From: Candidatus Thermoflexus tengchongensis
Lineage (GTDB): Bacteria; Chloroflexota; Anaerolineae; Thermoflexales; Thermoflexaceae
Assembly: GCA_016842085.1 (NCBI GenBank)
Contig: JAEVEX010000040.1
Span: forward strand, 1-64,000
DNA: 64,000 nucleotides
Reading direction: 5' to 3'
Part shown: positions 1-64,000 of the stretch, one piece after another
Position numbering within the stretch: the first letter of the stretch is position 1
How the letters are laid out: every line of letters begins with the position of its first letter
The notes under the pieces: generated by a model
The model's input: the letters and a program-made list of their open reading frames with translations, nothing else
Database searches by the model: none
Told to the model about the DNA's origin: nothing
Position numbers and translations under genes: made by a program

Positions 1-21
1 GCCGGAGCCCTGGGGGGCTTT

Positions 22-1514
22 GCCTCAATCGAACCAGCGTGGGATTGAAACTGGGCAAGGTCCTGGCGTGAGGATGAAAAAACTGCTGCCTCAATCGAAC
101 CAGCGTGGGATTGAAACCACCAGACAGAGCGCTCAGGATGCCTAACGCAACGAGCCTCAATCGAACCAGCGTGGGATTGAAACCCGCCCCCGGGGGGATC
201 CCCCGCCCCCGGACGGCCAGCCTCAATCGAACCAGCGTGGGATTGAAACGACGGCATCGGTGAGATACTGGCCCAAGCCGGCCGTGCCTCAATCGAACCA
301 GCGTGGGATTGAAACCCCGGTGGTGCTGCTGGCGGCGCTGCTGATGATCAACGCCTCAATCGAACCAGCGTGGGATTGAAACGACGATGCTCCCGGCCTT
401 GGGGGAGGCTGTTCTGGGCCTCAATCGAACCAGCGTGGGATTGAAACGGAAGATATTCATACACCCCGCCCCCCACATATACATGCCTCAATCGAACCAG
501 CGTGGGATTGAAACCAAGGCCAAGTGGGAATGGGAGATCCCTGAGTTGGGGGCCTCAATCGAACCAGCGTGGGATTGAAACTGCACTGGTCTACATCCAG
601 ACGATGCTCCCGGCCTTGGCCTCAATCGAACCAGCGTGGGATTGAAACAAACTCTCAAGGCCAAGCAGCCAGACGAACCGAAGCGGCCTCAATCGAACCA
701 GCGTGGGATTGAAACTGGGCCTGCATGAGTGGGAGCAACATCCTGCACGAGGCCTCAATCGAACCAGCGTGGGATTGAAACACGAGAAGAGATCCCTGGC
801 CGGAATGCCAGAGATCTGCCTCAATCGAACCAGCGTGGGATTGAAACGGGGGGGCGCTATTCGCCTGTCAACCCCGCAGCCCCGCCTCAATCGAACCAGC
901 GTGGGATTGAAACGGATTTGGAAAAGTGGGCTGCTTTGGAGGAACTCCAAGCCTCAATCGAACCAGCGTGGGATTGAAACGGATTTGGAAAAGTGGGCTG
1001 CTTTGGAGGAACTCCAAGCCTCAATCGAACCAGCGTGGGATTGAAACGGTTGACAGAGAGGGAGCTTGGTTTTGAGGAGGAGGTGGCCTCAATCGAACCA
1101 GCGTGGGATTGAAACCACGCGAACGACGGCCTCTCCATGGCCGTCCGGGACGGCCTCAATCGAACCAGCGTGGGATTGAAACGCTATTATCGGGATCGGA
1201 TCTCCAGGCTTAACGATCGCCTCAATCGAACCAGCGTGGGATTGAAACCTTTCCCAAATCCAACCGAGCCCCTCCATCCTCAATAGCCTCAATCGAACCA
1301 GCGTGGGATTGAAACCGGTTCCCGCCGGCCCAGATCCGGGAATGGATGGAGGCCTCAATCGAACCAGCGTGGGATTGAAACTGAGTTGAGGAATACAGCG
1401 AAAATAGTTTGCTCGAGGCCTCAATCGAACCAGCGTGGGATTGAAACAACGCAGATACGATCTGCTTTACAGGGTCGCGCTCCGCCCTCAATCGAACCAG
1501 CGTGTGATTAGAAC
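22..1514 (+). CRISPR. CRISPR array, 23 repeats / 22 spacers
   Basis: A 30-base repeat begins GCCTCAATCGAACC and ends GTGGGATTGAAAC, and recurs at 22, 88, 154, 220, 286, 353, 418, 485, 552, 619, 686, 752, 818, 884, 951, 1018, 1086, 1153, 1219, 1286, 1352, 1418 and 1485. Spacers are 35-38 bases. The first 22 copies are identical. The copy at 1485 has four changes, so the right end is the old, leader-distal end; the leader and any cas genes should lie left of the window. The ATTGAAAC 3' end is the usual 8-base crRNA handle of type I-B and type III systems, which implies transcription along the + strand. The subtype is inference because no cas gene is visible. Spacers 914-950 and 981-1017 are identical. 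Spacers 383-417 and 582-618 overlap by 19 bases. Confidence 0.98.
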
Positions 1515-1550
1515 GCCTTCACGATATAGATGGGGGGACGAAAGATCTCT

Positions 1551-1584
1551 CAACTTAATCAAACCAGTTAGAGCAGGTTGAAAA
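1551..1584 (+). repeat. Vestigial CRISPR repeat at array end
   Basis: The sequence ACTTAATCAAACCAG (1553-1567) followed by GGTTGAAAAG (1575-1584) resembles the two ends of the array repeat. It sits about one spacer length (36 bases, 1515-1550) after the last recognisable repeat. A small insertion separates the two halves. It is read as a 24th, decayed repeat. Confidence 0.6.
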
Positions 1585-1673
1585 GTGTCTCTCCCGATGA
1601 GGGCGGTGGCAAAAGGGCAAATCTTCATCGAATCATAACGAGATCAAAACGAAGCCACTGTATGGAGCCTAAG

Positions 1674-3533
1674 ATGATTCAAGTGGACCCCACATGGATT
1701 GACCTGGCAGAGGGAATGCGGCGCATGGAGGAATGGCGCCGACAGGCTGGAGAGATATGGCCTCCTCGCCTGCAGAGGCTGCAGAAGGAGATCGAAGCCC
1801 GAGAGAAAAGATATCACGCTATCCGGCTTCTCAGCAGCGAGCCGCTCCAGCGGTGGCTCGAGGAGCGGAAACAATGGCTGGAAGATGCTACGCGCCGCTA
1901 TGAGGCAGCACTGCAGGCCTGGCGGTCCCATCAGCAGATTCAAAAACAGCTGGAAATGTGGATCAATGAGGTCACGGCTCTTCTGCCAGCCTGGAGATCA
2001 TGGACCGAGAAATATTCGGAATGGAACGAGGAGATGAGCCAATGGTACGGGAAGTTTCTCCAAAGCGCAGAGGTGATAAGGCGCGCGGCCCAGGAGCTGA
2101 TTGAATGGCACCGCGCTTTCATGGGGTGGATCGAAGAACGTAAGCAGGAAGGAAAGCGGGCAGAGGAACTCCACGAGGCAGCCAGCCGCTTCTCTCAGGC
2201 TCGGGAGGTGCTGAAGGAAGAGCGAAAACGCCTTCTGATGTCGAGGATCGATCAGGAAGCCTCCCGTGTTTTGCGCCGTATATGGGTCTCCACTCTGGTC
2301 TTTATGGGGACTTTCCCCTCCCTGGCCTGCATTTCGGCCCTTGCCCTTTTCAATGTCATCCCGGAAAGCCTCTGGCACCCGGCTGTGGGGATCCTCTTCG
2401 CCTCTGCCGCGATCAGCGCGCTGAGCCCCGCCTTTCTGCAGCAGCGTCTCCAGAGGCTCGCCGATCAACGGAAGGCCATTCAGGCTCTGAAACCCTCCCT
2501 GCCGGAGATCCCTGACCTGCCTCAGCCCCCTGCTGTCGCTCCAGCGTATCCGCCCCCACCCCCAGCCCTGCCCCCTCTGAAAAAGTCCGCATGGACATGT
2601 CCAGACCCTCCACCTCCGCCTCCTCCCCCACCGGATATACAGTTCGTGAGATCGCTGGAGCTTCCTATGCCATCCCCACCCCGGCCGGAGGATTTCCCAA
2701 AGCCGCCTCCTCCCCTTTTGCCCCTGGATTCGTTGAAGGCTGCGCTGGAGGACCTGCGGGCCGCTGCGGACTTGCTGGATGCCGCCGCCGCAGCACTCCA
2801 TCGGATGCTTCAAACCTCCTGGCACGAACTCCTGAGCACGGAACGAGCAACCCCACAGGAGGATCCGCTGATGGAAGCCCTGGCGGATCTCCCCGATGAC
2901 TTCCTCGTTCTGCGCTGGCTGCGAATCGAAGAAGAGGTGGTGATCGAGACGGCTATCGTCGGGCCGAACGGGATCTGGATCTTTGTCCATCTGCCCTATT
3001 ACGGGATGCTGGAGCGCCAGGGAGATCAGTGGCGCTATCGCGACCCTCGATCCGGGGATGAGCGGATCCTGCAAAACCCGCCGGATCGCCAGTGGGAAAG
3101 ACAGAAGGAAAAAGTCCTGGAGATCCTCCACGCCCATCCCACCCTGGCAGGAATCGACTGGGAGAATGCTATCCGTGGTGGCCTGGTGCTTCGGCCAGAT
3201 GCTCGCCTGAGGGGAAGAAGGCCCCCCATTCCATGCCTGAATCCGGCAGGCTGGCGGCAGGCTATCTCGGAGACCGAAGCGCTTCCATTTCTGGAGCCCA
3301 TAAGGCGTTTGCAGGTCTGCGAATCCCTGCTGCAGGCAGCCCGCTCCCCCGAGCTATCCGACCAGGCCCTCTCTTCGGTCCTGAAAGCGGTGGAGACTCA
3401 TACGCAGCGAATCGAGAAGGATGTGGATGCAGCGGCATCCATGGCGGAGGAGCGAATCAGCGCCTTTGATCGGGCGCTTCACGAGCTGTTGCGTCTCAGC
3501 GGGGAAATCGGAAACCAGGAGGAAATCCCATGA
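1674..3533 (+). CDS. Coiled-coil / membrane / NERD-like protein
   Basis: About 619 aa, not a family I recognise as a whole. Residues 1-195 are charged and predicted coiled coil, rich in Glu, Arg, Gln and Trp. Residues 200-258 hold one or two membrane segments (STLVFMGTFP; VGILFASAAISAL). Residues 280-350 are a Pro-rich linker with runs of 5-9 prolines. Residues 405-510 resemble a NERD (nuclease-related) domain, with VIETAIVGPNGIW followed by a QNPPDRQW stretch like the family's NP..Q. The E-x-K usually following the VGP.G strand is replaced by V-H-L, so catalysis is doubtful. Residues 510-619 are helical again. I chose ATG 1674 because GGAG lies six bases upstream; ATG 1662 and TTG 1578 are in frame, and the latter falls in the decayed CRISPR repeat. 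It overlaps the next gene by ATGA. Confidence 0.75.
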   Translation: MIQVDPTWIDLAEGMRRMEEWRRQAGEIWPPRLQRLQKEIEAREKRYHAIRLLSSEPLQRWLEERKQWLEDATRRYEAALQAWRSHQQIQKQLEMWINEVTALLPAWRSWTEKYSEWNEEMSQWYGKFLQSAEVIRRAAQELIEWHRAFMGWIEERKQEGKRAEELHEAASRFSQAREVLKEERKRLLMSRIDQEASRVLRRIWVSTLVFMGTFPSLACISALALFNVIPESLWHPAVGILFASAAISALSPAFLQQRLQRLADQRKAIQALKPSLPEIPDLPQPPAVAPAYPPPPPALPPLKKSAWTCPDPPPPPPPPPDIQFVRSLELPMPSPPRPEDFPKPPPPLLPLDSLKAALEDLRAAADLLDAAAAALHRMLQTSWHELLSTERATPQEDPLMEALADLPDDFLVLRWLRIEEEVVIETAIVGPNGIWIFVHLPYYGMLERQGDQWRYRDPRSGDERILQNPPDRQWERQKEKVLEILHAHPTLAGIDWENAIRGGLVLRPDARLRGRRPPIPCLNPAGWRQAISETEALPFLEPIRRLQVCESLLQAARSPELSDQALSSVLKAVETHTQRIEKDVDAAASMAEERISAFDRALHELLRLSGEIGNQEEIP

Positions 3534-3805
3534 AGCGTGGAGGAATCGGCTCATGGGGGGATATCCTGGGTTTGATGAGCATCGTCCTGTCCGCATGCTT
3601 CCCCCTTCCGGGAATCCTGATAGCCTCCCTGGCGATCGCCATAGGCAATCAGACCCTCTGGGAGATTGAGACTGGACAGAGGGTGCCGGATGAGGCCCCC
3701 CGCGCCCGGATAGCCCGACAGATGGGTTGGGTCGGGATGGCGCTGGGATGGCTGAGCGGGCTGGGCTGGCTGGCGATGCTCGCCCTGCTCCCTCGAACAC
3801 CTTAG
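3530..3805 (+). CDS. Small two-TM membrane protein
   Basis: 91 aa. It overlaps the stop of the NERD-like gene by four bases (ATGA), which suggests translational coupling and a joint function. Two hydrophobic segments, around residues 12-38 (LMSIVLSACFPLPGILIASL) and 66-87, flank a charged loop. The layout resembles small DUF4190-type membrane proteins, but I cannot assign a family. A partner or anchor role for the upstream protein is inference from the overlap only. Confidence 0.75.
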   Translation: MKRGGIGSWGDILGLMSIVLSACFPLPGILIASLAIAIGNQTLWEIETGQRVPDEAPRARIARQMGWVGMALGWLSGLGWLAMLALLPRTP

Positions 3806-4279
3806 CTACCCGCTCAGCCGCCTGGGATGGATAGGACGATCCATTGTGGATTCTGTCGTCTCGGTCACAGGTCCTCAGGAAGCCCCCTCCGGCGCGACAT
3901 CCATGCTGGTCCGCATCCGGGTTCGTCAGGTCGGTGATCACCCCTTTGCTGGACCCAACCAGGATGTGGCGCTGGTGGGTTGGCTGATCGATGAGATCCC
4001 GCGGAACACGCCTTCCTTAACAATTCTGGAGTGGGGATGCATGCGGCGGATATCCAGCATGGGGAGGGAGCTCAATGGGTTCTGGATAAGGCCCAGGAGG
4101 AATGACGTCGATGGCGCCGGATATGAGGCGGCGCAGAGACTGCATGGAACCCACAGGGGATTGAAACGGGGACAGACGAGTGTAAAATGCAAGAAAGCCA
4201 CAAGTCTCAACCAAACTCGCGTGGGATCAGGGCCCCTATCCCGATAAGCATGGGATGGACATCCTCTCAGGAGGCGGCA
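3806..4279. other. Non-coding stretch with CRISPR remnants
   Basis: 474 bases without a convincing gene. An open frame at 3846-4247 lacks a ribosome site and recognisable domains and runs straight through the decayed repeats, so I treat it as chance. The right part holds two CRISPR-like repeats (separate entry), and the last bases form the ribosome site of the next gene. Confidence 0.6.
4138..4233 (+). repeat. Two decayed CRISPR repeats around a 36-base spacer
   Basis: Bases 4138-4167 match the array repeat at 22 of 30 positions, including the complete last 11 bases (GGGATTGAAAC). Bases 4204-4233 match at 20 of 30, including CGTGGGAT. The interval 4168-4203 is 36 bases, a typical spacer length in this array. 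Orientation is the same as the main array 2.6 kb upstream. Counts are by hand alignment without gaps. Confidence 0.8.
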
Positions 4280-5314
4280 ATGTTCGATCAGGCGCTCTCC
4301 AGAAAGGGATGGCATGGATGGATTCCCTGGACCCTGGGAGCCGTGATGGCCCTGGGGATCGGCGGCTGCCTGGCCACCCGCCCGCCCGAGGCGACGCCGG
4401 CCCCGACCCCCGCGCCCACGGCGACGGCCGCGGCGACGGCCGCCCCGACGCCCACCTCCGCCCCCACGCCGGCCCGGGACGCGGCCGGGTGCCCGACGGA
4501 TCCCCGAGAGTGGCGGATGGTGAATCCGTTCCCTGAACAAACCGACCGGCGCTGGTTGCGGATCGAGCCGGACTGCGTCTACCAGGGCCTGGCCAAAAGC
4601 GTGGCCGCCCGGATGCTGATCGACATGGGATGGACCTGGAAGGAGGCGCAGGAGGCCCTGGGGCTCCCCCGCTTCCCGCTCCGCTATCACCCGGTGATCA
4701 CCCTGACCGGCGAGGTGGGCGGATCGCCCTTCTATACCGCCCGGCAATCGGGCATCTTCAGCGCCCTGGTCTGCGACGGCCGAACCCCGGACACATGCCC
4801 GCGGTTCTGGCAGGTCTCCATGGATTCCGATCCCCCGGCCTCCTTCTTCCTGAGCGGCTGCTTCTTCACCCGCGATCTGACGGCCGGCACGGTCCGGGAC
4901 TGGGGGATGCCCTATCCCGTCGTCTGCGCGGTCAAGTATGTCATCCGCCCGTATCAATGGGTGGGGCAATCCTTCGACGGAAAGGATCGTTTCAGGCATC
5001 CATATTCCCAATTATGGGTCATGGGAAGCGAGTTTTACGGATATGATCCGGGAACGAAGGTGTGGTTGAGCATCGGAATCCAGCGCTATTCCTCCGGTCC
5101 GGAGGAGGTTCGAGAGGGGTGGCGGCGGACAGCGGAGATCTATTCGCAGGCTTACGGGCAGCCGATCTGGGATTCGAGGTGGCTGAAGGAGGCGTTCGGC
5201 CTGGGGCCCAAGCCGCTCCCGCCGGGATGGCAGGGCTGGCCGGATCGGATGGAGGAGTTCTACCGGAGCCGTTACGGGGCTCTGGAGATCGCCCTGGAGG
5301 AATGGGGGAAATGA
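4280..5314 (+). CDS. Secreted lipoprotein, unknown function
   Basis: 344 aa. ATG 4280 follows AGGAGG by five bases. The N-terminus is basic, then hydrophobic, then GIGGCLA, a lipobox-like cleavage site with Cys near residue 29. An Ala/Pro/Thr-rich spacer follows (residues 35-65). The exported domain (70-344) has about seven Cys in pairs and no motif I know. The pattern, a lipoprotein with a low-complexity linker, recurs at 5963 and 33659. The next, broken gene starts inside its stop codon (ATGA), so the two form an operon. Function unknown. Confidence 0.8.
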   Translation: MFDQALSRKGWHGWIPWTLGAVMALGIGGCLATRPPEATPAPTPAPTATAAATAAPTPTSAPTPARDAAGCPTDPREWRMVNPFPEQTDRRWLRIEPDCVYQGLAKSVAARMLIDMGWTWKEAQEALGLPRFPLRYHPVITLTGEVGGSPFYTARQSGIFSALVCDGRTPDTCPRFWQVSMDSDPPASFFLSGCFFTRDLTAGTVRDWGMPYPVVCAVKYVIRPYQWVGQSFDGKDRFRHPYSQLWVMGSEFYGYDPGTKVWLSIGIQRYSSGPEEVREGWRRTAEIYSQAYGQPIWDSRWLKEAFGLGPKPLPPGWQGWPDRMEEFYRSRYGALEIALEEWGK

Positions 5315-5795
5315 GGAGCCGCGCGAGGATCCTGCTCTTCGCATCCCTGGTATTCGCCGGGCTGCCGGCAACTCCGGCCCGGGCGCAAGCGGAGTGCCCG
5401 CCGGGTGTAAGCCATGTCGGCGAAAGCAGATTTTGCAAACCGGAGTCCGGCGGGGGGCCGCCCCAGCCTCCGCCGCCTCCCTCGGAAGGGGGGGTGGGGG
5501 GCCGACATGTCCGATCACGTGGCGGGAGGTGGACACTTCCCGCCCTCGCCCGTCGGGCACAGACTACCTGTGCCCGGTGATGGAATACACGCGCGAATGC
5601 GACGGCCGGATTCGCTCCTCCATGGTGGGGTGGGCCAGCTGTCCGGTGGTGCAGCCCCGCTCTCCCCGCAATCCCTGTGTGGATGAGAACGGCTGCCCCC
5701 TCTTCTCCATCGGCCCGGGCGGGATCGCCTGCGGGCGGGCGGGGGCTGTTGCTTCCATGAACCCCCGCTCCAGCCTACAAGGGATTGAGAAACTA
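5311..5795 (+). pseudogene. Cys-rich secreted protein, frameshifted and truncated
   Basis: The gene starts at ATG 5311, overlapping the previous stop, with a clear signal peptide (ILLFASLVFAGLPATPARAQA). A Cys-containing segment and a poly-Pro stretch follow. The reading frame then ends early, at 5580. The coding-like text continues in another frame after 5500 (CPITWREVDTS; YTRECDGR; NPCVDENGCPLF). The switch falls in G7-T-G6 at 5488-5501, so a one-base slip would join the halves. The 3' end runs into the MITE-like element at 5796. It may be a sequencing slip, a phase-variable tract or a true pseudogene. Confidence 0.6.
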
Positions 5796-5910
5796 TTAGG
5801 AGTTACGCAGTTGAGGCGAAATCCAATCCCTTTAATGGCCATATATGGAGGTGATGATGAATTACCCGCTATATATTGGGGGACACACCTGCCAACTGCG
5901 TAAGTCCTAA
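5796..5910. mobile_element. MITE-like element
   Basis: The 18-base ends, TTAGGAGTTACGCAGTTG (5796-5813) and CAACTGCGTAAGTCCTAA (5893-5910), are inverted repeats with one mismatch. CTA flanks both sides (5793-5795 and 5911-5913), a possible 3-base target duplication. The 115-base unit has no coding capacity and is more AT-rich than its surroundings. Ends reading AGGACTTACGCA occur on many insertion sequences, from memory, so it is probably a non-autonomous derivative. It separates the broken gene from the promoter region of the next gene and leaves TATAAT just outside it at 5912-5917. Confidence 0.6.
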
Positions 5911-5962
5911 CTATAATAGACACAACGCCCTTCCCATAAGAGAAAGCTTTCCGGAGGTCGCT

Positions 5963-7306
5963 ATGCGAGGCGCTGTCCCGGTCGCTCTGCTGGCTTTCCT
6001 GCTCTTCGGATGTGGGATGAATCCTCCCTCTCCTTCCGCGTTCAAGGCCCAGCCGGAAGCCTTTTCGACCAGAGGGCCCAGCGAGATGTCCTCTCGTTTC
6101 ACCCTCATGCCCACGGGAACGGCTTCTCCCCTTCCCACGGCCACTTCCACACCCCCGGCCTCGATGACGCCGGAGCGCCCGGCCTCGCCGACCCGGCCGC
6201 CTCGGCCTTCCCTTACCCCGACCGCCCCCCGCCCGACCCGAACGTCAGGGCCCTCTCCGACGCCGGCCCCCACTCGCACGCCGGCTCCCACCCGCATGCC
6301 GGCACCCTCCCCGACCGCCGTTTCGAATCCGTCCAGCAACCCCCTCCACCCCCCAGCCCCCCGGCTGGTCCTGGCCAATTATTTCCCCTGGTATGACCCG
6401 GGCACCTGGTCCACCGGCTGCACCTCCGATTCGGACCAGCCCCGGGACGGCGTCTACCACTCCGATGACCCCGGGGTGATCGCCCGCCATATCGGCCAGG
6501 CCCGCGCCGCCGGCATCGATGGCTTCGCCGTCCACTGGTTCGCCCCCGGCAACCGCACGGACGCGAATTTCGAGAAGGTTCTGAATCTCTCGCCGGATGG
6601 GTTCCATTCCACGGTCACCTTCCTCTACCACATCCTCCCCGGAGCCAACCAGCCCGGGGTGGTGGATGCGTTGCGCTACCTCATCTCGCGCCACACGGCC
6701 CACCCCCGATTCCTGCGGGTCGCCGGACGGCCGGTGATCTTCTTCAGCGATATGTATCGGGTCCCCGATGCCGCCGGGAACCGGCCGGCCTCCGATCAGG
6801 ACGTGGCCACCGCCGTGGCCCGCTGGGCGGAGATCCGTCAGGCCGTGGATCCCGCCCACACCACCTGGTGGATCGCCGAAGGGTTGAAGCCGGATTATCT
6901 GGCGGTCTTCGATGGCCTGTATGTTTATAAGATCGACCACGCCTGCTGCCCGACCGCCTACCGCGGGGCCTCACGCTGGGCCGGATGGGTCCGGGATTGG
7001 GAACGACGAACGGGCCAGCCCAAACTCTGGATCGGCACGGTGATGCCGGGATGGGATGACCTGAACTCGGCCCAGCCTCAGTGCGCCGACCTCCGGGTGA
7101 GCAGCGCCCCCTTCGCCCGGGACCGGGAGAACGGGGCTTACTACGCCCGAACCTGGGAGGCGGTGCTGCCCACCCAGCCCGACCTGATCCTCATCCACTC
7201 CTTTAACGAATGGGTGGAAGGCTCTTACATCGAGCCCAGCGTCCGTTTCGGGGATCTCTACCTTCAGCTCACGGCGCAATGGGCGGCTCGATACAGGGGG
7301 CGATAG
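5963..7306 (+). CDS. GH99-like glycoside hydrolase lipoprotein
   Basis: 447 aa. ATG 5963 follows GGAGG by five bases. The signal peptide ends in LLFGC (Cys near residue 17), a lipobox. Residues 45-130 are a Pro/Thr/Ser/Ala linker with repeated TPAPT units. The catalytic-type domain starts at VLANYFPWYDPGTW and ends with IHSFNEWVEGSYIEP, the hallmark of GH99-like (WbsX-like) domains, which are alpha/beta barrels acting on mannose-type glycans. Fold and location are well supported; the substrate is not known. It would act outside the cell, tethered by lipid. Confidence 0.85.
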   Translation: MRGAVPVALLAFLLFGCGMNPPSPSAFKAQPEAFSTRGPSEMSSRFTLMPTGTASPLPTATSTPPASMTPERPASPTRPPRPSLTPTAPRPTRTSGPSPTPAPTRTPAPTRMPAPSPTAVSNPSSNPLHPPAPRLVLANYFPWYDPGTWSTGCTSDSDQPRDGVYHSDDPGVIARHIGQARAAGIDGFAVHWFAPGNRTDANFEKVLNLSPDGFHSTVTFLYHILPGANQPGVVDALRYLISRHTAHPRFLRVAGRPVIFFSDMYRVPDAAGNRPASDQDVATAVARWAEIRQAVDPAHTTWWIAEGLKPDYLAVFDGLYVYKIDHACCPTAYRGASRWAGWVRDWERRTGQPKLWIGTVMPGWDDLNSAQPQCADLRVSSAPFARDRENGAYYARTWEAVLPTQPDLILIHSFNEWVEGSYIEPSVRFGDLYLQLTAQWAARYRGR

Positions 7307-7481
7307 GATCGGCTCTTCCCGCGGTGCCATCGGCCCGGCAGCGCATCGCCCATCCGGGGGCGCGGGACCCGGAGGCTACATGATACAATTTGCTACAAAA
7401 CGTTCGGGGAGGCGGTCGGGGCGCCCGGGGACCCCGTCCCCTCCCCCAGAGCCCTCAGGAGAACATCCACCGGAGGAACCC

Positions 7482-8759
7482 ATGCGCACACCGTGGGCGG
7501 TCGCGGCGGTGCTGTTCGCGTTCATGCTGCTCCATCAGACCGATAAGCTCCTCCTGGGCCCTCTCACCACCGAGATCATGGACACGTTCCACATCGGGGA
7601 AGATCTCATGGGCCTGGCCTCCACGGCGGCGCTGCTGGTGGGCCTCTTCCTCTACCCGCTGTGGGGATACCTGGCCGATCGCTTCGCCCGCCCCTTCCTG
7701 ATCGGGCTGGCCTCGTTTATCTGGGGCGCTACCACCTGGCTCAGCGCCATCGCCCCCACCTACCCCCTCTTCCTGCTTACCCGCGCCTCCACCGGGATCG
7801 ACGATAACGCCTACCCCGGCCTCTACAGCCTGATCTCCGATTACTTCGGCCCCCAGCTCCGCAGCCGCATCTACGGGTTCCTCCAGATGACCGGCCCCGT
7901 CGGATATCTGATGGGCGTGGCCCTGGCCCTCGGCCTCAAGGACCTCATCGGCTGGCGGGCCATCTATCTGATCACCGGCGCCCTCGGCCTGCTCCTCGCT
8001 TTCGTGATCTGGCGGACCATCCGCGAAGTCCCCCGGGGGCACAGCGAGCCGGAGCTGGCCGCCCTCGCCGAGATCCCTTCCTATCGCTTCAATCTCGATG
8101 AAGTCCGTGCCCTGCTGCGCAAGCCCACTTTCCTCTTCCTGGTCACTCAGGGGTTCTTCGGGGTGTTCCCGTGGAACGTGATCTCCTTCTGGTTCTTCCG
8201 CTACCTGGAGGTAGAACGGGGCTACAGCAACGCCCAGATCTTCGCCGTCATGGCTTCCGCCGTCATCGTGATGTCCCTGGGGTATCTGGCCGGCGGGGCG
8301 ATGGGCGACTGGCTGTTCCGGCGCACCCTGCGGGGACGCCTTATCGTCTCCATGGTCGGGGTGCTGACCGGGGCGGTCCTGCTGGCGATCACGATGTCCA
8401 TCCCCCCACAGGCCTTCGGGGCCTTCTGGGCCATGGTGATCCTCACCGCCTTCGCCATCCCCCTGGCCGCCCCCAACGTCCTGGCCACGGTCTTCGACAT
8501 CAGCCCGCCGGAGATCCGGAGCTCTGCTCAGGCCCTGGAATCCTTCATCGAGGGCAGCGGCGCTTCCCTGGCTCCCTTCCTCACCGGCCTGCTGGCGGTG
8601 CGGACCTCCCTGCACACGGCCATCCTGACGATCTGCGTGGGGACCTGGCTCCTGTGCGGCGTCCTCTTCGCCCTGGCCATCTGGTCCGCTCCCCGGGACA
8701 TCATGGCGCTGCGGGCGGAGCTCCGCGCCCGCGCCGCCCAGGCCGCTCCGGGATCCTGA
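7482..8759 (+). CDS. MFS transporter
   Basis: 425 aa with about twelve hydrophobic segments, the size of a major facilitator. ATG 7482 follows GGAGG by five bases; the open frame extends upstream but without signal. Between TM2 and TM3 is GYLADRFARPF, matching the G-x3-D-R/K-x-G/A-R loop motif A. The first segments carry LLHQTDKLLLGPLTTEIMD, common in the sugar-phosphate/hexuronate-like MFS branch. The substrate cannot be read. It is monocistronic between a glycoside hydrolase lipoprotein and a toxin-antitoxin pair. TACAAT at 7384-7389 is a possible -10 without a good -35. Confidence 0.9.
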   Translation: MRTPWAVAAVLFAFMLLHQTDKLLLGPLTTEIMDTFHIGEDLMGLASTAALLVGLFLYPLWGYLADRFARPFLIGLASFIWGATTWLSAIAPTYPLFLLTRASTGIDDNAYPGLYSLISDYFGPQLRSRIYGFLQMTGPVGYLMGVALALGLKDLIGWRAIYLITGALGLLLAFVIWRTIREVPRGHSEPELAALAEIPSYRFNLDEVRALLRKPTFLFLVTQGFFGVFPWNVISFWFFRYLEVERGYSNAQIFAVMASAVIVMSLGYLAGGAMGDWLFRRTLRGRLIVSMVGVLTGAVLLAITMSIPPQAFGAFWAMVILTAFAIPLAAPNVLATVFDISPPEIRSSAQALESFIEGSGASLAPFLTGLLAVRTSLHTAILTICVGTWLLCGVLFALAIWSAPRDIMALRAELRARAAQAAPGS

Positions 8760-8869
8760 TCGGCCCGGGAAGGTATCTGCAACATGCACGGCTGGCAGAT
8801 GGGATGGTAGAAATGGGAGAGGGCGGCCACATCCCCTTTCTCCAGAAGCTGGATAAAGAGGAGGTATAC

Positions 8870-8880
8870 TTACACTGTAA
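8870..8880. promoter_or_regulatory. Candidate operator of the AbrB/Doc pair
   Basis: TTACACTGTAA is a near-perfect palindrome 24 bases before the antitoxin start, inside the likely promoter. Antitoxins with AbrB-type DNA-binding ends usually autoregulate at such sites. Assignment is by position only. Confidence 0.35.
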
Positions 8881-8904
8881 ACACACCTTGAGGAAAAGCA
8901 TGCC

Positions 8905-9147
8905 ATGGTGCGGAAAATCTTCCGGGCGGGCAACAGCCTCGTCGTCTCCCTCCCCAAGGACATCCTGGACATGCTGGGCCTGGATGAAGGAGCGGAGGTC
9001 TCCGTGGAGATGGACCGGGAGCGGCGACGGATCATCATCACTCCGGTAGATCTCGCTCTCCCCGGCGTCAACGAGGAGTTCGCCCGCCAGGTCACCGAGT
9101 TCATTGAGCAGTACCGCCCCGCTCTGGAGGCCCTGGCCCGGCGATGA
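8905..9147 (+). CDS. AbrB/MazE-type antitoxin
   Basis: 80 aa. Residues 1-45 form a SpoVT/AbrB swapped-hairpin DNA-binding domain (KIFRAGNSLVVSLPKDI; LGLDEGAEVSVEMD). Residues 50-80 are a helical tail that would bind and neutralise the toxin. The stop overlaps the toxin start by ATGA, the classic type II layout. Upstream GAGGA (8890-8894) serves as the ribosome site. Doc toxins are best known with Phd antitoxins; AbrB-type partners are also common in environmental genomes. Autoregulation is expected but not shown. Confidence 0.9.
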   Translation: MVRKIFRAGNSLVVSLPKDILDMLGLDEGAEVSVEMDRERRRIIITPVDLALPGVNEEFARQVTEFIEQYRPALEALARR

Positions 9148-9533
9148 GAGGCCTTACCATTGAGCAGGTGCTCTTCCTCCATGCTCGCCTCATCGAGGAA
9201 ACGGGCGGCGCTCACGGGGTCCGCGACCTCTCCCTGATGGAGTCAGCAGTGGCCCGCCCCTGGGCAACCTTCGGCGGCCGCGACCTCTACCCGGACCTCT
9301 TCTCCAGAGCGGCCGCCCTGATGGACTCCCTGATCCACAATCATCCCTTCGTGGACGGCAACAAGGGCACGGGGATCGCTGCCGCAGCCCTCTTCCTCCG
9401 TCAGAACGGCTATCGTCTCACCGACACGAACGAGGAACTGGAGGGATTCACCCGGCGGGTCGCGGAATCCCGGCGGGGCATCGCGGAAATCGCCGCATGG
9501 CGGAGAACCCACACCGCCCCCGAAGACCGGTAG
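9144..9533 (+). CDS. doc: Doc (death-on-curing) family toxin
   Basis: 129 aa, the normal length for Doc. The Fic-fold core is HNHPFVDGNKGTG at residues 69-81, followed by AAALFLRQNGYRL. Doc proteins phosphorylate EF-Tu and stop translation. The usual end of the motif is D-G-N-K-R-T; here the Arg is Gly (codon GGC), and this residue normally helps hold the nucleotide phosphates. The toxin may therefore be weakened. It is translationally coupled to the AbrB-type antitoxin upstream. Confidence 0.9.
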   Translation: MRGLTIEQVLFLHARLIEETGGAHGVRDLSLMESAVARPWATFGGRDLYPDLFSRAAALMDSLIHNHPFVDGNKGTGIAAAALFLRQNGYRLTDTNEELEGFTRRVAESRRGIAEIAAWRRTHTAPEDR

Positions 9534-9633
9534 CCTCCCCGGCTCCCTGCGACCCGCTGCAAACCCCTCCTCTTCGAGCGCCCCAGCAGCTTCCTCAGTT
9601 CCCGCAGGTTGTTGCAGGCCGCCTTCAGACGGT

Positions 9634-9661
9634 GTGGGGCAACTGCTCGCAGTTGCCCCAC
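9634..9661. terminator. Hairpin between doc and cofD
   Basis: A perfect 12-base stem (GTGGGGCAACTG / CAGTTGCCCCAC) with loop CTCG. No T-run follows, so it may be a repeat-type hairpin more than a classic terminator. A close relative (GGGCAACTGC / GCAGTTGCCC) stands at 55916-55937 after miaB. The rest of 9534-9819 shows nothing else. Confidence 0.5.
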
Positions 9662-9819
9662 GCCGCGCCGGGCCCCCGCGAGGGGGCCTGCACGATGCAG
9701 GCGAACAGCCTGCGCTACGCCAAAAACTGCATCATTTCTCGTGAATGGCGTAAGTCATGCTGTGGATCATCCGGAGTGAAATCGGGGATCATCCGCCGCG
9801 GAACGGCGAGGCCCTGCGC

Positions 9820-10743
9820 TCAGGAGGCCACCCATCGCAGGATTTCCTCCGCGAGACGGGCGCGCGCCGATGGGTCCAGGATCACGATATCGGTGACCAG
9901 CGGGCGGATCCCCATGGCCTCCACCGCGGGGGCCAGGGCCGCATCGGCGCGATCGAGCACAAAGCCGTCCAGGAAGGACCGATAGCAGCGGGCGACGCCG
10001 AGAGCGGAAGGGGCCTCTCCCAGCTCGGCCATCATTTTGGCCGCCGGCCCTTTCAGCGCCTGCCCGCCGATGATGGGCGAGACCGCCACGACGGTTCGAT
10101 CCTGCAACAGCTCCCGAACGCCCGGAAGGGCCAGGATGGGGCCGATGCTCACATACGGATTCGAGGGGGCGATCACCACCAGATCCGCCCCCTCCAGAGC
10201 GGCTCGGGCCTCCGGGGATAGCCGCGCCCCTTCCAGCCCCTCCCAGCGAAAGCTCCGCACCCGGGGCTGGCACCCCCGGCGCACGAAATACTCCTGGAAC
10301 GGCAGCGGCCCCTCCTCGGTTTCCACAATGGTCCGCACCGGCTCATCGCTCATCGGCCAGATGGCCGCGCGCACCCCCAGGGCGCGACAGAGACGGGCGG
10401 TGACCTCGCTCAGCCGCAGACCCTGACGCAACAGGAAGGTCCGATAGACATGCGTGGCCAGATCCCGATCCCCGATCCGGAACCAGGTCTCCCCGCCGTA
10501 TCGCCCGAGCATCTCCAGGGCCCCCCAGGTGTCCCCCTGGATCCCCCATCCGGTCTCCGGGTTGGCGATCCCCGCCAGGGTATACATCACCGTATCGAGG
10601 TCCGGACACACCAGAAGGCCGTGCCATTCGAAATCATCGCCGGTGTTCACGATCACCGTGAGATCCTCCGGCAGCACCGCGCGGGCGAAGCCATCTGCCA
10701 TCCGCGCGCCGCCCACCCCTCCGGCCAGAACCACGATCCGCAT
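9820..10743 (-). CDS. cofD: CofD, 2-phospho-L-lactate transferase family
   Basis: 307 aa, family length. The N-terminal LAGGVGGARMADGF is the CofD nucleotide-binding loop. VNTGDDFEWHGLLVCPDLDTV and VVIAPSNPYVSIGPIL are further family signatures. The enzyme joins a lactate- or enolpyruvate-type phosphate unit to the deazaflavin Fo to give F420-0. ATG 10743 is preceded by AGGAGGAAC. No other F420 gene (cofC, cofE, cofG, cofH) lies nearby, so the pathway, if present, is scattered. It is divergent from dnaG. Confidence 0.92.
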   Translation of the reverse strand: MRIVVLAGGVGGARMADGFARAVLPEDLTVIVNTGDDFEWHGLLVCPDLDTVMYTLAGIANPETGWGIQGDTWGALEMLGRYGGETWFRIGDRDLATHVYRTFLLRQGLRLSEVTARLCRALGVRAAIWPMSDEPVRTIVETEEGPLPFQEYFVRRGCQPRVRSFRWEGLEGARLSPEARAALEGADLVVIAPSNPYVSIGPILALPGVRELLQDRTVVAVSPIIGGQALKGPAAKMMAELGEAPSALGVARCYRSFLDGFVLDRADAALAPAVEAMGIRPLVTDIVILDPSARARLAEEILRWVAS

Positions 10744-10882
10744 GGCGTGTTCCTCCTGCTCGATTTCGCTCAGGGTATGGTTCAGGATGGCCCGATATGC
10801 GCACTCCAGCGATCCGCTGGTGATTGGACGAGCTGGACCTCCGCCGGGAAACCCGCTGTGCCACCCCGGACCCGATCAGGAT

Positions 10883-10911
10883 TTGGCATGATCCTTTCAG
10901 ACCGCTATGAT
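10883..10911 (+). promoter_or_regulatory. Sigma-70 promoter for dnaG
   Basis: TTGGCA (10883-10888), a 17-base spacer and TATGAT (10906-10911), ending 79 bases before the dnaG start. Each hexamer matches consensus at five of six positions. It would drive dnaG and possibly rpoD. Confidence 0.65.
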
Positions 10912-10990
10912 GGAAAGACAGACACGCACGATGGACCGCATCCTTCGTAACGAAGACAGGGCAAAGCGCTACGCGCTCCGCGAGAGGCCT

Positions 10991-12934
10991 ATGTCCCTGA
11001 TCGAGGACATTAAATCCCGACTGGATATCGTAGAGATCATCGGCGAGAGCGTCCAGCTGCGCCGCTCGGGGAAGAACTATATCGGGTTCTGCCCCTTCCA
11101 CCACAATGTGCACACGCCGGCCTTTGTGGTGTTCCCCGATACCCAGACATGGCGATGTTTCGGCGCCTGCAACACCGGCGGGGATATCTTCCAGTTCGTG
11201 ATGCGGCGGGACGGGCTGACCTTCCCGGAGGCCCTGCGGGTCCTGGCCCAGCGGGCCGGTATTCCCCTCGAGCCGAAGACACCGGAGGCCGAGGCCCTGG
11301 AACGGGAGCGCGCGCGCCTGCGTGAGGTCCTGGAGGCCGCTGCCCTGTTCTATCAGCACCAGCTCCGCCAGACACCGGAGGCCGAGCCCGCGCGCGCGGT
11401 TCTGGCCGCCCGCGGGCTCACCGCTGAAACCATCGAGCGCTTCGGCCTGGGGTATAGCCCCAGCGCATGGCACGCCCTGATCGATTTCATGCGCCGCCGG
11501 GGCTTCTCGATGGAAGACCTCCAGGCCGCCGGCCTGGTGGTGGTCCGGGAGGACGGCACGGCCTTCGATCGGTTCCGGGGCCGCCTGATGATCCCCATCC
11601 GCGATCCCCAGGGCCATGTGATCGGCTTCGGAGCCCGGGCGCTGGGCGGGGAGGAGCCGAAGTATCTCAATTCCCCTCAGACGCCCCTCTTCGACAAAAG
11701 CGCGGTGCTCTTCGCCCTGGATCTGGCCCGCGCGGAGATCCGGCGGACCGGCGTGGCCGTGATCGTCGAGGGGTATTTCGATGCGATCATGGCCCATCAG
11801 GCGGGCTTCACCAACGTGGTGGCCGCGCTGGGAACCAGCCTCAGCGAGGCGCAGCTACGCCTGCTGAGCCGCGGGCTGAAGCGCCTGGTGCTGGCCCTGG
11901 ACGCCGACCCGGCCGGGATGCACGCCGTGCTGCGAGGGCTGGCCTCCGCCCGCGAGGCGTTCCCCGAGACCACCCTGGAGCTCGGCCCCCGCGGGTTGAT
12001 CCACCTGAGCGGCCAGCTGGGGGTGGACCTGCGGGTGCTGGCCCTGCCGGAAGGGGTGGATCCCGATGAGCTCATCCGCCGCGATCCCCAGGAATGGGCC
12101 CGGGCGGTGGAGAACGCGCGCCCGGTCATCGCCTTCCTCCTGGATTACCTGGCCGCCCAGCACCGCCTGGAGGATCCGAAAGGGAAAGCCGCCTTCGTGC
12201 GGGAGATCGTCCCCATCCTCGCCGCTATCCCGGATCCGGTGGAGCGGGATGTCTACATCCAGCAGGCCGCCCGCATGGCCCGGCTGAACGAGCGGGTGCT
12301 GCTGGAACAGGTCACCAGCCACCGCATGAGCGGGCATGAGCGGCGAGGGCGGAAAGGATCGGCGGCCCTTCTTCCCTCCACCGGCGAGAAACCCGGGAAA
12401 GGCCTCGAGGCTTTCGGAAGCGGAACGGAGGCGGAGGCCACGCTGCTGGTCATGCTGGGCCTGGGGCCTGACCTGCTGCCCTACCTGAACGTCCGCTTCG
12501 CGGAGCTGGGCCTGGAGCCGTTGACCGAAGAGGATTTCCTGGATTCCACCCACCGGGCCCTCTTCCGGAACCTGACAGAGTTCGGGCCGGTGGAGGATTG
12601 GCCGGAGGAGACGACGGACCCTCAGCGCCCCGGGCTGCTGCGGGCGCTGTGGCTGGAGCTGCTTCAGCGCCGCGGGCCGCTGCTGCGCGGATTCGATCCG
12701 GAAGACCGGCGATGGGCGGAGGAGGCGTTGCGCCTGGCGCTGTGGATCCGCGAACAGCGCCTGAAGGAGATCCTCGAAGATCTCCAGGCGCTGGCGGATT
12801 CCGTGCCGGATTGGCCCCAGGAGGAATTCATGGCAAAATGGCAGGCGCTGGCGGAAGAACTCAATCAGACGCAACGCTTTCGATACCGGCGATGGATGAT
12901 GGATGATCCGCTTTCCACAACCGTCCGACGGTAA
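10991..12934 (+). CDS. dnaG: DNA primase DnaG
   Basis: 647 aa. The zinc finger (C34, H37, C56, C60) has C-x3-C (CFGAC) where most bacteria have C-x2-C. The catalytic core and TOPRIM domain follow, with IVEGYFDA near residue 259 and LALDADPAG about 40 residues later. The C-terminal third should bind the replicative helicase. ATG 10991 is chosen because it gives the standard MSLIEDIKSRLDIVEII start and has GAGAGG upstream. It makes RNA primers at the replication fork. The next gene is rpoD, the old macromolecular-synthesis pairing (dnaG-rpoD). Confidence 0.97.
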   Translation: MSLIEDIKSRLDIVEIIGESVQLRRSGKNYIGFCPFHHNVHTPAFVVFPDTQTWRCFGACNTGGDIFQFVMRRDGLTFPEALRVLAQRAGIPLEPKTPEAEALERERARLREVLEAAALFYQHQLRQTPEAEPARAVLAARGLTAETIERFGLGYSPSAWHALIDFMRRRGFSMEDLQAAGLVVVREDGTAFDRFRGRLMIPIRDPQGHVIGFGARALGGEEPKYLNSPQTPLFDKSAVLFALDLARAEIRRTGVAVIVEGYFDAIMAHQAGFTNVVAALGTSLSEAQLRLLSRGLKRLVLALDADPAGMHAVLRGLASAREAFPETTLELGPRGLIHLSGQLGVDLRVLALPEGVDPDELIRRDPQEWARAVENARPVIAFLLDYLAAQHRLEDPKGKAAFVREIVPILAAIPDPVERDVYIQQAARMARLNERVLLEQVTSHRMSGHERRGRKGSAALLPSTGEKPGKGLEAFGSGTEAEATLLVMLGLGPDLLPYLNVRFAELGLEPLTEEDFLDSTHRALFRNLTEFGPVEDWPEETTDPQRPGLLRALWLELLQRRGPLLRGFDPEDRRWAEEALRLALWIREQRLKEILEDLQALADSVPDWPQEEFMAKWQALAEELNQTQRFRYRRWMMDDPLSTTVRR

Positions 12935-12969
12935 CAGGGGCGCACCGCCGCGGGGCCGCCCCTGGAGGG

Positions 12970-13031
12970 AATGCGGTGCCTAGGCACCGCACTCCAAAAG
13001 AATGCGGTGCCCAGGCACCGCACTCCAAAAG
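12970..13031 (+). repeat. Tandem 31-base hairpin repeat before rpoD
   Basis: Two adjacent 31-base units (12970-13000, 13001-13031) differ at one base. Each holds the palindrome GCGGTGCC-TA/CC-GGCACCGC followed by ACTCCAAAAG. They fill the gap between the dnaG stop and the rpoD ribosome site. They could attenuate or process the dnaG-rpoD message. Confidence 0.85.
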
Positions 13032-13052
13032 TCGGGAAAGGAGTGTCCGCGG

Positions 13053-14609
13053 ATGTCGCAACAGCCATGGGAGAACGATGAAGAGAAGCGGGGCCTCGAA
13101 GAGGAATGGCTGGAGGAAGAGGAGGGGTTCCTGGAGGAGGAAGAGGAGGAGATGGCGGAGGAACCCTTCCCGGAGGAACCTGAGGAGACCGAGCTGGAAG
13201 AGATTGAGAGCGAGGGGATCGAGGAGGAAATCGAGGCCCTCGAGGAATGGTGGGGCCCGGAGGTGGCCGAGGACCCGGTACGGATGTATTTGCGGGAGAT
13301 CAGCCGGGTTCCCCTCCTGGAGCCCACCCAGGAGCTGGATCTGGCCATCCGCCTCCAGGCCCCCCGGCGGCTGGATGAGATCCGCGCCGGCCTGCGCAAG
13401 CCTTCCCAGGCGGATCTGGCGATCGCCATTTATCGGGATCTGATGACCGCATGGGAACAGGCGGTGGAGATGGCGGCCCGGCTCCGTCGTCCGATGCCCC
13501 GCCTGACCGATCTGATCGCCGATGTCAGCCGCCCGGTTCTCGAAGCCCGCGCTCGCTCCCTCGAACCCTATCTGGAGCGCCAGCGAGGCGGCCGCCGGCT
13601 GGCTGAGCTGCTGCAGCTGCTGGTCCGGATCTACACCGACCTGCTGTTGCTCCCCCCGGAGGTGCTTTCGTATCTGGCGGAACAGGCCGACGCGAGTTCG
13701 GCCCCGGCGATCCGCTGGCCGGGCGAGCGCGCCCTTCGCGCCCATCTCCCCTCGGAAGAACGGCTGAGCCGGTGGTGGCGGCACGTGCGGGATCAGGCGG
13801 CGGAAGCCCGTTCGTGGCTGATCCGGGCCAACCTGCGCCTGGTGGTGAGCGTGGCCAAGAAATACATCGGCCGCGGCGTCTCCTTCCTGGACCTGATCCA
13901 GGAGGGGAACCTGGGGTTGTTGCGCGCGGTGGAGAAATTCGATCCGGGGCGGGGCTTCAAGTTCTCCACCTATGCCACCTGGTGGATCCGCCAGGCCATC
14001 ACCCGCGCCATCGCCGATCAGGCCCGCACCATCCGCATCCCGGTGCATCTGGCGGAGTTCCTGAGCCGGCTGATGCGGGCCCAGCAGAAGCTCCAGCAGG
14101 CCCTGGGACGGGATCCCACCCCGGAGGAGCTGGCGCTGGAAGTGAACCTGCTCTCCCCCCAGGAGGTCCTGGAGATCCAGGCGGCCTGGAACGCCAACCA
14201 GCCCCTGCCGCCCTATCTGGCCCGCCGGCTCCGGGAGGCCACCCGGAAGGTGGAGCGGGCGCTGCGCTGGGCCGCTGAGCCGATGTCGCTGGAAACGCCG
14301 GTGGGGGAGGAGGAGGACAGCGAGCTGGCGGATTTCATCGAGGATCAGGGAACCCGCAGCCCGCTGGAGGAGGCCCACCTGACCATGCTCCGCGAACAGC
14401 TCCGCGAGATCCTGGATACCCTTCCGGAGCGGGAGCGGCAGGTGCTGGAGGTCCGCTTCGGGCTGAAGGACGGCCAGTGGCGGACCCTGGATGAGGTGGG
14501 GCAGATGTTCGGGCTGACCCGGGAGCGGATCCGGCAGATCGAAAGCAAGGCGCTGCGCAAGCTGCGCCACCCGCACTACAGCCGGCGATTGAAGGATTAC
14601 CTGAGCTGA
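13053..14609 (+). CDS. rpoD: Primary sigma factor RpoD/SigA
   Basis: 518 aa. ATG 13053 has AAAGGAG nine bases upstream. Residues 8-70 are extremely acidic (Glu runs), replacing region 1.1. Region 1.2 is [16 protein letters not shown]. Region 2 has [28 protein letters not shown] and [13 protein letters not shown], the last of these contacting the -10. Region 4 ends in [19 protein letters not shown], the -35 reader. Completeness of all regions points to the housekeeping factor, not an alternative one. A longer than usual non-conserved stretch lies between 1.2 and 2. Confidence 0.96.
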
Positions 14610-14828
14610 TCTCCAGCCGGATAAGCCTCCCTCTATCTCCTGCGCCGATCGGAAATCGGCCTGTATGGGCGCACCGCGCCGGACGTTCACCTCCGCGGAC
14701 GCTTCTTTCAGAAGGTCGACCTTCGCCAACCCCCGGGCCGATGACCGCCCGCTGCCCCACGGGACACCCCCCGGAAACCGACCGGTAGGATGGGCTTCCG
14801 CCCCGACAGGCTTCCGCCACGACAGGCT

Positions 14829-14851
14829 GTCGCCGCTGAAGCGGCTCCTAC
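14829..14851. repeat. Dispersed hairpin repeat, copy 1
   Basis: A 23-base unit starting GTCGCCGCTGAAGCGG and ending CTCCTAC. The core CCGCTGAAGCGG pairs with itself. Other copies are at 15039 and 39608; each is followed within 20-50 bases by a CCGGTAGGA-like tag. Confidence 0.7.
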
Positions 14852-15038
14852 CACCAACAATCCGGTAGGATCCCCTTCCAGCATACCCAAAGGGGGTGGG
14901 GGAGGGGAAAGGATCCGGCTCCTACACGCGGTGGCCAGCGCCCCGTCTGGGGCTATCGATCTCCTCCCCCTCCCCCCCTCATCATATAAGGGGCTTCAGC
15001 CCCGACTTCAACCCCGACGGCTTCCGCCCCAACCTCCG

Positions 15039-15061
15039 GTCGCCGCTAAAGCGGCTCCTAC
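15039..15061. repeat. Dispersed hairpin repeat, copy 2
   Basis: Identical to copy 3 (39608) over all 23 bases and one base different from copy 1. The core CCGCTAAAGCGG forms a short hairpin. A CCGGTAGGAGGC tag and TTTCGCC follow at 15091-15109. Confidence 0.7.
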
Positions 15062-15114
15062 AAACCACTACAAACCACCATCACCGACCATCCGGTAGGA
15101 GGCTTTCGCCCTGA

Positions 15115-16929
15115 CTAAAGGCGAATCATCCGATCCAGGACCATCAAAACGAAGAACAGGAACAGATAAGCGTTCGAGGCGTGATACATCCGGCGGGCGA
15201 TGACCTTCTCCGGCGTCTGCCAGAGGCGAAATGCCAGGAACAGCAGCCAGGCACCCAGCGCCAGCGCCCCGGCCAGATAGATCCGGCCCATCGCTCCAGC
15301 AGCGAAAGGGACCAGGGTGAGCAGCACGAGAAGGATCGTATACAGGAAGGCCCGGAAGGCCGCCGGCCGCGCGCCCGTCACTACCGGCAGCATCGGAACC
15401 CCCGCTTCCCGATAATCCCGCTCCGTCAGGATCGCGAAGGACCAGGTATGGGGAGGCGTCCAGAAGAAGATCAGCGCGAACAGAAACAGCGCCATCGGAT
15501 CAACCCGCCCGGTCACCGCCGCCCAGCCCACCATAGGGGCGAATCCACCGGCTGCGCCTCCGATCACGATGTTCTGCGGCGTCCACCGCTTCAACCCCAT
15601 CGTGTAGATCCCCACATACCAGATCCATCCCGCCAGCGCCAGCAACGCCGCCGTCGTGTTCACAAAGGTCCACAGGAGCAAAAAGCCGAGAACGGAAAAG
15701 AGCACCGCAACCCCGGCCGCCTCCCCCCGTCCCAGCCGGCCGGCCGGGATCGGACGGCGGGCCGTGCGATGCATCCGCCGGTCCAGCTCCGCATCCCATA
15801 CGTTGTTCATCGCATTGGCCCCGCCGGAGATCAGAAAGCCCCCCAGCAGGGTGTAGATGAAGGTCACAATGGGGGGCAACCCGCCCTGGGCGATCATCAT
15901 CGCCCCGGCTGTGGTGACCAGAAGCAGCGCCACGATCCCCGGTTTCGTCAGGGTGAAATAGGGCTCCCATAGATTCCGCAGGCGAACGGTCTCCTCGGGG
16001 ATCCCCTCCACCCATTGCGCCTCGCCCAACGCCCATGTCCAGGCGATCCCCATCGCCGCCCAGATCGCCGTGGCCAGCCCCAGATGCAGGGCGTTCAACA
16101 GCGCCGGAAACCCCATCCACAGGTTGATGGCCCCCAGGCCGATCTGGATCAGATAGAGAACGAAGGCCGTCAGGACCCAGACGAAGATCCCGCGGGATAT
16201 CCCGCGCCAGGTCGCCAGCCGCACCGCGAGCCAGGCCAGCGCCAGGCCCACGCCAAGGGCGACCAGCCGATGCAGCATGTGCACACGGCCCAGCAGATCG
16301 TCCGGCCAGACCACCCACCCCTCGCAGAAAGGCCAGCTCCGGCACGCCCACGAAGCCCCGCTCCCCGTCACGGTCGCCCCCACCAGCGTGAGGGCGAACA
16401 GCCCCATGCCCGTCATGCCGATCCAGCGCATGGCGCTCGCAGCGGGCTGGACCGAGGAAAGCTCCCGATGCGGCGCGTGGGCGGACCAGGGGGCGAAGGC
16501 GCGCACCGCCGCCACCAGCGTCAGGGCCAGGATCGACAGCGCCAGACCCAGATGGACCGCCACCATCGTGGGCGGGAGCTCCAGGATCACCGTGAGCCCG
16601 CCCAGGAGGGCCTGCCCGAACACCAGCCCCAGCGCCCAGAAGAGCGGGCGGTAGAGATCTGGACGCCGCTCCTTCCCCCAGGCGACCAGCGCGGAAAGCG
16701 TTAGCAACGGCGTCACACTGGCCGCCAGAAGCCGGTGGATCCACTCGAACCAGGCGGCGATGTCATCCAGCGGGGGAATCACCCGCCCGTAGCATAACGG
16801 CCAGTCCGGGCACCCCAGACCCGATCCGGTCGTGCGCACCAGCGCCCCCCACATGGTCAGCAGGCCGATCGCCAGCGCCGTGATCCCCAGCAGGATCCGC
16901 AACCCCTTCCAGGCTTTCCCGTTCTGCAT
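15115..16929 (-). CDS. CtaA-CtaB fusion: haem A synthase + haem O synthase
   Basis: 604 aa, entirely membrane. Residues 1-310 are COX15/CtaA-like, with RTTGSGLGCPDWPLC and four His-containing helices (WIHRLLA, VHLGLA, MLHRLVAL, LHLGLA) as haem ligands. Residues 320-604 are CtaB/Cox10-like, a UbiA prenyltransferase with LTKPGIVALLL and the N-x3-D-x3-D metal motif in NNVWDAELD, plus RPIPAGRL. CtaB farnesylates haem b to haem o; CtaA oxidises it to haem a for cytochrome oxidase. Fusion reverses the reaction order and would channel the product. No oxidase genes are in the window. Confidence 0.93.
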   Translation of the reverse strand: MQNGKAWKGLRILLGITALAIGLLTMWGALVRTTGSGLGCPDWPLCYGRVIPPLDDIAAWFEWIHRLLAASVTPLLTLSALVAWGKERRPDLYRPLFWALGLVFGQALLGGLTVILELPPTMVAVHLGLALSILALTLVAAVRAFAPWSAHAPHRELSSVQPAASAMRWIGMTGMGLFALTLVGATVTGSGASWACRSWPFCEGWVVWPDDLLGRVHMLHRLVALGVGLALAWLAVRLATWRGISRGIFVWVLTAFVLYLIQIGLGAINLWMGFPALLNALHLGLATAIWAAMGIAWTWALGEAQWVEGIPEETVRLRNLWEPYFTLTKPGIVALLLVTTAGAMMIAQGGLPPIVTFIYTLLGGFLISGGANAMNNVWDAELDRRMHRTARRPIPAGRLGRGEAAGVAVLFSVLGFLLLWTFVNTTAALLALAGWIWYVGIYTMGLKRWTPQNIVIGGAAGGFAPMVGWAAVTGRVDPMALFLFALIFFWTPPHTWSFAILTERDYREAGVPMLPVVTGARPAAFRAFLYTILLVLLTLVPFAAGAMGRIYLAGALALGAWLLFLAFRLWQTPEKVIARRMYHASNAYLFLFFVLMVLDRMIRL

Positions 16930-17200
16930 TTCATTGATGCTCCTGCAAAAGGTTGAAAGCTCACGCCCGGAGGTTTTGAGGTGATCAGCGCCCCGGGAAG
17001 CCGTCCGCCCCTCCTTCCGGCGCTACGCCTCACCCCAACCTTTACCGGGGAAGAGCCCAGGGAGACTCGCAGCACGAGTTCGCAAGATCATCATACCGAC
17101 AAACCCGGATCTGATCCAGGTATCCTCGCCGAAATTCCATTCGGAAGGTCTGATTTCCGCCGGCCTTCGCCCCGGCGATCCTCGAGGCGGATCGCATACC

Positions 17201-18226
17201 TCATCGGCGCGCGGAAGCATATTCCGTTTCCCTGGGTCGAAGCCCGGTGGATCCGCGAGGCCGGTGCAGACCCCGTCGGTGACGCCAGCGCCACCACACC
17301 CCCACCGGATAGCCACACATCTTGGCTATGTCTCCCCACGCACGGATCAGAGGGACCCATAACAGCATCCGGATCCGATCCCGCCATGGATATCCCTCCC
17401 AGAGCCGGAAGAGGCGGCGATAGGGGACGCGCAGATAGAGCCATCCCCCCAGCAGATAGCCCAGGGCGAACAGGGGATGAACCCCCAGGCTGAGGGCGGC
17501 CAGCGCTGGGATCAGACCCAGGTAGGTGCCGTAGCGGATCGCATGGCGCAGCCGCCACAGATCCGCTTTCCCATCCCCCCGGGCATACCGGTAATATTGC
17601 AGGAAGAACGCCCGCATCGTCGGGCGGGGCCGGAAGTAAACCACCGCCTCAGGGACGAAGGCGAAGGGGCCGAACCGTTCATGCAGGGCGAAATCGAAAA
17701 CCAGATCCTCGCAGTAATCCAGCCACTCGGGATAGCCGCCCACCGCCTCCCATGCGGTTTTGCGGAAAGCGATGGAACGGCTGGAGGGCCAGAAACGATC
17801 CGGACGGATCTCGCGCAGCTCCGGCAACACGGTGGCGGCCATCGCGACCTCAAAGGGCGTGCGGGGATCCGGCAGGAAAAACCCCGCGGCCACCACCGTC
17901 TCCGGCCGCTCCTCGAAGGGGCGGAGCAGATGCGCCAGCCAGTGAGGATGCAGGCGCACCCCGGCATCGGTCACCGCGATGATCTCCCCCTGGGCGGCGG
18001 CGATGGCCCGGTTGCGTCCCTGGGAGATGTTGGTGCCCGGGGCCTCGATCACCCGCAACGGCAGCCGCCGCTCCGCCCGAAGGCGTTCCAGCGTCCCATC
18101 CGTAGACCCCCCATCGGTCACGATCACTTCGTCCGGCGGGCGGGATTGAAGGGCCAGGGAATCCAGCAGTTCCTGAATGGAATCCCTCTCGTTTTTGACC
18201 GTGGCGATCACGGAAACCCGCAACAT
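17201..18226 (-). CDS. Family 2 glycosyltransferase
   Basis: 341 aa. The GT-A fold is clear: VSVIATVKNERDSIQELLDSL, VTDGGSTDGT, ISQGRNRAI and AVTDAGVRLHPHW (the DxD-like site). The C-terminal part has hydrophobic stretches (ALAALSLGVHPLFALGYLLG), so it is probably membrane-attached. It transfers a sugar from a nucleotide donor to a lipid or glycan; the acceptor is unknown. It stands alone, between ctaA-ctaB and the LPxTG gene. ATG 18226 has GGGGGA nine bases upstream, a weak ribosome site. Confidence 0.88.
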   Translation of the reverse strand: MLRVSVIATVKNERDSIQELLDSLALQSRPPDEVIVTDGGSTDGTLERLRAERRLPLRVIEAPGTNISQGRNRAIAAAQGEIIAVTDAGVRLHPHWLAHLLRPFEERPETVVAAGFFLPDPRTPFEVAMAATVLPELREIRPDRFWPSSRSIAFRKTAWEAVGGYPEWLDYCEDLVFDFALHERFGPFAFVPEAVVYFRPRPTMRAFFLQYYRYARGDGKADLWRLRHAIRYGTYLGLIPALAALSLGVHPLFALGYLLGGWLYLRVPYRRLFRLWEGYPWRDRIRMLLWVPLIRAWGDIAKMCGYPVGVWWRWRHRRGLHRPRGSTGLRPRETEYASARR

Positions 18227-18512
18227 CGAACGTCCCCCGGAGTTTAAAGTCCGCCGGATTCGCCGCGCGCCAGCCCCCCAGCTATTTTATTGGATTCCGG
18301 GATACAGGCCCCTGCATGCCGGAAAGAACGGATCCTTTCCCAATCCGGGCGGATGAGATCTGAAGTGGAACTTTAGTCCTATCCCCCAGGATACACCCCA
18401 CCTTTCTTACGAAATCCTTACGATATCAGGTCCCATCCTGCGGTTTAATAGGTGACGGAATGAGACAAACAAGCAGGATAGTCAGAAAAATTTAACCATC
18501 GGGGGGCTGGAT

Positions 18513-19709
18513 ATGAGAATGGATGCCAGAACATGGAGGGCTTTTCGGAATCTGACCTGGTTTCTGGGATTGATCGCCCTGGGCATCAGCCTGATCCTTC
18601 AGGGGGTTCTCAGCCCCGCGATGGCGGGGTCCTCTGTTGTGCTGGATGGCTACCAGATCACGTTTCTGGGAGTCACTTACAACTCCGATCAGACCTCGAC
18701 ATGGCGGTATGAAGTTCGGCCGGCCTCCGCGACTCGGGATCTCAGCCACTGGGTGCTGGGGCTCTGCACCACGCATCAAGTGCTCTCCAGTGATCCGAAC
18801 GGGACGGTCGGAAAGGACCCAACGACCGGATTGTGGGGGATCAAGTGGGAACAGCCGCTGCGGACCACGGATGGCCCACGCCCGTATACCTTCGTCCTGA
18901 ACGGCTGGTTTGAGGTCGGCACGACTCAGGTGGCAGTGAAAGCCGGTCGGGATCCGGAGTCCGGGACCATCGATGGGCCCTCCTGTACGCCACCGGCCCC
19001 CAGCCCGACACCGGCACCCTCGTCGACGCCCACGCCGGCACCCACCGAACCGCCGGCGCCCACACCCACGCCCGTCAATCCCACCCCCACATCGGTGCCC
19101 ACCGAACCCCCAACCCCCACGCCGGCGCCCACCGAACCACCGGCGCCCACACCCACGCCCATCGATCCCACCCCCACACCGGTGCCCACCGAACCCCCAA
19201 CGCCCACGCCGGTGCCCACCGAACCACCGGCGCCTACCCCCACGCCCGTCAATCCCACCCCCACACCGGTGATCGAACCACCGACGCCCACACCGGTGCC
19301 CACCGAACCACCGGCGCCTACACCCACGCCCATCGATCCCATCCCCACACCGGTGCCCACCGAACCGCCGGCGCCTACACCCACGCCCGTCAATCCCACC
19401 CCCACACCGGTGATCGAACCACCGACGCCCACGCCGGTGCCCACCGAACCACCGGCGCCCACCCCCACGCCGGTGGTTTATCCTCCAGTGCCCACACCGA
19501 CTCCGGGGGTGAACCTGCCGCCGACTTCGCCTCCTGAAATCAGCTCTCCCCCGGCCAGCGATGGGGCCTCCGATCTGCTTCCTGTGACCGGGGCCGCTGT
19601 GGGCGCATGGTCGATGTGGAGCCTTCTCCTGGCTCGCCTGAGCGGGTTATTCATGGGGCTGGGTCTGGCCGCTCATGTCATGCTGGTCTGGCGCTCCCGT
19701 AACGGATAA
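18513..19709 (+). CDS. Secreted Pro-rich protein with LPVTG sorting signal
   Basis: 398 aa. Residues 1-40 are a signal peptide ([21 protein letters not shown]). Residues 40-155 are a small beta-rich domain with two Cys. Residues 160-335 are a Thr/Pro repeat of about 20 residues ([19 protein letters not shown]) repeated some seven times. LPVTG at 356-360 is followed by a hydrophobic helix and a basic tail (WRSRNG), the standard sortase substrate ending. The sortase gene follows 115 bases downstream, past a strong hairpin. Likely a wall-spanning or surface-exposed stalk. The identity of the 115-residue head is unknown. Confidence 0.85.
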
Positions 19710-19758
19710 GAACGAATCCGGCGACCCGCCTGGCCATTCTTTCTCTCCAGAAAAACCG

Positions 19759-19791
19759 GGGCTGTGCGCGGGCTTCGCCCGCGCACAGCCC
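19759..19791 (+). terminator. Strong hairpin between LPxTG gene and sortase
   Basis: A perfect 15-base stem, GGGCTGTGCGCGGGC paired with its complement, loop TTC. No T-run follows, so it may be partial, lowering sortase relative to substrate. Confidence 0.6.
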
Positions 19792-19824
19792 TCCTGCAAC
19801 ACCCAACGCAATCAGGAAAAGGCA

Positions 19825-20595
19825 ATGTCTGGGGCTCATATCCCGATGAATTTTCCAAACATGTTCCCATTGCCACCAGCGTTCCGAAGCTATGGCGGGT
19901 TCCTGTTATGGCTCGGGCTCCTCGGGGCCGTTCTGGGGATCTGGCACCTTCCCCGGAAAGCGCCTTCCGCGGCCTCGCTGGAAGTTGCCTTTCCCTCCCG
20001 TGAAGAGGAATGGGGAATCTTCCAGCGGGTGGAGCAGCCGGAGCGCGCGCCTGCGCTGGAGCCTGAAACTGTCCTGAGCCATCCCACGCCTGCCCCCACC
20101 CCCGCCCGGGGATGGATCCCCCAGCGCATCGTCATCCCGGCGATCCACCTGGATGCCCCCGTGGTTCCGGTTGGCTTCCAGGAGCTCCGCGTGGGCAATC
20201 AGCGGGTTCGGGCCTGGGAAACCCCGAACTTCTTCGCGGCCGGATGGCACAGGACTTCCGCCCCCCTGGGGACGCCTGGAAACACGGTGCTGAACGGCCA
20301 TCACAATATCTATGGGGAAGTGTTCCGGGATCTGGTCCGCCTGAAGCCGGGAGACCGGATCCTCGTGTATTCGGGGGATCGGGTTTTCGTTTATGAAGTG
20401 CGGGAAAAACACATCCTCCTGGAGCGCGGCCGTCCGCTTTCCGAGCGCCTGGCCAACGCCCGCTGGATCCAGCCCACGAAGGATGAGCGGTTGACGCTGA
20501 TCACCTGCTGGCCTTACACCAGCAACACCCACCGGCTCATTGTGATCGCCCGGCCGCTCCCCCTCCGGGACAACTGGGGGAAGAAGGTGGAATAG
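19825..20595 (+). CDS. Sortase (class D/E/F-like)
   Basis: 256 aa. One N-terminal membrane anchor (FLLWLGLLGAVLGIW), a Pro-rich linker, then the sortase barrel from IPQRIVIPAIHLDAPV. The catalytic His lies in VLNGHHNIYGEVFRDL, the Cys in LTLITCWPY and the Arg in NTHRLIVIARP. It cleaves the sorting signal between Thr and Gly and attaches the protein to a wall or pilin amine. ATG 19825 has AGGA seven bases upstream. The LPVTG protein just upstream is its obvious substrate. Confidence 0.92.
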   Translation: MSGAHIPMNFPNMFPLPPAFRSYGGFLLWLGLLGAVLGIWHLPRKAPSAASLEVAFPSREEEWGIFQRVEQPERAPALEPETVLSHPTPAPTPARGWIPQRIVIPAIHLDAPVVPVGFQELRVGNQRVRAWETPNFFAAGWHRTSAPLGTPGNTVLNGHHNIYGEVFRDLVRLKPGDRILVYSGDRVFVYEVREKHILLERGRPLSERLANARWIQPTKDERLTLITCWPYTSNTHRLIVIARPLPLRDNWGKKVE

Positions 20596-20664
20596 CGGGA
20601 AACCGCCGCATCCTCCGGGTTCTGGACAACCCCAGGAGGGGCCGCGAAGCATCGAGGGCTTTCT

Positions 20665-20703
20665 GGGGCAGGTGGGCGCGCCGGGTGCACGTCCACCTGC
20701 CCC
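20665..20703. terminator. Bidirectional hairpin, sortase / P-type ATPase
   Basis: An 11-base stem, GGGGCAGGTGG (20665-20675) with CCACCTGCCCC (20693-20703), loop of 17. It lies between two convergent genes and can serve both. Confidence 0.6.
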
Positions 20704-20726
20704 AAAAGAGGGCATGCGCCCTGACA

Positions 20727-22649
20727 TTAAACTCTCGATGGGTTCTTTCCCCCACCGCCGGATCGCCACCCCCATCGCAGAAGACGCAGGCCGTTGAGCA
20801 CCACCAGCAGCGTGCTCCCCTCATGCCCGACCACCGCCAGCGGCAGGGGGATCCCCAGCCCGAAGGTAAGGGCCACCAGCAGGACGATCACGCCGCTGGC
20901 GAAGGCCAGGTTTTGCCAGACCGTGGCCATCGCCGCGCGGGCCAGGGCGATGGCCTCAGCAACCCGGCGGAGATCCTCCTGAAGGAGCACCACATCCGCC
21001 GTCTCAATGGCCACATCGCTGCCCATCTTCCCCATGGCAATCCCCACCGAGGCCGCGGCCAGGGCCGGCGCATCGTTCATCCCATCCCCGACCATCGCGA
21101 CCGGCCCGATCGACTGAGCCAGCGCGCGGATCCGCTCCAGCTTCTCCTCCGGCAGCAGCCCGGCCTCGAAGCGCCGGATCCCCACGGCCTGAGCGACGGC
21201 ACGGGCGACCGCCGGATGATCCCCGGTCAGCATCACCACTTCGATCCCCAGGCGGCGCAACGCCTCCACCGCCTCCGCCGCCTCCGACCGCGCCCGATCC
21301 GCCACCTCAATCAGGCCCCGCCACTGCCCATCGTAGACCAGCACGGGGGTCCGACCGGCCCGCTGTGCCTCCTCCAGCATGGCCCACACCTCGTCCGGGA
21401 GCGGAATGCCCTCCTGCTGGAACAGTCGGGGAGAGCCCACCCAGATGGCATGGGCATTGGCGAAGCCGATCACACCCAGCCCCGGACGGGCGTTGACCTC
21501 CCGGATCTCCGGGAAGGACAACCCGCGCGCCCGGGCCTCCTCGACGATCGCCCGGGCGATCGGATGCTCCGAACGGGCCTCCACCGCGGCTGCCAGGGCC
21601 AGGATCCCATCGGGATGGTTTCCATCCAGCGCGCGCACCGCCTGCACCGTCACCCGGTTCTCCGTGAGGGTCCCCGTCTTGTCCATCGCCACCACCCGCA
21701 CCTGGGCCAGGCGCTCCAGGGCCATCCCTCCCTTAAACAGGAGCCCCCGGCGGGCCCCGGCAGCGATCGCGGAGAGGAAGGCGGCGGGGGTGCTGATCAC
21801 CAGGGCGCACGGCGAGGCGACCACCAGCAGGGTCATGGCCCGGTAGAAGGCGCGATCGAAGGCCTCTCCCCAGAGCCCGGAAAGGACCAGCGTGAGGGCC
21901 GCCCCCGCCAGGACCGCCCATGCATAACGCTGCTCGAAGCGATCGATCGCCTGCTGCGTGCGAGCCCGCTGCGCCTGCGCCTCCTCCACCAGATGGATGA
22001 TCCGCGTCAGCATCGTGTCCGAGGTCGGATGCGTGACCCGGATCTCCAGCGCCCCGTGGCCGTTGAGCGTGCCCTCGAAAACCGGATCCCCCGGCCCTTT
22101 CGGCACGGGCATGGACTCGCCGGTCAGCAGGGACTCATCGGCCGTGGAGGAACCCGCCACCACCACCCCGTCCGCGGGGATCCGTTCGCCGGGCCGCACC
22201 AGCAGATGATCCCCCACCTCGATCGCCTCGATGGGGATCGTCTCCTCCTTCCCTTCACGGATGCGGCGGGCGACAGGGGGGCGAAGGTTCAGCAGCTGCC
22301 GGATGGCCCGGCGGGTGCGTTCCAGGGCCATGGTCTGCAGGGCGTTCGAGAGGGAGAAGAGGAACAGCAACGTCCCTCCTTCCTCGGCATGCCCGATGAG
22401 GGCGGCCCCGAGGGCGGAGAGCAGCATCAACAGGTTGACATCCAGGCGCCCTCCGCGCAACGCCAGGGCGCCGTCGATCACTCCGTAGAACCCCCCAAAC
22501 AGATAGGCCGCGACCCAGAAAGCGCCTTCCGCGCCAGGGGCCACCCAGCGCGAAGCGATCCCGCCGATCAACGCGGCCAGGGTCAATCCGACAAAGGGGA
22601 ACTCCAGCCGACGTTCCTCCAGGACAAAGCGACGGATCCGCTCTCCCAT
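20727..22649 (-). CDS. P1B-type heavy-metal ATPase (Zn/Cd/Co type)
   Basis: 640 aa. Actuator motif LLTGES, metal-site motif SPCALVISTP in TM6, phosphorylation site DKTGTLTE, the P1B-specific SEHPIARAI and hinge GDGMNDAPAL are all present. S-P-C with VIST downstream fits the zinc/cadmium/cobalt group (ZntA/CadA), not copper. There is no N-terminal metal-binding domain. It pumps metal out of the cytoplasm. The Fur-family gene ends three bases upstream, so regulator and pump share an operon and the regulator is probably metal-responsive. Confidence 0.93.
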   Translation of the reverse strand: MGERIRRFVLEERRLEFPFVGLTLAALIGGIASRWVAPGAEGAFWVAAYLFGGFYGVIDGALALRGGRLDVNLLMLLSALGAALIGHAEEGGTLLFLFSLSNALQTMALERTRRAIRQLLNLRPPVARRIREGKEETIPIEAIEVGDHLLVRPGERIPADGVVVAGSSTADESLLTGESMPVPKGPGDPVFEGTLNGHGALEIRVTHPTSDTMLTRIIHLVEEAQAQRARTQQAIDRFEQRYAWAVLAGAALTLVLSGLWGEAFDRAFYRAMTLLVVASPCALVISTPAAFLSAIAAGARRGLLFKGGMALERLAQVRVVAMDKTGTLTENRVTVQAVRALDGNHPDGILALAAAVEARSEHPIARAIVEEARARGLSFPEIREVNARPGLGVIGFANAHAIWVGSPRLFQQEGIPLPDEVWAMLEEAQRAGRTPVLVYDGQWRGLIEVADRARSEAAEAVEALRRLGIEVVMLTGDHPAVARAVAQAVGIRRFEAGLLPEEKLERIRALAQSIGPVAMVGDGMNDAPALAAASVGIAMGKMGSDVAIETADVVLLQEDLRRVAEAIALARAAMATVWQNLAFASGVIVLLVALTFGLGIPLPLAVVGHEGSTLLVVLNGLRLLRWGWRSGGGGKNPSRV

Positions 22650-22652
22650 CGG

Positions 22653-23114
22653 TCAGGCTCCCTCCACGATGGACGCTTGGGTTTTCCGCTGGCAATCGGG
22701 GCAAAGGCCGTAGTAGACCAGGCGGGCCCCATGCAGCGCGTAGCCCGATCGGGCAGCCACCCGCTGATGCAGCGCCCGGACGTCCACGCCTTCCAGATCC
22801 TGCACCCGGTGACAGGACAGACAGACCAGATTGATGTGGGGCGCGGTGTCTCCGTCGTAATGCACCATCCCATCCCCGGCATCCCCCAGCGCGCTCACCA
22901 GGCCCAGCCGCACCAGCGCATCCAGGGTCTTGTAAACCGTGGCCAGGCTGATCGTGGGGAACCGACGGCGAAGACGCCGGTAGATGTCATAGGCCGTGGG
23001 GTGGCTCCGGCTCGTCGCCAGGACCTCGCAGATGGCCACCCGCTGGGGCGTCAGCCGCAACCCGGAGGCCCGCAGGCCTTCCAGCATCGCCTTCCACCGA
23101 TCCGAACGCCGCAT
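22653..23114 (-). CDS. Fur-family metalloregulator
   Basis: 153 aa, Fur/Zur/PerR length. Winged helix: LTPQRVAICEVL and ISLATVYKTLDALVRLGLV. Metal pocket HYDGDTAPHINLVCLSC; structural zinc CLSC and CPDC pairs. The operon with a P1B-type ATPase suggests control of metal export or a peroxide/metal response. Whether it is Fur, Zur, PerR or a metal-export regulator cannot be told from sequence alone. A possible operator lies just upstream (23138-23164). Confidence 0.92.
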   Translation of the reverse strand: MRRSDRWKAMLEGLRASGLRLTPQRVAICEVLATSRSHPTAYDIYRRLRRRFPTISLATVYKTLDALVRLGLVSALGDAGDGMVHYDGDTAPHINLVCLSCHRVQDLEGVDVRALHQRVAARSGYALHGARLVYYGLCPDCQRKTQASIVEGA

Positions 23115-23137
23115 GCGAAAACCTCTATCTGGAGAGA

Positions 23138-23164
23138 ATCATTTTCCAAACCAGGAGAAATGAT
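23138..23164. promoter_or_regulatory. Inverted repeat upstream of Fur-family gene
   Basis: ATCATTT (23138-23144) and AAATGAT (23158-23164) flank 13 bases, 24-50 bases before the regulator start. The AT-rich inverted repeat fits a Fur-family site for autoregulation. Not a full Fur box. Confidence 0.4.
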
Positions 23165-23385
23165 ATCCCGAAGTCTGCCCCCTGTCAAATCGGGCGAGGC
23201 AGGGGCTCGGGGCGCCGGGCGCCTTCGACAATCGGGCCCGGGCCGATGGGCCACTAAAGAAAAAGGGGGATTCGCAGGCGACGATCCCATCGCCCCCGAA
23301 CTTCCTTCCTCATTAAGGAGAAGGGGAGGGAAAGGGGTTGCGGAAAATCAGCGACCATGGTTCCGGACGGGAAAGCCCCGTCCGC

Positions 23386-23754
23386 TCACAACACCTGCAG
23401 CGCCCGATAGATCGCTGCCCGCTGTCCCGGATCCAGGGGAGGGAGATGCTCGATGTGAAAAAGGCCGGAGCCGAGGAGCCCGGAGGGGGGATGGGGTTCC
23501 TGGAGCAGGCGGCAGGCGTAACGGAGGATCAGCTGCCAGCGTCCGTCCTCCCGGCGGGAGGCTGCCTCCAGGATCACAGGCTCCTCAAGCTCCACCCCAG
23601 CCATCTGGATCATCCATCGCCGGACGCCATCCACCGGATCCTCGCCTTCCATCAGGGGGCCCCCTGGCAGCGTCCAATCTCCCTGGGGCGATTGCACCAG
23701 CCAGACCGCCTCATCCGCCAGGGCGACGATCTCCACCCGGATCTCTACATCCAT
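23386..23754 (-). CDS. Nudix-like protein with degenerate Nudix box
   Basis: 122 aa. TLPGGPLMEGEDPVDGVRRWMIQMAGV aligns in register with the Nudix box G-x5-E-x7-R-E-U-x-E-E-x-G-U. The catalytic R-E and E-E positions read R-W and Q-M, so metal-dependent hydrolysis is unlikely. It may bind a nucleotide-like ligand or be a decayed hydrolase. It follows the M16-like gene after a large hairpin (23838-23882). No specific substrate can be named. Confidence 0.7.
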   Translation of the reverse strand: MDVEIRVEIVALADEAVWLVQSPQGDWTLPGGPLMEGEDPVDGVRRWMIQMAGVELEEPVILEAASRREDGRWQLILRYACRLLQEPHPPSGLLGSGLFHIEHLPPLDPGQRAAIYRALQVL

Positions 23755-23837
23755 AAGGCTCTCTCCGCTTTCAGGTTTTCAGCGTGGCGGGCCAGCGCTA
23801 TCACCCGGAATGGCGCGGCTGGCCTCTTCCCGGGGGC

Positions 23838-23882
23838 TTTCAGGGCTGCGCGGGGCCCTGAAGGGTCCCGCGCAGCCTGAAA
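23838..23882. terminator. Long GC-rich hairpin
   Basis: The left arm (23838-23858) starts TTTCAGGGCTGCGCG; the right arm (23863-23882) ends CGCGCAGCCTGAAA. They pair over about 20 bases with one bulge and one G-U, loop TGAA. It lies after the M16-like gene and before the Nudix-like gene on the minus strand, so termination or a mobile repeat are both possible. Confidence 0.6.
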
Positions 23883-23968
23883 CGGATTTCCCCCTCCTCC
23901 CCAGGGCCCGGAGGATCCGGGGGAGGAAACGATCGGGGGTTAGGACGCTGCAGGCAGCCCCCACCCTC

Positions 23969-25294
23969 TCAAGAAGGCCCGGGGAGATCCGGCTCGGGGC
24001 CCGCGGTGGAGAGGACCATACGATCCGGATCCAGATATTTGCGGGCCGCCGCCTGGACCTCCGCAGCGGTGAGGCTGGCGATGATCTCCGGATAGCGTTC
24101 CAGATGATCCAGGCCCAGCTCAAACAGCTCGATATCGACGAGGACACCAGCGATCCCCTCATTGGTTTCAAGCCGGAGCGGAAGGGAGCCGATCAGAAAC
24201 GATTTGTTGTCCTCCAGCTCCTTCGCTGGAACCCGCCGCTCCAGGAGGCGACGGATCTCGGTTCGGATGCCTTCCACCGCCCGGGGGAGATGCTCGGGGG
24301 CCACTCCGGCGACGATGCTCCACGGTCCGGGGGCCAGACCGGCATCCAGGCGACTATACACATAATAAGCCAGCCCGTCCCGGTCCCGGACATGATCCCC
24401 CAGCCGGCCCATCATCCCGAAAACCCCCAGGACGCAGTTCGCCAGCGCGGCTGCATAATAGTCGGGATCCTTCCGGGCCAGCCCGACCGTGCCCATCACG
24501 AGATCGGTCTGGGTTTTGCCCGGGATCGGCGTGTGCACATGGATCCAGCGGTCCGGACGCGAGACCGGAGGTAGGGGATCCGGCTCCGGGCGGCGGGCGA
24601 ACCAATCTCCGAAAGCCCGCCGGATGGCCTCGATCCCCTCCTCGGCGCGGATCGCGCCCACGATGGCGATGATCATCCGCTCCGGGCTGTAAAACTTCCG
24701 GTGGAAAGCGATCAGATCCTCCCGGGTGATGGCCTGCACCGTCTCCCGGTAGCCATCCACGCTTCGCCCATAGGGATGGCCCTGAAAAAGCGTCTCCCGG
24801 AACCGGAGCCCGGCCATCCGCCGGGTATCGTGCTCCCGCTCCTGGAGATCCGTGAGGATCTCCCCCCGCACCTTCTCCACCTCTTCCTCAGGGAACGTGG
24901 GGTTTCGCAGGACATCCGCCAGGATCTCCAGCATGGCGGGCAGGTCCTCGGCCAGGGCCTTCAGGCTGAAGCCGGTGGTATGATAGCCCGCTCCGATATC
25001 CAGGCTGGCGCCGACCGACTCGATCGCTTCGTAAATCTCGTGGAACGTTCGATGGATCGTCCCCCGGGTCAGCATTTCTGCGGTGAAGGCCGCCAGCCCG
25101 GTTCGATCCGGAGGCTCATCCACCGCCCCAGCCCATAGAAGGCCGGAGAGGACCACGGAGGGGCTGCTGAAGTTCTCATAGGCGAGGGCGATGATGCCGT
25201 TGGGCAACACCTCCCGCGCGATCGTCCGCGAGTTGGGCACCGTCCAGGCGCGGACCCGTTGAAGCATCGAGGATGGACCGCTCTTGCGAGCCAT
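23969..25294 (-). CDS. M16-family peptidase homologue, non-catalytic type
   Basis: 441 aa, two M16 half-domains. The zinc site H-x2-E-H should sit in the second helix; here the text is TGLAAFTAEMLTRGT, with no His. The C-terminal half keeps the R...Y feature of partner subunits (RLGDHVRDRDGLAYYV). M16 enzymes often work as an active subunit plus an inactive one that shapes the chamber. This is the second kind, yet no active subunit lies beside it. ATG 25294 is the only good start. Role: partner of an M16 protease encoded elsewhere. Confidence 0.88.
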   Translation of the reverse strand: MARKSGPSSMLQRVRAWTVPNSRTIAREVLPNGIIALAYENFSSPSVVLSGLLWAGAVDEPPDRTGLAAFTAEMLTRGTIHRTFHEIYEAIESVGASLDIGAGYHTTGFSLKALAEDLPAMLEILADVLRNPTFPEEEVEKVRGEILTDLQEREHDTRRMAGLRFRETLFQGHPYGRSVDGYRETVQAITREDLIAFHRKFYSPERMIIAIVGAIRAEEGIEAIRRAFGDWFARRPEPDPLPPVSRPDRWIHVHTPIPGKTQTDLVMGTVGLARKDPDYYAAALANCVLGVFGMMGRLGDHVRDRDGLAYYVYSRLDAGLAPGPWSIVAGVAPEHLPRAVEGIRTEIRRLLERRVPAKELEDNKSFLIGSLPLRLETNEGIAGVLVDIELFELGLDHLERYPEIIASLTAAEVQAAARKYLDPDRMVLSTAGPEPDLPGPS

Positions 25295-25491
25295 GCTGGA
25301 CTCCAGATAAAGGGTTGAGCCGTCGGAGCGCCGGGTGGAATGGGGAAAGCCCGCTCGCCCCGCCGCTGGATACTATCTTAGCGCAACCCGGGCTTCACGG
25401 GGGCCTCTCTCCGTCAGGAGTTCAGAGCTTGTGCATTCGATCCGTGTGCTTCTAAACTGGATCGGAACCTGAGGAAAGCCGGGAGGATAGG

Positions 25492-26091
25492 GTGTTCGAG
25501 CCCTGGAACATCCGCGAGCTGGTCATTCTGGCGGTCGTTGGCCTGGCGGGGCTCGTGCTGGCCCTCGATGACTGGCGCGGGATGCTGCTGGCATGGGCCC
25601 TGATGGGCGTAGCGGGCGGGGTTCTCCTCCAGCAAACCACAGAGGTCCCCAGGGAGCTGGCCGGGATCCAGATCCTGAACAGCGCTCTCCTGGCCCTGCT
25701 GTTCTATCTGGCAGGCCGGCGGGCCCGGATGACCACCCAGAAAACCATGAGCGCCCGACCGGTGGTCCACGGGCGGTTCCGGGCCCTGGCCGCCCTCTTT
25801 CTCTACGTCCTCGCCCGCATGATGGCGATCCGCTTCCCTCTGCCCATCGCCTCTCCATCCCTGCTGATCGCGACTTACACCCTGATCGGGATCGGCCTGC
25901 TGATCGCTACGCTGAGCCGTTCGCCGCTGAAGGCCGGGCTGGGCATCCTGACCATGCTGAATGGTTACCAGGTTTTCTATCTCTCCGTGCAGGATAGCCT
26001 GCTCGCCATCGGGTTGATGGCCGGGATGAGCCTTCTGGTCGCCTTCCTCATCGTCGCCCTCACCATGGCCCGTCAGGAGGTGTCGGCGTGA
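25492..26091 (+). CDS. HyfE/NuoK-like membrane protein
   Basis: 199 aa, about six hydrophobic helices. Start GTG 25492 has GGAGG five bases upstream. Layout and size resemble hydrogenase-4 component E (HyfE), which contains a NuoK/MrpC-like core; similarity is weak and based on pattern. It overlaps the next gene (NuoN/M-like) by ATGA, as in complexes where a small K-like subunit sits beside an antiporter-like one. No Fe-S or hydrophilic Nuo subunit is near. Confidence 0.6.
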   Translation: MFEPWNIRELVILAVVGLAGLVLALDDWRGMLLAWALMGVAGGVLLQQTTEVPRELAGIQILNSALLALLFYLAGRRARMTTQKTMSARPVVHGRFRALAALFLYVLARMMAIRFPLPIASPSLLIATYTLIGIGLLIATLSRSPLKAGLGILTMLNGYQVFYLSVQDSLLAIGLMAGMSLLVAFLIVALTMARQEVSA

Positions 26092-27473
26092 ACTTCCCCC
26101 TGCTGATCCTGCTCGCCGTTCCCTTCCTGGCCGCTCCCGTGATTTATCCGCTCCGCCGCACGCCTCTGGCGGCGCCCTTTGCGGCCGCGATCGCCATCGC
26201 GCTGGTGGGCTTCCTGTGGATCGTCCCATGGCCCATAGCCACTACGCGACCGGATCAGGCGACCCTGGGCGCGCCGCTGGTGCTGCTGGGGCGAAGCCTT
26301 CGCCTGACGGAGACAGATCGCTGGGCGCTGAGCACGCTGTGGGGATGCGCAGCTTTGATGTTCCTGACCGCGTGGCCCTTTCGCTTTGAGCGCCGTCTGT
26401 ATCCGATCGGCCTGGCCGCCGGCGGATTGTGGACCATCGGGCTGCTGCTGCGGCCGATCAGCCTGGGGACGTTTTTCACCGGCGGCGCCGCCTTGCTGCT
26501 GGCGCTGACGCTGCTGGGGGAAGGCCATGGCATGGAAGGAGCGACCCAGTATCTGATCGCCGCCAGCCTGGGCTTCCTCGCCTGGGTCACGGCGGCCTGG
26601 GCGGCCGAGCAGGCCACGCTGAACCCGGGTCAACCCCTCTGGACCACATTAACCATGCTGCTGATCGGAATGGCCATGGTCCTCTGGCTGGGGGTCTGGC
26701 CGGCCTACCGCTGGGTTCTGCTCCTGTTCGCGGAAGGCGCCCCGGTCGGAGCGGCCTTCACGGTGTTCCTGCTGAATTATGGAACCTGGTTCTGGCTCCT
26801 CGCCTGGGCTCAGGAGTTCCCATGGCTGCCGCAGCTCCCCGGGTGGAGCGCCGTCCTGCAGACCATGGGGATCCTGATGATGCTGAGCAGTGCCGTGCTG
26901 GCCCTGGCGGAACGGGGCTGGGGCACGATCGGAGGATATGCCTGGCTGGCCTCCAGCGGCCTCTCATGGCTGGCGCTGGGCCTGGGAACAGTGGAAGGAA
27001 TTCACCTGAGCGCCTGGACGCTGTGGATCCGGATCGTCGCCCTGCTGGGGCTGGCCTTCGGGCTGGCGGCCTACCGTCGGATGAGCGGCTCCACGGAATC
27101 CGGCCGCGTCCCGCTGGACCAGGGGCCATGGGTGATCGCCCTGCTGCTGGGGAGCGGCATGGCTCTGATCGACGCCCCTCCCTTTCCAGGCTTCACCGCC
27201 CGCTGGACCCTCACCCGGTTGCTCCTGCCCTCCCATCCGCTCCTATCGCTGGCATGGATCGGGGGCGCGGGCCTCCTGGGCTGGGCCCTGCTGCGGGAGC
27301 TTCTCAGGCCGCAGGGAGAGACGGTTCCATTGCGCCCGATGCCTCGCTCGGCCGTCTGGTTCGGGATCGCCTGGTGGACCGCTGAGCTCCTTCTGCTGTT
27401 CGTAAGCCCGTGGCTGGGCCTTCAGCTCAGGCCTCTGGCCGACGCCTGGATCCACCTGAGCCTGCTGGAGTAG
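26088..27473 (+). CDS. Antiporter-like (NuoN/HyfF-type) membrane protein
   Basis: 461 aa with 12-14 TM helices. The pattern resembles proton-pumping subunits NuoL/M/N: APVGAAFTVFLLNYGTWF recalls the conserved P-x-P...A-P-x-x...S-A-x-x-K helix, but the essential Lys is not evident there. FPGFTARW late in the protein matches the PP-x-x-GF-x-x-K loop, with Arg for Lys. It is translationally coupled to the HyfE-like gene. With the molybdenum enzyme downstream it may form a reduced formate-linked or hydrogenase-4-like module, which is inference. Confidence 0.6.
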   Translation: MNFPLLILLAVPFLAAPVIYPLRRTPLAAPFAAAIAIALVGFLWIVPWPIATTRPDQATLGAPLVLLGRSLRLTETDRWALSTLWGCAALMFLTAWPFRFERRLYPIGLAAGGLWTIGLLLRPISLGTFFTGGAALLLALTLLGEGHGMEGATQYLIAASLGFLAWVTAAWAAEQATLNPGQPLWTTLTMLLIGMAMVLWLGVWPAYRWVLLLFAEGAPVGAAFTVFLLNYGTWFWLLAWAQEFPWLPQLPGWSAVLQTMGILMMLSSAVLALAERGWGTIGGYAWLASSGLSWLALGLGTVEGIHLSAWTLWIRIVALLGLAFGLAAYRRMSGSTESGRVPLDQGPWVIALLLGSGMALIDAPPFPGFTARWTLTRLLLPSHPLLSLAWIGGAGLLGWALLRELLRPQGETVPLRPMPRSAVWFGIAWWTAELLLLFVSPWLGLQLRPLADAWIHLSLLE

Positions 27474-27683
27474 CCCGCGGCGCCACCTTCGCCCTCTCCC
27501 AGGATCCGAAGGGCCTCCGGGAGGGGCCATCCTGCCCACCTGAATTTGAGCTCATCCGCGTGAGTCTTATTATGATATATGATAAATGTATAAAAACGCC
27601 GCAGGGTCGCGCGATCGATGCGGGACAGGCCATGAAACAGGGGGCGACCCTGGCGTTTCACATTTCATCCGGAGGGGCCAGCG

Positions 27684-29954
27684 ATGGGAGGGGTTCGGCA
27701 GGCGGTCCGGCAGCCGGCCCGTCGGTGGATGCCGCACCTGTGGGCCAGCTGGAAGCCTTTCGGGATCGGCGAGCAGCGCCCGAACAACTACCTGGAGATC
27801 CTGCGGGCGATCTGGGAAAACCGCGATCAGCTGGACTACGCCTGGCGCATCCTGAGGGACGGGGTCTGCGACGGATGCGCCCTGGGCACCAGCGGGATGC
27901 GCGACTGGACGATCACCGGGATCCACCTCTGTAATATCCGCTTACGCCTGCTCCGCCTCAACACGATGCCTCCCCTGGATATCCGGATGCTCTCCGATGT
28001 CCGCCCTCTGGCCCGGCGCTCCTCCCCGGAGCTTCGATCCCTGGGTCGCCTCCCCTACCCGATGATCCGCCGCCGCGGCGAACCCGGATTCCGCCGGATC
28101 TCCTGGGAGGAGGCCCTGGATTTCATCGCCGGGTTCATCCGTCGGACTTCGCCGGAGCGCCTGGGTTTTTACCTCACCAGCCGGGGCCTCCCCAATGAGG
28201 CCTATTATGTGGCCCAGAAGGCAGTCCGGGCGATCGGGACCAACTCCATCGATAACGCGGCGCGGGTCTGCCACGCGCCCAGCACCCTGGCCCTGAAGGC
28301 CGCTCTCGGGGTGGCAGCCACGACGTGTTCTTACACCGACCTGATCGGGACGGATCTGATCGTCTTCTTCGGCTCCAATGTGGCCAACAACCAGCCGGTG
28401 ATGATGAAGTATCTCTATTACGCCCGCAAGGCCGGGACGCGGGTGGTCCTGGTGAACCCCTATCGGGAGCCGGGGATGGAACGCTACTGGGTTCCCTCCG
28501 ATGTGGAAAGCGCCCTCTTCGGAACCCGGATCACGGACCGCTTCTTCCAGATCCGGGTGGGCGGCGACATCGCCTTCATCAACGGGGCCATCAAGCACAT
28601 GATCCAGCAGGGGTGGGTGGATGAAGCCTTCATCCGGGCGCATACGACAGGCTTCGAGGAGCTGTGGGCCCTCCTGGAAGCCACCCCGTGGGAGGAGCTG
28701 GAGGAAGGCGCCGGCCTCTCCCGGGAGGAGATGCAGGCGTTCGCCCGGATGGTGGCCGAAGCCCAGCGGGCGGTCTTTGTATGGAGCATGGGGATCACGC
28801 AGCATACCCACGGTGAAGATAACGTCCACGCCATCATCAACCTGGCCCTGACAAAGGGCTTCGTCGGCCGGGAGGGATGCGGGTTGATGCCCATCCGGGG
28901 CCACTCGGGGGTCCAGGGCGGGGCGGAGATGGGGGCCTACGCCACCGTGTTCCCGGGCGGCCTCCCGATCAACGAGGAGAACGCCCGTCGTCTCTCGGAG
29001 CTGTATGGATTTGAAGTCCCTGCGAAACGAGGCCTCACCGCCCCCGAGATGATCGAGGCGGCTCACCGCGGGGAGCTGGATCTCCTCTTCAGCGTGGGCG
29101 GCAACTTCCACGAAGTGCTCCCGAACCCTGCCTTCGTCCGCGAAGCCCTGGAGCGGATCCCCCTGCGGGTCCATATGGACATCGTCCTCTCGCCGCCCAT
29201 GTTCTTTGAGCCCGGGGAGGCCGTGATCCTGCTTCCGGCTACCACCCGTTATGAAGGGCCTGGCGGCGTGACCGAGACCACCACCGAGCGCCGGGTGATC
29301 TTCAGCCCGGAGATCCCCGGGCCACGGATCGGGGAGGCTCGACCGGAGTGGTGGGCCTTCGGAGAGCTCGCCGCCCGGGTCCGTCCGGAGCTCGCCGACC
29401 GTGTCCGCTTCCCGAACACCCCGGCGATCCGGGAGGAGATCGCCCGGGTGATCCCCTTCTACGATGGGATCCAGCATCTCCGGAAGAAGGGGGATCAATT
29501 CCAGTATGGCGGGCCTTTGCTCTGCGCGGGCTGGCGGTTCCCCACCCCGGATGGGAAAGCGCACTTTAAGGCCGTGCGGCCGCCGCGGGTCGAGATCCCC
29601 GAGGGGGCGTTCCGGATCGCCACCCGACGGGGGAAGCAGTTCAACAGTATGGTTCAGGAGGACATCGATCCCCTCAACGGCCTCCCGCGGGATGCCGTGG
29701 TGATGCACCCTGTGGATATCGCGCGGCTCGGGCTCCTGCCAGGGGATCCAGTCCGGCTCTGGAACGCCTGGGGGGAATTCCGGGGACGGGTGTTCCTGGG
29801 GGACGTGAAGCCGGGCACTCTGCAGGTGCACTGGCCCGAGGGGAACGTCCTGATCCCGCCCGACATTCGATCCCCGCTGGCCGGGATCCCGGCGTATAAG
29901 GCGATCACCGCCTATGTGGAAAAGGTGGAGGAACATGTCGGCGCCCTCCGCTAA
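27684..29954 (+). CDS. FdhF/YdeP-type molybdopterin oxidoreductase
   Basis: 756 aa. GVCDGCALG near residue 60 replaces the four-Cys iron-sulfur site of formate dehydrogenase with a Cys pair, as in YdeP proteins. The Mo ligand position is Cys in NAARVCHAPST. Further cofactor-binding stretches: VFFGSNVANNQP, GREGCGLMPIRGHSGVQGG and, at the end, molydopterin-dinucleotide domain RRGKQFNSM. ATG 27684 has GGAGGGG upstream; an AT-rich stretch with TTGAG and TATGAT (27546-27576) may be its promoter. Next is fdhD, needed to sulfurate such enzymes. Substrate uncertain; formate is possible. Confidence 0.88.
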   Translation: MGGVRQAVRQPARRWMPHLWASWKPFGIGEQRPNNYLEILRAIWENRDQLDYAWRILRDGVCDGCALGTSGMRDWTITGIHLCNIRLRLLRLNTMPPLDIRMLSDVRPLARRSSPELRSLGRLPYPMIRRRGEPGFRRISWEEALDFIAGFIRRTSPERLGFYLTSRGLPNEAYYVAQKAVRAIGTNSIDNAARVCHAPSTLALKAALGVAATTCSYTDLIGTDLIVFFGSNVANNQPVMMKYLYYARKAGTRVVLVNPYREPGMERYWVPSDVESALFGTRITDRFFQIRVGGDIAFINGAIKHMIQQGWVDEAFIRAHTTGFEELWALLEATPWEELEEGAGLSREEMQAFARMVAEAQRAVFVWSMGITQHTHGEDNVHAIINLALTKGFVGREGCGLMPIRGHSGVQGGAEMGAYATVFPGGLPINEENARRLSELYGFEVPAKRGLTAPEMIEAAHRGELDLLFSVGGNFHEVLPNPAFVREALERIPLRVHMDIVLSPPMFFEPGEAVILLPATTRYEGPGGVTETTTERRVIFSPEIPGPRIGEARPEWWAFGELAARVRPELADRVRFPNTPAIREEIARVIPFYDGIQHLRKKGDQFQYGGPLLCAGWRFPTPDGKAHFKAVRPPRVEIPEGAFRIATRRGKQFNSMVQEDIDPLNGLPRDAVVMHPVDIARLGLLPGDPVRLWNAWGEFRGRVFLGDVKPGTLQVHWPEGNVLIPPDIRSPLAGIPAYKAITAYVEKVEEHVGALR

Positions 29955-30077
29955 CCCGACGGTTTTGTCCATGATCCGGACCTGATCCACCCGGGAGATT
30001 TCCAGAGGCGGGGGCCGCCCGAGGCGACCGCCAGCCCCTGGGGGCCGCGGGGAGGGGAAGAAGGAGGGGAGATTCCG

Positions 30078-30914
30078 ATGGGTCGAGATGGAGCGCTGAA
30101 AGGGTGGCCGGTAACCGGCTGGCGGCAGGACCGCTCCGAGACCCGCGAGGATGTGGTGATCGTGGAGGAGCCCCTGGAGATCCAGGTCGCGCTTCCCCAC
30201 GAGGAGACCGCGGAGATCTTCCCGGTCGCGGTGACGATGCGGACCCCCGGTCACGATGAGGATCTGGCCCTGGGGTTCCTCTATACGGAAGCCCTGATCC
30301 CGGAGCCCGCTGTCATCGCCCACGGTCTATCGCTGGAACGCCCCTCCCCGAACGAGGTTCGGGTGATCCTTCCCATGGATGTGCGGATCGATCGGGAACG
30401 GCTGACCCGGCATTTCTACATGACCAGCAGCTGCGGGGTATGCGGAAAGGCCGCCATCGAAGCGATCTTCGTTCAGGGATATCCGCCGCTGCCGGAAGAG
30501 GAGCCGGTGATCCCCATCGGGCTCCTTCGGGACCTCCCCCGGCGGCTTCGGGAGGCCCAGGCCCTCTTCCGTCGAACGGGCGGGCTGCATGCGGCGGCGA
30601 TTTTCGATACGGAGGGCCGATTGCTCTGGCTTCGGGAAGACGTCGGCCGCCACAACGCCGTGGATAAAGCCATCGGCGCCGCGCTTCGGGAGGGGCGCCT
30701 GCCGCTGAGCCGATCGCTGATGCTGGTGAGCGGCCGGGCGGGTTTTGAGATCGCCCAGAAAGCCCTGCGGGCGGGCATCCCCATCCTGGCGGCCCTGGGG
30801 GCCCCCTCCAGCCTCACCCTGGAGCTCGCCCAGGCCGCCGGGATGACGGTGGTGGGATTCCTGCAGGAGGACCGGGCCAATATTTATACGGCCCCGTGGC
30901 GGGTGAAGACGTGA
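30078..30914 (+). CDS. fdhD: FdhD sulfurtransferase
   Basis: 278 aa. The functional loop SSCGVCGKAAIEA (C-x2-C) carries the sulfur from a cysteine desulfurase to the molybdenum cofactor of FdhF-type enzymes. RTPGHDEDLALGFLYTEALI, REDVGRHNAVDKAIG and SGRAGFEIAQKA are family signatures. ATG 30078 has GGAGGGGA upstream. Its position directly after the FdhF/YdeP-type gene (123-base gap) supports that protein being a true Mo-bisMGD enzyme with a sulfido ligand. Confidence 0.95.
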   Translation: MGRDGALKGWPVTGWRQDRSETREDVVIVEEPLEIQVALPHEETAEIFPVAVTMRTPGHDEDLALGFLYTEALIPEPAVIAHGLSLERPSPNEVRVILPMDVRIDRERLTRHFYMTSSCGVCGKAAIEAIFVQGYPPLPEEEPVIPIGLLRDLPRRLREAQALFRRTGGLHAAAIFDTEGRLLWLREDVGRHNAVDKAIGAALREGRLPLSRSLMLVSGRAGFEIAQKALRAGIPILAALGAPSSLTLELAQAAGMTVVGFLQEDRANIYTAPWRVKT

Positions 30915-31203
30915 AGTTCCGGGGCGGATCCAATGGCAGGACAGCTGCAAGCCGTCGTTCTGCTGTGCCATCAGTGAACCGGGGAAGCGGGATGCCTGCT
31001 TCCCTCTTTCATCCTTCCTCACCCCTTTAGGTCACGGAGAGCGATAAAATCCTTCCGGGGAAACCCGCCGCGCAACCCCTGCGCTGTTCTCCTCTTCCTG
31101 TTCCTGCGGCCCGAAGGCCGCGGAGAGGAAGAGAAAGCCCTGCAGGAAACAGCCAGCGGTGGACTGCATGGGGGATGAGCTTTCTCGCTTCCGGCGACTG
31201 CCT

Positions 31204-31965
31204 ATGATCCAGGCGCCCATCCGACGCATCCTGGGAGTGCGCGTTCACGACGTCACTTTAAGGGAAGCGCTCCACCTCGTGGACGTCTTCCTCGCGGAAG
31301 GGGGCGCCCATCAGATCTGCACGGTGAACCCCGAGTTCGTGATGCACGCGCTCCGGAACCCCGCGTTCTTCCAGGTGCTGGAGCAGGCCGATCTGAATGT
31401 CCCGGATGGCATCGGGCTGCTGTGGGCAGGGCGGGTCCTGAAGCAACCGTTGCGGGAACGGGTGCCCGGGGTGGAGCTCATGGAGGCGATGGCAGCCCGG
31501 GCGGCGGAACGGGGGTGGCGGGTCTTCCTGCTCGGGGCAGCGGAGGGCGTGGCCGATCGCGCCGCGACGCGGCTCCGCGCCCGACACCCCGCCCTGATCA
31601 TCGCCGGGACCTTCGCCGGTTCCCCCCGGCCGGAGGATGCCCCGGAGATCCTGGAGCGCCTTCGGAAGGCCCGACCGGATCTTCTATTCGTGGCGTATGG
31701 CGCGCCTCAGCAGGATCTCTGGATCGCCCGTTACCAGCCGGAGCTGCAGATCCCGGTGGCAATGGGGGTGGGCGGGGCCTTCGACTTCATCGCCGGCGTT
31801 GTCCCCCGCGCCCCCCGCTGGATGCGGGAGCGCGGCCTTGAGTGGCTTTACCGCCTGATCCGCCAGCCGTGGCGCTGGCGCCGGATGCTCGCCCTTCCCC
31901 GATTCGTCCTCACTGTCCTGGCCGCCCGCTACGGCGGGGGAGGAACCGGGGCCGGTGCGGGATAA
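31204..31965 (+). CDS. WecG/TagA/CpsF glycosyltransferase
   Basis: 253 aa. GT26 family: TVNPEFVMHALRNPAFF, LNVPDGIGLLWAGR, VFLLGAAEGVA, LFVAYGAPQQDLWI and GVGGAFDFIAGVVPRAPRWMRERGLEWLYRL. These enzymes add ManNAc-type sugars to undecaprenyl-linked acceptors for wall teichoic acid or surface polysaccharide. Start is uncertain: ATG 31204 fits the family, ATG 31168 and GTG 31159 are in frame upstream and AGGA lies at 31144. The last 37 bases overlap the end of the convergent GHL10 gene. Confidence 0.93.
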   Translation: MIQAPIRRILGVRVHDVTLREALHLVDVFLAEGGAHQICTVNPEFVMHALRNPAFFQVLEQADLNVPDGIGLLWAGRVLKQPLRERVPGVELMEAMAARAAERGWRVFLLGAAEGVADRAATRLRARHPALIIAGTFAGSPRPEDAPEILERLRKARPDLLFVAYGAPQQDLWIARYQPELQIPVAMGVGGAFDFIAGVVPRAPRWMRERGLEWLYRLIRQPWRWRRMLALPRFVLTVLAARYGGGGTGAGAG

Positions 31966-33335
31966 GCCTGCGTTGCGAACTCATCCCAGTATCCCCTCAT
32001 GCTCACCGGGCCATAGGCGAAGATCGCCATTCCGCGGGCCCCCAGCGCCCGCGCCGCCTCGATCCGATCCTGGATATCCTGGAAGCAGGCGTAGCCGCCA
32101 TGGATCCCGGGGAACACATACCGGCCGGAGGCGCTGGCGAGGAAATCCGCCACCAGGGTGCGGAATCGATCCAGTGTCCACACCGTCGTATCCGGGCAGT
32201 TCGCGGAGGGGCCGGCCGGATAGATCATGGGCATGATCGCATCCACCCATCCTTCCCGCAGCCACCGCTGGGAATCCTGGTAGTAATCCGAATACCCCGA
32301 GGTGAACCCCGGCCATCCCCACCGGTTCTGATAAACCCCCCACACGGCCGCCGTCACCCAGGCCTGGGGGCGCGTTCCCTTCACTGTCGCATAAACGTCC
32401 CGCACCATGGCGTTCACCTGTTCCCGCTGCCACGCCGCCCGCTCTTCCGGGCTGCTGAACGAGGGTGTGAACGGATCATAGGAATACCCCCGGCCTGGAT
32501 AGCGGATCAGATCCAGGTGCACGCCATCGAGATCATAACGGCTGGCCAGATCCCCCACCACCCGCACCACCTGATCCCGCACTCCGGACCAGGCAGGCGT
32601 GGCCCACAGATACGCGTCACAGGTCATCATGTTCATGGGCATTCCGGAGGAATCATAAACACGCCACGCGCTCCACGACCGCCCGTTGGTTCGGGAGAAG
32701 GTCCAGAACGGATGAGGGGGATTCAGGCCATCCGGCGGGGCGCCGACGCCGCAGAGCCATGTGGGGTAGACATTGACGTAGGCATGGACCTGCAGCCCGC
32801 GGGCGTGAGCGGCGTCCAGCAGCACCCGCAGCGGGTCAAAGCCGGGGGAAGTTCCCAGCGTGCGCGTGACGGTGCCCGTGAGGCGGGCGGCCCAGGGCTC
32901 GTAGCCGGGGGTGTAATACGCGTCGCCCACGCCACGGACCTGGAAGAGGAGCACATTGAAATGGGCGGCGGCGGCCTGCTCCGCGATCGTCACCAGGCTC
33001 TCCGGCCGCGCCCATGAGCCATCCGCCCGCGTCCAGTCGAAACGGGTGATCCACAGGGCGCGGAACTCCGACATCGGGGCGCGCCGGATCAGCGGAAGAT
33101 ACACCCGGTATGGCCCCCCCTGGCCGGTCGGAACAACCGGTGCCGCCGGGCGGGAAGCTTCGGGAACCTCACCGGGGATCGGGGGGATATATCCGCTCCA
33201 CAGATACCAGAGCGCGTTTTCAACATCCGCAGGGGACAGCGAGCCCGTTGGGGGCATGGACCCCGAACCCATGGCCAGGATCCCGATCCCCAGCACCAGG
33301 GCTCTCCACCGGACACTCCAGCCAGGCGAACCCAT
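31929..33335 (-). CDS. GHL10 (DUF187) glycoside-hydrolase-like secreted protein
   Basis: 468 aa from ATG 33335, preceded by GAGAGGGG. Signal peptide WRALVLGIGILAMGSGS. After a Pro-rich stretch (residues 40-85) comes EFRALWITRFDWTRADGSW, LFQVRGVGDAYYT, VHAYVNVYPTW and DGVHLDLIRYPGRGY, the signature of the GHL10 beta/alpha barrel. MPMIYPAG and FPGIHGGYACFQD complete it. Likely acts on peptidoglycan or polysaccharide outside the membrane; reaction not proven for the family in general. Its 3' end overlaps the convergent glycosyltransferase. Confidence 0.88.
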   Translation of the reverse strand: MGSPGWSVRWRALVLGIGILAMGSGSMPPTGSLSPADVENALWYLWSGYIPPIPGEVPEASRPAAPVVPTGQGGPYRVYLPLIRRAPMSEFRALWITRFDWTRADGSWARPESLVTIAEQAAAAHFNVLLFQVRGVGDAYYTPGYEPWAARLTGTVTRTLGTSPGFDPLRVLLDAAHARGLQVHAYVNVYPTWLCGVGAPPDGLNPPHPFWTFSRTNGRSWSAWRVYDSSGMPMNMMTCDAYLWATPAWSGVRDQVVRVVGDLASRYDLDGVHLDLIRYPGRGYSYDPFTPSFSSPEERAAWQREQVNAMVRDVYATVKGTRPQAWVTAAVWGVYQNRWGWPGFTSGYSDYYQDSQRWLREGWVDAIMPMIYPAGPSANCPDTTVWTLDRFRTLVADFLASASGRYVFPGIHGGYACFQDIQDRIEAARALGARGMAIFAYGPVSMRGYWDEFATQAYPAPAPVPPPP

Positions 33336-33658
33336 GGATTTTCCCCTCTCCCCAGGAAACAGGCGGGGTGCCTCTGGCGCCTTGTCCACCCCTGAATGTC
33401 CGCGGGCATCCATTCGCACCCGAATACCGTCCGGGTGCTTTCCAGAAGGGGAGCCAGTTGCGCAAGTCCTGAGAACTTATCGTAGACGACAACTGCTTGA
33501 ACTGGCAAATCAAACGCCAGGGGTCACGCCGCTGGCTTCTCACCTCAAGGGCTTTCGGGGCATGTCCCCAAGCCTCTCTTTATCATGATCAGAGCCCGGC
33601 GGCGCGTGTCCCGGTTCCCCATGTCCGTGAATGGCAACCGGCCAGGCACCCGTTCCCC
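33336..33658. other. Gap between GHL10 and thiB
   Basis: 323 bases. It contains the likely GHL10 promoter (33479-33508, minus). The rest includes the phrase CAGTTGCGCAAGTCCTGAG at 33458, which resembles one end of the MITE at 5893 without a partner. No gene is seen. Confidence 0.5.
33479..33508 (-). promoter_or_regulatory. Candidate promoter of the GHL10 gene
   Basis: On the minus strand TTGCCA (33508-33503), an 18-base spacer and TACGAT (33484-33479). This leaves about 135 bases of leader before ATG 33335. Hexamers match five and four of six. Confidence 0.4.
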
Positions 33659-34798
33659 TCACCGCAACATGAGATCCGTCCACTCCTGGATCCACCGCTC
33701 CCGGTTCGCGTCGATCCGGGCAGGGTCCAGGCGAGCCGGCTCCGGCGGGACCTCGGCGAATTTCTGGAAGAACTCGGGGAGCCGGGCCTTCGGATGAACC
33801 GGGAAGACGAACATCTGAAGGGGGATGTCTTCCTGGAAGCGCAGGCTGATCATGTAATCCATCCACCGCTCCGCCAGATCCCGGTTCTTCGCCCCCTTCA
33901 GGATGCCGGCGAACTCAATCTGGCGGAAGCAGGCATCCTTCCCCAATACGTTCCCCGTGGGCGGCTCGGCGAGCTTCCCCTCGCTGAAATACACCTCCGC
34001 CGCCGGGCTGGTGGCATAACTCACCACGATGGGGCGCGTCCCCGGGCTTCCCGTGGCCCCACTGAATTCTTTGTAGTATGCGTCCTCCCAGCCCTCCGTG
34101 ATCTTCACATCGTTCTCCTTCAGCGCCCGCCAGAAGTCCAGCCAGCGCTCCTCCCCGAAATGGGCGATGGTGGCCAGCATGAACGCCAGACCCGGGGAGG
34201 ATGTAGCCGGGTTCTCCACCACCAGCAGCCCCCGGTATTCCGGCCGGATGAGATCCTCCAGGGTCTCCGGCGGCTTCAGGCCCTTCTCCCGGAAGTATTT
34301 CTTGTCGTAATTCAAACAGACATCCCCATAGTCGATGGGGATCAACCGATACTCGGGATCCAGGAGGAACTCCTGCGGGATCTCTTCGATGCCCTGGGGC
34401 CGGTAAGGCTCGAACAGATCCTCCCGGATCGCCCGGCTGAAGAACGTGTTATCCACGCCGAAGAAGACATCGGCCAGCGGCGCTCCCTTCGCCAGGATCG
34501 CTTTGTTGAGGGCGGCCCCGGCATCGCCAGCCTTGAGGATCTGCACACGGACGTTGTAACGCTGCTCGAACTCGCGAAGGACCTCCTCGCTGACACTGAA
34601 ACTGTCATGGGTCATCAGCACCAGCTCCCGCGGGCCTGAAGGAGTGGGTGCGGGTGTGGTGGGAACCGGAGAAGCCGTTGGGGCTGGCATCGCCGTCGCC
34701 GGAGCGGAGGTCGGCGTTGGCGTAGCCGCCGGCGTGGTGCAGGCCGCCATCAGGGCCGCCAGAACCCATACCCAGAGCCACCGATACCGGTATCCCAT
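33659..34798 (-). CDS. thiB: Thiamine-type ABC substrate-binding lipoprotein
   Basis: 379 aa. Lipobox AALMAAC near residue 20, Thr/Pro/Ala linker to residue 55, then a ThiB-like domain: LVLMTHDSFSVSEEVLREFEQRY, KAILAKGAPLADVFFGVDNTFF, PIDYGDVCLNYDKKYF and VVENPATSSPGLAFMLATI. It would capture thiamine or a thiamine fragment outside the membrane. Third gene of a thiN-tenA-thiB unit behind a TPP-class RNA. No ThiP/ThiQ permease or ATPase genes are adjacent, so the transporter core must lie elsewhere. ATG 34798 follows GAGGAGG. Confidence 0.92.
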   Translation of the reverse strand: MGYRYRWLWVWVLAALMAACTTPAATPTPTSAPATAMPAPTASPVPTTPAPTPSGPRELVLMTHDSFSVSEEVLREFEQRYNVRVQILKAGDAGAALNKAILAKGAPLADVFFGVDNTFFSRAIREDLFEPYRPQGIEEIPQEFLLDPEYRLIPIDYGDVCLNYDKKYFREKGLKPPETLEDLIRPEYRGLLVVENPATSSPGLAFMLATIAHFGEERWLDFWRALKENDVKITEGWEDAYYKEFSGATGSPGTRPIVVSYATSPAAEVYFSEGKLAEPPTGNVLGKDACFRQIEFAGILKGAKNRDLAERWMDYMISLRFQEDIPLQMFVFPVHPKARLPEFFQKFAEVPPEPARLDPARIDANRERWIQEWTDLMLR

Positions 34799-34886
34799 CC
34801 CTGAGCCTCCTCAAGTTCACGGATAGATCCATGAGCTCCTTTACTTCATTCCACATCCAGCGAACGTATGGGGGCGAGAGGGCTTT

Positions 34887-35534
34887 TCAGAACTCTAAAA
34901 TGAGCGGGTTGCGATCCCCGGCGCGCCAGGCCGCCTCGAAAAACGCCAGCTCGAATCGCAGCGCGGCCCGGTAGAGGGCCTGCTGGGCGCTCTCATCCCC
35001 GGGCAGCCGATCCAGCAGCGCCTCCAGCCGGCGGGCCAGCGCTTCGAAATCCGCACTGGAATAGGTCTCCACCCACTCCCGATAAGGGCTGGCCGGGTTC
35101 ATCTGCGGCCGGAGGAAGGCCCCCAGATCCGCATACAGGCGCATGCATGGCGTCATCGCCGCCACCAGATGCCCCACCGGCTCCAGGGCCGCCACCCGCA
35201 ACAGGAAATCCGTGTAGGCCTGGGTGGCGGGCGCGGGCTCCGGACGGAGGTTCGCTCCCCAGCGCGCGGCGTAGCCCTCGTGGAGTCGAAGCTCCTCGAA
35301 GACGCCCTGAAGGAGCTCCCGGAAGGCATCCATCGTCTCCCGATCCGGAGCCTTCGCCAGGCCGAGGGCGTAAGCCCGGGCGAAGGCCTCCAGGAAGAAC
35401 GCATCCTGCTCCACATAGAACACGAAGCGCTCCTGCGGCAGATCCCCTGAAGCGATCCCCTGCACGAAAGGATGCATCCGGCAGCGCGTAATCAGATCCA
35501 GGCACGCGGTGTAGAACGCCTGGGCCTTCCCCAT
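34887..35534 (-). CDS. tenA: TenA-family thiaminase II
   Basis: 215 aa, all-helical. DLITRCRMHPFVQGIASGDLP, FVFYVEQDAFFLEAFARAY, Cys in AMTPCMRLYADLG (the active-site position) and YREWVETYSSADFE are typical. TenA hydrolyses aminomethyl-pyrimidine to HMP to recycle damaged thiamine. The gene lies 24 bases after thiN. With the binding protein downstream the operon looks like thiamine salvage. ATG 35534 follows GGAGAGGA. Confidence 0.94.
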   Translation of the reverse strand: MGKAQAFYTACLDLITRCRMHPFVQGIASGDLPQERFVFYVEQDAFFLEAFARAYALGLAKAPDRETMDAFRELLQGVFEELRLHEGYAARWGANLRPEPAPATQAYTDFLLRVAALEPVGHLVAAMTPCMRLYADLGAFLRPQMNPASPYREWVETYSSADFEALARRLEALLDRLPGDESAQQALYRAALRFELAFFEAAWRAGDRNPLILEF

Positions 35535-35558
35535 CGGTCCTCTCCCGTGTCCTTCAGG

Positions 35559-36221
35559 TTAGTCCGGCTCTCCGCGCTCGTGGACCACCAGAAGGAGACC
35601 CCGGCGAACCCGGATATGGGCCCGGGGGGCGATCATGCGATTGCTGATCCCCAGGGTGGATCCGAAAGGCAGAACCCCTTCCTGCAACGGATAGAACAGA
35701 CCTTCCAGGGTGACGCCTTCCGCATCGCCGATCAGCGGGATCAGGGAAACCCGATCGCCAGGCTCGCCCTCAATCCACCCCTCCCCCTGGAGGACAAAGG
35801 CCTCCCGCTCCACGCCCACGAAACGGATATCCCATCCCGCCCAGCGCGGATGGGCCAGCAGCAACAGGGAGGCCACCGTCTGGTCGAGCCGCGAGCCCCA
35901 TGCGCCGAACACCCGGATCGCTCCCCCCAGCTTCCGGGCATATTCCAGGGCCAGCTCCAGGTCGGTGGCATCCTTGTCCACCGGATGACGCTCAATGGGC
36001 GCTCCGAGCTGCTCCAGCCAGGCCAGCGTCTCCGGATCCATCGAATCCAGATCTCCGATCACTCGATGGGGAGTCACCCCGATCGCCCGAAGATGCGCAG
36101 CCCCCCCATCCGCCGCCAGGATCCATCGCGCCCGGGAAGCGGCCCGCCGCAGCGCCTCCCGATCGACGTCGCCTCCCGCCACGATCAGGACGATCTCAGG
36201 CCCGGTCATCGGAGTCTCCAT
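35559..36221 (-). CDS. thiN: Thiamine pyrophosphokinase
   Basis: 220 aa. VLIVAGGDVD at the start, AADGGAAHLRAIGVTPHRVIGDLDSM with the substrate Asp residues, HPVDKDATDLELAL and FGAWGSRLDQTVASLLLL are the family motifs. It transfers pyrophosphate from ATP to thiamine to give TPP. It is first in the thiN-tenA-thiB unit, about 180 bases after a TPP-class RNA. ATG 36221 is preceded by AAGAGG; ATG 36209 is an alternative. Confidence 0.94.
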   Translation of the reverse strand: METPMTGPEIVLIVAGGDVDREALRRAASRARWILAADGGAAHLRAIGVTPHRVIGDLDSMDPETLAWLEQLGAPIERHPVDKDATDLELALEYARKLGGAIRVFGAWGSRLDQTVASLLLLAHPRWAGWDIRFVGVEREAFVLQGEGWIEGEPGDRVSLIPLIGDAEGVTLEGLFYPLQEGVLPFGSTLGISNRMIAPRAHIRVRRGLLLVVHERGEPD

Positions 36222-36401
36222 GGGCGGATGCCTCTTCCAGCCTTTGGGTCATGGGAGCGCTTTCACCGTCTTCCTCCATGGCTCCAAAAGCTCCCACTAT
36301 AAGAGCATCCAGCCGGCTTTCCCGCAACGATCTTCGCGTCATCCAGCGGTGGAAGAAAAGGGGATATCCGTAACGGAGGCCCATGTGGCCACAACGTGCG
36401 A

Positions 36402-36504
<103 letters not shown>

Positions 36505-36591
36505 GCTTCTCGCCACCTCTTCCAGAAGGCGCCCTCTCAGCCTGCTTGCCCGCAGACTCCCCCGGGAAACGATCCGTTCCACAGTTTATAT

Positions 36592-36878
36592 TTAGTATGG
36601 AGGAGCGTCAAAATCCCGGATGGAGGCCATCCCGCGCATATTGTGGATGCACCTGGGGGTTCCGGAGCGGACGGCCAGCGGATGCGCTCCGCTCGATCTC
36701 CTGATCGGGATCGGTTCCTGTTACCCAGACAGCCCGATTGCATCTAAAAGAAATGGGGCTGTGGGTAACCCGCTCATGCGACCAAAGTTAAGATATGTGG
36801 GGGTGAAAAGCCCTGCCCGGAAGCCTTCAGGCGGGAGACCTGTGAAGAAGTTCTCAGAATCCATTCGGAGGAGGGACG
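36592..36878. other. Upstream region of glutaredoxin gene
   Basis: 287 bases. AT-rich patch TTTATATTTAGTATGG near 36584-36600 and TTAAGATATG at 36787 could be promoter parts, on either strand. No gene, no repeat recognised. Confidence 0.35.
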
Positions 36879-37139
36879 ATGGCCGGAGCTCCACGATGGC
36901 CCCGGGTGATCATCTTCACCACACCCAACTGTCCATGGTGCCGCGCGGCCAAGGAATATCTGCGGCAGCGGGGCGTTCCCTTCAAAGAAGTCGATGTCAG
37001 CCGGGACGCCGCAGCGGCCCGGGATCTGGTGCGCCGCACCGGGCAGATGGGCGTGCCGGTGCTGGATATCGGTGGTAAAATCGTTATCGGTTTCAACCGG
37101 CCCCAGATCGATGCGTTGCTGGGGTTGAAGAAGAAGTAA
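36879..37139 (+). CDS. Glutaredoxin-like protein (NrdH type)
   Basis: 86 aa. Thioredoxin fold with redox site CPWC at residues 18-21 (TTPNCPWCRAAKEYL), cis-Pro in MGVPVLDI and the C-terminal GFNRPQIDALL. Such proteins reduce ribonucleotide reductase or other disulfides. CPWC is intermediate between glutaredoxin CPYC and NrdH CxxC types, so the reductant is not certain. ATG 36879 follows GGAGGAGGGA. groES starts 69 bases after it and could share the message. Confidence 0.9.
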   Translation: MAGAPRWPRVIIFTTPNCPWCRAAKEYLRQRGVPFKEVDVSRDAAAARDLVRRTGQMGVPVLDIGGKIVIGFNRPQIDALLGLKKK

Positions 37140-37208
37140 CAGGTTTTGTGGTTGTGGCGTCGCTTCTGGCGAAGCTACAACCTAAAAATTACAGCGGGAG
37201 GAAAAGCG

Positions 37209-37544
37209 ATGGCGGACGAGCGTTTCCCCTGGCAGCCCTTAGGCAGTCGCGTGGTCATCCGTCCGGTGGAGCAGGAGAGCCGCACCCCCAGCGGCCTGAT
37301 CATCCCCGAGACGGCCAAGGAGAAACCTCAGATCGGGGTCGTGGTCGCCATCGGCGACGACGAATCCATTAAAGTTCGCGTCGGCGATCGGGTGCTGTTC
37401 CCCAAGTATTCGGGAAACGAAGTGAAGGTGAACGGCGTGGAGTATCTCATCATCGATGCCAGCGAACTCCTGGCCTACGATACGGAGACCCGCGCCTCCC
37501 TGCCGGAGGAGAAGCCAGCGAAGAAGGCGCGGCGCAAGAGCTGA
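37209..37544 (+). CDS. groES: Co-chaperonin GroES
   Basis: 111 aa. PLGSRVVIRPVEQESRTPSGLIIPETAKEKP carries the mobile loop region; GVVVAIGDD, VGDRVLFPKYSGNEVKVNGVEYLII completes the fold. It caps the GroEL chamber. A basic tail (KPAKKARRKS) of about 20 residues exceeds the usual length. ATG 37209 follows GGGAGGA; an in-frame extension upstream lacks signal. No groEL follows, so it is either an extra copy or a split groES-groEL arrangement. Confidence 0.95.
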   Translation: MADERFPWQPLGSRVVIRPVEQESRTPSGLIIPETAKEKPQIGVVVAIGDDESIKVRVGDRVLFPKYSGNEVKVNGVEYLIIDASELLAYDTETRASLPEEKPAKKARRKS

Positions 37545-37574
37545 AGGATCGACGGTCTTCACCGGTGGTCCCAC

Positions 37575-37618
37575 GGTAGCGATCGGACGGCCTGCCCCCA
37601 CACCGCCCGATCGCTACC
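37575..37618. terminator. Hairpin between groES and PBP gene
   Basis: GGTAGCGATCGG (37575-37586) pairs perfectly with CCGATCGCTACC (37607-37618), loop 20. It lies between convergent genes, and the right arm overlaps the last codons of the minus-strand gene. Confidence 0.6.
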
Positions 37619-38609
37619 GGTGCCCTTCATCGCGGGATCCCGGCTCGACGAAGACCTCCGGGATCTTTTGCAAACGCCCTCCCTCCCACCGCCAGGTTCC
37701 AGTCTTCCCCTCCCACTGAAAAGCCGGACGGGTCTGCGCCTGCATCACGACCCAGATCAGATCATGGGCGAGAGGCGCATAGGGGCCCGGGGGTGTCCCC
37801 AGCGAGAGGCTCCGATAGGCCATCCCCCACTCCGGATCCTCCACCATCCGGGTCTCCGCCACGATCCACACTCTCCCCTCGGTTTTCCCGAGCGAGCGGA
37901 GATCAGGATGCAGCAACCCGGGTCCTCCCAGTAACAGACCCCGCCAGCCTCCCTGTCGCCATCGCCGCACGGCCTCCCCCGCATGGATCGCCCGGCCATC
38001 GAAAAGGACCGGCTCTTCTCCCTGAGGGGAAGCCTCCTCCCAGCGAGCTTCCCGCACTTCCCATCCCTGTTCGCGGAAAAACGTCATCAGCTCCGGCCCA
38101 AACCACCGCTCCTCCTCATCATGAACGATCCACAGGCTCTGTCCGCCCCCAGGTGGAAGCACCTGAAGCAACGCCCTCGCCATCGTCCGCTGATCCGGAG
38201 CAGTCGTCAGCGCGCCCTCAGGCGCCTGGTCCGCCGGAAGAAGGGGCGCGATCAGAGGGATCCCGACCGCCCGGTAAATGGGCGCCGCCGCCCGTGTCGT
38301 CTCCGGGCGGAAGTGGCCGATCACCGCGATCAACCCGGGATAGCTCACCAGCTGTCGGGCTCGCTCCTGCGCCAGGATCGGATCCCCCTGATCGTCCAGG
38401 GCGATTAGCATGACCTGGGGACCTGTGGGATGGGTCGCATTCCACATTCGCACCGCCAGGCGGGCTCCAAAGATCGCATCGTAACCGACCGGTCGATCCC
38501 GTCCTTCAAAGGGAGCCACCAGGCCGATATAGACGGTCCGCACCGGTTGACAGGCCAGCAGCCCCAGGATCAGGAACGGTATCATGATCAAGGATGACCT
38601 TTGGCCCAT
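37614..38609 (-). CDS. Leu/Ile/Val-type substrate-binding lipoprotein
   Basis: 331 aa. Lipobox ILGLLAC (Cys 20). Type I periplasmic-binding fold as in LivJ/LivK: VYIGLVAPFEGRDRPVGYDAIFGARLAV, LIALDDQGDPILAQERARQL, AVIGHFRPETTRAAAPIYRAVGIPLIAP and WIVHDEEERWFGPEL. Ligand unknown; the family binds amino acids, amides or urea. No permease genes adjoin, so it may be an orphan sensor or scavenger. ATG 38609 gives the complete signal peptide. Confidence 0.85.
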   Translation of the reverse strand: MGQRSSLIMIPFLILGLLACQPVRTVYIGLVAPFEGRDRPVGYDAIFGARLAVRMWNATHPTGPQVMLIALDDQGDPILAQERARQLVSYPGLIAVIGHFRPETTRAAAPIYRAVGIPLIAPLLPADQAPEGALTTAPDQRTMARALLQVLPPGGGQSLWIVHDEEERWFGPELMTFFREQGWEVREARWEEASPQGEEPVLFDGRAIHAGEAVRRWRQGGWRGLLLGGPGLLHPDLRSLGKTEGRVWIVAETRMVEDPEWGMAYRSLSLGTPPGPYAPLAHDLIWVVMQAQTRPAFQWEGKTGTWRWEGGRLQKIPEVFVEPGSRDEGHR

Positions 38610-38776
38610 TTCTTTCCAGCCCGGCTAAGGTATAATGGAATCTGCATGGTTGGGCGCAGATCCGGGGGCCGGGAAGCCCCTTCCCCCTTAGATTCTGGGG
38701 ACCGGGCCGATCCCAAAACCCCACAAGGGAAACCAGCGGCACAATTCCTGATACCCACCATAGCGAGCGCGCGATC

Positions 38777-39232
38777 ATGCCCGAGCTCAACTCGCTGGAA
38801 TGGGAATCCTCCGGGGAACCTTCCATCCCGGAGGCAGAGCGCTGGCATACGGCTCCCCTTGCCGAGGGAGAAACGGGGCTGGAGGAGTCCTCTCTCGCCA
38901 CCCCCGCCGCGCTGCTGCGTCTCCGGATCGCTCACACCGGGCGCGCCATCGAAGTGCGTTCCCACCAGGTCTGTGAGATCGGGCGCTCGGACCCCAGTCT
39001 GGGCCTCGTTCCGGATCTGGATCTTTCGCAGGAGGGCCCGGAAGCGATCTGGGTCTCCCGTCGCCACGCGCGGATTTTCTATCACGATGGCCATTTCTAT
39101 ATTGAGGATCTGGGGAGCACGAACGGGACCTACCTCAACAACAAACGTCTGGTCTCCGGGCTGCCTTATGCGCTTCAGGATGGCGATGAGCTTCGCTTCG
39201 GGCGGATCATCGCCCACGTGCATATCGAGTAG
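38777..39232 (+). CDS. FHA-domain protein
   Basis: 151 aa. Residues 45-150 are a forkhead-associated domain: EVRSHQVCEIGRSD, VSRRHARIFYHDGHFYIEDLGSTNGTYLNN and LQDGDELRFGRI. GRS, R-R-H and STNGT form the phosphothreonine pocket. Residues 1-44 are acidic and unstructured, a possible phosphorylation target. It would bind phosphoproteins from a Ser/Thr kinase encoded elsewhere. A lone TATAAT lies at 38632-38637. ATG 38777 has no strong ribosome site. Confidence 0.9.
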   Translation: MPELNSLEWESSGEPSIPEAERWHTAPLAEGETGLEESSLATPAALLRLRIAHTGRAIEVRSHQVCEIGRSDPSLGLVPDLDLSQEGPEAIWVSRRHARIFYHDGHFYIEDLGSTNGTYLNNKRLVSGLPYALQDGDELRFGRIIAHVHIE

Positions 39233-39688
39233 AAGAGGCTTTCGCCCCGACGCTTCTACCTCGACGCTTTCGCCCTGACCTTCCGTCGCCGCTCACACTC
39301 CGTGTGGAGCAGGATGCCGATTGAAATCGGCCTCCCGGGGTGCTCCGCACCAGGCGTCGGCCTTCGCCGACGCAATACCCCCGCCGGCGCAGGCCGGCCA
39401 TTGGCCATAGGCCTTTGAGGTCGAATTCCTTCGACCCGCTCCGCGCGCCAGGCACCGGCGCTGTGCGCCGATTGGAAATCGGCCCTGGGAGGCGCTTCCG
39501 CGCCAGGTGCCGGCCTTCGCCGGCACGAAACTCCTCTCCCCGCCGGCGCAGGCCGGCCGCTGGCCGAAGGCCCCTCAAGGTCGAATTCACTCGACGCATC
39601 GCGCCATGTCGCCGCTAAAGCGGCTCCTACCGGTTACAATCGCAGCCCGGCGAGACCATCCGATAGGAGGGGCTTTCGCCCCGACCCC
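39233..39688. repeat. Gene-free stretch with a duplicated ~120-base repeat
   Basis: 456 bases without coding signal. Copies at 39316-39435 and 39467-39595 share, in order, GCCGATTG(G)AAATCGGCC, a CGCCAGG-type phrase, GGCCTTCGCCG, CGCCGGCGCAGGCCGGCC, TGGCC, AGGTCGAATTC and TCGAC, with drift between. Many sub-phrases are self-complementary (GCCGATT/AATCGGC; GCCGGCG). The third copy of the 23-base hairpin (39608-39630) and its tag follow. This looks like an array of mobile hairpin repeats. Confidence 0.7.
39608..39630. repeat. Dispersed hairpin repeat, copy 3
   Basis: Same 23-base unit as at 15039, with GATAGGAGGGGCTTTCGCCCC (tag, 39663 on) following. The two copies are 24.5 kb apart and identical. 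Confidence 0.7.
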
Positions 39689-41071
39689 TTAAAGCCATGG
39701 AGGCCCCCGACGGACCATCGCATCGGTCATACGGGCGACGCGGACGATGGGTTCGACGTCGTGGACCCGAACGATGTCCGCCCCGCGCACGATGCTGACG
39801 GCCACCACGGCCGCGGTCCCCTCCAGCCGCTCCTCCGGCGGCAGGTTCAGGGTGTAGCCGATGAACGACTTGCGGGAAGGGCCCACCAGGATCGGGAAGC
39901 CCAGCTCCCGCAGCTCCCCCAGCCGATCCACCAGCTCCAGATTCTGAGCGACCGTCTTGCCGAACCCCAGCCCCGGGTCCAGGATGATGCGATAAGAAGG
40001 GATCCCCGCCGCGCGGGCAGCTTCCACCCGCTCCATCAGATGGGCTCGCACGGCCGCTACGATATCCCCAGCCACCTGCCCCTCATAGCGAGCGCCCAGG
40101 CGAGGATCCCGCACCACCGCCTCCCGCCGGCTCCGATTGTCCATCAGGATGATGGGAACGCCGAGCTCGGCGGCGGCGTCCGCCATCTCAGGATCCGCCT
40201 CCATCGCCCATACGTCGTTGATGAGATCGGCGCCGGCCGCCACAGCGGCCCGCGCCACACAGGCCTTGTAGGTATCCACCGAGATCGGGCCCAGGCCTTC
40301 CGCCGCAAGCCGTTCGATCACCGGGAGCACCCGACGCATTTCCTCTTCCGCCGATACCGGTTCCGAGCCCGGCCGGGTGCTCTCTCCTCCGACATCCAGC
40401 AGGTGGGCCCCGGCCGCCTTGAACCGTCGGGCCTGCTCCAGGGCCGCTTCCACCCAATTCGGCCCCTTCAACAGGCCATCGCCCGAGAAGGAGTCCGGCG
40501 TGATATTCAGGATGCCCATCACCAGAGTCTCCCTTCCCCAATACAGGAACCCCCGGCCAACCCGCATCGGCGCCCGGGCCCAGCGGCGGATCCCCGTGGC
40601 GGGCTGCTCCGCCGCCAGCGCCGCAGCCGTCCGCCCCAACCGGGGATGCACCCACTCGGGTGCGATCTCCGCCAGGGGGATCAGAACAAAGGCTCGCTCC
40701 GCCATCCGGGGATGGGGAAGGATGAGCGTTTCACTCTCCAGGCACAGGTCATCATAGAAGAGCAGATCCAGATCGATCGGACGGGGCCCCCAGCGGGGGC
40801 CGGGGCCTCGTCCCATGGCCGCCTCGATGCCCTTGCATGCCGTTAGGAGCTGATGCGGGGAAAGATCCGTTGTGCCGATGCAAACGGCGTTCAGAAACAT
40901 GGGCTGATCCACGTAACCGACCGGCTCCGTCTCATAAAACGAGGAGACGGCTTCGATCTCCACCCATTCCAGGAGGCGCTGAAGGGCCTCCCGCAGCGCG
41001 GCATCCCGATCCCCCAGGTTGCTCCCCAGGGCGATGCCCACCCGGTGCTTAAGGCGTCGCAGCGGCGGCAT
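39689..41071 (-). CDS. FolK-FolP fusion (HPPK + dihydropteroate synthase)
   Basis: 460 aa. Residues 1-165 are HPPK: GIALGSNLGDR, YETEPVGYVDQPMFLNAV and RWGPRPIDLDLLFYDD, with LILPHPRMAERAFVL. Residues 180-460 are DHPS: LVMGILNITPDSFSGDG, HLLDVGGESTRPGSEPVSAEEE, INDVW, ILDPGLGFGKTVAQNLEL and GPSRKSFIG. The fusion catalyses pyrophosphorylation of hydroxymethyl-dihydropterin and its joining to pABA. FolB (aldolase) is not part of it; the overlapping upstream PTPS-like gene probably fills that step. Starts inside the end of that gene (23-base overlap). Confidence 0.96.
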   Translation of the reverse strand: MPPLRRLKHRVGIALGSNLGDRDAALREALQRLLEWVEIEAVSSFYETEPVGYVDQPMFLNAVCIGTTDLSPHQLLTACKGIEAAMGRGPGPRWGPRPIDLDLLFYDDLCLESETLILPHPRMAERAFVLIPLAEIAPEWVHPRLGRTAAALAAEQPATGIRRWARAPMRVGRGFLYWGRETLVMGILNITPDSFSGDGLLKGPNWVEAALEQARRFKAAGAHLLDVGGESTRPGSEPVSAEEEMRRVLPVIERLAAEGLGPISVDTYKACVARAAVAAGADLINDVWAMEADPEMADAAAELGVPIILMDNRSRREAVVRDPRLGARYEGQVAGDIVAAVRAHLMERVEAARAAGIPSYRIILDPGLGFGKTVAQNLELVDRLGELRELGFPILVGPSRKSFIGYTLNLPPEERLEGTAAVVAVSIVRGADIVRVHDVEPIVRVARMTDAMVRRGPPWL

Positions 41072-41537
41072 CGATCACCTCCCGGTAAACCGCGCTCTGG
41101 CCAAAGGACTCCTCCACCTCGACCTCCAGAGCGTGCAGGCGCAGGTTCGATGGGAGACGCGCCCGCAGCTGGGCGGCCAGATATCGGGCCAGCCACTCGG
41201 CCGATGTGTTGGGGATCGGCAGGATCCGCACATCCTCCGTGGGGAAGAGATAGCGTTTGGCATCGATCTCCGCCTCCACCTGATCTTCCCGGATCGTCAG
41301 ACGAAGGCGAGGATGCTCCGCCGGGAGCAGCACCCGGTGATCCAGCTCGTCCACCAGCGCCTTCACCAGGCGCTTCAGGGCCACGAAATCCATCACCATG
41401 TCATCCTGCAGCGGGCCTTCCAGGGTCACCGCCACCCGGTAGTTATGACCGTGGAGCGGCTCGCTCCCGTTCGGGAAGATCATAAAATGCCCGGCACAGA
41501 ACACCAGATAGTCCTGGGAAACCCGCACCCGATCCAT
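41049..41537 (-). CDS. PTPS-III-like 6-pyruvoyl-tetrahydropterin synthase
   Basis: 162 aa from ATG 41537. Zinc His: AGHFMI and HGHNYRV. QueD and PTPS-I enzymes carry a catalytic Cys just before HGH; here the text is NGSEPLHGHNY, with Glu three residues before the first His and no Cys. That is the pattern described for PTPS-III, which converts dihydroneopterin triphosphate to hydroxymethyl-dihydropterin and replaces FolB in folate synthesis (Plasmodium and some bacteria). Overlap with the FolK-FolP fusion, which needs that product, fits well. The queuosine role (QueD) is the alternative. Confidence 0.85.
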   Translation of the reverse strand: MDRVRVSQDYLVFCAGHFMIFPNGSEPLHGHNYRVAVTLEGPLQDDMVMDFVALKRLVKALVDELDHRVLLPAEHPRLRLTIREDQVEAEIDAKRYLFPTEDVRILPIPNTSAEWLARYLAAQLRARLPSNLRLHALEVEVEESFGQSAVYREVIDAAAATP

Positions 41538-41559
41538 CGGCCGTCCTCCTTTCCGCCCC

Positions 41560-42699
41560 CTAAGGATTCCCCCCACTCCCCTCAATCACCTCCGCTGTGC
41601 GCTGCGCGCAGGCGATCCACGTAAAGGCCGCCGCGCGCCGGAGCCCCCGCTCGCGCAACGTCCGCCCCAGGGTGGAATCCACCAGCACGGCGATCAGCGC
41701 CCCCGCCATCCCCCGGGCATCCTCCGGAGGGATCAGATAAGCGGCATCCCCGACCAGCTCCATCAGCGCCGGGATCTCCGAGGCGACCACCGGGACCCCG
41801 CAGGCCATGGCCTCCAGTACCGGGAGGCCGAATCCTTCATACCGGGAAGGATACAGGAAGGCGGAGGCCCCCCGATAAAGCGCCGGCTTGTCCTCCTCCG
41901 CCACCGGCCCAATGGTCTGCACCACATGCTCCAGGCCCCATGCCCGGGCCAGCGGTCGGGGATCCACGAACAGACGGCTCGATCCCTCCGGCAGGCGCCC
42001 GGCGATGATCAGGGGGAAGTTCTCGCCGATGGCATCCTGCGCCCAGGTGTAAACCGCGAGGAGCGTCTCGATATTCTTCCGCCGATCGAAGCCCCCCAGA
42101 TAGAGCACATACGCCGGAGGCAGATCGTATCGGTTCCGCACCCGCGCATCCTCCACCGGGTCCGGACGCGGGGTGAACCGCTCGGAGACACCCAGGGGGA
42201 CGGCAGTGACCCGCTCCGGCGGCAGCCGCAAACGCTGAAGGAGATCCTGTCGGGAGGCTTCGGAATCCGTGAGGAGATGCGCCGCGCCCGGCGTGGCCGC
42301 GGTAACCAGAGCGGTATACAGCCGGGCGGCGAGGGTCGCCCGATATTCCGGAAACCGGAGCGGGATGAGATCATGCACCGTGACGATCACCGGCGCGGGC
42401 GCGCGGAGCGGCGGCGCCCAGTAAGGCACGAACAGCCGATCCGCCCGCCAGCGGGCGGCCGCGCCCGGCAGGCTGACCTGCTCGAACCAGAGTTTCTGGA
42501 AATCCGGCGGAAGCCGGGGCAGCCGGATCCGAACCGGCTCTACGCCCTCCGGCAACGAGCCCGCCCAGCCCTCCGGGAGGGCCACACCGATCGTCCAGCC
42601 CGGCCGCACCCGGGGGAGATGCCGGAGGATCTCCCGGGCATACTGGCCGGTGCCTGTGAATGGATATTGCAGGAACCACCCGCTGACCAGAACGCGCAT
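41560..42699 (-). CDS. Family 4 glycosyltransferase
   Basis: 379 aa, GT-B fold. N-terminal VSGWFLQYPFTGTGQYAREIL; C-terminal donor site YVLYLGGFDRRKNIETLLAVY and PSRYEGFGLPVLEAMACGVPVV with the E-x7-E motif. Resembles mannosyl- or glucosyl-transferases of surface polysaccharide. It lies in a run with folate genes (22 bases before PTPS) and the Dph6-like gene (10 bases upstream), so co-transcription is likely though the functions differ. Acceptor unknown. Confidence 0.92.
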   Translation of the reverse strand: MRVLVSGWFLQYPFTGTGQYAREILRHLPRVRPGWTIGVALPEGWAGSLPEGVEPVRIRLPRLPPDFQKLWFEQVSLPGAAARWRADRLFVPYWAPPLRAPAPVIVTVHDLIPLRFPEYRATLAARLYTALVTAATPGAAHLLTDSEASRQDLLQRLRLPPERVTAVPLGVSERFTPRPDPVEDARVRNRYDLPPAYVLYLGGFDRRKNIETLLAVYTWAQDAIGENFPLIIAGRLPEGSSRLFVDPRPLARAWGLEHVVQTIGPVAEEDKPALYRGASAFLYPSRYEGFGLPVLEAMACGVPVVASEIPALMELVGDAAYLIPPEDARGMAGALIAVLVDSTLGRTLRERGLRRAAAFTWIACAQRTAEVIEGSGGNP

Positions 42700-42709
42700 C
42701 CCGATATCC

Positions 42710-43375
42710 TCAGGAGCTCCCCGGGATGAGGATCAGATCCTGAAACCAGAAACCGTCCCGAAACACCACTTCTCCCGGCGCGAACGCCACGGGAGAGCGG
42801 AACCCCGGCCCATCATACACGAAGGTGTGGAACTCCCCGTTCTCCCCCGCCGGATCCACATCCGCGGGCAGATCGGCCAGGAAGGCGAGATCAAGGGTTC
42901 GCCCCAGGAACTTCGGGTCCAAGCGGTTCCCATCGATGCAAACCGTCACCGCCCGAAAGCCCAGGGCGATGAACCGCTGAACCAGATCCCGGGTGGGCTC
43001 GCCCCACAGGGGGAACAGCACGTCCACCCCCAGGGGAAGCAGGTGGCGCAGCCGATAAGCCCGGATCTCCTCCAGGAACAGATCCCCGAACGCAAACCGA
43101 CGGATCCCCTGCCGCATCAGGCGCCGGGTCGCCTCCGCCATCCGTTGTTCATAGACCTCATTCGGGCAGGGATGCGGGAGCCAGACCTCATAAACCGGAA
43201 GGCCCAGGGCCGCTGCCTGGGCGTGGATCAGGGAACGGCGCACGCCGTGCATGGTCACCCGATCGAAGGCCTCGTTCAATGTGACCAGCAGCGTCGCCAC
43301 CGCCTCCCCCCGCCGCCACAATGTGTGCAGCGCCATCATACTGTCTTTTCCGCCGCTCCAGGCCAGCGCGATCAT
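42710..43375 (-). CDS. Dph6-like ATP pyrophosphatase
   Basis: 221 aa from ATG 43375, which has AAGGAG nine bases upstream; the open frame extends 70 residues further without signal. PP-loop IALAWSGGKDSMMALH; later HGVRRSLIHAQAAALGLPVYEVWLP and FGDLFLEEIRAYRLRHLLPLGVDVLFPLWGEPT, the adenine-nucleotide alpha-hydrolase family of diphthine-ammonia ligase. Bacteria lack diphthamide, so it must amidate something else; substrate unknown. First gene of a run ending in FolK-FolP; divergent from fabG. Confidence 0.85.
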   Translation of the reverse strand: MIALAWSGGKDSMMALHTLWRRGEAVATLLVTLNEAFDRVTMHGVRRSLIHAQAAALGLPVYEVWLPHPCPNEVYEQRMAEATRRLMRQGIRRFAFGDLFLEEIRAYRLRHLLPLGVDVLFPLWGEPTRDLVQRFIALGFRAVTVCIDGNRLDPKFLGRTLDLAFLADLPADVDPAGENGEFHTFVYDGPGFRSPVAFAPGEVVFRDGFWFQDLILIPGSS

Positions 43376-43609
43376 CGGACGCCTCTCCTTCCCCATTCGC
43401 TGAGCCGATCCGCCCCCCGTGGGGATCACTACCCCAAAAACGCTCTCCACGCAAATCGCCGGGACCGGTCCCCCGATCGATCCTTCCATCCGGGGGATCC
43501 AGTTGCTGGATCCCATCCCCGCAGACCCGATTGATGTAAAATCCTCAGAGGCAAGTCCAGCGATCGGCTGCAGCAGGATCTTCAACCCGGATCCACGGAG
43601 GAAGCATCG

Positions 43610-44359
43610 ATGGGGAACCTGGAAGGCCGCGTGGCCGTGGTCACCGGAGCTTCCCGGGGGCTGGGACGGGCGATCGCCCTGGAGCTGGCCCGGCGGGGCG
43701 CCCGGGTCGTGGTGAACTATCGTCAGAACGAGGCGGCCGCCCGCGAGGTGGTGGAGGCCATCCGATCCGCCGGCGGGGAAGCCATCGCCGTCCAGGCCGA
43801 CGTCAGCCGCTACGAGGAGGCTGAGCGGCTGATCCGCGCTGCCCTGGAGGCGTTCGGGCGGGTGGACATCCTGGTCAACAACGCGGGGGCTACCCGGGAC
43901 AACCTGCTGGCGATGATGAAGGAGGAGGACTGGGATTTCATCCTGGCCACCAATCTGAAGAGCGCCTTCAATTGCACGAAGGCCGCCCTCCGGCCGATGA
44001 TGCGGCAGCGCTACGGGCGGATCATCAACATTACCTCCATCGCCGGCCTGGTGGGCAACGCCGGCCAGACCAACTACGCAGCTGCCAAGGCCGGCCTCAT
44101 CGGCTTCACCAAATCCCTGGCCAAAGAGGTCGGCTCCCGGAACATCACGGTCAACGCCGTGGCCCCCGGCCTCATCCCAACGGATCTCACCGAACCGCTA
44201 CCCCAGGAATTCAAGGAGGCCGCCCTGCGGATGACCCCGCTGGGACGGCTGGGGACCCCGGAGGATGTGGCCTACGCCGTGGCCTTCCTGGCCTCCGATG
44301 AAGCCGCCTTCATCACCGGCCATGTCCTCACCGTGGATGGGGGGATGACCTGTGTGTAA
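43610..44359 (+). CDS. fabG: 3-oxoacyl-ACP reductase FabG
   Basis: 249 aa, short-chain dehydrogenase. NADPH site TGASRGLGRAIAL, VNNAGATRDNLL, catalytic Ser-Tyr-Lys in NITSIAGLVGNAGQTNYAAAKAGLIG, C-terminal ITGHVLTVDGGMTCV. It reduces beta-ketoacyl-ACP in fatty-acid synthesis. ATG 43610 follows GGAGGAAGC. It leads a forward cluster with Asp23, nusB and tatAC; no other fab gene is present. TAAAAT at 43537-43542 may be its -10. Confidence 0.95.
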   Translation: MGNLEGRVAVVTGASRGLGRAIALELARRGARVVVNYRQNEAAAREVVEAIRSAGGEAIAVQADVSRYEEAERLIRAALEAFGRVDILVNNAGATRDNLLAMMKEEDWDFILATNLKSAFNCTKAALRPMMRQRYGRIINITSIAGLVGNAGQTNYAAAKAGLIGFTKSLAKEVGSRNITVNAVAPGLIPTDLTEPLPQEFKEAALRMTPLGRLGTPEDVAYAVAFLASDEAAFITGHVLTVDGGMTCV

Positions 44360-44410
44360 GGGTATCTCCACCCGGGGAGCGGGGTCATCTCCCGGAGGGA
44401 CCACTCCAGA

Positions 44411-44806
44411 ATGGAGGTCAAGGTGTCTGGGACGTCCGAGGAAATCCAGGAAACGATCCCGGGGCGCATCATCATCGCCCCCCAGGTCCTGCGGGACATC
44501 GTCCATCAGACGATCGCTCAGATCCCAGGGGTCGCCCGTCTTGCGCCGGTGCGGGTGGGCCCCTGGTCGCTCTCCGGGGGAGTGCGCCTGACCGTGATCG
44601 AAGATCGGGTGCGCATCGACCTGGCCCTGGTGGTGCGCCCCGATGTTCCCTTCCGCGAGATCGCCCGACAGGTCCAGGAGGAGGTCGCGCGCGCCATCCG
44701 CGACCTGACCGGCCTGGAGGTGGCGGCCGTGAACGTCCTGATCGCCGATGTGGAGGTGGAGGAACGTGGCCCGTCGCCGGCCTCTGGATCGAGCGGACGA
44801 GCCTGA
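44411..44806 (+). CDS. Asp23/Gls24 family protein
   Basis: 131 aa. PGRIIIAPQVLRDIVHQTIAQIPGVARL, GGVRLTVIEDRVRIDLALVVRPDVPFREIARQVQEEVARAIRDLTGLEVAAVNVLIADVEV follows the family closely. In Gram-positives such proteins sit next to the membrane or the envelope-stress system; next to nusB, as here, is a common arrangement (YqhY). YqhY modulates acetyl-CoA carboxylase in Bacillus; that role is only a guess here. The Asp23 frame ends 34 bases before the nusB start chosen. Confidence 0.92.
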   Translation: MEVKVSGTSEEIQETIPGRIIIAPQVLRDIVHQTIAQIPGVARLAPVRVGPWSLSGGVRLTVIEDRVRIDLALVVRPDVPFREIARQVQEEVARAIRDLTGLEVAAVNVLIADVEVEERGPSPASGSSGRA

Positions 44807-44840
44807 GGAGAGCCGCCGGGCGCGGGAAGGGATCCCCCTG

Positions 44841-45263
44841 ATGCGGCGGGCCCGCATGGTGGCCCTGCAGGCGCTGTATGAGATCGATGCCGCCGGCCAC
44901 CCGCCTGGCGAGGTCCTGTCTGCCCGGTTTCAGGTGGAGCCGCTCCCGGCGGAGGCCCGGGCCTTTGTCCAGGAGCTGGTCACCGGCGTTCTGGCTCATC
45001 AGGCGGAAATCGACCGCCTGATCCAGCGCTACGCGCCGGCATGGCCGGTGGCCCAGATGTCCATCATCGACCGCAACATCCTCCGCATGGCGATTTTCGA
45101 GTTCGTCATCGCCCGACGAACCAGCCCGGCCATCGCCATCAACGAGGCCGTGGAGCTGGGGAAGCTCTTCGGCTCCGATAGCACCCCCCGTTTTGTCAAT
45201 GGGGTGCTCGGAAGCATCGCGGAAGAAATGGGGGGTGGACAGGAGGGCCTGGCCCGGTTATAG
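44841..45263 (+). CDS. nusB: Transcription antitermination factor NusB
   Basis: 140 aa. RRARMVALQALYEIDAAG at the N-terminus, then helical: QELVTGVLAHQAEIDRLIQRYAPAWPVAQMSIIDRNILRMAIFEF and PAIAINEAVELGKLFGSDSTPRFVNGVLGSI, the full NusB signature. It binds boxA RNA with NusE to suppress termination in rRNA operons. ATG 44841 gives the family start; GTG 44766 with GGAGG just upstream is an alternative that adds 25 basic residues and overlaps Asp23. Confidence 0.95.
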   Translation: MRRARMVALQALYEIDAAGHPPGEVLSARFQVEPLPAEARAFVQELVTGVLAHQAEIDRLIQRYAPAWPVAQMSIIDRNILRMAIFEFVIARRTSPAIAINEAVELGKLFGSDSTPRFVNGVLGSIAEEMGGGQEGLARL

Positions 45264-45319
45264 TCTGGCCGGATCCCCCTCCAGGGCGCGAGGAGGGGAA
45301 AAAGGGAGGATCCCTGACC

Positions 45320-45637
45320 ATGGATAGCCTGTTTGGTATTGGCCCGATGGAGCTGGCGTTCATCTTCCTGCTGGCCTTCATCCTGCTGGGGCCGCGGGAT
45401 CTGCCCCGCGTGGCCTATCAGCTGGGCCGGTGGATCCGCCAGGCCCAGCTGCTTTACACGGAGTTCCGACGGGAATGGGAGGCCGAGGTTCGCGAGGTCA
45501 GCCGGGAGATCGAGCAGGCAGCCGCCGATCAGCCAGAGATCGCCCTTCCCCCCGAGGCGGCCACCTATCAACTTCCATCCTTGAGCGGGACCGCCGATGC
45601 GAATCCCTCGCCGACCCATCGTCCGGAAGACCGGTAA
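45320..45637 (+). CDS. tatA: TatA/TatB protein
   Basis: 105 aa. One TM helix with the expected FG and GP points (MDSLFGIGPMELAFIFLLAF, ILLGPRDLPRVAYQLGRWI), amphipathic helix, then an acidic tail. With TatC it forms the twin-arginine translocon for folded proteins. The E near the start of the TM helix is TatB-like, and the tail is long for TatA, so TatB is a fair alternative. It overlaps tatC by 41 bases, so translation is coupled. Confidence 0.9.
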   Translation: MDSLFGIGPMELAFIFLLAFILLGPRDLPRVAYQLGRWIRQAQLLYTEFRREWEAEVREVSREIEQAAADQPEIALPPEAATYQLPSLSGTADANPSPTHRPEDR

Positions 45638-46337
45638 GACGCGAGCCCAGGATCAGCCCCGCCCGCTGCTGGAGCATCTGGAGGAGCTGCGCCAGCGGCT
45701 GCTCCGCAGCCTGATCGCCCTGGGGGTGGGGACCGGGATCGGGTTGCTGGTGGCGGATCGGGTCATCGACTTCCTGGCCGCTCCAGTCGGGGGGCGCGCC
45801 GGCCTGGTCTCCATCGACGTGACCGAGAGCATCGCCGCCTACATGCGGGTATCCCTGCTCTTCGGGTTCACCCTGGCTTTCCCATACATCACCTATCAGA
45901 TCCTGGCGTTCATTTACGTCGGGCTGCTTCCCCATGAACGACGGATCGTCCTTCTGCTGGTGCCGCTGGCCACCCTGCTCTTCCTGGGAGGAGCGGCCTT
46001 CACTTACTTTGTGATGATGCCGGTGGCCATCCCCTTCCTCACCACCTTCGCCGGCATCCGAACCCAGCCCCGGCCTTCCACGTATCTCACCTTCGTGGTC
46101 TCCCTCATGTTCTGGCTGGGCCTCAGCTTCGAGATGCCCCTGGCTTTCTTCGCCCTGGCGAAGGCCCGGCTGATCACCGCCCGTCAATTGCTGAGGGCGT
46201 GGCGGATCGCCGTGCTGGCGATCGCCATCCTGGCCGCCGCCATCACGCCCACCGTGGACCCGGTGAACATGTCCATCGTGATGATCCCGCTGATCGGGCT
46301 CTATCTGCTCAGCGTGCTGCTCGCCGCCCTGGCCTGA
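45597..46337 (+). CDS. tatC: TatC
   Basis: 246 aa, six TM helices. LLEHLEELRQRLLRSLIAL is the canonical cytoplasmic entry, where LEELRxR recognises the twin-Arg signal. FTLAFPYITYQILAFI, GLLPHERRIVL, and FEMPLAFFALAKA are further conserved loops. ATPTVDPVNM-type end ITPTVDPVNMSIVMIPLIGLYL. It is the core of the Tat translocon; the YdeP-type Mo enzyme at 27684 lacks a Tat signal and is not its cargo. Followed by a hairpin (46341-46363). Confidence 0.96.
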   Translation: MRIPRRPIVRKTGKTRAQDQPRPLLEHLEELRQRLLRSLIALGVGTGIGLLVADRVIDFLAAPVGGRAGLVSIDVTESIAAYMRVSLLFGFTLAFPYITYQILAFIYVGLLPHERRIVLLLVPLATLLFLGGAAFTYFVMMPVAIPFLTTFAGIRTQPRPSTYLTFVVSLMFWLGLSFEMPLAFFALAKARLITARQLLRAWRIAVLAIAILAAAITPTVDPVNMSIVMIPLIGLYLLSVLLAALA

Positions 46338-46340
46338 GTA

Positions 46341-46363
46341 GGGGCACAGCGGTGCTGTGCCCC
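46341..46363 (+). terminator. Hairpin after tatC
   Basis: GGGGCACAGC / GCTGTGCCCC with loop GGT, then a second, shorter AGCACAGCGGTGCTGCGC hairpin. No T-run; a partial stop between tatC and the next gene is possible. Confidence 0.55.
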
Positions 46364-46456
46364 CAGCACAGCGGTGCTGCGCCTTCGGCTCAGTGGGATT
46401 TCCAGCGCGCGCTGGCAACGAAGCATGGCCAACCCTTCTGCGGAGGAACGAACACC

Positions 46457-47821
46457 ATGGCGGACCGTATCCGTGTGATCATCATGGGCGCCGCCGGGCG
46501 CGACTTCCACAATTTCAATGTCTTCTTCCGGAACAACCCGGATTACGAGGTCGTGGCCTTCACGGCCGCTCAGATCCCGAACATTGAAGGGCGCCTGTAT
46601 CCCCCTGAGCTGGCCGGCCCCCTTTACCCGAATGGCATCCCCATCTACCCCGAGGAGGAGCTCCCCGAGCTGATCCGCCGCTTCCAGGTGGATCGGGTGG
46701 TGTTCGCTTACAGCGATGTGAGCCACGAGTATGTGATGCACCGGGCCAGCATCGCCCATGCCGCTGGAGCCGATTTCTGGCTGATGGGCCCCCGGGCCAC
46801 CCAGCTGAAATCCCGCCGGCCAGTGGTCTCCATCGGGGCGGTGCGCACCGGCAGCGGCAAGAGCCCCACCACCCGGCGGGTGGCCCGCCTCCTGCGGGAG
46901 CTCGGCTGGCACCCGGTGATCGTCCGGCATCCGATGCCCTACGGCGATCTGCGCAAACAGGTGGTGCAGCGGTTCGCCTCGTTTGAGGATCTCGATCGCT
47001 ATGAATGCACCATCGAGGAGCGGGAGGAATACGAGCCCCATCTGGCCGGCGGCTTCACCGTCTACGCCGGGGTGGATTACGAGCGGATCCTGCATGCGGC
47101 GGAGGAAGAGGGGGACCTCATCCTCTGGGACGGGGGGAACAACGACTTTCCCTTCTTCGTCTCCGACCTCCACATCGTGGTCGTCGATCCCCATCGGCCA
47201 GGCCACGAGCTGCGCTATCATCCCGGCGAGGCCAACCTGCGCATGGCCGATGTGGTGGTGATCAACAAGATCGACACCGCTGCCCCCGAAGCGATCCTCC
47301 AGGTCCGGGAGAACGTCCTCCAGGTCAATCCCCGGGCCGTGTTGATCGAGGCCGCTATGCCCATCTTCGTGGAAGATCCGAACGCCATCCGCGGCCGGAG
47401 GGTCCTGGTCGTGGAAGATGGCCCAACTCTCACGCACGGGGAGATGGCATATGGGGCCGGGGTGGTCGCCGCCCGGCGCTTCGGGGCAGCGGAGATCCTG
47501 GATCCGCGACCCTATGCGGTGGGCAGCATCCGGGAGACCTATCAGCGCTATCCCCAGACCGGCCCGGTGCTCCCGGCGATGGGCTATGGGGCGGAGCAGA
47601 TCCGGGAGCTCGAGGAGACCATCAACCGGGCCCCCTGCGATCTCGTGCTGGCGGCCACCCCGGTGGACCTCACCCGGATCCTCCGGGTGCGTCATCCCGT
47701 GGTGCGGGTGCGCTATGAGATCCAGGAGATCGGCCGCCCGACCCTGATGGAGGTCCTCGAGACGCGCCTGGGGCGCGGCCCACAGCTGCCCCAGCCCCCT
47801 GCCCCGCGCGGGGATCGCTGA
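46457..47821 (+). CDS. Cyclic-2,3-diphosphoglycerate-synthetase-like GTPase
   Basis: 454 aa. N-terminal RVIIMGAAGRDFHNFNVFFR, then P-loop SIGAVRTGSGKSPTTRRVARLLRELG, RHPMPYGDL, LILWDGGNNDFPFF, VVVDPHRPGHELRYHPGEANLRMADVVVINK and VLVVEDGPTLTHGEMAYGAG. This matches the cDPGS family, which in hyperthermophilic archaea cyclises 2,3-diphosphoglycerate to a thermoprotective solute. Bacterial members are often annotated only as GTPase, so the reaction is plausible, not proven. ATG 46457 follows GGAGGAACG. It stands alone between hairpins. Confidence 0.85.
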   Translation: MADRIRVIIMGAAGRDFHNFNVFFRNNPDYEVVAFTAAQIPNIEGRLYPPELAGPLYPNGIPIYPEEELPELIRRFQVDRVVFAYSDVSHEYVMHRASIAHAAGADFWLMGPRATQLKSRRPVVSIGAVRTGSGKSPTTRRVARLLRELGWHPVIVRHPMPYGDLRKQVVQRFASFEDLDRYECTIEEREEYEPHLAGGFTVYAGVDYERILHAAEEEGDLILWDGGNNDFPFFVSDLHIVVVDPHRPGHELRYHPGEANLRMADVVVINKIDTAAPEAILQVRENVLQVNPRAVLIEAAMPIFVEDPNAIRGRRVLVVEDGPTLTHGEMAYGAGVVAARRFGAAEILDPRPYAVGSIRETYQRYPQTGPVLPAMGYGAEQIRELEETINRAPCDLVLAATPVDLTRILRVRHPVVRVRYEIQEIGRPTLMEVLETRLGRGPQLPQPPAPRGDR

Positions 47822-47832
47822 TCCCCACACAC

Positions 47833-47868
47833 CGATCGGGGGGCGACTTCGAAGTCGCCCCCCGATCG
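47833..47868. terminator. 36-base perfect palindrome
   Basis: CGATCGGGGGGCGACTTC joined directly to its reverse complement (47833-47850 / 47851-47868). An 18-base stem with no loop base to spare, so effective loop 4. Lies 12 bases after the cDPGS-like stop; a strong terminator or a hairpin repeat. Confidence 0.75.
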
Positions 47869-47980
47869 AACAGCGCCCCATCCCTTCCCACAAATAGGCC
47901 ATCGCCCCCAACCTCAAGGCCCCTTCCCGGGTATTTCTTTATGGAAGCGGAATCCGGATCCGATCCTCCCGGCCTATCCC

Positions 47981-48009
47981 TTGATCCGAATGTGTGAGAA
48001 TCCTAAAAT
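47981..48009 (+). promoter_or_regulatory. Promoter of LuxR-type gene
   Basis: TTGATC (47981-47986), 17-base spacer, TAAAAT (48004-48009). Start codon is 23 bases past the -10, giving a short leader. Confidence 0.6.
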
Positions 48010-48031
48010 AGGACCGGGTGGAGGGAACGCC

Positions 48032-48733
48032 ATGGCGATCGGCGTGGTGAGCGGATGCCCCCTCCGGGCCCTCGGCCTCCAGGCCCTGGCCGAAGCGGAA
48101 GGCTTCCCCCTGGCCTGGATCGCCCCCACCGCGGCGGAGGCCCTTGCCCGCGTCCGCCGCCAGCCCCCCGCTGCCCTCCTTATCGACTTCGCCCTCCCCG
48201 ATGGCTCCGGCCCCCGCCTCCTCCACGCCCTCCGCCAGGAAGACGCCGCCCCAACCGGCATCCTTCTCCTGGAGGATCCCCATCCCGCCGGCCTCGCCCT
48301 CGCCTGGAAGGCCGGCGCCCGCGCCGTCCTCCTCACCACCCTGCCCCTTCCCCACTTCCGCACCCGCCTCCGCACCGCCCTCTGTGGAACCCTCACCTGG
48401 CATCCCCGGGACCTCCGTTGGGCCCAGGCGTGGTGGGCCCGCTTCGGCGAGCCCTGGGCGGGCCTCTCCCCCCGCCAGCGGGCCGTGGCCCTGGGAGTTG
48501 CCCGCGGCTGGAGCGACAAAGAGATCGCCCAGGTCCTCCACCGGCGCCCCACCTCCATCCGCACCCATCTCCACCAGATCCTGCACCGCCTGGGCCTCCC
48601 CGACCGCGTCGCCCTCCGCCGGTGGGTGCGCCTCGGCCGCCTCGATGATCCGTATATCGCCCCCCTCCTGGACCTCGAAGACCCGCCTCCCCTGGGCGAG
48701 GATCCGATCGACGAGGGGTTCCTCCAAAAATGA
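48032..48733 (+). CDS. LuxR-type regulator with atypical receiver
   Basis: 233 aa from ATG 48032 (GGAGGGAACGCC upstream). Residues 1-115 are receiver-like: the Asp in ALLIDFALPDGSG is present, but the acidic pair near residue 8 (GVVSGC here) and the conserved Lys near residue 105 are missing, so it is probably not phosphorylated normally. Residues 145-205 are a LuxR helix-turn-helix: LSPRQRAVALGVARGWSDKEIAQVLHRRPTSIRTHLHQILHRL. No sensor kinase nearby. Probably a DNA-binding regulator driven by another signal; targets unknown. Confidence 0.85.
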   Translation: MAIGVVSGCPLRALGLQALAEAEGFPLAWIAPTAAEALARVRRQPPAALLIDFALPDGSGPRLLHALRQEDAAPTGILLLEDPHPAGLALAWKAGARAVLLTTLPLPHFRTRLRTALCGTLTWHPRDLRWAQAWWARFGEPWAGLSPRQRAVALGVARGWSDKEIAQVLHRRPTSIRTHLHQILHRLGLPDRVALRRWVRLGRLDDPYIAPLLDLEDPPPLGEDPIDEGFLQK

Positions 48734-48832
48734 GGAAGGCCAGACGGCTTTTTCCTCCAAAAATGAGGAAGCGCGAGGAGGACGAAGGGGCTAAGATGAA
48801 GAGGGAAGTCTTTCGTCTTTGGAAGTGAGGCC

Positions 48833-49375
48833 ATGACCGAGCGTCATCTCTTATTCGACAGCGGGTGTTCGGTGTGCGCGGCCCTGGCGCGGGAGGTGGA
48901 GGCCCGGAGCGGCGGGCGGCTGGGGGTGCGCTCCCTGCGCGATCCCGAGGTCCAGGCGATGCTGAACCGGGCCCACCCCGGCTGGCGCTGGGAGCCGATG
49001 CTCCTCGAAATCGAGGGGGAGCGCATCCGGGTCTTCACCGGTCTCTCGATGCGCTGGCGCCTGGTGCAGATCCTGGGCCCAGCGCGGGCCCTGCGGGTGG
49101 CCCAGGCCGTCGCCCGGCACGGCGGGCCAGTGCTGGGGGTGGATTGGAAGAGGCAGCAGCTGTTGCGGCAGATGGCCATGGCCCTCGGCGGATGGATCGT
49201 CTGGCGAGGATTCGGCGGGTTCGTTTCCCCACCCATTGAGCGCTATGCCCCTGCAGAGATTGCGGAAGTCCTGATGAGAACGCCACAATGGGGTAGGCTT
49301 CAAACAGGCAGTGAAATCCCTTCCAGGGAGGCACGGTCATGGACGAACGGCATCGGAAGGGGAGGTGAACGATGA
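48833..49375 (+). CDS. DUF393-like thiol-disulfide protein
   Basis: 180 aa. LLFDSGCSVCAALAREVEAR is the D-x2-C-x2-C head of DUF393 (YuxK) thiol-redox-like proteins. Two hydrophobic stretches follow (VAQAVARHGGPVLG; ALGGWIVWRGFGGFV). ATG 48833 has GAGG upstream. The gene overlaps the next by ATGA, so the pair is co-translated. A thioredoxin-like or electron-transfer role in the envelope is possible but not demonstrated. Confidence 0.75.
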   Translation: MTERHLLFDSGCSVCAALAREVEARSGGRLGVRSLRDPEVQAMLNRAHPGWRWEPMLLEIEGERIRVFTGLSMRWRLVQILGPARALRVAQAVARHGGPVLGVDWKRQQLLRQMAMALGGWIVWRGFGGFVSPPIERYAPAEIAEVLMRTPQWGRLQTGSEIPSREARSWTNGIGRGGER

Positions 49376-49956
49376 AGGCAAAACCGATGCTTCTCCTCGC
49401 CCTCCTGATCCTGGCCCTGGGTCTGGGGGCGGGCCTCTATCGGGCCTTCGCCCAGCCGCCCACCCCCTTGCCCCTGGTCGCCTATGTCTTGCCCGCCGAG
49501 GCCTTCCCCCACAGCCAGCGCCTCGCCGAAGGACCCCTCTCCCCCCAGGATCCCCGCCAGCCCCTCAATCCGAACAACCTGGTCCCTATGGGCATCGGCG
49601 AGGAACCCCTCCGCTTTCAGGAAGGCTACGGAAGATCGATGCTCGTCTGGGATGGCTCCGCCACCGCCGCCGTGTTCCACTTCCTCTACCGTTACGCGAG
49701 CGCCGAGGAGGCCCGCCGGGTTGCAGACGCCCTGGTTCAGGGGATGCAAGCCCGGTCCCCAGGGATGAAAGCCCATCCGGAGGCAGGGGGCTGGCGGCTC
49801 TCCGTGTGGGACTCCGAGGGAGGGTTCCTCCAGGTCCTGCTGCAGGCCCGCGGGGAGATCCTCAGCCTCCTCATCGTGAATGGAGATTCGGAAGCCCGGG
49901 TCCGGGCGATCATGGCTCAGGCAATCCGAGCCCTTGCCACGCGCCCGGGGCGTTGA
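49372..49956 (+). CDS. Secreted protein of unknown function
   Basis: 194 aa. Signal anchor LLLALLILALGLGAGLYRAFA, short Pro stretch, then a domain with RYASAEEARRVADALVQGM and VLLQARGEILSLLIVNGD, a profile seen in small exported beta proteins. No family assigned. It overlaps the DUF393-like gene by four bases and has GGGGAGGTGA upstream of ATG 49372, so the two may work as an exported redox pair. Confidence 0.7.
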   Translation: MKAKPMLLLALLILALGLGAGLYRAFAQPPTPLPLVAYVLPAEAFPHSQRLAEGPLSPQDPRQPLNPNNLVPMGIGEEPLRFQEGYGRSMLVWDGSATAAVFHFLYRYASAEEARRVADALVQGMQARSPGMKAHPEAGGWRLSVWDSEGGFLQVLLQARGEILSLLIVNGDSEARVRAIMAQAIRALATRPGR

Positions 49957-50020
49957 GCGACCTGCGGGGAAGATCAGGGGGCTGGGACCAGCAGCCGCTG
50001 GCGTGGGGCGGTCCGGGGGG

Positions 50021-52447
50021 TCAGGCCAGCAGGCCTTCGGCTTCGGCGCGGTCGCGCAGCCAGCGGGAGAGGAGCGGCATGGCCCAGCGGTAGCCATTCC
50101 CCTCCCGGATGAGCATCTCCCGCTCGTGATAGAAGATCAGGGTGTGAAAGACCAGGGCGTGGTGCCCCGGCAGGCGGCGGCGCAGCTCGTCGGCGGTGAT
50201 GCCCGGCTCGGCCGCCACCCAGGCCAGCACGCGCTGATAGGCAATGCGTTCGTCCTCCGCCGGCTCCCGATCCGTTCCAGCGACCACATGCCGCCAGATA
50301 TACCGGAAATCCCCAGGCACCATCCGGGGAACCTCCTCCAGCGCCGCCTTTACATCGTCCGGTGTGACCTCCAGGCGACGTTCCCGGTCCAGGCGCTCCA
50401 CGATGGCCTTGAGGGCGGCCTGAAGCCAGTTGGGCTGGCCGCCCGTCTCGGAGATCAGCCGATCGACCGCCTCCGGGTCATAGCGCACCCCGCGTTCCAT
50501 CAGGTCGGGGAAGAAGATCAGCTCCCGCGCTTCCTCGGGGGTGAGGGGGCCGATCTTCATGACCCGCAGATTGATGAAGCGGTCTGCCCAGCGATCCGGC
50601 AGCAGGTCGAAGGTATAGAGGCCGCTGAGCAGCACCAGCCAGCGGGAACGCTCCTGGAGCAGATGACGCAAAAGGTCGAGCACCCGCTCGTCCAGACGGC
50701 CCTTTCGAATGGCCGCCTCCAGGCTTTCATACTCGTCCATGGCCAGGAGGAAAACGAAATCCTCCGCCACGCGGCGCTCCACCGCGTCCAGCCAGCGCAG
50801 AAAGGCGTCGAAGGGATCGGCGGCCAGGGCCGCCGCGTCCGGTTCGGGCAGCTCCACCGCCCGGGCACGGTAGGCCTGCTCCACGGCGGTCTGCATCAGA
50901 GCCCGCAGGAAAGCCGCGTTGCTCTCGACCGAAGCCAGCCCCTGTCCATCCATCTTTAACGGCACCACGCCCGGCCCCAGGCGCACGGGAAACTGGTTGA
51001 GGGTGGAGGACTTGCCCATACGGCGGGCGCCGAAGAGCAGCAGGGCCGGGCGTTGCTGGGCGTAGGCGGCCAGCTCCCGCTCCAGAGCGGCGAACAGCGG
51101 CTTGCGGCCCGCGAAAACCGGGCTATTGGCCGCCAGGGGCGAGCCCGGGATGTAAGGGTTAGGAAGCCAGGCCGCCCGGTCCGCCTCCGCCATGGCCGCC
51201 GTGAGCATAGCCTCCCAATCGGCCAGGATGGGCAGCAGACGGGGGGCCAGGGGATCCTCCCCCAGGCGCAGACCCTCCTGCCAGCCGCGCAGGTGACGGA
51301 GGGCTTCCCGGTAGCGAAGCGCCCGGTTATAGGCCGTGTCGCTCTCCAGCCCGGCGCGCACGGCCCCGGCCACCGTCTCCAGGGCGGCCAGCAGGCTCTT
51401 CCATTGGGCGCGGGCCTCCGGGGGCAACCAGGCCAGCTGCCCGCCCAGGGAAGCGATGGCGGTCAGGTTTTGGGCCCCGGCCATATCGTCGAGGATCAGC
51501 TCGGTGAGGGCTTCGCGGGCAACCCGCCGCGCCCAGGGATAGCGATAGGCGCTGAGGTAGGCGATGGCCGCCAGCCCGGCCTCGCGGTCCCGCCGGGCCA
51601 GGGCCAGCAGGTGACGCAGGAGGCCAGGCAGGGGCAGGGGGATCACCTCGTGCCAGAAGGGAGGCGAGAAGGCCAGGAACCGTCCCCGGGAGTCCATCAG
51701 GGCCAGCGCCAGAGCCCAGAAGAGCCACAGAGGATATTCATAAAGCCTCAAAACCCCGATAAGAGTTCCACCAGCTATCAACATGCCCCCCAACACGCCC
51801 CCTACCATGCCTACCAACACGCCTCCTGCCACGCTCCCCAACATGCCCACCAACACCACCGCCAACACGCCGAGCACCGGGTCTCCCAACATGCCCAACA
51901 ATATGCCCACTGCCACGCTCCCAGACACGCCTCCTACCACGCCCCTCGACACACCTCCCAACATACCCTCCAGCATGCCTCCCAGAACGCCACCCAACAC
52001 GCCCACCAATACACCTCCCAACACACCCACCAACACGCCTCCCAACACGCCCCCCAACGCACCCATTGACACGCCTCTCAACACGTTCAACAACACTGCC
52101 AGCGACACGCCTCCCAACACACCCACCAGCATACCCCACAACACGCCAAACCAGTCTACTGCAATCCCCATCCCCTGGAACAAAGCGATCAGAGGGATAG
52201 CCAGCCAGGGCGTGATGAGGGCATGGAACATGGTGAGAACCACCACGTGGCGCAGAGGGGGATGCTCTCGTCCCCGCCGCCAGAGGGTGAGCAGGCCCGT
52301 AGTTAGCCGTAAGGTGGGGTCGAACTGCTGCAGGTAGCGCTCCAGGGTAAAGGGCCGGGCGTAAGCCCAGTAGAGGATGCGCAACAGGTCGTGCGGAAAC
52401 CGCAGCGGGCGGCGGATGTCGGGGAAGAAGGGGTTTTCGCGCACCAT
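50021..52447 (-). CDS. STAND-type ATPase with Gly-repeat membrane domain
   Basis: 808 aa. Residues 1-60 are helical; 60-100 carry TM stretches (VVLTMFHALITPWLAIPLIAL). Residues 99-236 are a long chain of Gly-x-x-Gly units (GVLGGVLVGVLGG...) with TM character; the DNA is a ~12-base imperfect repeat. Residues 260-430 are helical. The ATPase follows: Walker A FGARRMGKSST near 476, Walker B FLLAMDEYE near 569. Winged-helix-like C-terminus. It starts eight bases after the partner ATPase. Membrane-anchored STAND proteins are often signal-transducing or defence switches, so this is a guess. No effector domain is recognised. Confidence 0.85.
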   Translation of the reverse strand: MVRENPFFPDIRRPLRFPHDLLRILYWAYARPFTLERYLQQFDPTLRLTTGLLTLWRRGREHPPLRHVVVLTMFHALITPWLAIPLIALFQGMGIAVDWFGVLWGMLVGVLGGVSLAVLLNVLRGVSMGALGGVLGGVLVGVLGGVLVGVLGGVLGGMLEGMLGGVSRGVVGGVSGSVAVGILLGMLGDPVLGVLAVVLVGMLGSVAGGVLVGMVGGVLGGMLIAGGTLIGVLRLYEYPLWLFWALALALMDSRGRFLAFSPPFWHEVIPLPLPGLLRHLLALARRDREAGLAAIAYLSAYRYPWARRVAREALTELILDDMAGAQNLTAIASLGGQLAWLPPEARAQWKSLLAALETVAGAVRAGLESDTAYNRALRYREALRHLRGWQEGLRLGEDPLAPRLLPILADWEAMLTAAMAEADRAAWLPNPYIPGSPLAANSPVFAGRKPLFAALERELAAYAQQRPALLLFGARRMGKSSTLNQFPVRLGPGVVPLKMDGQGLASVESNAAFLRALMQTAVEQAYRARAVELPEPDAAALAADPFDAFLRWLDAVERRVAEDFVFLLAMDEYESLEAAIRKGRLDERVLDLLRHLLQERSRWLVLLSGLYTFDLLPDRWADRFINLRVMKIGPLTPEEARELIFFPDLMERGVRYDPEAVDRLISETGGQPNWLQAALKAIVERLDRERRLEVTPDDVKAALEEVPRMVPGDFRYIWRHVVAGTDREPAEDERIAYQRVLAWVAAEPGITADELRRRLPGHHALVFHTLIFYHEREMLIREGNGYRWAMPLLSRWLRDRAEAEGLLA

Positions 52448-52454
52448 GGCCGCC

Positions 52455-53477
52455 TCACGGATTCAGCATGCGCAGGAGCCAGTCCAGGAAAACCCTCCAC
52501 GGTATCCAGCCTGCCAGGACGGCGCCGATCAGGATCACCACCCACCATCCCACCACGATCTCCGTGAAGGGGGAAATCTCCCGCCGGCCGGCCATCTCGG
52601 CCACGGCGCGGCCCAGAGGGGCCGGCCAGCTCAGAAAGCGCCTCAGGGACCTCCGCAAGGGCCGGGGGAAGAGCCGGGGGGCCCGGCCCTCGATATGCTC
52701 CCACCGGCGGTTCAAGCGCGTTTCCAGCGCGCGCAAATCCACCGGCGGTCTGGCCTTGGCTTCATACAGCTCCCACGCCGCCAGCTGGAGCCTGGCCGGA
52801 TGGTAGCCTGCGCCCTCGCGAGCCCAGCGCTTGAGCCAGTTCACCTCCTCCTCGGTGAAGGGGCGGTCGCAGGCGCGCCCCTTCTCCAGCAGCTCCTCGG
52901 CCTCCTCAGGCGGCAGGGGGCCTAACGGGATAAGGGTGCCAAAGATGTTGAAAAAGGGCGAAGACAGCGACGCGTCTTCCTGCAGTTCGGCCAGCGGCCG
53001 GGTGGAGGCGACCACCAGGGCCAGCAAACCCTGGTTCATCCAGGCGCGGAGCCTCTCGTAGAACTCGCTGTCAAAACGCTCGGGATGCCTCAACCAGACC
53101 CCCAGCTCGTCCAGCAGCAGGACAGGTGGAGCGGGCAGGCGGCGCAAAACCTGTGCCACGGTATGGGGTTCCGGCACCGCCGGTGCCGCCAGACCCTCCA
53201 GCACGCAGCGGAAGAAATCCCGGGGGTCCTGGATCTCCTGGGCATCCAGATACAGGAAAGGGTGCTTCTCCATGCCATGGTCGGGCGCGCTTTGCTGCAC
53301 ACGGATGAGCAACGAGGATTTGCCGATGCGCCGGGGACCGTGGATGTTCACATGCTGCGCCTCACGGCCCTCTGCGAGGGAGGTCAGGGCCGCGAAGATC
53401 TGACGCAGCTCCTCCCGCCGCCCGACGAAGTAGCGCGGATTGTGGATGGCCCCACCGTAGTAAAAGGGATTGGGCAT
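52455..53477 (-). CDS. AAA/STAND-type ATPase with C-terminal TM segment
   Basis: 340 aa. N-terminus FYYGGAIHNPRYFVGRREEL is typical of AAA_16-like STAND ATPases. Walker A is HGPRRIGKSSLLIR (residues 46-59). Walker B is PPVLLLDELGVWL (116-128). A helical lid and a possible winged helix follow. Residues 290-325 carry one TM segment (IVVGWWVVILIGAVLAGWI). ATG 53477 has GGAAGG upstream. The gene is followed within eight bases by the Gly-repeat ATPase. The pair is a plausible two-component switch at the membrane. Chance co-location is the alternative. Confidence 0.85.
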   Translation of the reverse strand: MPNPFYYGGAIHNPRYFVGRREELRQIFAALTSLAEGREAQHVNIHGPRRIGKSSLLIRVQQSAPDHGMEKHPFLYLDAQEIQDPRDFFRCVLEGLAAPAVPEPHTVAQVLRRLPAPPVLLLDELGVWLRHPERFDSEFYERLRAWMNQGLLALVVASTRPLAELQEDASLSSPFFNIFGTLIPLGPLPPEEAEELLEKGRACDRPFTEEEVNWLKRWAREGAGYHPARLQLAAWELYEAKARPPVDLRALETRLNRRWEHIEGRAPRLFPRPLRRSLRRFLSWPAPLGRAVAEMAGRREISPFTEIVVGWWVVILIGAVLAGWIPWRVFLDWLLRMLNP

Positions 53478-53638
53478 GGCCCACCTTCCAGCCAGGGCTG
53501 AGCTGAGTCAGATGGCGGCCAGCGGCAGTCTTCCTCAGCCGGCCGGGCTGGCCCCGGTGACCCACCGCGCCCGTTTCGCCGGCCCCGTGGCCGATCTTCC
53601 GAAGCCCCACCGGTTTCCCGGAGCGCGGGCTTGTTATA

Positions 53639-53644
53639 ATTATA
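53639..53644 (-). promoter_or_regulatory. Candidate -10 element upstream of the STAND pair
   Basis: On the minus strand TATAAT (53644-53639) lies inside the palindrome GTTATAATTATAC, 162 bases before the ATPase start. No convincing -35 at the right distance, so confidence is low. Confidence 0.35.
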
Positions 53645-53729
53645 CGAGCGAGCAACGTTATCCTGCCTGTCGCAGGCCACGCTTATGACGTATGCATGGA
53701 ATTCCCTGAGTTTTCGGCACCCCGCTTTC

Positions 53730-54077
53730 TCAATCAGAAAGCGATTCCGTTCCCTCCCGCCGGGCCAGCAGGATGCTCCCCCGCAGCACCTCCTCCAGCC
53801 CGGGAGGAAGATCCGAACCCACCAGCAAAAGGTCCAGGCCGATCTCCAGCCGGCGGGAGAAGAAGAAAAAATACGGCTTCATCGCCTCCAGAGGGTTCCC
53901 GGAGATCTCCTTCACCCGAAGCAGCAGATCCACATCGCTGGTGCCCGTAGCGGTCCCGGCCGCCAGAGAGCCGATCAGCCGCACCTCCTGGAGCTCCGGG
54001 AAGGCCTCCAGGGCCTCGACGGCAACCTCCCGCAACCGCCGGAGCACCTCATCCCGCTCCAGGAAAATGGCTTTCAC
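53730..54077 (-). CDS. Minimal nucleotidyltransferase (MNT-type)
   Basis: 115 aa from GTG 54077; the open frame extends 44 residues upstream but that part is basic and of low information. The polymerase-beta-type motif IGSLAAGTATGTSDVDLLL (G-S-x..G..S-D-x-D) is clear. MNT proteins often pair with HEPN RNases as toxin-antitoxin systems, transferring AMP to the HEPN toxin. No HEPN gene is adjacent. It may be an orphan antitoxin or another nucleotidyltransferase. Start codon uncertain. Confidence 0.7.
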   Translation of the reverse strand: MKAIFLERDEVLRRLREVAVEALEAFPELQEVRLIGSLAAGTATGTSDVDLLLRVKEISGNPLEAMKPYFFFFSRRLEIGLDLLLVGSDLPPGLEEVLRGSILLARREGTESLSD

Positions 54078-54567
54078 AGAACCCGATGATAGGATCCGCC
54101 GCACGAAGCGCCTCCCGGGCCTGAGTTTCCGCGAAATCATCTGCCGGCTTGCTGGACGGGAAACCATTCGGAGCGCGAGGGAGGATGGAATACAGATGCA
54201 ACCCCTCATCGGGGATTATATCAGACGGCCCGACACGGGATCTGCCATTCCCTCCCGCATCCCGGGACCCGCTAAGCCCACAGGATACGGGCCGGTTTCG
54301 GACACCCGCTGTCGGGGAATCCGCAAGGCCGAATGGCCCTATCCCGAACTCCCGATGGGGATTTGACGGGGCGCCCCCGATCCCCCTAAAATGATGAACG
54401 AGTCAATCCTTTTCCGGCATGGACGGGGCGGCGGGCTTTCTCCTGAGGGAGCCGATGCGGAAATAGGGAAGCTCGCGCCGCCTCCCCATCCGGACTTCGA
54501 AAGGCGCAAGCGGATCCTCGCCACAGGACCTCCCGGATTCAATGGGAGGGATGGGAAGGTGCACGAG
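54078..54567. other. Divergent gap before miaB
   Basis: 490 bases between the MNT gene and miaB. It contains the miaB promoter (54363-54392) and an open frame with no coding pattern (54391-54567, in frame with miaB). Otherwise nothing seen. Confidence 0.5.
54363..54392 (+). promoter_or_regulatory. Sigma-70 promoter of miaB
   Basis: TTGACG (54363-54368), 18-base spacer, TAAAAT (54387-54392). Each matches five of six consensus bases. Leader about 170 bases to ATG 54568. Confidence 0.6.
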
Positions 54568-55902
54568 ATGCGGTATTACATCCACACGTTCGGCTGCCAG
54601 ATGAACGTGGCCGACAGCGAGCGGCTGGCCTCGGCCCTGGAGAAGCTCGGCTACCAGATGGCCGAGCGCCCGGAACAGGCCGATGTGCTGGTCGTCAACA
54701 CCTGTGTGGTGCGCCAGTCGGCCGAGGAGAAGGCCTACGGGTGGCTCCATATGGTCCGCCCCCTCAAGGAGCGGCGGCCGGATCGCGTGGTGGCCGTCAT
54801 GGGTTGCCTGGTGGGGGTGAAGGGCAACGAGGGGCTCCGCCGGGCCTTCCCCTGGGTGGATGTCTTCATGCCCCCCGCGGATCCCCGCCCGCTGGTGGAT
54901 TTCCTGGCGCGGCGCATCGATGAGGGCCGGGCGGTGGCGGACCTGGAGCGCATGATCCGTTACGCCCTCCAGGACGAGGAGCTGGTGCTGCCGCCCTCCG
55001 AGCGGGGCCGCAAGGTGACCGCCTACGTCCCGGTGGTCCACGGCTGCTCCTTCGGCTGCACCTTCTGCATCATCCCCTACCGCCGCGGCCCCGAGCGGAG
55101 CCGCCCGGTGGGCCAGGTCGTCGCCGAGGTGCGCGCCCTGGCTGAACAGGGGGTGAAGGAAGTCACCCTGCTGGGCCAGATCGTCGACCGCTATGGGAAA
55201 GATATCCCTGACGGCCCGGATCTGGCGGATCTGCTCCGCGCGGTCCACGAGGTGGAGGGGATCCAGCGCATCCGCTTCCTGACCTCCCATCCCAGCTTCA
55301 TGACCGACCGGATCATCGAGGCGGTGGCGGAGCTGCCCAAAGTGTGCGAGCATATCGAGATCCCGGTTCAGGCCGGCAACGACCAGGTGCTGGCCCGGAT
55401 GCGCCGCGGCTACACGGTGGCCGATTACAAGCGGGTGGTGGAGAAAATCCGGAAGCGGATCCCGAACGCCTCCATCGCCACCGATATCATCGTGGGCTTC
55501 TGCGGGGAGACCGAGGAACAGTTCATGGATACCTACCGGCTGGTGGAGGAGCTGGAGTTCGACGTGGTGCACATCGCCAAATACTCTCCCCGGCCCGGGA
55601 CGGTGGCCTGGCGCACGATGGCCGATGATGTGCCGCCCGAGGAGAAAGAGCGCCGCTTCCGCATGCTGGAGGAGCTCTACGAGCGGATCTCCCGCCGCAA
55701 AAACGAGGCCCTGATCGGGCAGACCGTGGAGATCCTGGTGGAGGACCGCAACGAGAAGGGCAAGTGGTTCGGGCGGACCCGCAACAACAAGCTGGTGTTC
55801 TTTGAGGACGGCGACCGCGACTGGCGGGGCCAGCTGGTTCAGGTCCGCATCACCTCGGCGGGCGCCTGGTCCCTCCAGGGAACCCCGATCTCGACGGCAT
55901 AA
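54568..55902 (+). CDS. miaB: tRNA methylthiotransferase MiaB
   Basis: 444 aa from ATG 54568, which gives the standard MRYYIHTFGCQMN start; GGAAGG lies upstream. N-terminal cluster Cys in GCQMN, NTCVVR and MGCLVG; radical-SAM cluster CSFGCTFCIIPYRRG (C-x3-C-x2-C). C-terminal TRAM domain from GQTVEILVEDRNEKGKWFGRT. It converts i6A37 to ms2i6A37 in tRNAs reading U-starting codons, requiring SAM and two Fe-S clusters. Followed by a hairpin repeat and a terminator. Confidence 0.96.
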   Translation: MRYYIHTFGCQMNVADSERLASALEKLGYQMAERPEQADVLVVNTCVVRQSAEEKAYGWLHMVRPLKERRPDRVVAVMGCLVGVKGNEGLRRAFPWVDVFMPPADPRPLVDFLARRIDEGRAVADLERMIRYALQDEELVLPPSERGRKVTAYVPVVHGCSFGCTFCIIPYRRGPERSRPVGQVVAEVRALAEQGVKEVTLLGQIVDRYGKDIPDGPDLADLLRAVHEVEGIQRIRFLTSHPSFMTDRIIEAVAELPKVCEHIEIPVQAGNDQVLARMRRGYTVADYKRVVEKIRKRIPNASIATDIIVGFCGETEEQFMDTYRLVEELEFDVVHIAKYSPRPGTVAWRTMADDVPPEEKERRFRMLEELYERISRRKNEALIGQTVEILVEDRNEKGKWFGRTRNNKLVFFEDGDRDWRGQLVQVRITSAGAWSLQGTPISTA

Positions 55903-55915
55903 TCCTTCAAGCGTA

Positions 55916-55937
55916 GGGCAACTGCAAGCAGTTGCCC
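55916..55937. repeat. Hairpin repeat after miaB
   Basis: GGGCAACTGC-AA-GCAGTTGCCC, a 10-base stem. Same family as the hairpin at 9634-9661 (GGGGCAACTG...). Two members in one window, 46 kb apart. Confidence 0.6.
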
Positions 55938-55958
55938 TGCGGGGAAAGGAGAAAGCGA

Positions 55959-55995
55959 GGGCGGCAGCGGTTGTATCGCTGCCGCCCCTGTTTTT
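55959..55995. terminator. Rho-independent terminator after miaB
   Basis: GGGCGGCAGCG / CGCTGCCGCCC, loop GTTGTAT, then CTGTTTTT. A textbook intrinsic terminator for miaB. The other strand ends at the convergent leuS stop within it. Confidence 0.9.
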
Positions 55996-58439
55996 CATTC
56001 CACCACGATATTGATCAGGCGCCCCGGTACGTAGATGATCCGCTGGGGCTGCCGGTCGCCCAGATGCCGGCGGACGTTGGCCCGATCCAGGGCGATGCGC
56101 TTCGCCTCCTCCTCGGTGATCGAGGCCGGCACGTCCACGCGATCGCGCACCCGCCCGTTGATCTGGATCACCAGGGTGATGGTGTCCGCCTTCGCCAGAT
56201 CCTCATCCCACTGCGGCCAGGGCTGCTGATGCACGCTGTAGGGATACCCCAGCCGCTCCCACAGCTCCTCGGCCAGATGGGGCACAAACGGCGCCAGCAG
56301 CAGCACCAGGGTCCGGATGGCCTCGGTCCATGCCTCATGGCGGACCACCGGGGTGTTCCGGGCGTCCTGCAGGTAATTGGTGAACTCCATGAGCGCGGCG
56401 ATGGCCGTGTTGAACTCGAAATCCTCCAGATCCCGGGTCACCCGCTTGATGGTCCGATGGGTCCACCGCCGCAGGGCGGCCACCTGCTCCGGCGTGGGCT
56501 CCCCCTCCGCCGCAGCCGGCTCCAGCACCAGGTTCCACACCCGGTGCAGCCAACGGTGCACCCCTTCGATGCCGGTGGAGCTCCACGGCCCACCCACATC
56601 CCAGCGGAAGCCAAACATCAGGTAAGCCCGCACCGTGTCCGCCCCATAGCGCATGACCAGCTCGTCCGGCGCCACCACGTTCCCCCGGGATTTGGACATC
56701 TTCTCCCGGTCCTCGCCCAGGATGACGCCCTGGTTGCGCAGGCGGATCATCGGCTCATCGAACCAGACCATCCCCATATCCCGCAGCGCCTTGGTCCAGA
56801 ACCGGGTGTAGAGCAGATGCATGGTGGCGTGCTCCACCCCGCCGGTATACAGATCCACCGGCAGCCAGTAGCGGGCCTCCTCCTCATCCCACGGCGCATC
56901 GTCCTTGTGGGGGCTCAGATAGCGATACTGATACCAGGACGAATCCACGAAGGTGTCCATGGTGTCGGTCTCCCGCTCCGCCGGTCCGCCGCACTGCGGG
57001 CATGTGGTCCGGACGAAATCCTCCAGGTATTTCAGCGGCGACTCGCCGGTGGGGAGCACGTTGACGCTCTCCGGCAGCAGCACCGGCAGCTGGTCCTCGG
57101 GCACGGGGACGGTGCCGCACTTCGGGCAGTAGATGATGGGGATGGGGGTGCCCCAGTAGCGCTGGCGGCTGATGCACCAGTCCCGCAGCCGGTAGGAGAC
57201 GGCGGGGCGGCCCAGGCCGCGCCGTTCCAGCTCGGCGACCACCGCCTTCTTGCCCTCCTCGCTGGGCAGGCCATCGAAGGGGCCGGAGTTCACCATTGTC
57301 CCGGGCCCTTCATAAGCGGCGGAAAGCGGCTTCCCATTCCAGCCCGGCGGGGCGATCACCACCCGGATGGGCAGGTTGAACTTCACCGCGAACTCGAAGT
57401 CCCGCTGGTCGTGGGCAGGCACGCCCATGATGGCCCCGGTCCCATATTCCATCAGCACATAGTCCGAGATCCAGATGGGCAGCCGCTCATCGGTCAGCGG
57501 GTGGCGGGCGTAGGCCCCGATGAAGACGCCGGTCTTCTCCCGCTCCAGGGACAGCCGCTCGATCTCCGTGCGGCGCTGGGCCTCCTGGATGTAGGCCCCC
57601 ACCTCGGCCCGGCGCTCCGGGGCGGTCAGCTTCGGCACCAGGGGATGCTCCGGGGCCAGCACAACGAACGTGGCCCCGAACAGCGTGTCCGGACGGGTGG
57701 TGAAGACCACGATGGAATCCTCCCCTTCCGTGGGGAAGACGATCTCGGCGCCCTCGCTGCGGCCGATCCAGTTCTTCTGCATCGTGCACACCCGTTCCGG
57801 CCAGTCCAGCTGACTGTGGTCCAGGAGCTCATCGGCGTAGGCCGTGATCCGCAGGAACCACTGCTCCAGCTCCTTCTTGATCACCGGGGTGCCGCACCGC
57901 TCGCAGACCCGCTCGCCGTCCTGGCTGACCACCTGTTCCCGGGCCAGGGTGGTATTGCACTTCGGGCAGAAATCGACCGCCGAGCGCTTGCGGTAGGCCA
58001 GCCCGCGCTTGTAGAACTGGATGAAGAACCACTGGTTCCACCTGTAGTATTCCGGCTCGCAGGTGATCACCTCCCGTGTCCAATCGAAGGAAGCTCCCAT
58101 GCTGCGCAGCTGCCGGCGCATCCGCTCGATGTTGGCGTAGGTCCAGGTCTTCGGGTGGGTGTTGTGTTTGATGGCCGCGTTCTCAGCGGGCAGCCCGAAA
58201 GCGTCGAAGCCGATCGGGAAGAGGACATTGTAGCCCTTCATGCGCAGATAGCGGGCCACCGCATCGCTGGGGGCCATGGCGAACCAGTGGCCCATGTGGA
58301 GATCCCCCGACGGATACGGGAACATCGTCAGGAAGTAGAATTTGGGGCGGCTCGGGTCGCGAACCGCCCGGTAGATCCCCGTTTCCTCCCAGCGCTGCTG
58401 CCACTTCGGCTCGATCACCTGAGGATCATAGCGCTCCAT
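55995..58439 (-). CDS. leuS: Leucyl-tRNA synthetase
   Basis: 814 aa, class Ia. YPSGDLHMGHW carries the HIGH site (HMGH); KMSKSRGN is the KMSKS loop (DREKMSKSRGNVVAPDELV). The inserted editing domain spans about residues 220-420. Zinc Cys pairs CPKCNTT and CERCGTP, and CPKCGTV. It attaches leucine to tRNA-Leu. ATG 58439 has GGAGGTGAAGG upstream. Last gene of the T-box-led unit DUF457-ilvE-leuS, so its expression probably follows leucine tRNA charging. Confidence 0.97.
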   Translation of the reverse strand: MERYDPQVIEPKWQQRWEETGIYRAVRDPSRPKFYFLTMFPYPSGDLHMGHWFAMAPSDAVARYLRMKGYNVLFPIGFDAFGLPAENAAIKHNTHPKTWTYANIERMRRQLRSMGASFDWTREVITCEPEYYRWNQWFFIQFYKRGLAYRKRSAVDFCPKCNTTLAREQVVSQDGERVCERCGTPVIKKELEQWFLRITAYADELLDHSQLDWPERVCTMQKNWIGRSEGAEIVFPTEGEDSIVVFTTRPDTLFGATFVVLAPEHPLVPKLTAPERRAEVGAYIQEAQRRTEIERLSLEREKTGVFIGAYARHPLTDERLPIWISDYVLMEYGTGAIMGVPAHDQRDFEFAVKFNLPIRVVIAPPGWNGKPLSAAYEGPGTMVNSGPFDGLPSEEGKKAVVAELERRGLGRPAVSYRLRDWCISRQRYWGTPIPIIYCPKCGTVPVPEDQLPVLLPESVNVLPTGESPLKYLEDFVRTTCPQCGGPAERETDTMDTFVDSSWYQYRYLSPHKDDAPWDEEEARYWLPVDLYTGGVEHATMHLLYTRFWTKALRDMGMVWFDEPMIRLRNQGVILGEDREKMSKSRGNVVAPDELVMRYGADTVRAYLMFGFRWDVGGPWSSTGIEGVHRWLHRVWNLVLEPAAAEGEPTPEQVAALRRWTHRTIKRVTRDLEDFEFNTAIAALMEFTNYLQDARNTPVVRHEAWTEAIRTLVLLLAPFVPHLAEELWERLGYPYSVHQQPWPQWDEDLAKADTITLVIQINGRVRDRVDVPASITEEEAKRIALDRANVRRHLGDRQPQRIIYVPGRLINIVVE

Positions 58440-58568
58440 TTCCTTCACCTCCTTCCGTATCCCCCTGGAAATCACGCCGCCGATCTCCCCATAAAGATTT
58501 TGGGTGTCGGGCCGACTGCCTTGGGGGCCAGCACCTCAGGAGCTTCCTCCCCCTCTCTCCGCGATCCA

Positions 58569-59495
58569 TCAAGCCGCTCCTGCGAGCGTCAGCCACCCGT
58601 ATACATCCGGCGCCTGGCCGGTCACGATCGCAAAGAAACGCTCCTGGAGCCGGCGGGTGATCGGGCCGGGCTGCCCGCATCCGACCGGGATGCGATCCAC
58701 CGATCGCACCGGCGTGATCTCCGCCGCGGTCCCGGTCATGAACATCTCATCCGCGGCGTAGAGCCACTCCCGCGGGATGGGCTGCTCCCGGACCTCAATC
58801 CCCTGCTCCCGGGCCAGGGTGAGCACCGCGTCGCGGGTCACGCCCAGCAGGATCGAATTATGGAAGGGCGGCGTGTAGAGCACGCCATCCCGGACCAGGA
58901 AGAGGTTCTCCCCGCTGCCCTCCGCCACATAACCGTAAGCGTCCAGCATAATCGCTTCCGCATACCCCAGGTCGTGGGCCTCCATGGCGGCGAACTGCGA
59001 GTTCACATACTGGCCGCCGATCTTGCCCAGCGCCGGGAAGGTGTCCGGCGCCATACGCCGCCATGAGGAAACGATGACATCCACCCCCTTCTCCAGGGCC
59101 TCCTGGCCGAGATACTTCCCCCATTCGAAGGTGATGATCACCACCTCCACCGGGCACGAGCGGCCATCCACCCCCAGCGGCCCCGCGCCCCGAAAGACCA
59201 GGGGGCGGATATAACAGGAGGAATGCCCGTTGGCCCGCACCGTCTCCACGATCGCCTGCGCGAGCTGTTCCTCCGTGTAAGGGATCTCCATGCGCAGGAG
59301 CCGGGCGGAGAAGAACAGCCGGGCCAGATGCGGTTGCAGCCGGAAGATCGCCGCCCCCCGGGGCGTCTCATAGGCCCGGATCCCTTCAAACACGCTGGTC
59401 CCGTAATGAAGGGCATGGGCCGTGACATGGACCGTCGCCTGATCCCAGGGCACCAGCCGCCCATTCCACCAGATCCATTCGCTTCTCGGCGCCAT
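58569..59495 (-). CDS. ilvE: Branched-chain amino acid aminotransferase IlvE
   Basis: 308 aa, PLP fold type IV. WWNGRLVPWDQATVHVTAHALHYGTSVFEGIRAY at the start; PLP Lys in ALGKIGGQYVNSQFAAMEA; C-terminal MFMTGTAAEITPV. It makes Leu, Ile and Val from their keto acids, or degrades them. ATG 59495 has GGAGGGAGA upstream. Lies between a DUF457 gene and leuS, all downstream of a leucine T-box. Confidence 0.96.
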   Translation of the reverse strand: MAPRSEWIWWNGRLVPWDQATVHVTAHALHYGTSVFEGIRAYETPRGAAIFRLQPHLARLFFSARLLRMEIPYTEEQLAQAIVETVRANGHSSCYIRPLVFRGAGPLGVDGRSCPVEVVIITFEWGKYLGQEALEKGVDVIVSSWRRMAPDTFPALGKIGGQYVNSQFAAMEAHDLGYAEAIMLDAYGYVAEGSGENLFLVRDGVLYTPPFHNSILLGVTRDAVLTLAREQGIEVREQPIPREWLYAADEMFMTGTAAEITPVRSVDRIPVGCGQPGPITRRLQERFFAIVTGQAPDVYGWLTLAGAA

Positions 59496-59555
59496 CGGGC
59501 CTCTCCCTCCTCCGAAGGACTTGAGAAAAGCGTGCGACGCTTTCCCGTGCAACCC

Positions 59556-60071
59556 CTAAAAAGGCCGGATGATCTCCGTGCCCAGGATGATGAAGGCGAT
59601 CACGAGCAGCACCCCCTCGATGGCCAGGAGCAGCGGCTGCCGGTAGTATCGACGATAGAAGGCCAGCCCCCGGGCCCCGGCGGCGTGGAGGTCTCGCGGC
59701 CACAGGGCATACTGCTGCCGGCGCCAGGGCCAGAGCCACATGATCCCATCATCGGTCCCGATGCTATCCAGCACCAGGTGCACCAGGGCCAGCGCGACCA
59801 CCAGCCCCAGGGGCAGATGGAACCCCCAGGCCAGGATCCCGCCCCAGATCACCCAGAACAGCGGCGTATGGGTCCAGAGGGCATGATGGGGGTTATGGCC
59901 CTCCCCGCCGGTTCGCCGCCGATGCCACCAGCCCCACAGGAGATCCAGGTCCGGCAGCCCGCTGAGGAGCGCCGCCAGCCCGGCGATCCCGAGATGAAAC
60001 GGCTGATGGGTCGCCCGCTGGATCATATAGGCGGCGACGACGCCCGCCGCCGCATGGGCCATCACCGTCAT
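59556..60071 (-). CDS. DUF457/YdjM-like membrane protein
   Basis: 171 aa. MAHAAAGVVAAYMIQ, LSGLPDLDLLWGWWHRRR, NPHHALWTHTPLFWVIWGG and HLVLDSIGTDDGIMWLWPW are the His/Asp-rich signature of the metal-dependent hydrolase-like inner-membrane family. Several TM helices. ATG 60071 has GGAGGAGCGG. First gene after the leucine T-box and before ilvE, so it may be expressed when leucine is short. Function unknown; a hydrolase role is only by family name. Confidence 0.8.
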   Translation of the reverse strand: MTVMAHAAAGVVAAYMIQRATHQPFHLGIAGLAALLSGLPDLDLLWGWWHRRRTGGEGHNPHHALWTHTPLFWVIWGGILAWGFHLPLGLVVALALVHLVLDSIGTDDGIMWLWPWRRQQYALWPRDLHAAGARGLAFYRRYYRQPLLLAIEGVLLVIAFIILGTEIIRPF

Positions 60072-60239
60072 CCGCTCCTCCGGCCTGAGGATCCTTCCCG
60101 CAGGATCTGCACAGCTGGGCTCTCCTTTCGGGAGGCGGAATGGCTCCTTCCCCATACGGTCTGGGGCTGCCGGGGCGCCTCCGGCCCCCGACCGGGCCAT
60201 GAAGCCCTTACCGGAAGAGCCACCGGGCAGCGCCCGTGA

Positions 60240-60530
60240 AAACAAGGAACCCCCCTCCGTCAGGGACGAAGGGGGGTTCCTCCGCGGTCCCACCCTGCTT
60301 CACCGGAAGTCCCATTCGATCCTTCCGGTGCGCTCTGGCGCGGTAACGGGCGCGACCCGGCCGGAGCTACGGCGAGCATCGCTTTCACTCCGGCGGCTCC
60401 AGGGCGAGTTCGACCTTTGGGGGCCTTGCGCCCCTGGCCCTCCCCGGGGGCCCTGCGGCCTTGCACCACCCGGCCGCTCGCTGGGGGATGGTCTACTACT
60501 CCCCTTCTTCGCCTTCAGGCTATCGCTCTC
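60240..60530 (-). promoter_or_regulatory. T-box riboswitch, leucine-type
   Basis: Minus strand. Stem I: GAAGGGGAGTAGTAGACC and AGCGAGCGGCCGGG; the 3' strand after GGTC reads GAACTCGCC, placing CUC (Leu) at the specifier position with purine next, the usual pattern. T-box sequence AGGGTGGGACCGCGG at 60296-60282. Terminator GGAACCCCCC...GGGGGGTTCC, then TTGTT. The downstream genes are DUF457, ilvE and leuS. With uncharged tRNA-Leu the antiterminator forms and the genes are read. Alignment was by hand; the specifier assignment is inference. Confidence 0.9.
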
Positions 60531-60557
60531 ATCACAATGACATCTATGTCCAGGAAC

Positions 60558-60821
60558 TCACAGGGAATAAACTGACACGACCACCTGGCGCTCAGCCTGC
60601 TGACGCCCGCGAAGGCGTTCCTGGATCGTCTTAAGGACATTCGCGGCATAGTAACGCATTCCACAACGCACACACACTCCGACAGGCACATTCTCGATCA
60701 GCACATATTCCCCCCTCACCCGCCGGTGAATGGTCACCCGACGTTCCACAATCGATCCTCCACAATATTCGCAAACCTCTCCTTCCCAGAAATTCTGGGT
60801 TTTCATGCCAACTTTCTTCAT
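60558..60821 (-). CDS. YgiT-type zinc-finger protein
   Basis: 87 aa. Two CxxC pairs (CEYCGG; CVRCGMRYY) match the YgiT/MqsA-N zinc-finger family. MqsA is an antitoxin; here the C-terminal DNA-binding helix is missing or very short. Start overlaps the DUF4258 stop by four bases. The pair is AT-rich relative to neighbours, which suggests recent transfer. The likely role is antitoxin-like. Confidence 0.85.
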   Translation of the reverse strand: MKKVGMKTQNFWEGEVCEYCGGSIVERRVTIHRRVRGEYVLIENVPVGVCVRCGMRYYAANVLKTIQERLRGRQQAERQVVVSVYSL

Positions 60822-61087
60822 GATATGTCTTCATATACAGTAATTATTAGAACTTTACCCGCTTTCGTAATCCGACATACTACTCCAATAGGTCTCCCAT
60901 CCAGCGCCAGGCCAACGATCTCATATTTCTTCTGTTTAGGCCACACTCGCCTGATTTTTCCATTTAAAATACCATATTCTATATCATAGATATCAAAATT
61001 ATCTGCCTCAGCTTCTTCAACAGCGTGCTCTGTCAAATAGTATAACCCATTTCGGACGAGGGCCTGAATCCGTCTCAGCGTCCCCAA
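60818..61087 (-). CDS. DUF4258 protein (toxin-like)
   Basis: 89 aa. LVRNGLYYLTEHAVEEAEADNFDIYDIEYGILNGKIRRVWPKQKKYEIVGLALDGRPIGVVCRI is the DUF4258 pattern: H-A...; a beta barrel related to RelE/BrnT-like toxins in shape. Paired and overlapping with the YgiT-type gene, the arrangement seen in many putative type II TA loci. ATG 61087 is near a tRNA terminator, so a local promoter is expected. Confidence 0.8.
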   Translation of the reverse strand: MGTLRRIQALVRNGLYYLTEHAVEEAEADNFDIYDIEYGILNGKIRRVWPKQKKYEIVGLALDGRPIGVVCRITKAGKVLIITVYEDIS

Positions 61088-61130
61088 GATGTCCTCGCAG
61101 GGGGCCAGGAAGATGCTTCAGGCATTGGTT

Positions 61131-61160
61131 CCTAAAACAACAGGGCGCTTTCGCGCCCTG
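61131..61160 (-). terminator. Terminator of the tRNA-Ala pair
   Basis: Minus strand: CAGGGCGC-GAAA-GCGCCCTG (61160-61141), then TTGTTTTAGG. Eight-base stem, tetraloop and T-rich tail: a good intrinsic terminator eight bases after tRNA-Ala(GGC). Confidence 0.9.
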
Positions 61161-61168
61161 AGAGAAGG

Positions 61169-61241
61169 TGGACCCGACGGGATTCGAACCCGTGACCTCC
61201 TCAATGCCATTGAGGCGCGCTCCCAGCTGCGCTACGGGCCC
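61169..61241 (-). tRNA. tRNA-Ala(GGC)
   Basis: 73 bases. Acceptor GGGCCCG pairs with CGGGTCC, with G3-U70, the alanine identity element. D-arm GCGC; anticodon loop ATGGCAT gives GGC. T-arm ACGGG-TTCGAAT-CCCGT. CCA is not fully encoded (next bases are CC). Sixteen bases downstream of the second tRNA-Ala. Confidence 0.97.
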
Positions 61242-61257
61242 ACGGGAAGCGATTCAG

Positions 61258-61330
61258 TGGAGCCGACCGGATTCGAACCGGCGACCTCTCCCGTGCGAGA
61301 GGAGCGCTCTCCCAGCTGAGCTACGGCCCC
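61258..61330 (-). tRNA. tRNA-Ala(CGC)
   Basis: 73 bases. Acceptor GGGGCCG / CGGCTCC with G3-U70. D-arm GCTC/GAGC; anticodon loop CTCGCAC gives CGC, reading GCG. T-arm GCCGG-TTCGAAT-CCGGT. First in a two-tRNA operon; both members charge alanine. Confidence 0.97.
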
Positions 61331-61342
61331 ACTGGCACGTTT

Positions 61343-61372
61343 ATTTTATCCGTTCTGCATGCGATCTGTCAA
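61343..61372 (-). promoter_or_regulatory. Promoter of the tRNA-Ala operon
   Basis: Minus strand: perfect -35 TTGACA (61372-61367), 18-base spacer, -10 TAAAAT (61348-61343). The start of tRNA-Ala(CGC) is 13 bases past the -10. Confidence 0.9.
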
Positions 61373-61502
61373 GGCACAGACGCGGGGCCCAGGGCTTTTC
61401 GAAGATCTTACCCCTCCAGACAGGCGGTGGAGGGAGAAGGTGGGGGGACACCCCCCGCAGCCCCCCGGCAGGGGGCTTTTGCCCCCTGCACTCCCCTATC
61501 TC

Positions 61503-62156
61503 TCAGAACATTGAAAAGCCCTGACTGAGGATGGCCTGTAAGCATTCGGCCACAGGAGGTAAGGGGGTTTGGAACAGCCATCCGACCTCCAGCCAGAACC
61601 CCGGCACCGCCTCACAAACGAGCCGTCCCTCCCGCATCCCCTCCACCGCGTATCGATCCCCCCGCCGCCGATGCACCCACAGCACTCCTTCCTCCCGATC
61701 CACCCCCCAGTATTCCTCCACCCCCGCCTGGGCATACTCCTCGGCTTTCTCCCGCAAATCCAATGTGCGCGTCGATGGACTCACCACCTCCACCACCAGC
61801 ACCGGCACTACCTCCAGTGGCACGCCGCGCGCCCGCTCCATGTCCTCCTGACGGAGCACGAACACATCCGGCTCCCGTATGACCTCCGGCAACATCCGCA
61901 CCGCCGCCGGCCCCATCAGAACCCTTCCCCACGCTCGGGCTTCGCAATAGCCCCGGAGGAGCCAGTAGAGAAAGCCCACAAGATCCTGGTGTTCCGCCGT
62001 GGCTGGCGAATGCATCAGGACCTCCCCCCGGACGAACTCCCAGATCTGATCCTCCGGCGCCTCGCGCAGATAGCGCTCCAGCGTCCACCCTCCCATCCGG
62101 ATCACATAGGGCTCCCGCACCGGAACCATATGCTCATCCACCACCATCACGCCCAT
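61503..62156 (-). CDS. Uma2-family (DUF820) endonuclease
   Basis: 217 aa. PD-(D/E)XK fold: MGGWTLERYLREAPEDQIWEFVRGEVLMHSPATAEHQ, REPDVFVLRQEDMER, VPVLVVEVVSPSTRTLDLREKAEEYAQAGVEEYWGVD. The E-x-D-x, E-V-x-S-P and K residues form the putative active site. Such genes are abundant in Chloroflexota and Cyanobacteria; DNA cleavage is shown for few. ATG 62156 is the longest in-frame start; ATG 62144 is an alternative. Confidence 0.9.
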   Translation of the reverse strand: MGVMVVDEHMVPVREPYVIRMGGWTLERYLREAPEDQIWEFVRGEVLMHSPATAEHQDLVGFLYWLLRGYCEARAWGRVLMGPAAVRMLPEVIREPDVFVLRQEDMERARGVPLEVVPVLVVEVVSPSTRTLDLREKAEEYAQAGVEEYWGVDREEGVLWVHRRRGDRYAVEGMREGRLVCEAVPGFWLEVGWLFQTPLPPVAECLQAILSQGFSMF

Positions 62157-62317
62157 CGGGACCTCCTCATGATCCCAGCTCCGGCTCTCTGAGGCCGGCC
62201 GTCGGGTTTCGCTATGGACGGGCCGGGCCCGAGGAGAGAACAGGCGGCCACGGATCCCCCTCCTGGGCCATCCAGCCCGGCCATTGGATCCCCCTGATCG
62301 CCTTCAGAACGGCTCCC

Positions 62318-62734
62318 TCACCGGCATCCGCATGCCTCCGGGGAAGGACAGTCGCACACCTCCGCCACCGCCTCGATCTCCACCCGGGCGCCCATGGGGA
62401 GCGCGGCCACCCCCACCGCGGAGCGGGCCGGCGGCGCCTCGGGGAAGAATTCGGCATAGACGGCGTTCATACGGGGCCATTCGGCAAGATCCACCAGAAA
62501 GACGGTGGTCTTGATCACATGACGCAGACAGGACCCCGCCGCCTCCAGGATCGCCCGCAGGTTCTCCAGGGCCTGCCGGGTCTGGCTCTCGATGTCCGGC
62601 CCGGCCAGCTGGCGGGTGTCGGGGACCAGACCCAATTGCCCCGCCGTGAAGATGAGATTCCCAACCCGGATCGCCTGAGAGTAGGGGCCAACCGCCGCGG
62701 GAGCTTTTTCCGCCACGATCACTTCACGGGCCAT
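62318..62734 (-). CDS. ridA: RidA-family deaminase
   Basis: 138 aa from ATG 62734. PAAVGPYSQAIRVGNLIFTAGQLGLVPD, QTRQALENLRAILEAAGSCLRHVIKTTVFLVDLAEWPRMNAVYAEFF and ARSAVGVAALPMGARVEIEAVAE are the complete YjgF/YER057c fold. It hydrolyses 2-aminoacrylate and other reactive enamines from PLP enzymes. An unusual Cys-rich tail (CDCPSPEACGCR) follows the fold, possibly metal-binding. Confidence 0.95.
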   Translation of the reverse strand: MAREVIVAEKAPAAVGPYSQAIRVGNLIFTAGQLGLVPDTRQLAGPDIESQTRQALENLRAILEAAGSCLRHVIKTTVFLVDLAEWPRMNAVYAEFFPEAPPARSAVGVAALPMGARVEIEAVAEVCDCPSPEACGCR

Positions 62735-62815
62735 GCGAATCCCCTCCCTGAGGGTGGAAGATCTGTTTCTCACAGGGTGCAAGCGATCTGTGGAGGCCCG
62801 GGCCATGCGAAAGCG

Positions 62816-63649
62816 TCACCCTGAAGGGCGGGATCCATACAGCACGTGCTGTCGGACCGCATGGCATAGCAGGCAAAGAGGATCCTCACAGAGCAGGGCC
62901 ATCGGATCCCGACGCAGGAGATCCAGCAGGATCTGGACCATCCGCTCCAGCGGCAACCCCTGGACGGCCCAATCCCCCAGGTGAACCCGACGGGTGGCCG
63001 GTTCCAGCACCGGGGCGGCCGCCCCAAATCCCCGCCGGCAACCCGGAAAGCCCGGCAGTTCCACCACCCGCCGATCCATCAACGCCCAGCGCACAAAGGT
63101 CTTCCGCCCGGCCAGGGCTTCCACGTAATGAATGGCCACATTCATGGTGTGATCCGCCCCCACCAGGAGCACGTCCCCATCCTCCGCATGCAACCAGCGG
63201 ATGGGCCCCCATGGGTCCAGAATCGATTGCGCAGCGACCGCTGCCTCCGCCTGAGGGCCTACCGCAAGGAACGAGAGGACCGGATGCTCGCTGCGTCGCG
63301 CTTCGGGGAGTCGCCGAACCCCCTCTGGAAACGGCCCCCACTCCGGGTCCGCCGGCAGATCGCTCTGAAAGAATGTGGCCCGGGCGTTGGCCGCCTGCAT
63401 CGCCAGATAGACCACGCCGTTATCCGGCGGCCCCACCCGCGGGTAGACCATGGTCTGCGAGGTGAAGGCGGGGGTGATCCAGGTGCTCCCGCGCATCGCC
63501 GCCTGGATCGCGCCGAGGACCGTGGCGATGCCCCCCCGCACCCGATGCTCCACCTCCGGAGCCACCAGGATCATGGCGGGACCGCTCGAATTCCAGCGCA
63601 CCGCCTCCAGGGCCAGCGTCAGGGTTCGGAAACCGATCGGCGCGATCAC
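62816..63649 (-). CDS. AAC(3)-like acetyltransferase
   Basis: 277 aa from GTG 63649, five bases past the enoyl-CoA hydratase stop (GGAAAGGA upstream). SGPAMILVAPEVEHRVRGGIATVLGAIQAAM, STWITPAFT, RRSEHPVLSFLAVGPQAEA, DGDVLLVGADHTMNVAIHYVEALAGRK follow the aminoglycoside 3-N-acetyltransferase family (FrbF/AAC(3)); the His in AIHYVE is the active base. C-terminal Cys-rich tail MALLCEDPLCLLCH. Antibiotic resistance is possible but many such genes act in metabolism. Confidence 0.85.
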   Translation of the reverse strand: MIAPIGFRTLTLALEAVRWNSSGPAMILVAPEVEHRVRGGIATVLGAIQAAMRGSTWITPAFTSQTMVYPRVGPPDNGVVYLAMQAANARATFFQSDLPADPEWGPFPEGVRRLPEARRSEHPVLSFLAVGPQAEAAVAAQSILDPWGPIRWLHAEDGDVLLVGADHTMNVAIHYVEALAGRKTFVRWALMDRRVVELPGFPGCRRGFGAAAPVLEPATRRVHLGDWAVQGLPLERMVQILLDLLRRDPMALLCEDPLCLLCHAVRQHVLYGSRPSG

Positions 63650-63653
63650 CGAC

Positions 63654-64000
63654 TCAGCGTCCTTTCCATTCGGGTTTGCGTTTCTCGATGAACGCTCGCA
63701 TGCCTTCCTTCTGATCTTCGGTGGCAAACAGGAAATAGAACAACCGCCGCTCGTATTCCAGGCCATCCCGCAGGCTGGTCTCGAAGGCTTTGTTCACCGC
63801 TTCTTTCGCCAGCCGGACGGCAATGGGCGGGCGGGCGGCGATCTCCTTCGCCAGGCGGAGCGCTTCCTCCAGGTAGGCCTCCACCGGGACCACGCGGGAG
63901 ACCAGCCCGGCCGCCTCCGCCTCCCGGGCGCTCATATAGCGCCCGGTGAGGATCATCTCCATGGCCTTCGATTTGCCGATGGCTCGGGTCAGACGCTGGG
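63654..64000 (-). CDS. Enoyl-CoA hydratase/isomerase, C-terminal part
   Basis: Runs off the right edge; the 3' 115 codons are visible. [38 protein letters not shown] and [60 protein letters not shown] are typical of crotonase-family proteins. Hydrates enoyl-CoA in beta-oxidation. The AAC(3)-like gene starts at once after its stop, so they share a message. Confidence 0.93.

Follow-up and report, generated by a model that had tools for sequence, protein, structure and literature searches.

CRISPR array and relic repeats

The stretch analysed here (the window) comprises the first 64 kb of contig C13 of a Thermoflexus genome (G000) and starts within a CRISPR array. Past the array end lie two genes for membrane proteins, referred to as the module, followed by a piece of an IS5-family transposase gene, two relic repeats, and a stretch with a lipoprotein gene, a broken gene and a MITE-like element that leads up to a GH99-like gene (Table 1).

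Table 1. Features between the start of the window and the right syntenic anchor
Feature	Position	Strand	Remarks
CRISPR array, trailer part	1-1484	+	22 intact repeats; runs off the contig, probably into C86
First degraded repeat	1485-1514	+	26/30; certain
Decayed repeat with indels	1551-1584	+	gapped score against permutations P = 0.006-0.02; on the array grid; acceptable
Possible decayed repeat	1621-1650	+	18/30; two periods past 1485; P = 0.22 alone, suggestive
Module gene 1, membrane protein of 619 aa	1674-3533	+	Pro-rich linker; C-terminal degenerate NERD domain
Module gene 2, hydrophobic membrane protein of 91 aa	3530-3805	+	orphan; start overlaps the gene 1 stop
Decayed IS5-family transposase gene, internal fragment	4037-4130	+	77-83% DNA identity to the G004 and G003 copies
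Relic repeat	4138-4167	+	22/30, ungapped
Relic spacer	4168-4203	+	36 bases
Relic repeat	4204-4233	+	20/30, ungapped
Lipoprotein gene	4280-5314	+	relatives lie at the end of a Flp/Tad-like row of genes in a different family of the class
Secreted-protein pseudogene	5311-5790	+	frameshifted
MITE-like element	5796-5910	+	terminal inverted repeats; two further copies in the genome
GH99-like gene, right syntenic anchor	5963-7306	+	Pfam Glyco_hydro_99, E = 8.8e-30; in G001-G007

The array is built from a 30-nt repeat, GCCTCAATCGAACCAGCGTGGGATTGAAAC, with a period of 66-67. This repeat terminates in ATTGAAAC, which we take to be the 5′ handle of the crRNA, as in type I repeats generally. On this assumption the array is transcribed from left to right and its right end is therefore the old trailer. 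In a scan of named species genomes, the repeat core was almost confined to Thermoflexus (Chloroflexota), and the repeat or the flanking genes are common to eight genomes of the same genus. On another contig of the window's genome (C47), an array with the same repeat is adjoined by genes for Cas1b, Cas3, Cas7/Cst2 (I-B) and Cas4. Leaders are present on this contig and on C86. With its regular repeats, unique spacers and leader, and with I-B cas genes in the genome, the array belongs to a type I-B-like class.

Contig C86 of the same genome carries 79 repeats and a leader, with a gene for an FAD-dependent oxidoreductase at the leader side. The end of C86, consisting of repeat, spacer and repeat, is identical over 126 bases to window positions 22-147, and this contig appears to be the leader half of the array. 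The join is one that we infer, because window positions 1-21 do not match C86; it is backed by synteny, since the oxidoreductase gene lies directly beside the GH99-like gene in three congeners (G003, G004 and G006). For the 21 discordant bases at positions 1-21, spacer variation between strains or an assembly fork come into consideration. Within the array, two spacers have an identical stretch of 20 bases in common, GACGATGCTCCCGGCCTTGG (383-402 and 600-619), suggesting that their protospacers overlap in a single target, and positions 884-1017 represent a tandem duplication of a complete repeat-spacer unit (67/67 bases).

For the detection of decayed repeats, every window position was scored against the 30-nt repeat and against 400 composition-preserving permutations of it. 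Permuted repeats reached a mean best score of 18.5 in the rest of the window, a score of 22 was attained in 0.5% of cases, and 0.12 sites of at least 20/30 were expected. The two best matches outside the array in the whole window are those at 4138 and 4204, which are spaced by 66 bases, exactly one period, and have the orientation of the array. No other site of at least 19/30 was detected on the + strand beyond 1514. Both are repeats of the window's array as judged by repeat type and spacing only, and their spacer was not shared with any of the 287 spacers of four array segments, all scores lying within the range of shuffled sequences. A preliminary description of this DNA had reported these two right-hand repeats, with their scores, their 36-base spacer and their array orientation, and the permutation scores and the spacing bear it out. 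The decayed left-hand repeat at 1551 that it had named holds as well, on its gapped score and its place on the grid. In addition, we found the degraded repeat at 1485, the weak match at 1621-1650 and the IS5 fragment within the interval. The relics at 4138 and 4204 are better preserved than those at 1551 and 1621, despite their expected greater age.

Module genes and the stretch up to the GH99-like gene

Both genes placed between the repeats in the preliminary description are genuine open reading frames, and their codon usage is host-like. The product of gene 1 begins with a charged N-terminus, followed by a hydrophobic stretch, the Pro-rich linker and a C-terminal NERD-related domain, and similar first residues are found in relatives from other families of the class. 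A direct Pfam search of gene 1 gave no match, the gathering score of NERD (PF08378) not being reached, and the domain was recognized by alignment with proteins that do match NERD (L068, E = 1.7e-13; L071, E = 1.2e-4). At the FEVK motif, relatives read WIFEVKHWRG or WVFEVKYWSG whereas gene 1 reads WIFVHLPYYG. Both the E and the K are replaced, and the protein is therefore probably not a nuclease. An AlphaFold model of the C-terminal 227 residues, computed from the single sequence, was unusable (mean pLDDT 53). A comparable layout is known from SmdA of Staphylococcus aureus, where a membrane segment is combined with a C-terminal NERD-like domain from which several of the best conserved residues of NERD are missing (PMC9040797). 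This likeness is one of layout, and gene 1 differs in being twice as long and in having the charged N-terminal region and the Pro-rich linker.

In a close-match scan of 84,980 species genomes and of viral contigs, gene 1 was without relatives, and no relative of gene 2 was found in 297 other genomes of the class. The module genes matched no Cas family and no PHROGs phage family, and searches of plasmid records, PDB sequences and Rfam were likewise without a match. Among the PADLOC defence profiles, gene 1 matched none and gene 2 only one at a non-significant E = 0.048. Both genes are intact and may be expressed, and a link of the module to CRISPR immunity is not supported. A frame at 3846 was considered as a third module gene and rejected; its codon use is coding-like, but the IS5 fragment, read out of frame, makes up the 3′ half.

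G004 contains an IS5-type copy whose transposase gene aligns with the IS5 fragment; this copy matches Pfam DDE_Tnp_1 and DUF4096. Unlike an IS5 element, the fragment is an internal piece with stop codons, both ends of the IS being absent, and it stops 7 bases short of the relic repeat at 4138. In the search for a transposon or composite transposon carrying the module, we detected no element ends, no clean target duplication and no flanking IS copies, but only this internal fragment on the right-hand side. The check for a target duplication, which had been proposed in the preliminary description, yielded only a weak similarity over 42 columns of the junctions. It was noticed post hoc (P = 0.003 when searched narrowly, 0.027 when searched more widely), lies partly within coding sequence common to relatives and is not relied on here. 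Taken as a whole, the stretch from the array to the GH99-like gene looks like a sink for stray DNA.

The locus and other array ends in the genus

Within the genus, the locus occurs in three states, namely without an array, with an array, and with an array and an insert. The first is found in G003, G004 and G006, where the oxidoreductase and GH99-like genes are adjacent. In G007, the array runs straight into the GH99-like gene, with terminal repeats scoring 26/30, 24/30 and 19/30 and without the module, and in G008 the oxidoreductase gene and the leader lie at a contig end. The module was detected only in the window's genome, homologues being absent from all eight congeners.

These loci allowed us to evaluate the interpretation given in the preliminary description. 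Its proposals that the array formerly continued across this point and that the module sits within the old trailer end are supported by G007 and by G003, G004 and G006. The array without the module, for which a search of related genomes had been recommended, is the one of G007. Sites lacking both the module and the flanking repeats, which had been named as an argument to the contrary, do occur, but only where the whole array is missing and not in the array-bearing genome without the module. The notion of a special array-embedded cargo is not supported: the genes have no defence or Cas match and no homologue in congeners, and an IS5 remnant lies beside the right-hand relics.

Other array ends of the genus harbour further genes. 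Beyond the array end on contig C44 of G003 (L099 686-2308) come a broken lipoprotein gene, a 27/30 repeat cutting into a second gene, a small gene and a further relic repeat. The lipoprotein encoded there was considered as a copy of the one in the window and rejected, since the similarity is significant only in the N-terminal CPxDP half. In G004 and on contig C3 of G003, a lipoprotein gene of 216-217 aa follows the array and is itself followed by weaker relics, a 22/30 match in G004 and a marginal 19/30 match (P = 0.04) on C3. G004 was also tried as a second empty site, for C44 of G003. This was rejected as a clean test: a 404-aa gene of G003 begins within the flank common to both and is truncated in G004, which by this sequence comparison probably carries a deletion.

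In the window's genome, two observations concern contig C47. A frameshifted IS630-like element with terminal inverted repeats (L102 533-1717) splits the array of this contig between perfect repeats, and an 830-aa protein is encoded between the array end and the cas2-cas1 genes (L118 1415-3907). The start of the latter is also present at the array end of G008; the protein has no NCBIfam match and its PADLOC match is non-significant. In the handful of loci available, most trailer genes of the genus are co-directional with the array. Genes and IS elements among trailer repeats thus recur, and their contents differ. This fits insertion tolerance better than a shared function, and the trailer is probably a tolerant sink for insertions.

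Probable origin of the interrupted trailer

We consider it likely that the old trailer end was invaded by foreign DNA that carried an IS5 element and that the remainder, deprived of its leader, decayed. According to this model, one long type I-B-like array would have been set up between the FAD-dependent oxidoreductase gene and the GH99-like gene. Foreign DNA would then have entered the trailer among ageing repeats, bringing along an IS5-family element as well as the genes for the NERD-domain membrane protein and the small membrane protein. Severed from the leader, the repeats on the right-hand side of this insert would have acquired no further units, and by decay only the relics at 4138 and 4204 would be left of them. 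The IS5 element would have decayed to the internal fragment beside them, and the Tad-type lipoprotein gene, the broken secreted-protein gene and the MITE would have gathered between the relics and the GH99-like gene.

In favour of this model, we count the significant relics in register with the array, the G007 array without the module, the array-free loci of G003, G004 and G006, the leader half on C86 next to the oxidoreductase orthologue, the lack of the module in all congeners, the IS5 fragment, and the IS630-like element and genes among the repeats of other arrays. From these observations we infer an insertion rather than a longer rearrangement, as well as an involvement of the IS and the order of events. 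On the other side we count the lack of a clean target duplication, the better preservation of the right-hand relics, the relic spacer being absent from sister arrays, the 21 discordant bases at the join of C86 and C13, and the internal nature of the IS5 piece. Candidate mechanisms of entry are an IS-borne one, an illegitimate one and an exchange between arrays.

The two right-hand matches are both degenerate (20-22/30) and could in principle have arisen by chance. This possibility is very unlikely, since two such sites, one period apart and in array orientation, stand against the 0.12 expected. Another explanation needs no insertion at all: a second small array would have existed beyond the module from the start, in the order array, genes, array, and would have lost its leader and decayed. 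That only two right-hand units are left, with an unshared spacer, is in line with this, as are the genes between repeats on C44 of G003. However, in G007 there is a single array, running straight into the GH99-like gene with neither a second array nor the module, the module is unique to the window's genome and no second leader was found near 4138. We regard this explanation as rather unlikely.

The module might also be functional cargo linked to the array, its genes being retained in the trailer because the CRISPR leader drives their transcription and they act in defence or membrane stress. Gene 1 is intact, has the direction of the array and starts 24 bases past the possible relic at 1621-1650; a search of positions 1400-1720 gave no sigma-70-like promoter, and the co-directional trailer genes of the genus point the same way. 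We nevertheless hold such a function to be very unlikely in view of the missing module in all congeners, the lack of a defence or Cas family match, the replaced NERD catalytic residues in gene 1 and the different genes held by each trailer, in one case alongside a broken gene. Little credence can likewise be given to the broader idea that type I-B trailers of Thermoflexus are recurrent landing and expression sites for co-directional genes that lodge among ageing repeats, are transcribed from the leader and have their 5′ ends cut by repeat processing. Trailer insertion and decay, of which this locus is most likely an ordinary but well-documented case, remains our preferred reading.

Large inserts between repeats have precedent. 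CRISPR locus F of Sulfolobus solfataricus contains an 899-bp fragment of a pNOB8-like plasmid between two repeats, and mobile elements in CRISPR loci of Sulfolobales were described as rare (PMC4390879). Both there and in Thermoflexus, foreign DNA on the kilobase scale lies between repeats of one array. However, locus F is archaeal and holds a plasmid fragment, whereas the insert described here spans ~2.5 kb and combines a pair of intact genes with an IS5 remnant in a decayed bacterial type I-B-like trailer. Degenerate terminal repeats are well described too, for example in Escherichia/Salmonella (PMC2886076). The loss of identity at the leader-distal end is common to these and to the Thermoflexus array, but in the latter the decayed repeats resume past the gene insert.

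An array-free site, an array that lacks the module and one that contains it are all available for this locus, which shows how an old array end decays and acquires foreign genes. If tolerance of this kind is general among trailers as sinks, the position of a gene next to a CRISPR array would say less about a role in immunity than is assumed in guilt-by-association screens. If, on the other hand, the module genes were read from the array, the CRISPR transcript would be put to a new use.

Further to the right in the window (8905-9533), overlapping small genes, one AbrB-like and one Fic/Doc-like, resemble a toxin-antitoxin pair by eye.
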